The notes: generated by a model not told the origin, from the sequence alone. Positions 1-15,065 are shown, counted from the stretch's first letter. The stretch: 15,065 nt of DNA from Candidatus Abyssobacteria bacterium SURF_5 (GCA_003598085.1 QZKU01000021.1:1-15065), one strand, 5' to 3'. Numbers and translations are program-made.

Positions 1-7
1 GAAGGAG

Positions 8-36
8 ATGATACCACAAAAAGAGGCTATTGTCAA
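8..36 (-). promoter_or_regulatory. sigma70-like promoter directed leftward out of the window
   Basis: Read on the minus strand, TTGACA (31-36) is followed after exactly 17 bases by TATCAT (8-13), a 6/6 and 5/6 match to the -35 and -10 consensus. Transcription would start near base 1 and leave the window, so the gene it serves is not visible. A 16-bp palindrome lies 15 bp upstream of the -35 box. Confidence 0.55.
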
Positions 37-51
37 CCATAAATTAATATC

Positions 52-67
52 TTGAACTATAGTTCAA
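52..67. promoter_or_regulatory. 16-bp perfect palindrome, operator-like
   Basis: TTGAACTATAGTTCAA is a perfect inverted repeat in AT-rich non-coding DNA, just upstream of the leftward promoter at 8-36. Its size and symmetry fit a dimeric helix-turn-helix regulator. The regulator family cannot be told from the site alone. Confidence 0.4.
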
Positions 68-299
68 CAACTTTAATCGTCGGACAGTCTCACAGAGCCC
101 ATTTTTTATTTGTAAGTGCCTTATAAACAGTCACTTATAAGTACGCCCTCCCCAAGCACCGATCTTCTTTTCTCTTTCTCCGGCCTTTCCGTGTGGATAT
201 TCTACTGGACCGGATGATGATTATATATAAATAAAAGACACTATTTATACTGACGATAGATAAATATAAGTACCTAATATAAAAGGACTTACAGAAAAT
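68..299. other. AT-rich intergenic region with a short palindrome
   Basis: No convincing gene is present. The stretch contains ACTTATAAGT (133-142), a perfect 10-bp palindrome preceded by a near-repeat CTTATAA at 119-125, which together look like a second operator-type site. A pyrimidine-rich tract around 145-185 and a very AT-rich tract around 215-285 follow, with no further recognisable signal. Confidence 0.4.
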
Positions 300-320
300 A
301 AATAGGCTCTGTCCCTATTT
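300..320 (-). terminator. weak rho-independent terminator after the HAD gene
   Basis: On the minus strand AAATAGG (320-314) pairs with CCTATTT (306-300) across a 7-base loop, and the RNA then runs into a U-rich stretch (TATTTTC). The stem overlaps the stop codon of the HAD gene. The stem is AU-rich, so termination is likely modest. Confidence 0.4.
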
Positions 321-992
321 TTCGAGGTGCTTGAGGAACAAGGGTATGTCGGTGTAGTCTTTGAGGACGGGGGGTGGGTCGGATACGGCTGGTGGGGCGG
401 ATGGACAGATCATTATGAACGGGATCCCGAGGGTTTGGGCGGCGCGCATGTCCCAGATGGCGTCGCCGATGCTCACGATTTTTTGGAAATGTTTCACGTG
501 ATACGCCTCTTGTGCGCGGGATATGCACGTCCGAATGATTTCCTCGCGTGGGTGCGCGTCTGAGCCGGTGGCGATCGGGATGCCGTCCACGTCGAGACCC
601 GCTGCTTCAAGTTTAAATGAGGCTGCTTCTTGCCATGTGCCGGTCGCGATGGCAGGTTTCCATTCCGGGTGTTCTCTGAGAACCCGAATAACATTGGAGG
701 CGCCGTTTATTTCGTGAAAGAGAAGAGGGTTCTGCTGATGGCGTTCACGAAGATGCTGGACGAATGCATCTATCTGCTTTTGGACCTCCGCTCGGGTGGG
801 TTTTCTTTCGCTATGTCTCTCAAAAATCTCCTCAAAGACGGCGCCGTCGGTTGCGTGAAGGTAATTTTCCCAACGCGTGTCGATGTCCCGGATGGCGAAG
901 GCCTCGGCGGCAGCGCGAACAAAGCACGCCTCATCAACTGCGCTGGAATTGATCAGGGTTCCATCGATGTCAAAAATTGCAAGTTTGTGCAT
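315..992 (-). CDS. HAD-superfamily phosphatase (phosphoglycolate phosphatase-like)
   Basis: A 225-residue hydrolase of the haloacid dehalogenase superfamily. Visible motifs are motif I FDIDGTLINSS near the N-terminus (residues 7-17, nucleophile Asp8 and acid/base Asp10), motif II in PAIATGTW around residues 113-120, and motif III/IV SIGDAIWDMRAAQTLGIP around 174-191, which binds Mg. The helical cap between motifs I and II is of the C1 type, as in phosphoglycolate phosphatase and beta-phosphoglucomutase. The physiological substrate cannot be read from the sequence. ATG at 992 is preceded by AAGG at short spacing. The gene lies 211 bp downstream of the E2 gene on the same strand, but an extended -10 promoter at 1074-1082 suggests that it can be expressed independently, so membership in the dehydrogenase operon is doubtful. 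Confidence 0.88.
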   Translation of the reverse strand: MHKLAIFDIDGTLINSSAVDEACFVRAAAEAFAIRDIDTRWENYLHATDGAVFEEIFERHSERKPTRAEVQKQIDAFVQHLRERHQQNPLLFHEINGASNVIRVLREHPEWKPAIATGTWQEAASFKLEAAGLDVDGIPIATGSDAHPREEIIRTCISRAQEAYHVKHFQKIVSIGDAIWDMRAAQTLGIPFIMICPSAPPAVSDPPPVLKDYTDIPLFLKHLEK

Positions 993-1073
993 GTACCTTA
1001 ATTCCGAGGGTGAACGAGTCTATGAGATTTCTTGGGAGCGGATTTGCTCGCAAAGCAGGGCATCTCACGCAGG

Positions 1074-1082
1074 ATTATATCA
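1074..1082 (-). promoter_or_regulatory. extended -10 promoter for the HAD gene
   Basis: On the minus strand the sequence TGATATAAT forms a perfect extended -10 element (TGn-TATAAT, TATAAT at 1074-1079). No good -35 hexamer is present, as is usual for extended -10 promoters. It would give a leader of about 75 bases before the HAD start at 992. Confidence 0.45.
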
Positions 1083-1100
1083 AAAAACGAAACAGAGGAA

Positions 1101-1142
1101 AGCACGGGCTTCTTTTTTAATGCTATTCCGCCTCCCCGTGCT
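1101..1142 (-). terminator. long-loop inverted repeat after the E2 gene, possible terminator
   Basis: AGCACGGG (1101-1108) and CCCGTGCT (1135-1142) form a perfect 8-bp stem with a 26-base loop. On the minus strand the stem is followed by a U-rich run (TTTCC...GTTTCGTTTTTTG). The loop is larger than in classic terminators, so this is tentative. It separates the E2 stop at 1204 from the putative HAD promoter. Confidence 0.25.
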
Positions 1143-1203
1143 GCTGCTGTCCGACCTCGCCGTCGAACTCGCGCGACGTCTTGAACGGTTCGAGCGGCAA
1201 TCC

Positions 1204-2871
1204 TCAGGATTTTGCGTGCAGCGTTTCGGGTTTTTCGAGGAGCTCCCTCAGCTTGATGAGGAACTGCGTTCCGACGTAGCCGTCGACGACCCGGTGATCG
1301 CACGAGAGCGTGACGCGCATGAGGTTTTTCGGCCGGACTTGTCCGTCGACGACAACCGGTTCCTGCGCGAGCGCGCCGACTGCCAGGATCGCGCTCTGGC
1401 CGGGATCGATGATGGCGGTGAAATGGTCGATGCCGAACATGCCGAGATTGGAGACGGTGAAGGTCGCATTGGAGTACTCGTCGGGGCGCAGTTTCCTTTT
1501 GCGCGCGCGCTCGGCCTTGTCGCGCGCCTCGCGGGCGATGTCGGCGGCGGATTTGCGGTTCGCGTCCATGATGACGGGCACCACCAGTCCGTCGGGTGTT
1601 GCGGTCGCGATTCCGACGTTGATGCGCTTGTTGACGCGTACTTTCTCCTCGACGAAGGTGGAATTGACTTCCGGCACTTCCTCGAGCGCGAGGGCGGACG
1701 CTTTGACGATCAGGTCGTTATAACTGATTTTCTCCTCGTCCTTTTTGCCCTCGTTCAGTTTCTTGCGGAGCTCGACCGCGGCGTCCATGTCGATTGTCAT
1801 GTTCAGGTAGAAATGGGGGATGGTCTGCTTGCTGAGGGTCATGCGGCGCGCGATGGTTTTACGCATCAAGCTAAGTTCCTGGAATTCCTCGCCGCGCTCG
1901 TTGCAGCGGCGCGCGACATAGGCTTTGACATCGGTTTCGCGGATTCTGCCGTCGATGCCGGTTCCCCGCACCTCTTCGAGGTCGACCCCCTCTCGCTCGG
2001 CCAGGACGACGGCGAGAGGAGTCGCGCGCACTTCCCGCGCTTTTCGGAGCACCTCGATTTTTGCCGCGGGCCCCGCCTTTGCCTTTGCGGAGACGGCCTG
2101 TTCGATGTCGCGCTTGACGATTTCGCCGCCGGGGCCGGTGCCCGTGATCTGGGAGAGGTCGATGTCGTGCTTCTGAGCGAGTTCGCGGGCGAGCGGCGAG
2201 ACGGTTGCCTTTCCGGGGGCGCGTCTCGCGACGAATTTATCGATCGCGGTGCGCTGATCCATGTGAATGCTGACCGCCGGCTCCGGCCTGCGCGGCTTCT
2301 CTTTGAGTTCTTCGGCCCGCCGGCGCGCCTCCTCGGCATATTCTTTTCGGCGCTCCTCTTCTTCCCGCCGGTACCTCTCTTCTTCTTTTCGTTCTTCCTT
2401 TTTTCTTCTCTGTTCTTCCTCGCGCTTCCGTTTTTCCTCTTCGGTCGCTCGTTTTGCTTTCTCCTTCTCGGGGGCTTCGGCTTTTGCTTCTTCTTCCAGA
2501 ATCTCCTCGACGGCGGCGGATTCCTCCGGTTTTTCTTCTTCCTCCGCTTTCTCCGCTCGAGGCGGTCGTTCCGGTTTCGCCGGGTGGGCCTCCTCGGCGG
2601 GTGCCGCCGGTTTGCGTATTCCCTTCGCCTCTTCCTTTGAGCCGATGAGGCCGATCTTTTCGCCGACCTTGATGGTTTCGCCTTCTTCGGCCGTTATCTC
2701 GATGAGGATGCCGGTGTCGAAGGCTTCGACCTCGATATCGGCTTTATCGGTCTCCACTTCAAGGAGCAGCTCGCCCTCCTTGACCGGATCGCCCACCTTT
2801 TTCAGCCATTTGATGATGCGGCCTTCTTCCATCGTATCGCTCAGACGCGGCATGATAACTTCGGCGGCCAT
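1204..2871 (-). CDS. pdhC: dihydrolipoyl acyltransferase E2 with ER/K-helix linker and two subunit-binding domains
   Basis: A 555-residue E2 component of a pyruvate-type 2-oxoacid dehydrogenase complex; it transfers acyl groups from E1 to CoA. Domains in order: biotinyl/lipoyl domain, residues 1-77, with lipoyl Lys43 in ETDKADIEVEA; a long charged segment, residues about 100-195, almost entirely Glu, Lys, Arg and Ala; a first peripheral-subunit-binding domain, about 222-258 (VSPLARELAQ...GTGPGGEIVKRD); a second one, about 282-317 (ATPLAVVLAE...GTGIDGRIRETD); and the catalytic domain, about 328-553, with the active-site motif DHRVVDG (His526, Asp530). Most bacterial E2s have one binding domain and Ala/Pro-rich flexible linkers, so both the helix and the duplicated domain are odd. 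The ATG at 2871 has an AAGGAG site about 8 bases upstream. It lies 22 bp after the OsmC-like gene. The acyl substrate (pyruvate or acetoin) is not certain. Confidence 0.93.
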   Translation of the reverse strand: MAAEVIMPRLSDTMEEGRIIKWLKKVGDPVKEGELLLEVETDKADIEVEAFDTGILIEITAEEGETIKVGEKIGLIGSKEEAKGIRKPAAPAEEAHPAKPERPPRAEKAEEEEKPEESAAVEEILEEEAKAEAPEKEKAKRATEEEKRKREEEQRRKKEERKEEERYRREEEERRKEYAEEARRRAEELKEKPRRPEPAVSIHMDQRTAIDKFVARRAPGKATVSPLARELAQKHDIDLSQITGTGPGGEIVKRDIEQAVSAKAKAGPAAKIEVLRKAREVRATPLAVVLAEREGVDLEEVRGTGIDGRIRETDVKAYVARRCNERGEEFQELSLMRKTIARRMTLSKQTIPHFYLNMTIDMDAAVELRKKLNEGKKDEEKISYNDLIVKASALALEEVPEVNSTFVEEKVRVNKRINVGIATATPDGLVVPVIMDANRKSAADIAREARDKAERARKRKLRPDEYSNATFTVSNLGMFGIDHFTAIIDPGQSAILAVGALAQEPVVVDGQVRPKNLMRVTLSCDHRVVDGYVGTQFLIKLRELLEKPETLHAKS

Positions 2872-2893
2872 GAGTTCTCTCCTTCTTGGCGTG

Positions 2894-3322
2894 CTAGTCG
2901 AACACTTCTATGCTGTCCTCGATTGCAGGCTTCGACATGATCGTTCTGTGAACCGGACATTTTTTCGCAATCTCCAGCAGGCGGTTCTTTTGCTCATCGG
3001 TGATGTCCCCTCTGATCGTGATCTTGCGCGTAATCTTCTCGAGCCGCCTTTCCTCTTCCGTACAGTCGACGCAGTCGTCGCGGTAGGTTCGCTGGTGGTC
3101 GAGCTCGACGCTGACGGTTTCGATCGGGATTTTCTTTCTCTCGGCGTACATGAGCAGCGTCATCGCGGTGCACGCGCCGAGAGCGCTCAGAAGAAGATCG
3201 TACGGATTAGGGCCGAGGCCGTCGCCCTCGCCCATGGGTTCATCAACAATGAAGGAGTGTGGGTATGCGATCACCTGGTGCTGGAGGTTTTCGAGGTAGC
3301 GGACGGTGACTTTATTTCCCAT
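2894..3322 (-). CDS. OsmC/Ohr-family thiol peroxidase-like protein inside the dehydrogenase operon
   Basis: A 142-residue OsmC-family protein. These enzymes reduce organic hydroperoxides through a Cys pair in the cytoplasm. Both conserved cysteines are present: Cys51 in SALGACTAMTL and Cys122 in KKCPVHRT. A further CxxC (Cys84, Cys87 in RDDCVDC) is a feature of one OsmC-like subfamily and could be structural or redox-active. The start at 3322 (MGNKVTV) has AAAGGA about 8 bases upstream. A longer frame to 3391 would add 23 residues that do not look like the family. It lies between E1-beta (109 bp gap) and E2 (22 bp gap) on the same strand. Ohr and OsmC are known to be re-reduced by lipoylated proteins and dihydrolipoamide dehydrogenase, so a functional link to the neighbouring lipoyl-E2 is an attractive inference, not shown here. 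Confidence 0.9.
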   Translation of the reverse strand: MGNKVTVRYLENLQHQVIAYPHSFIVDEPMGEGDGLGPNPYDLLLSALGACTAMTLLMYAERKKIPIETVSVELDHQRTYRDDCVDCTEEERRLEKITRKITIRGDITDEQKNRLLEIAKKCPVHRTIMSKPAIEDSIEVFD

Positions 3323-3368
3323 GGCCGGTCCTTTCGCTTTGGGGTTAGAATCTTCCTCATGACATATG

Positions 3369-3382
3369 CCTTTGCGCAAAGG
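3369..3382. promoter_or_regulatory. 14-bp perfect palindrome between E1-beta and the OsmC-like gene
   Basis: CCTTTGCGCAAAGG is perfectly self-complementary and lies in the 109-bp gap upstream of the OsmC-like gene. It could be an operator that allows separate control of that gene, or a processing hairpin. No convincing -35/-10 pair was found beside it. Confidence 0.3.
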
Positions 3383-3431
3383 TGATGACACGGCTTTGAA
3401 GAGTCTGTTCCTGTCGGTGATTCTTACCCGG

Positions 3432-4418
3432 CTAAGCGCGGGTCAACATCTTTTTTACGGCGAAGACCACGTCGTCAACCTGTGGGATGGCGCTGTGCTC
3501 GAGGTGCTTCGAGTACGGCATCGGTATGTCGGCGCCCGCGACTCGCACAACGGGCGCATCGAGGCTGTAGAAGGCGCGCTCGCCGATCGAGGCGGCGATT
3601 TCGGCGCCGACTCCGCCGGTGCGGCAATCTTCCTCGACAATGACGAGCCGCCCGGTTTTCTCGACCGACCTGGCGACGGCGTTGATGTCAAACGGCTTCA
3701 GCGTGCGCGGGTCTACGACCTCCACGCTTATACCGTCTTCCTTTTCGAGTTTTTCAGCCGCCTCGAGCGAGATATGCACCATGCGGGACCACGTCACGAT
3801 GGTGAGATCGCTGCCTTCGCGCTTGATGTCTGCCACTCCGAGCGGAACCAGATAATCCTCGACATCGGGGACCTCACCCTGCATTCCGTAGAGGGCTTCA
3901 TGTTCGAGGAAGATGACCGGATCGTCGTCGCGGACCGAGCTCTTGAGCAGGCCCTTTGCGTCGGCCGGCGTGGACGGCATGACCACTTTCAGGCCGGGCG
4001 TGTGCACGAAATGGGCCTCGAGGTTCTGTGAGTGCTGTGCGCCCAGTTGATGGCCGGAGCCGCCGGGAGCGCGAATCACCATCGGAATCGGGAATTGGCC
4101 GCCCGACATATAGTAGAATTTTGCGGCGTGGTTGATGATCTGGTCCATCGCGAGGAGCGAGAAGTTGACGGTCATGAGCTCGACGATCGGTCTGAGGCCC
4201 GCCATCGCCGCCCCGATACCCGCGCCGACTATCACTTCTTCGGAAATGGGGGTATCAATGACTCGATCCGGGCCGAACTCCTCGAGCAGTTTTGCCGTCA
4301 CCCTGTAGGAGCCCCCCCACACGCCCACTTCTTCGCCCATGAGGAAGACATTCGGGTCGCGCCGCATTTCCTCCGCGTGCGCGTCTCCAAGCGCTTCTCG
4401 ATATCGCATCACAGCCAT
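3432..4418 (-). CDS. pdhB: 2-oxoacid (pyruvate) dehydrogenase E1 beta subunit
   Basis: A 328-residue E1-beta (transketolase-like pyrimidine-binding plus C-terminal domain). With E1-alpha it forms an alpha2beta2 thiamine-diphosphate decarboxylase that loads acyl groups onto E2. Diagnostic stretches are FLMGEEVGVWGG (26-35), DTPISEE (55-61, Glu60 being the ThDP-activating glutamate), IRAPGGSGHQLGAQHSQ (115-131) and, near the C-terminus, PMPYSKHLE. I chose MAVMRYREAL at 4418. It begins one base after the E1-alpha stop and has GGGGA upstream within the E1-alpha tail, consistent with translational coupling. An upstream ATG at 4436 (MRGNSD) and one at 4487 are possible but overlap E1-alpha. Close relatives include acetoin dehydrogenase AcoB, so the substrate is inferred. 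Confidence 0.93.
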   Translation of the reverse strand: MAVMRYREALGDAHAEEMRRDPNVFLMGEEVGVWGGSYRVTAKLLEEFGPDRVIDTPISEEVIVGAGIGAAMAGLRPIVELMTVNFSLLAMDQIINHAAKFYYMSGGQFPIPMVIRAPGGSGHQLGAQHSQNLEAHFVHTPGLKVVMPSTPADAKGLLKSSVRDDDPVIFLEHEALYGMQGEVPDVEDYLVPLGVADIKREGSDLTIVTWSRMVHISLEAAEKLEKEDGISVEVVDPRTLKPFDINAVARSVEKTGRLVIVEEDCRTGGVGAEIAASIGERAFYSLDAPVVRVAGADIPMPYSKHLEHSAIPQVDDVVFAVKKMLTRA

Positions 4419-4419
4419 G

Positions 4420-5382
4420 TCAGAATTTCCCCGCATATACGTGTTCGCACACGGCCGCGTCGGGCGGAAATTCGGATGCGTCGGCAAACTCGATCGCGTC
4501 GTTCACGATTTTTTCCACCTCGTCGGCAATCGCTTTATCCGCTTCATCGCTGAGGATGCCGTCGGCCTTCAATTTGTTCCGCATCCGGATGATCGGATCG
4601 CGCAGTTTCCATTGTTCCACTTCTTCTTTTGTGCGGTAGACCTCCGGATCGGCCACTGAATGGCCGCGGAAGCGGTACGTCTTCGTTTCGATCATCTCCG
4701 GCCGTTTGCGCGTGCGGACACGTTCCGCCGCCGCTTTCGTCGCCTCGTACACCTCGATAACATCCATACCGTCGATGATCTGCCAGTCCATGTTGTAGCA
4801 GGCGGCGCGCTTGCCGAGGTCTTCAATCGAGGAGGCCTTCTCCACCGGGGTCCCCATGCCATAGCGGTTGTTCTCGCAGAAGAAGAGAACCGGCAGGTGC
4901 CACAGCGATGCGAGGTTGAAAGACTCGTGAAAGGCGCCCTCGTTGACGGCGCCGTCGCCGAACATGCACAACACTATCTGGTCACCTTTTCGGTAGTTGA
5001 CGGCAAGACCCGCCCCGACCGCGATCGGCAGGTTTCCGGCAACGATCGCGTTGCCGCCCAGGAATCTCTTTTCCCGGCTGAAGATGTGCATCGAACCGCC
5101 CTTGCCCTTCGAGATGCCCGTCTCCTTTCCGAACAATTCGGCCATGATCAATTTCGGCTCGATCCCCTTCATGAGGGCCTGGCCGTGCTCGCGGTAGCCG
5201 GTGGTCACGTAATCATCGTCGCGGATAGCGCTTATGGCGCCGACGCCGTTGGCCTCTTCGCCTATATATAAATGAAGAAAGCCCGATATTTTGGCTCGCT
5301 GGTACATTTGCCCGGCTTTCTCCTCAAACCGGCGTATGAGCACCATTTTCCTGTACAGATCGATTTTCAACTGGTCATTCAA
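4420..5382 (-). CDS. pdhA: 2-oxoacid (pyruvate) dehydrogenase E1 alpha subunit, TTG start
   Basis: A 320-residue E1-alpha that binds thiamine diphosphate. The ThDP motif is clear: GDGAVNEG at 142-149 and, about 26 residues on, ENN at 170-172. The family signatures YREHGQAL (63-70) and GKGGSMH (93-99) are also present. The length matches the short heterotetrameric PDH and acetoin dehydrogenase type. The start codon is TTG at 5382, preceded by a very strong GGGGGAGGAG site about 5 bases upstream. The nearby ATG (5378) is out of frame. It is the first gene of the minus-strand cluster E1-alpha, E1-beta, OsmC-like, E2. No E3 gene is in the window, so E3 must come from elsewhere. PDH is more likely than acetoin dehydrogenase because no acetoin regulator is nearby, but the evidence is weak. 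Confidence 0.93.
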   Translation of the reverse strand: MNDQLKIDLYRKMVLIRRFEEKAGQMYQRAKISGFLHLYIGEEANGVGAISAIRDDDYVTTGYREHGQALMKGIEPKLIMAELFGKETGISKGKGGSMHIFSREKRFLGGNAIVAGNLPIAVGAGLAVNYRKGDQIVLCMFGDGAVNEGAFHESFNLASLWHLPVLFFCENNRYGMGTPVEKASSIEDLGKRAACYNMDWQIIDGMDVIEVYEATKAAAERVRTRKRPEMIETKTYRFRGHSVADPEVYRTKEEVEQWKLRDPIIRMRNKLKADGILSDEADKAIADEVEKIVNDAIEFADASEFPPDAAVCEHVYAGKF

Positions 5383-5433
5383 GAAAGCTCCTCCCCCAAA
5401 ACATGGAAATACCTCGCCGTCCGCTTACCAAAA

Positions 5434-5462
5434 AGAATAACAAAGCTTGACAGAAATGGCAA
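5434..5462 (-). promoter_or_regulatory. possible promoter for the E1-alpha operon
   Basis: On the minus strand TTGCCA (5457-5462) is followed after 17 bases by TATTCT (5434-5439). These match the consensus at 5/6 and 4/6 positions. It would give a leader of about 45 bases ahead of the TTG start at 5382. It is a moderate match only. Confidence 0.4.
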
Positions 5463-5481
5463 TCCGCGAGAGATTTCCTCA

Positions 5482-5509
5482 TTGACAAATATTGCGGATA
5501 ATATATAAT
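5482..5509 (+). promoter_or_regulatory. consensus sigma70 promoter for the propeller/pseudopilin operon
   Basis: TTGACA (5482-5487) and TATAAT (5504-5509) are both perfect hexamers separated by 16 bases. The predicted start near 5516 leaves a leader of about 78 bases before the ATG at 5595. It lies back-to-back with the minus-strand promoter of the dehydrogenase operon, so the two transcription units share this 212-bp divergent region. Confidence 0.65.
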
Positions 5510-5594
5510 AAATTCACCTGCACTAATCCATGTTGCTGCATTTCCGTCCCCGAGGGGTTGATTCCAGGTCACGCGAAAACAGAGCTCTTCGCTG

Positions 5595-6749
5595 ATGAAA
5601 AGATGGTCGTTGGCTGTCGGAATATGTTGTTTTATTGCTGCAGCGGGCATCGTCGTGCTCCGCAGGAATGAAAACCCGTTCGTTCCCAGCGATAAGTGGC
5701 GGCTTTCAAATGAAGAATATCATGGGACAGTGCTCTTCCCGGTCTTTTCCCCCGATGGCGAAAAGCTCTTTTTCCGGGTACGGAATGAATCCGGAACATT
5801 CGGCACACTCGATACTTATGTTTACCTGCTGGAAGAGAAAACGCTTCGCAAATTGAATCTTCCTGAAACAAGCGGATGGATTGGATGCACGCCGGATTCG
5901 CTCCACCTCTTCTACACGATGGCGCGGCCTCATAACCGGTATTTTTACGACAGTTACGTTTACAGCGTCGACTCTGATTCCGTTGTCGAGAAGCACAAGC
6001 TCATGTGGGGCGGCTGGCAGCGACCCTATTCGCCCGACGGGAAGTGGCAGCTATTTGCGAACCAGATGAAGGAGTACCTGTACATGAAGCTGGTCGGAGA
6101 GCCGATCTGGGTGCAGTTGCCGGACATCTTGTACAAAGGGATTCCGTATTGGAGCGGTGATGGCAAGAGTATTCTTTGCGTTTGTTCCGACAAGAGGAAA
6201 ATAGTCAAATATGATATTGAAGGCGGGTTCCTGAGCAAACTGCTCGAATACGATGATTTTGAAGTCAGGCCACTACTCTACCCCTCTCCTTATGCCAATG
6301 AAGCCATTGTGCTGACCTCTCGAAAACTGAAAGAATATTTCCCCGTTGTGTTGCGGAAAATGGACATCGATAGCGGGCAAATCACGTATTCATTCGACAG
6401 CGCATTGGATCCCGAGGGCAATGCAATCGGCGCTGTATATTTTCCTCCTCAGAAGAACCGGCTTTATTATTCCACCAATCAGTACACGGTGGAAGGGGAA
6501 CTGAAGGGGGAACCGCCGAAAACGGTTATTCTTGATACGGCATCAGGCCAGACGGAAACGCTTCTTTCCAAAGAGCATGTTCCCCGAGCATACTGCAGCC
6601 TGCGCGACGCTTTTGCGGTTACTTTAAGGAAAGACGTCAAGGTTCTGTATTTGTTCGATGTAAAAACGAGAAATCTGGAGCGAATTTTTCCGCCGGCGAC
6701 CGCGGCGCAATCTCCAAAAGACAGGAGCCGAAGCGGCGCTTTTCCGTGA
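5595..6749 (+). CDS. membrane-anchored PD40/TolB-like beta-propeller protein of unknown function
   Basis: A 384-residue protein, not recognised as a named family. The N-terminus (residues about 5-22, [17 protein letters not shown]...) is a single hydrophobic anchor or uncleaved signal; there is no proper lipobox. The remainder should lie outside the membrane. It carries repeated motifs typical of WD40-like/PD40 blades: [10 protein letters not shown] (51-60), [10 protein letters not shown] (99-108), [10 protein letters not shown] (145-154) and [10 protein letters not shown] (186-195). This supports a beta-propeller that binds protein or polymer rather than an enzyme with a visible active site. 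The Shine-Dalgarno match is weak. The next gene starts 19 bp downstream on the same strand and encodes a pseudopilin-like protein, which suggests a shared envelope or secretion role. That role is inference. Confidence 0.75.
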
Positions 6750-6768
6750 GAGGCACGAGACAAGAGGG

Positions 6769-7611
6769 ATGATCGCTACCGTCCATAGAAGTCGATGCCG
6801 GAATAAGGGTGGTTTCACCCTCATAGAATTGATGGTTGTCATGGCGATCATCGTGATCCTGGCGAGTATGCTGTTGCCGGCCCTGCAGAAGGCGAGAGAG
6901 TCGTCGCGACGGACCGTTTGCGCGAGCAATCTGAAACAGATCGGCCTGGCATTATCTCTTTATGCCGAGGAGAACAGGGGATGGTATCCCCCAAAAGACG
7001 ATATTTTCGAGAATATGACAGTGGAAGGCAAGTCCATCTTTCCGGAATACATCAGCGACTTGAATGTATTCGGCTGTCCCTCCAGCCTCTATTTTGAAAA
7101 AGATACAACCTTCACTCGTGACGGCACACAAGATCCTGAGTGCCTGACAAGCATCAGCTACATCTATACCGGCTATCTGATCACGAATGATACGGAGGCG
7201 GAGGCGGGGCGGGAAGCTGCGCTGAACGGGTTCGGACAGCAGTTTGGTGCTTATCCTACTGAAACGAGGGATGACGATATCGACTTGAGCAAGATCGGCT
7301 GGGATGGGAAAGGGAATCTGGGCTCCAACATAATTTTCCGGACCAGGACGCAAGTGGAGGACATTTTCTTCCAAGATATCTGGTACGTGCCGGCGCGAGG
7401 CGTCCCGCTCATCTGCGACCAGGTCGGGCCAAGCCTCATGTTTTTCAGCCACCGGCCATTCGGCGCGAACGTGTGCTACATGGACGGGCACGTCGAGTTC
7501 ATCAAATACGTGCAGCCACTGAAACCGCAAAATTTCCCAGTCAGCCCCTTCATGGCGCAGTTCGCCCAGGAGTTGCAGCCGCCCGACCTGTCGGCTATCG
7601 GCTGCAAGTAA
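6769..7611 (+). CDS. prepilin-type N-terminal methylation / H-x-DG domain protein (pseudopilin-like)
   Basis: A 280-residue type IV/II pseudopilin-like protein. A short basic leader (residues 1-15, ending NKGG) is followed by the prepilin peptidase motif [20 protein letters not shown], with Glu20 as mature residue +5. The hydrophobic helix is about 16-38. After it comes [27 protein letters not shown], typical of the large family annotated as prepilin-type processing-associated H-X9-DG proteins. The C-terminal signature is [18 protein letters not shown], where H and DG are 10 residues apart instead of 9. The family is abundant in Planctomycetes, Verrucomicrobia and relatives; its precise function is unknown, but it should be exported and inserted by a type II or IV pilus-like apparatus. 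The ATG at 6769 has AGAGGG immediately before it and another purine-rich site further upstream. It is 19 bp after the propeller gene and 7 bp before the membrane-protein gene. Confidence 0.9.
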
Positions 7612-7618
7612 GGCAGAT

Positions 7619-8140
7619 ATGGCGAGAGCGTTCATCGGTCTACTCATCATCGGCACAGCAGCTTTTTCTCTTTATCTGACGCCGGCGCCGGTGTCCAAAA
7701 AAAGCCCTCTTCATTTTCTGCAATTCTTCGTGCTCATAGCCGTTGCGGTGACAGGCTCGTTCATGACGCTCCCGTTTCTCTTTCAGTGGCGGCTGCCGCT
7801 GCAGCAGGGATTGGGAAGCAACGAGATGCTGCTGCTCCGCGGCCTCTTCATGATCACGGCCGCCCTGCTCGCAATCATCATGAACAAGTCGAAAGCAATG
7901 CGGGACATGTTGTGGATAAGCGCTATCGCGCTCCTGGCGGCAGGTATTCCCGAGATTTTCCGGGTGCTCATAATCCTGAACGATACCGTAAACGGAATCC
8001 TGCAATACGGCAACGTGCCAATGAAAATGGTATACCGAACGATTTACCCTTTTCTGATCCTCTTTTCGGTCAGCGCAGCAATGATCCTGCTGGGTGCAGT
8101 TTCTCTTCTCAGAGAAATCTACAGGTTTTTCATTCAGTAA
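7619..8140 (+). CDS. five-helix integral membrane protein of unknown function
   Basis: A 173-residue hydrophobic protein that I do not recognise. Predicted membrane segments by hydrophobicity are about residues 3-20, 32-52, 70-88, 97-119 and 141-163. Short charged loops lie between them, for example MNKSKAMRD after the third segment. No catalytic or ligand-binding motif is evident. The start at 7619 is 7 bp after the pseudopilin stop, and that stop codon overlaps an AAGG Shine-Dalgarno site, which points to co-transcription and coupled translation. With the propeller and pseudopilin genes upstream it forms a three-gene set of envelope-located products. A role as a membrane partner of the other two is plausible but unproven. 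Confidence 0.7.
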   Translation: MARAFIGLLIIGTAAFSLYLTPAPVSKKSPLHFLQFFVLIAVAVTGSFMTLPFLFQWRLPLQQGLGSNEMLLLRGLFMITAALLAIIMNKSKAMRDMLWISAIALLAAGIPEIFRVLIILNDTVNGILQYGNVPMKMVYRTIYPFLILFSVSAAMILLGAVSLLREIYRFFIQ

Positions 8141-8196
8141 CTCTTTCATTCGATCTTAATCGTTACTTGTGCTCCTCATCTGCCCAAGAACTGAAG

Positions 8197-8225
8197 TTGC
8201 TTCTGTTTTCGTTTCATCGTATAAT
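8197..8225 (+). promoter_or_regulatory. likely promoter for the class-III aminotransferase gene
   Basis: A perfect TATAAT (8220-8225) lies 17 bases after TTGCTT (8197-8202), a 3/6 match to the -35 box. It sits in the 145-bp gap after the membrane-protein gene and would give a leader of about 55 bases before the ATG at 8286. This suggests that the aminotransferase is not strictly part of the upstream operon. Confidence 0.45.
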
Positions 8226-8285
8226 CAGGGCTGGTTCAGGTATATCTATTTTCTTCTATTCCCCCACTTTCAGAGAGGAATTCGA

Positions 8286-9596
8286 ATGGAATACTCAATC
8301 AACACAAAGAAATCGAAGAGGCTGTACAAACGGGCGGAAAAAGTGCTGCCCGGCGGCGTTTCCCACAACCTGCGTTTCAGCCAGCCGTATCCGGTGTATA
8401 TCAAGGAGGCATACGGCGGCAAATTCCGAGACGTCGACGGCAACGAGTTCATCGATTACTGGGACGGCCATTCCGGCCTGATCCTCGGACATAATCCGCC
8501 GGAGATCGTGAAGGCCCTCAAGCGCGCGGTGCCAAAAGGGACTCACTGGGGATTTGTGAACCGGCACGAGGTCGAACTGGCCGAACTGGTGTGCGAGGTG
8601 GTTCCCTCCGCGGAGATGGTGCGCTTTTGCTGCTCCGGCACCGAAGCCACGATGTATGCCGTCCGCCTCGCCCGCGCGTTCACCGGCAAGAAGACGATGC
8701 TGAAGGCGATCGGCGGATGGCACGGCAGCAACCCCGACCTGTCGGTCGCGGTTCAGCCGCCGTACGACATGCCGGAAAGCATGGGCCTGTTGCCCGAACT
8801 GCGGCAGTACATGCGGGCGTTCCCGATAAACGATCTCGAAGCGGTCAAGCAGATCGTAGCCGAGGTCGGCGACGATTTCGCAGGGATCATTGTCGAGCCG
8901 ATCGTGACCTCCGGCGGCGGAGTCGCCTGCAAGCCCGAGTTCCTTCGCGGCCTGCGCGAGCTGACACGCGAGAAGGGGGCGGTCCTGATTTTCGACGAGG
9001 TGATCACCGGCTTCAGGCTTGCGCCCGGCGGTGGGCAGGAATATTTCGGCGTGACGCCCGATCTGTGCACCATGGGCAAGAACCTGTGCGGCGGAATGCC
9101 ATGCGGCGCAATCGCAGGAAGACGCGACATCATGAGCCTGGCAGACCCGCGCCGCTCGATGGTTAAGGACGAGAAGGTCTTCATCGGTGGCGGCACTTAC
9201 TCCGCGAATCCTTTATCCATGATTGCGGGTAAGACTGCGGTGACCATCTATCGCGACAGGCGCGACGAGATTTACCCCGTCCTCGAGAAACGGGCAGACC
9301 GGCTGCGCAAAGGGATCATGGAGGCGATGGGCGATTGCGGAATCAATGCGTACGCGCAGGGAATATCGTCGCTGTTTATCGTCCTGTTCCCGCACGAGCC
9401 GAATCCGGAGATCAATACCATCATGGATGTTTTCATGAAGACCGATCTCTTCAAGAACATGGAGTTTCAGTTCCGCATGCTCAACCACGGCATCTACCTG
9501 GTGCACGGCGGCGGAAGCCTGTGCACCGAGCATTCCGAAGCGGATATCGACAAGACCATCGAGGCCGCCGCGCAGGTGGCGAAGGAGATGGCGTAA
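8286..9596 (+). CDS. class-III PLP aminotransferase, glutamate-1-semialdehyde aminomutase-like
   Basis: A 436-residue fold-type I PLP enzyme. Visible features are LPGGVSHNLRF (21-31), the substrate/PLP region SGTEATMYAVRLAR (117-130), GGWHGS (143-148), the PLP-pyridine Asp in FDEVITGFR (Asp237), and the Schiff-base lysine in TMGKNLCGGMP (Lys265). The overall layout follows glutamate-1-semialdehyde 2,1-aminomutase (HemL). However, the usual GGYHGH is GGWHGS, the GTSFG-type motif is GTHWG, and no haem gene is nearby, so it is probably a paralogue acting on another amino or keto acid. The start at 8286 (MEYSINT) has AGAGGAA about 6 bases upstream. An in-frame extension to 8169 would run through the promoter and does not resemble the family. 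Confidence 0.88.
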   Translation: MEYSINTKKSKRLYKRAEKVLPGGVSHNLRFSQPYPVYIKEAYGGKFRDVDGNEFIDYWDGHSGLILGHNPPEIVKALKRAVPKGTHWGFVNRHEVELAELVCEVVPSAEMVRFCCSGTEATMYAVRLARAFTGKKTMLKAIGGWHGSNPDLSVAVQPPYDMPESMGLLPELRQYMRAFPINDLEAVKQIVAEVGDDFAGIIVEPIVTSGGGVACKPEFLRGLRELTREKGAVLIFDEVITGFRLAPGGGQEYFGVTPDLCTMGKNLCGGMPCGAIAGRRDIMSLADPRRSMVKDEKVFIGGGTYSANPLSMIAGKTAVTIYRDRRDEIYPVLEKRADRLRKGIMEAMGDCGINAYAQGISSLFIVLFPHEPNPEINTIMDVFMKTDLFKNMEFQFRMLNHGIYLVHGGGSLCTEHSEADIDKTIEAAAQVAKEMA

Positions 9597-9624
9597 TACG
9601 CAGTAAGTGGCCCATGCCGGTTCA

Positions 9625-9650
9625 GGCCGATAGTCCTTGACTATGTGGCC
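9625..9650 (+). terminator. stem-loop after the aminotransferase gene
   Basis: GGCC-ATAGTC (9625-9635) pairs with GACTAT-GGCC (9639-9650) across a CTT loop with a small bulge. It lies 28 bases after the stop codon. No U-run follows directly, so it may be a weak or Rho-assisted terminator, or an RNA-stabilising hairpin. Confidence 0.4.
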
Positions 9651-9656
9651 CATCTG

Positions 9657-9933
9657 AAAAGCCTGTCAGTTTTTCTCGGTACGGGCGGCCAGTAAGTACA
9701 TGTTTTCTAAACAAGTCCGTCAATTGTTTTTCGCAGAAGACGGCCCCGGCTAATAGGGATCGTCTAAACGAATTTTCAATTGGTTTCCGTAGGGGCGATC
9801 GGAACAATACGGATTCTTTAAACAAGCCTGTCAATGGGTTTTCGCAGGGGACGGCCCGGGTAATGTGGATCGTCTAAAGGGTTTTTCGATTGTTTTTTGT
9901 AGGGGCGGCCCCATGTGGCCGCCCGATGCGTCT
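9657..9933. repeat. five degenerate tandem repeats of about 56 bp
   Basis: Units begin at 9657, 9709, 9766, 9820 and 9876, with periods of 52 to 58 bases. The common pattern is AAACAAG-CCTGTCAATTG-TTTTCGCAGGGG-CGGCC, then a variable part, then GGATCGTCT. Units 2 and 4 are the most alike. The last unit contains a perfect 8-bp hairpin (GGGCGGCC at 9903-9910 and GGCCGCCC at 9917-9924) resembling dispersed REP-type elements. The array ends 19 bp before the reductase start and contains no gene. Confidence 0.65.
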
Positions 9934-9952
9934 TATATGCGGAGAAGAATCC

Positions 9953-10777
9953 ATGGATATCAACGGAAAATGCGCCATCGTCTCGGGCGGCTCGCTGGGA
10001 ATAGGGAGAGCCATTGCGGATGAGCTCGCGAAACTCGGCGCCAATGTGTTTCTGATAGCCCGGCGCGAAGAACCGCTCGCGGCTGCGACCGAGGAATTGA
10101 AACGAGCGGCTGTGAATCCCGCGCAGAAGTTCGGGTATTATCGCGCCGATGTTTCGAACCTCGATGCTGTCATAGCGGCCGTCAAGGCGGCAGAGGCCCA
10201 GTGCGGTCCTCCGGCCGTCCTTGTCAATTCGGCCGGCTTCTCTCTGCCCGGCTACGTCGAAAAGCTGCCCGTCTCGGATATCGAAACCGAAATCAAAGTG
10301 AATTACCTGGGCACCGTTTACACGGTGAAACAGGTTGTCGGCGGCATGATCGAGAGAAAACAGGGCTGGATACTGAATATCTCGAGCCTTGCCGGCCTGA
10401 AGGGGATATTCGGATTCACCGGCTACAGCGGCTCGAAGTTCGCCGTTTTCGGATTTTCGGAGGCGCTGAGGAGCGAGCTTCGCCCTCACGGAGTCCATGT
10501 GTCGGTGCTGTGTCCGCCGGACGTCGATACGGAACGCTTCAAAAACGATACGAGAGAAAAGCCGCTGGAAAACCTGAGGATCTCCAAAGGCGCCAAGCTG
10601 ATGCACGCCGACGAAGTCGCGCGCGCGGCGATCAGAGGGATGGAGAAAGGCTCGTTCATTATCATTCCCGGCTTTTCAGGAAAGCTGCTGCACGTCGCGA
10701 ACCGATTCGTCCCCTGGCTGGTCGACATGTCTTTGAACCGTACCATCGATCAGGCGAGGAAGGAGCGGGGCCTGTAG
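9953..10777 (+). CDS. short-chain dehydrogenase resembling 3-ketodihydrosphingosine reductase
   Basis: A 274-residue classical SDR. It has the NADP-binding motif SGGSLGIGRA (11-20), Arg37/Arg38 after strand 2 (favouring NADPH), NSAG (92-95) and the catalytic set Ser145, Tyr158, Lys162 (YSGSK). The region NYLGTVY (117-123) and the stretch from GIFGFTGYS to CPPDVDTERF...REKPLEN (151-207) closely follow eukaryotic KDSR, where the equivalents are NYLGSVY, GLFGFTAYS and PPDTDTPGF...KPLE. In that family the enzyme reduces 3-ketosphinganine to sphinganine. The hydrophobic C-terminal region (about 234-256) could be membrane-associated. No serine palmitoyltransferase or ceramide synthase is in the window, so a sphingolipid role is inference; another ketoacyl lipid substrate is possible. 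The start at 9953 has GGAGAAG about 6 bases upstream; extension to 9890 would run into repeats. Confidence 0.87.
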   Translation: MDINGKCAIVSGGSLGIGRAIADELAKLGANVFLIARREEPLAAATEELKRAAVNPAQKFGYYRADVSNLDAVIAAVKAAEAQCGPPAVLVNSAGFSLPGYVEKLPVSDIETEIKVNYLGTVYTVKQVVGGMIERKQGWILNISSLAGLKGIFGFTGYSGSKFAVFGFSEALRSELRPHGVHVSVLCPPDVDTERFKNDTREKPLENLRISKGAKLMHADEVARAAIRGMEKGSFIIIPGFSGKLLHVANRFVPWLVDMSLNRTIDQARKERGL

Positions 10778-10865
10778 ATACGGATCGATCTCGCCGTGGC
10801 TGGTGAAAAAACTGCGACGACCAAAGTTTTGCCCGCCGGATTGCGTCAGGCGAGCTCGACGAAAA

Positions 10866-10883
10866 CCCGAAGGGTCGCGACCC
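10866..10883 (-). terminator. GC-rich palindromes between the convergent reductase and HEPN genes
   Basis: GGGTCGCGACCC (10872-10883) is a perfect 12-bp palindrome directly after the HEPN stop. On the minus strand an overlapping small hairpin, ACCC-TTC-GGGT, is followed by TTTCG. Either could help end the two converging transcripts. The hairpins are short, so this is tentative. Confidence 0.3.
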
Positions 10884-10884
10884 G

Positions 10885-11295
10885 TTACGTTTGACCCTTT
10901 ATTGTTGCGAGAATTTCTTTTCGCACCTTACCCGCAAGTTCGACCGCCAAGTGGGCCTCATTCGCACTCAGTTCCGGGATATCTCCGGGATATCGGATTT
11001 CGACTCCATAGGGGTTCAAAGCGCGAATGTCCTGAAGCGACTGAGCCAACGCCGGGGCGACCGGCTCCAGAAGGTCGAGAATTTCAACCAAGTCGTGTGT
11101 CTTGGGAAAGTCGATTTGGTGATAAACGAGGAAAGCTTTCAGGTATTTCTCGGCGGCCTGTTGACTGTGAAAACCCACAGCGCCGAGATATGGCGAATGC
11201 TCTGAAAGAAGGTGTTCGGCCAACCCGAAATCTTCTTCAGCTTTGGCAAGCCATTGCTTGACAAGCTGGCGCTTTGCTTGCTCAGGCGGCTTCAT
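10885..11295 (-). CDS. HEPN-domain protein, putative toxin of an MNT/HEPN pair
   Basis: A 136-residue all-helical HEPN-domain protein (PF05168 type). Signatures are WLAKAEEDFGLAEHLL (15-30), the central FHSQQAAEKYLKAFLVYH (42-59) and PKTHDLVEILDLL (64-76), all classic for HEPN proteins paired with minimal nucleotidyltransferases. In characterised pairs HEPN is the RNase-type toxin and MNT neutralises it, in some cases by AMPylating it. The canonical Rx4-6H catalytic motif is not obvious here, as in many members of this subgroup, so toxicity is not assured. The start at 11295 overlaps the end of the MNT gene by 14 bases, a typical arrangement for this pair. It ends convergent to the reductase gene. 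Confidence 0.87.
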   Translation of the reverse strand: MKPPEQAKRQLVKQWLAKAEEDFGLAEHLLSEHSPYLGAVGFHSQQAAEKYLKAFLVYHQIDFPKTHDLVEILDLLEPVAPALAQSLQDIRALNPYGVEIRYPGDIPELSANEAHLAVELAGKVRKEILATIKGQT

Positions 11296-11602
11296 AGATT
11301 ACCCTGCCCGATCTGTTGGCGGGATAGGCAATTCCGCCGATGATGCTCTTGGTTTCCTCAAAACGCTCGGTCGGCATCACAATAACGTCGAAAGGATAGC
11401 CGAGTCCTCGGAGAGCATCACGCAGGCGCACACTTTCCTCGCGAACGTTGCCCGGCGAATCCTCCAGGATGAGGAGGTCAATATCACTGTCGCGGGTCAT
11501 CCCGCCTGTGCTCGCGGAACCGAACAGAATAATGCGGTTCGGGCTGGCGATAGCCAATATTCGCCGTACGATCTCGTTGACCAGCTTTTCGTCTATGCCC
11601 AC
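11282..11602 (-). CDS. minimal nucleotidyltransferase (MNT-domain) antitoxin-type protein, GTG start
   Basis: A 106-residue MNT protein of the DNA polymerase beta superfamily. The nucleotidyltransferase motif is ILFGSASTGGMTRDSDIDLLIL (GS...SDxD; the two Asp bind metal), followed by DVIVM with a third acidic residue. I chose GTG at 11602 (VGIDEKLVNEIVRRI). Most MNT proteins begin with this short helix, GAGGG lies about 5 bases upstream, and a promoter at 11639-11667 would start transcription near 11632. Translation from the first ATG (11779) or from 11659 would begin upstream of or inside that promoter and add unrelated residues. It is co-transcribed with the overlapping HEPN gene. In such modules MNT usually acts as the antitoxin. 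Confidence 0.87.
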   Translation of the reverse strand: MGIDEKLVNEIVRRILAIASPNRIILFGSASTGGMTRDSDIDLLILEDSPGNVREESVRLRDALRGLGYPFDVIVMPTERFEETKSIIGGIAYPANRSGRVIYEAA

Positions 11603-11638
11603 GGTTCCCTCGATTCTTATTTGTCCCACCTTTTTCTT

Positions 11639-11667
11639 ATCATACACAGAACATATCATGGAGTCAA
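11639..11667 (-). promoter_or_regulatory. sigma70 promoter of the MNT/HEPN operon
   Basis: On the minus strand TTGACT (11662-11667) and TATGAT (11639-11644) are separated by exactly 17 bases, each a 5/6 consensus match. The predicted leader to the GTG start at 11602 is about 30 bases. This placement decides in favour of the short MNT start. Confidence 0.6.
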
Positions 11668-11791
11668 AGAAACTGATAGGATTCGAAGATCGAAAAATCT
11701 GGTGGCGAAGAACGTCAGCGAACTCAATGATAGATTCGGACGAATTGATCACGGTTCGGCTTAGAAGAGCGCCATCCAATACGTTCTTGTA

Positions 11792-12745
11792 TCAATCATG
11801 AAACTCAAGGACATGCCTTGCGAATTCCTGCGGAAATTCTTCTTGCGGCAGGTGGCCGCACCCCGGAAGAATGACCAGCTTTGAACCGGCGATATCTTCG
11901 TGAAAATTATAGGCGTTTTCCGCGGGAATCCAAGTGTCATTCTCGCCCCAAACGATGAGCGCCGGCAGCGTGAGCGAAGGGATTTTCGCGGCCCATTCCT
12001 TCAGGTCTTCGCTCGAACCCCGCATCCGCGCGAGCACGGCGCGCATGCCGCCCTCGGTTTTCAGCGGATAATAATACATATCAACCGTATGATCTGTTAC
12101 TTTTGAGTCCTCACAATACGCGCTTTCAAGCGAGGAGCGGATTTGGCCGCGCGAAGCGAAAAAACCGAACCGTTCGCCTACGCCCGGCAGGCGCCCCAAT
12201 CTCAGCAGGAAAGGCAGTCCCTTGTGCTTTCCCGAGTCCTTCGAGGGATAGCCGGAGGCATCGACCAGAATGAGCTTGCTCACGCGGTCGGGGTACTTGA
12301 GCGCCGTGCGCCAGGAGATGTTTCCGCCCATCGAGTTGCCGCAAAGGACGGCGGACTTGATATTAAGAGCGTCCATGAAACCAATCATGAAATCCGCGTA
12401 ACGGTCAACGGTATACTCGATGGCGGGCTTTTCTGAGAAGCCGAAGCCCTCAAGATCGAGCGAGTACACGCGGTGCTGCTGAGCAATCGCGTCGAGACAG
12501 GCGCTCCACGTATAGAGCGATGAAGAAAACCCGTGAATGAAGATGATCGGCTCGTCTTCCTGGCCTTTCGCTACATAATGCGTGCGCACGCCGTTCACAT
12601 CCACGAAAGCGGCATCTTTTGCGAGGACGCCCAACTCCATGAGCTTCGTCTCGGACAGCGGCCGCGCAATCAGCGGTCCCGCCGCCGCCAGGAGCACCAA
12701 CGCGCCGATAAGAATTCCCACTGCGATTCCAAATTTTTTCAGCAT
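11792..12745 (-). CDS. membrane-anchored alpha/beta hydrolase
   Basis: A 317-residue alpha/beta-hydrolase-fold enzyme. An N-terminal hydrophobic segment (about residues 5-23) is probably a signal anchor, so the catalytic domain should face the periplasm or outer side. The oxyanion-hole HGF is at 71-73, the nucleophile elbow is GNSMGG (Ser138), the acid is Asp270 in VWGENDTWIP, and the base is His298 in PGCGHLP. The lid region (about 165-250) carries no signature that fixes the substrate; relatives include esterases, haloalkane dehalogenase-like enzymes and C-C bond hydrolases. A Ser nucleophile rules out dehalogenase chemistry. I chose the ATG at 12745 (MLKKFGI) because it has GGGGGGAAAG upstream and a promoter at 12792-12820; the longer frame to 12820 starts inside that promoter. 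It is monocistronic. Confidence 0.87.
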   Translation of the reverse strand: MLKKFGIAVGILIGALVLLAAAGPLIARPLSETKLMELGVLAKDAAFVDVNGVRTHYVAKGQEDEPIIFIHGFSSSLYTWSACLDAIAQQHRVYSLDLEGFGFSEKPAIEYTVDRYADFMIGFMDALNIKSAVLCGNSMGGNISWRTALKYPDRVSKLILVDASGYPSKDSGKHKGLPFLLRLGRLPGVGERFGFFASRGQIRSSLESAYCEDSKVTDHTVDMYYYPLKTEGGMRAVLARMRGSSEDLKEWAAKIPSLTLPALIVWGENDTWIPAENAYNFHEDIAGSKLVILPGCGHLPQEEFPQEFARHVLEFHD

Positions 12746-12791
12746 GTTCTTTCCCCCCAAGATCTGCATTGGCCGCACGATGGTTGCAACG

Positions 12792-12820
12792 ATTCTATCA
12801 CCACAAGAAAAAGGCGTCAA
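12792..12820 (-). promoter_or_regulatory. sigma70 promoter of the alpha/beta hydrolase gene
   Basis: On the minus strand TTGACG (12815-12820) and TAGAAT (12792-12797) are separated by 17 bases, each 5/6 to consensus. It predicts transcription from about 12785 and a 40-base leader to the ATG at 12745. Confidence 0.6.
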
Positions 12821-12866
12821 AAATTTAGTGAACGTTGGCGCCCGAAACGGATTCAGAATTCAATAT

Positions 12867-12957
12867 GTAGCGCAGGCTTCCGGATGTAGCGCAGGCTTTC
12901 AGCCTGCAAGGCTTTCTCACAAATTACGGGATGAAGCAGGCAAGATGCCTGCGCTAC
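12867..12957. repeat. GTAGCGCAGGC REP-like repeats, direct and inverted
   Basis: GTAGCGCAGGC occurs at 12867-12877 and 12886-12896, and its complement GCCTGCGCTAC at 12947-12957. Internal hairpins are GCAGGC-TTTCA-GCCTGC (12891-12907) and GCAGGC-AAGAT-GCCTGC (12936-12952). The head-to-head pair resembles a bacterial interspersed mosaic element made of REP units. The element is non-coding. Confidence 0.65.
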
Positions 12958-13105
12958 GGTCACCAAAAGTCTTGGGCCTGAGGACAGCCTGCTAAACCGC
13001 CCGGGAAAATGGGAGGCATCCGGAAGGTAGGGCCGAATTCATTCGGCCTCTCTTGCAGTGCAAGCCCGGAGACTGTGCGAATGAATTCACACCTACCGGA
13101 AAGCG
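12926..13105. repeat. ~180-bp REP-type direct repeat, copy 1
   Basis: Begins ACGGGATGAAGCAGG and ends CCTACCGGAAAGCG. It includes two hairpins in opposite order: GGCCGAATTCATTCGGCC (13031-13048) and GTGCGAATGAATTCACAC (13075-13092), flanked by GGTAGG on the left and CCTACC on the right, so the right half is itself an inverted REP pair. Copy 2 lies about 210 bp downstream. No transposase is encoded. Confidence 0.75.
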
Positions 13106-13136
13106 GTATTCTCCGCAGTTTCCTCTCCTTTCAGGT

Positions 13137-13315
13137 ACGAAATGAAGCAGGCAGGATGCCTCGCTACGGTCGCTAAAAGTCTTGGGCCTGAGGACAGCCT
13201 GCTAAACCGCCCGGGAAAATGGGAGGCGCCCGGAAGGTAGGTAGGGCCGAATTCATTCGGCCTCTCCTGCAGTGCTCGGAGACTGTGCGAATGAATTCGC
13301 ACCTACCGGAAAGCG
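13137..13315. repeat. ~180-bp REP-type direct repeat, copy 2
   Basis: Nearly identical to copy 1 (12926-13105). It differs by a few substitutions, a GGTA duplication before the first hairpin, a short deletion between the hairpins and one base lost near its start. Hairpins are at 13245-13262 and 13285-13302; the second is more perfect here (GTGCGAA-TGAA-TTCGCAC). Short frames through this DNA are not genes. Confidence 0.75.
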
Positions 13316-13454
13316 ATTCCCGCCCATTTCGCCGATACTTGGGAGTTGTAATGATTTCGGACCTTAACTTCGCTGTGCGAGACAGGTCTGACCTGGTTTC
13401 GGCGCGGTCCGGCTCTATTAATCCGTGTCTTAATATATGCCCTCGATTCGGTGT

Positions 13455-13483
13455 TTGGCTTCTTTACAAATCCATGCTATAAT
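13455..13483 (+). promoter_or_regulatory. promoter of threonine synthase
   Basis: TATAAT (13478-13483) is perfect and lies 17 bases after TTGGCT (13455-13460), a 4/6 match. The predicted start near 13490 gives a leader of about 40 bases to the GTG start at 13530. No attenuator or leader peptide was seen in that leader. Confidence 0.55.
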
Positions 13484-13529
13484 TCCCTTGGTAATTAAGT
13501 AATCGTCGCGGTGAACTGCGGGAAAGCTT

Positions 13530-14867
13530 GTGGAATACCGAGCGTGGTTTCAATGCATAGGCGGGTGTGACGGAAGGCATCCGCTGAACGAGGTCATCTA
13601 CAATTGCCCCAAGTGCGGCAACCTGCTCGAGGTGCGCCACGACATGACTGCGCTCCAGAAGAGGAGCAGCGACGAGTGGAGGCGGCTGTTCGATGAGCGC
13701 TTCATGAAGACCGAATGGCCGTATGGCAGCTCGGTCTGGGGTAAGAAGGAACTCGTCTGTCCGGCTGTCAAGAACGACAATATCGTCTCGATGTTCGAGG
13801 GTGGCAGCAACCTGTTCTGGGCGGAGCGGCTGGGAAAGCAGGTCGGGCTCGAGGACCTGTGGGTGAAGCAGTGCGGCAACAGCCACACCGGCTCATTCAA
13901 GGACCTCGGCATGACGGTTCTCGTCTCGATGGTGAAGCAGATGCGGTCGGAAGGCATCCGGATTCCGGCGGTGGCCTGCGCCTCGACCGGCGACACTTCG
14001 GCCGCGCTGGCCGCCTATTGCGCGGCGGCGGGCATCTTGGCGATTGTTTTTCTTCCCCGTAACAAGGTCTCGATCCCGCAACTCATTCAGCCGCTGTCGA
14101 ACGGCGCGATCACGCTCTCGCTCGATACCGACTTTGACGGCTGCATGCGAATGGTGCAGGAAGTCTGCCGGAAAAACAACATCTATCTTGCGAACTCGAT
14201 GAACTCGCTGCGCATCGAGGGCCAGAAAACCATCAGCATGGAGATCGTGCAGCAATTCGACTGGGGTGTGCCCGACTGGGTCGTGATCCCGGGAGGCAAC
14301 CTTGGAAATGTTACGGCCTTGGGGAAGGGCTTCCTGATGATGGAGCAGCTCGGCCTGATCACGAAGCGGCCGCGCATCGCCTGTGCGCAGGCGGAGAACG
14401 CAAATCCATTATATCTCAGCTACCTGACCGAATTTGAAAGGTATGAGCCGAGGAAGGCGAAGAAGACGCTCGCGAGCGCGATCCAGATCGGCAATCCGGT
14501 GAGCATCCACAAGGCGATCAAGGTGCTCAAGGAATTCGACGGCGTCGTCGAGCAGGCGAGCGAAGACGAATTGGCGAACGCGGCTGCGCTCGCGGATACG
14601 ACCGGCCTCTTCTGTTGCCCGCACACCGGCGTGGCGCTATCGGTCCTCTTTAAGCTGGTGAAGAAAGGCATGATCAAGTCAGGCGAGCGGGTCGTGGTGA
14701 TTTCCACTGCTCACGGGCTGAAGTTCACCGATTTCAAGCTCAAATATCACACCAAGAAACTGCGCGGCTTCAAGCCGCTGTATGCCAATGTGCCTATAGA
14801 GTTGCCACCCGACTACAAAGCGATCGTTGATACGATTCATGCGGAACTCGATCGCCGGGCAAGCTAA
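13530..14867 (+). CDS. thrC: threonine synthase
   Basis: A 445-residue PLP enzyme of fold type II that converts O-phosphohomoserine to threonine. The N-terminus has a zinc-ribbon-like set of cysteines (Cys9, Cys13, Cys26, Cys29) seen in one class of threonine synthases. The PLP Schiff-base lysine is Lys124 in [26 protein letters not shown] (150-163) binds substrate, and GGNLGN (255-260) is the PLP-phosphate loop. The start is GTG at 13530 with GGGAAAG about 4 bases upstream, and the predicted promoter fits it. The gene stands alone; no hom or thrB gene is next to it. Cysteate synthase and other threonine-synthase-like paralogues share this architecture, but threonine synthase is the best call. 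Confidence 0.9.
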
Positions 14868-14885
14868 AGCTCACCGATAATCCCA

Positions 14886-15065
14886 TTAATCGGCATACAG
14901 GTAAAATGGTTTTCGAGTCTGCATGCATCTGCACTGCTTACTATCAAATCCTTGAAGGAAAAACAAATCACTAAGGTGCCCAGACACAAAGGTTTCCTGG
15001 TGTCCGTTCTCATGCGATTCAAGACAGCGGGCCATTTCGGACAAGAGCAAGCGATACATCCAACG
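14886..15065 (-). CDS. possible 3' end of a leftward ORF, truncated by the window edge
   Basis: A minus-strand frame is open from the right edge to a TAA at 14886-14888, giving at least 59 residues (for example RLLLSEMARCLESHENG followed by HQETFVSGHLSDLFFLQGF). It would converge on thrC and end 18 bp from its stop. I do not recognise it. A 60-codon open frame can arise by chance, so this is only a candidate. Confidence 0.22.
   Translation of the reverse strand, partial: RWMYRLLLSEMARCLESHENGHQETFVSGHLSDLFFLQGFDSKQCRCMQTRKPFYLYAD

What the first reader, a model, noticed from the sequence alone, without database searches (positions are those of the whole stretch)
2894..5382. OsmC-like peroxidase embedded between E1-beta and the lipoylated E2
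Seen: four minus-strand genes in the order E1-alpha, E1-beta, OsmC-like, E2, with a 22-bp gap between OsmC-like and E2. Known: Ohr/OsmC peroxidases can be recycled by lipoylated E2 proteins and dihydrolipoamide dehydrogenase rather than by thioredoxin. Inference: the operon may encode a dedicated pair in which E2-bound dihydrolipoamide reduces the peroxidase, coupling pyruvate oxidation to peroxide removal or protecting the lipoyl groups.
Basis: partly seen in the sequence, partly recalled or inferred. Interest (0 to 1): 0.62.

Follow-up and report, generated by a model that had tools for sequence, protein, structure and literature searches.

The report
OsmC-like thiol protein in PDH operon
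In two related bacteria the genes for the pyruvate-burning enzyme complex include a small cysteine protein of the OsmC fold, and a cousin of that protein sits in the lipoate-making gene cluster of an unrelated bacterial family, which suggests (but does not prove) that this little-understood protein type works hand in hand with the complex's swinging lipoate arm.

Summary
In detail: on the minus strand lie E1-alpha, E1-beta, an OsmC-fold protein (142 aa, Cys51/Cys122) and a lipoyl E2, with 22 bp between OsmC and E2. The order is not unique to this genome. A second genus of the same family keeps it (OsmC 79% identical, dN/dS about 0.12) although its flanking genes differ. It is rare: none of 67 other E1-beta loci from about 60 genomes has an OsmC gene nearby. 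The label 'OsmC peroxidase' is not supported: Tyr41 stands where Ohr/OsmC have the catalytic Glu, no Arg is conserved in the Arg loop, and the closest characterised relative, an OsmC-esterase, showed no peroxidase activity in a published assay. A redox-active thiol is supported: five close homologs have in-frame UGA (selenocysteine) exactly at Cys51. The lipoyl link gains support from an unrelated family, where a homolog is fixed in a lipoate-assembly operon (LipS2 adjacent in 24 of 24 loci). Best reading: a thiol redox partner of lipoyl carriers, reduced by dihydrolipoamide and dihydrolipoyl dehydrogenase (encoded elsewhere); its substrate, peroxide or another oxidant, is unknown. All of this is inference from sequence; no activity was measured.

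The parts
4420..5382 (-). E1-alpha of a pyruvate dehydrogenase-type complex (320 aa, TTG start in this reading)
   Evidence: PF00676 1.4e-93; TIGR03182 443.6 bits, above cut-off 393.85
3432..4418 (-). E1-beta (328 aa)
   Evidence: PF02779, PF02780; NF006667 456 bits, above cut-off 321
3323..3431 (-). 109-bp spacer between E1-beta and OsmC; holds the palindrome CCTTTGCGCAAAGG (about 3369-3382), like the longer CCCCCTTTGCAAAGGGGG repeats in the same spacer of G001
   Evidence: sequence; G001 spacer; no minus-strand terminator found here
2894..3322 (-). OsmC-fold protein, 142 aa, in the same subgroup as the C-terminal domains of OsmC-esterases
   Evidence: PF02566 76 bits; AlphaFold pLDDT 89 and OsmC/Ohr fold, Z 9.4-12.5; phmmer best PDB match 9wo1 5e-39; tree
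3170..3172 (-). Cys51 codon (TGC), equivalent of the peroxidatic Cys; selenocysteine (TGA) in five close homologs
   Evidence: invariant in 34 of 34 rows with Sec counted as Cys
2957..2959 (-). Cys122 codon (TGT), equivalent of the resolving Cys, in the CPVHRT motif
   Evidence: invariant in 34 of 34
3062..3073 (-). Cys84-x-x-Cys87, extra CxxC motif of this subgroup
   Evidence: each Cys in 29 of 34 aligned homologs; absent in the f12 homologs
1204..2871 (-). E2, dihydrolipoyllysine acetyltransferase type, 555 aa
   Evidence: PF00364, PF02817 x2, PF00198
2734..2754 (-). Lipoylation motif ETDKADI, Lys43 (residues 40-46)
   Evidence: PF00364 residues 4-74
2278..2484 (-). Highly charged E/K/R-rich stretch of the linker (residues 130-198); E, K, R and D make 59% of linker residues 76-220
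2092..2202 (-). First peripheral-subunit-binding domain (residues 224-260)
   Evidence: PF02817 2.8e-23 for the protein, 2 stretches
1915..2025 (-). Second peripheral-subunit-binding domain (residues 283-319)
   Evidence: PF02817 second stretch; same doubling in G001

Best explanation
The OsmC-like protein is a thiol redox partner of the lipoyl arm of this pyruvate dehydrogenase-type complex. Cys51 is attacked or oxidised by its substrate, a disulfide forms with Cys122, and dihydrolipoamide on E2, kept reduced by E1 turnover or by dihydrolipoyl dehydrogenase (encoded elsewhere) plus NADH, reduces it back. It either removes an oxidant close to the complex or keeps the lipoyl group in usable form. 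Shown here: the gene order, its recurrence in a second genus, the predicted OsmC/Ohr fold, the invariant Cys pair, Cys/Sec exchange at Cys51, and a homolog fixed in a lipoate-assembly operon elsewhere. Inferred: the electron route, the direct contact with the lipoyl domain and the role. Unknown: the substrate; the Ohr/OsmC peroxide site is not conserved, so peroxide is only one candidate.
For: Gene order kept in G001 with OsmC 79%, E1-beta 81%, E1-alpha 75%, E2 67% identity, OsmC dN 0.13 against dS 1.04, flanks not shared. In family f12 a homolog (29-35% identity) lies in GcvH-GcvH-LipS1-LplA-LipS2-OsmC-TilS, with LipS2 immediately upstream in 24 of 24 loci from four genera and a dihydrolipoyl dehydrogenase gene above cut-off in all five f12 genomes tested, about 13-14 kb from OsmC on the same contig in four. 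Sec at Cys51 in L045, L046, L047, L048, L063, SelB in G099 and G365, hairpins after the UGA. Fold matches Ohr, including dihydrolipoamide-bound entries 6ebg and 6ebd. Precedents: Ohr reduced by lipoylated proteins (Cussiol 2010, as described in PMC8945050); Trichomonas OsmC reduced through lipoylated H protein and L protein (PMC7946386).
Against: The E1-OsmC-E2 order is known from two genera only; no OsmC stands near 67 E1-beta loci outside the family, nor near six other E1/E2 operons within it. Most homologs of this subgroup are esterase fusions or lie beside unrelated genes. The nearest characterised relative had no peroxidase activity with DTT (PMC5113044). The f12 homologs lack the CxxC, form a separate clade and are distant, so their role may differ. 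Other LipS1/LipS2 clusters, including one in f12 (G013), lack OsmC.
Confidence: 0.55

Rival explanations
1. It is a working lipoyl-dependent hydroperoxide reductase in the strict Ohr/OsmC sense, using other residues in place of the Arg/Glu pair.
For: OsmC/Ohr fold with the Cys pair in the right places; Sec at Cys51 in relatives; conserved His22, Asp27, Glu28 and Tyr41 could form another active site.
Against: Catalytic Glu replaced by Tyr (30 of 34 rows), no conserved Arg in the loop; EstRM inactive on H2O2 and cumene hydroperoxide with DTT (PMC5113044); no haem-copper oxidase found in this genome, so aerobic peroxide stress may be small.
Confidence: 0.25
2. It handles sulfur or carbonyl adducts of the lipoyl group (persulfides, mixed disulfides, stalled acyl thioesters): a lipoyl maintenance factor rather than an oxidant scavenger.
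For: A homolog sits in an operon of lipoyl synthases, ligase and lipoyl carriers rather than of an oxidase or peroxide regulon; subgroup fused to esterases elsewhere.
Against: No direct evidence for any such chemistry; most members are not near lipoyl genes.
Confidence: 0.2
3. A hitch-hiker: the gene was inserted between E1-beta and E2 in the ancestor of two genera and is only co-transcribed, with a function unrelated to lipoyl groups.
For: Only two genera carry the arrangement; spacers are long and hold repeats in G001; homologs elsewhere neighbour Lon, pirin, lactonase-like and other genes.
Against: Four-gene order kept while the flanks changed; purifying selection; separate lipoyl-operon link in f12.
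Confidence: 0.25

Closest known systems
C-terminal OsmC domain of OsmC-esterases (EstRM and relatives, PMC5113044; PDB 9wo1)
   Same: Nearest sequence relatives (9wo1: 5e-39 with the single sequence, 7.8e-55 with the profile); same Cys pair, CxxC and CPVHRT motifs
   Different: Here a free-standing protein inside a PDH operon, not fused to an alpha/beta hydrolase
Ohr and OsmC lipoyl-dependent peroxidases
   Same: Fold and positions of the two Cys (Z about 9.4-10); proposed lipoyl reductant
   Different: Tyr41 for the catalytic Glu, no conserved Arg in the loop; about 15-20% identity
YhfA-type OsmC-like proteins
   Same: Both Cys kept, Arg and Glu lacking (as PMC8945050 describes YhfA)
   Different: On separate tree branches from most YhfA-type rows, though the split is only moderately supported
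Trichomonas OsmC with glycine-decarboxylase H and L proteins (Nyvltova 2016, cited in PMC7946386 and PMC10332631)
   Same: OsmC reduced through a lipoylated carrier and dihydrolipoyl dehydrogenase
   Different: Not an operon; sequence relation to this subgroup not tested
OsmC-like selenoproteins (UXXT family, PMC1088965; NCBIfam NF041052)
   Same: Sec at the first Cys in relatives; window protein matches NF041052 weakly
   Different: Window protein has Cys and scores 48.7 bits, under the cut-off of 95

Membership tests
OsmC/Ohr superfamily (PF02566) | Pfam match above gathering score | tested here: met
   76 bits against 27.5
OsmC/Ohr superfamily (PF02566) | OsmC/Ohr fold | tested here: met
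   AF2 pLDDT 89; Z 9.4-12.5 to OsmC/Ohr structures
Ohr/OsmC lipoyl-dependent peroxidases | Two conserved Cys at the Cp and Cr positions | tested here: met
   Cys51 and Cys122, invariant in 34 of 34
Ohr/OsmC lipoyl-dependent peroxidases | Catalytic Glu ten residues before Cp (Glu51 in XfOhr) | tested here: not met
   Tyr41 here and Tyr in 30 of 34 relatives
[quoted passage not shown]
   No Arg in residues 9-16 and none conserved in the subgroup; Arg8 in the first strand is present in only 6 of 34 rows; no residue-level structural overlay was available
Ohr/OsmC lipoyl-dependent peroxidases | Hydroperoxide reduction with lipoyl reductant | not testable with these tools
   Needs enzyme assay; nearest relative negative with DTT (PMC5113044)
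OsmC-related (seleno)protein NF041052 | Score above curated cut-off | tested here: not met
   48.7 bits against 95
OsmC-esterase family | N-terminal alpha/beta hydrolase domain | tested here: not met
   142-aa protein with the OsmC domain alone
OsmC-esterase family | OsmC domain of that subgroup (Cys pair, CxxC, CPVHRT) | tested here: met
   alignment A1
Pyruvate dehydrogenase complex operon | E1-alpha, E1-beta and E2 genes identified by family models | tested here: met
   E1-alpha TIGR03182 and E1-beta NF006667 above cut-off, E2 Pfam domains above cut-off; but the E2 equivalog TIGR01349 scores 419.6 bits, under its 445

The most novel reading that the evidence does not exclude
The OsmC-esterase type of OsmC protein, whose function is described as enigmatic, is a lipoyl-carrier partner: a Cys/Sec redox module that takes electrons from lipoylated E2 or GcvH-like proteins and acts on a substrate other than the classical Ohr hydroperoxides, recruited on its own into a PDH operon and a LipS1/LipS2 lipoate-assembly operon.
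Probability: 0.3. Interest if true: 0.72.

Novelty: new variant of a known kind. Interest (0 to 1): 0.5.

Why it matters
The OsmC domain of this subgroup is common in bacteria, yet its reductant and substrate are unknown, and the one published peroxidase test that I found used DTT. Two separate gene contexts, a PDH operon and a lipoate-assembly operon, name the likely missing partner, a lipoylated carrier with dihydrolipoyl dehydrogenase, and make the question directly testable. If right, it widens the lipoyl-to-OsmC electron route beyond Ohr and gives lipoyl arms a second job or a maintenance factor. If wrong, the order is a lineage-specific hitch-hike.

Tried and rejected
Rejected: order unique to this genome (G001 has it). 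Rejected: OsmC commonly beside E1-beta (0 of 67 loci outside the family). Rejected: conserved tight OsmC-E2 spacing (22 bp here, about 220 bp in G001). Rejected: membership in NF041052 (under cut-off). The genome-contig scan with the window protein found ten loci with homologs, none next to PDH genes. Paper searches found no report of an OsmC gene in a PDH or LipS1/LipS2 operon; the library holds open-licence papers only. The primary paper Cussiol 2010 is not held; it is cited through PMC8945050. Structural neighbours outside OsmC/Ohr (FliF and type III secretion ring domains, Z about 5.5-6.4) share part of the fold only and were not followed. A weak hit to E1-beta in L199 lies in what looks by eye like the C-terminal subunit of a split transketolase, next to an N-terminal-type subunit; it was not taken as PDH.

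Full report
Observation. The window is one complete contig (G000:C21, 15,065 bp). On the minus strand lie E1-alpha (4420-5382), E1-beta (3432-4418), an OsmC-fold gene (2894-3322) and E2 (1204-2871), each identified by Pfam/NCBIfam. The OsmC-E2 gap is 22 bp; the E1-beta/OsmC gap is 109 bp from the ATG that the relatives support. No terminator-like site on the minus strand was found inside the operon. E3 lies on another contig.

Is the order conserved? The window's family is small in the collection: three genomes, three genera. G001 (another genus) has E1-alpha, E1-beta, OsmC, E2 in the same order and strand, with 75, 81, 79 and 67% protein identity. Of the other window genes only the aminotransferase gave a hit in the 20 kb around it, at 29% identity, so the flanks changed while the four genes stayed together. 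OsmC is under purifying selection (dN 0.13, dS 1.04). The third genome, G002, has neither this operon nor this OsmC. Two further E1/E2 operons in each of the three genomes lack OsmC.

How common is it? E1-beta was searched in 290 genomes, and 67 E1-beta loci outside the family, from about 60 genomes, were read with flanks of 1.5-3.5 kb. A profile built from diverse OsmC proteins (YhfA-type included) found none in any of them. The E1-OsmC-E2 order is therefore rare and, as far as sampled, confined to one family.

What is the OsmC protein? The model (pLDDT 89) has the OsmC/Ohr fold, Z 9.4-12.5 to OsmC, Ohr and OsmC-like structures, including Ohr with dihydrolipoamide. By sequence its nearest relatives are C-terminal domains of long proteins of the OsmC-esterase type (9wo1 at 5e-39) and free-standing proteins of the same subgroup. 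In 34 aligned members Cys51 and Cys122 are invariant, His22, Asp27, Glu28 and Tyr41 nearly so. The Glu that precedes the peroxidatic Cys by ten residues in Ohr/OsmC is Tyr in 30 of 34, and no Arg is conserved in the loop where Ohr has Arg19 (roles of Arg19 and Glu51: PMC5962072). YhfA proteins lack the same two residues and their activity is unknown (PMC8945050). The full-length OsmC-esterase EstRM showed no peroxidase activity on H2O2 or cumene hydroperoxide with DTT, and the authors call the domain enigmatic (PMC5113044). So the name 'peroxidase' is not earned.

Is Cys51 a redox centre? In five close homologs (L045, L046, L047, L048, L063) and one distant one (L070) an in-frame TGA falls exactly at the Cys51 position. 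G099 and G365, which hold L048 and L047, have SelB above the family cut-off, and a hairpin follows the UGA. OsmC-like selenoproteins with a UXXT motif have been known since 2005 (PMC1088965). Cys/Sec exchange at one site is good evidence for a catalytic, redox-active thiol, though not for its substrate.

A second lipoyl context. In family f12, related to the window's genome at domain level only, a homolog (34-35% identity in G161, 29-31% in G300) lies in the order GcvH, GcvH, LipS1, LplA (with a DUF116 part), LipS2, OsmC, TilS. The LipS1 and LipS2 matches are somewhat under NCBIfam's cut-offs (221 of 230, 217 of 270 bits). A search centred on G161 found the gene in 24 of 30 f12 genomes, in four genera; in all 24 loci LipS2 is immediately upstream and TilS downstream. 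Dihydrolipoyl dehydrogenase is present in the five f12 genomes tested, 13-14 kb from OsmC on the same contig in four. LipS2 loci of other families, and of G013 within f12, lack OsmC. On the tree the PDH-linked and LipS2-linked proteins are separate clades near the base of the subgroup, so the two links may be independent, or old and lost in between; the tree does not decide.

How it most likely works. A lipoyl-tethered dithiol (E2 here, GcvH-like carriers in f12) reduces the Cys51-Cys122 disulfide, and E3 or E1 turnover re-reduces the lipoyl group. Precedents are Ohr with lipoylated proteins (Cussiol 2010, via PMC8945050) and Trichomonas OsmC with H and L proteins (PMC7946386). That route is inferred. 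The substrate is unknown: hydroperoxides remain possible, but the altered active site, the negative assay and the absence of a haem-copper oxidase hit in G000 and G001 leave room for sulfur-based oxidants or lipoyl adducts.

Known or new. Lipoyl-dependent OsmC/Ohr proteins, OsmC selenoproteins and OsmC-esterases are all described. I found no paper describing this subgroup in a PDH or LipS1/LipS2 operon, within an open-licence library. I rate it a new variant of a known kind, of moderate interest because it names a testable partner for a domain without a function.

Noticed in passing
window 1915-2202 (E2 residues 224-319): E2 carries two peripheral-subunit-binding domains. The doubling is also in G001 and in one other genome (G017, L135) among 39 E2 reading frames checked, some of them duplicates.
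   Followed up: partly
window 2278-2484 (E2 residues 130-198): The linker after the lipoyl domain is E/K/R-rich and may form a charged helix instead of the usual flexible Ala/Pro linker.
   Followed up: no
L100 3793-9071 and L195 9256-14192: Lipoate-assembly operon GcvH-GcvH-LipS1-LplA/DUF116-LipS2-OsmC in an unrelated family; LplA is joined to a DUF116-like part.
   Followed up: partly
L045, L046, L047, L048, L063, L070: OsmC-like genes with in-frame TGA at the first conserved Cys, likely selenoproteins; L063 has its TGA inside a 335-codon frame and was not examined further.
   Followed up: partly
G001:C52 spacers (L087 about 10196-10379 and 10812-11028); window 3369-3382: CCCCCTTTGCAAAGGGGG-like palindromic repeats lie in the operon spacers of G001; a short related palindrome lies in the window's E1-beta/OsmC spacer.
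   Followed up: no
G000:C144 (L091 7339-8685): Second OsmC-domain protein of this genome (448 aa, OsmC at residues 341-445), grouping with the G002 OsmC rather than with the window protein.
   Followed up: partly
window 10885-11779: Two neighbouring minus-strand ORFs that look by eye like a HEPN/nucleotidyltransferase (MNT) toxin-antitoxin pair; no family search was run on them.
   Followed up: no
L094 and L095: The Sec-containing OsmC of G365 and G099 lies beside a metallo-beta-lactamase-fold protein with weak similarity to AHL lactonases and an M20 peptidase.
   Followed up: no
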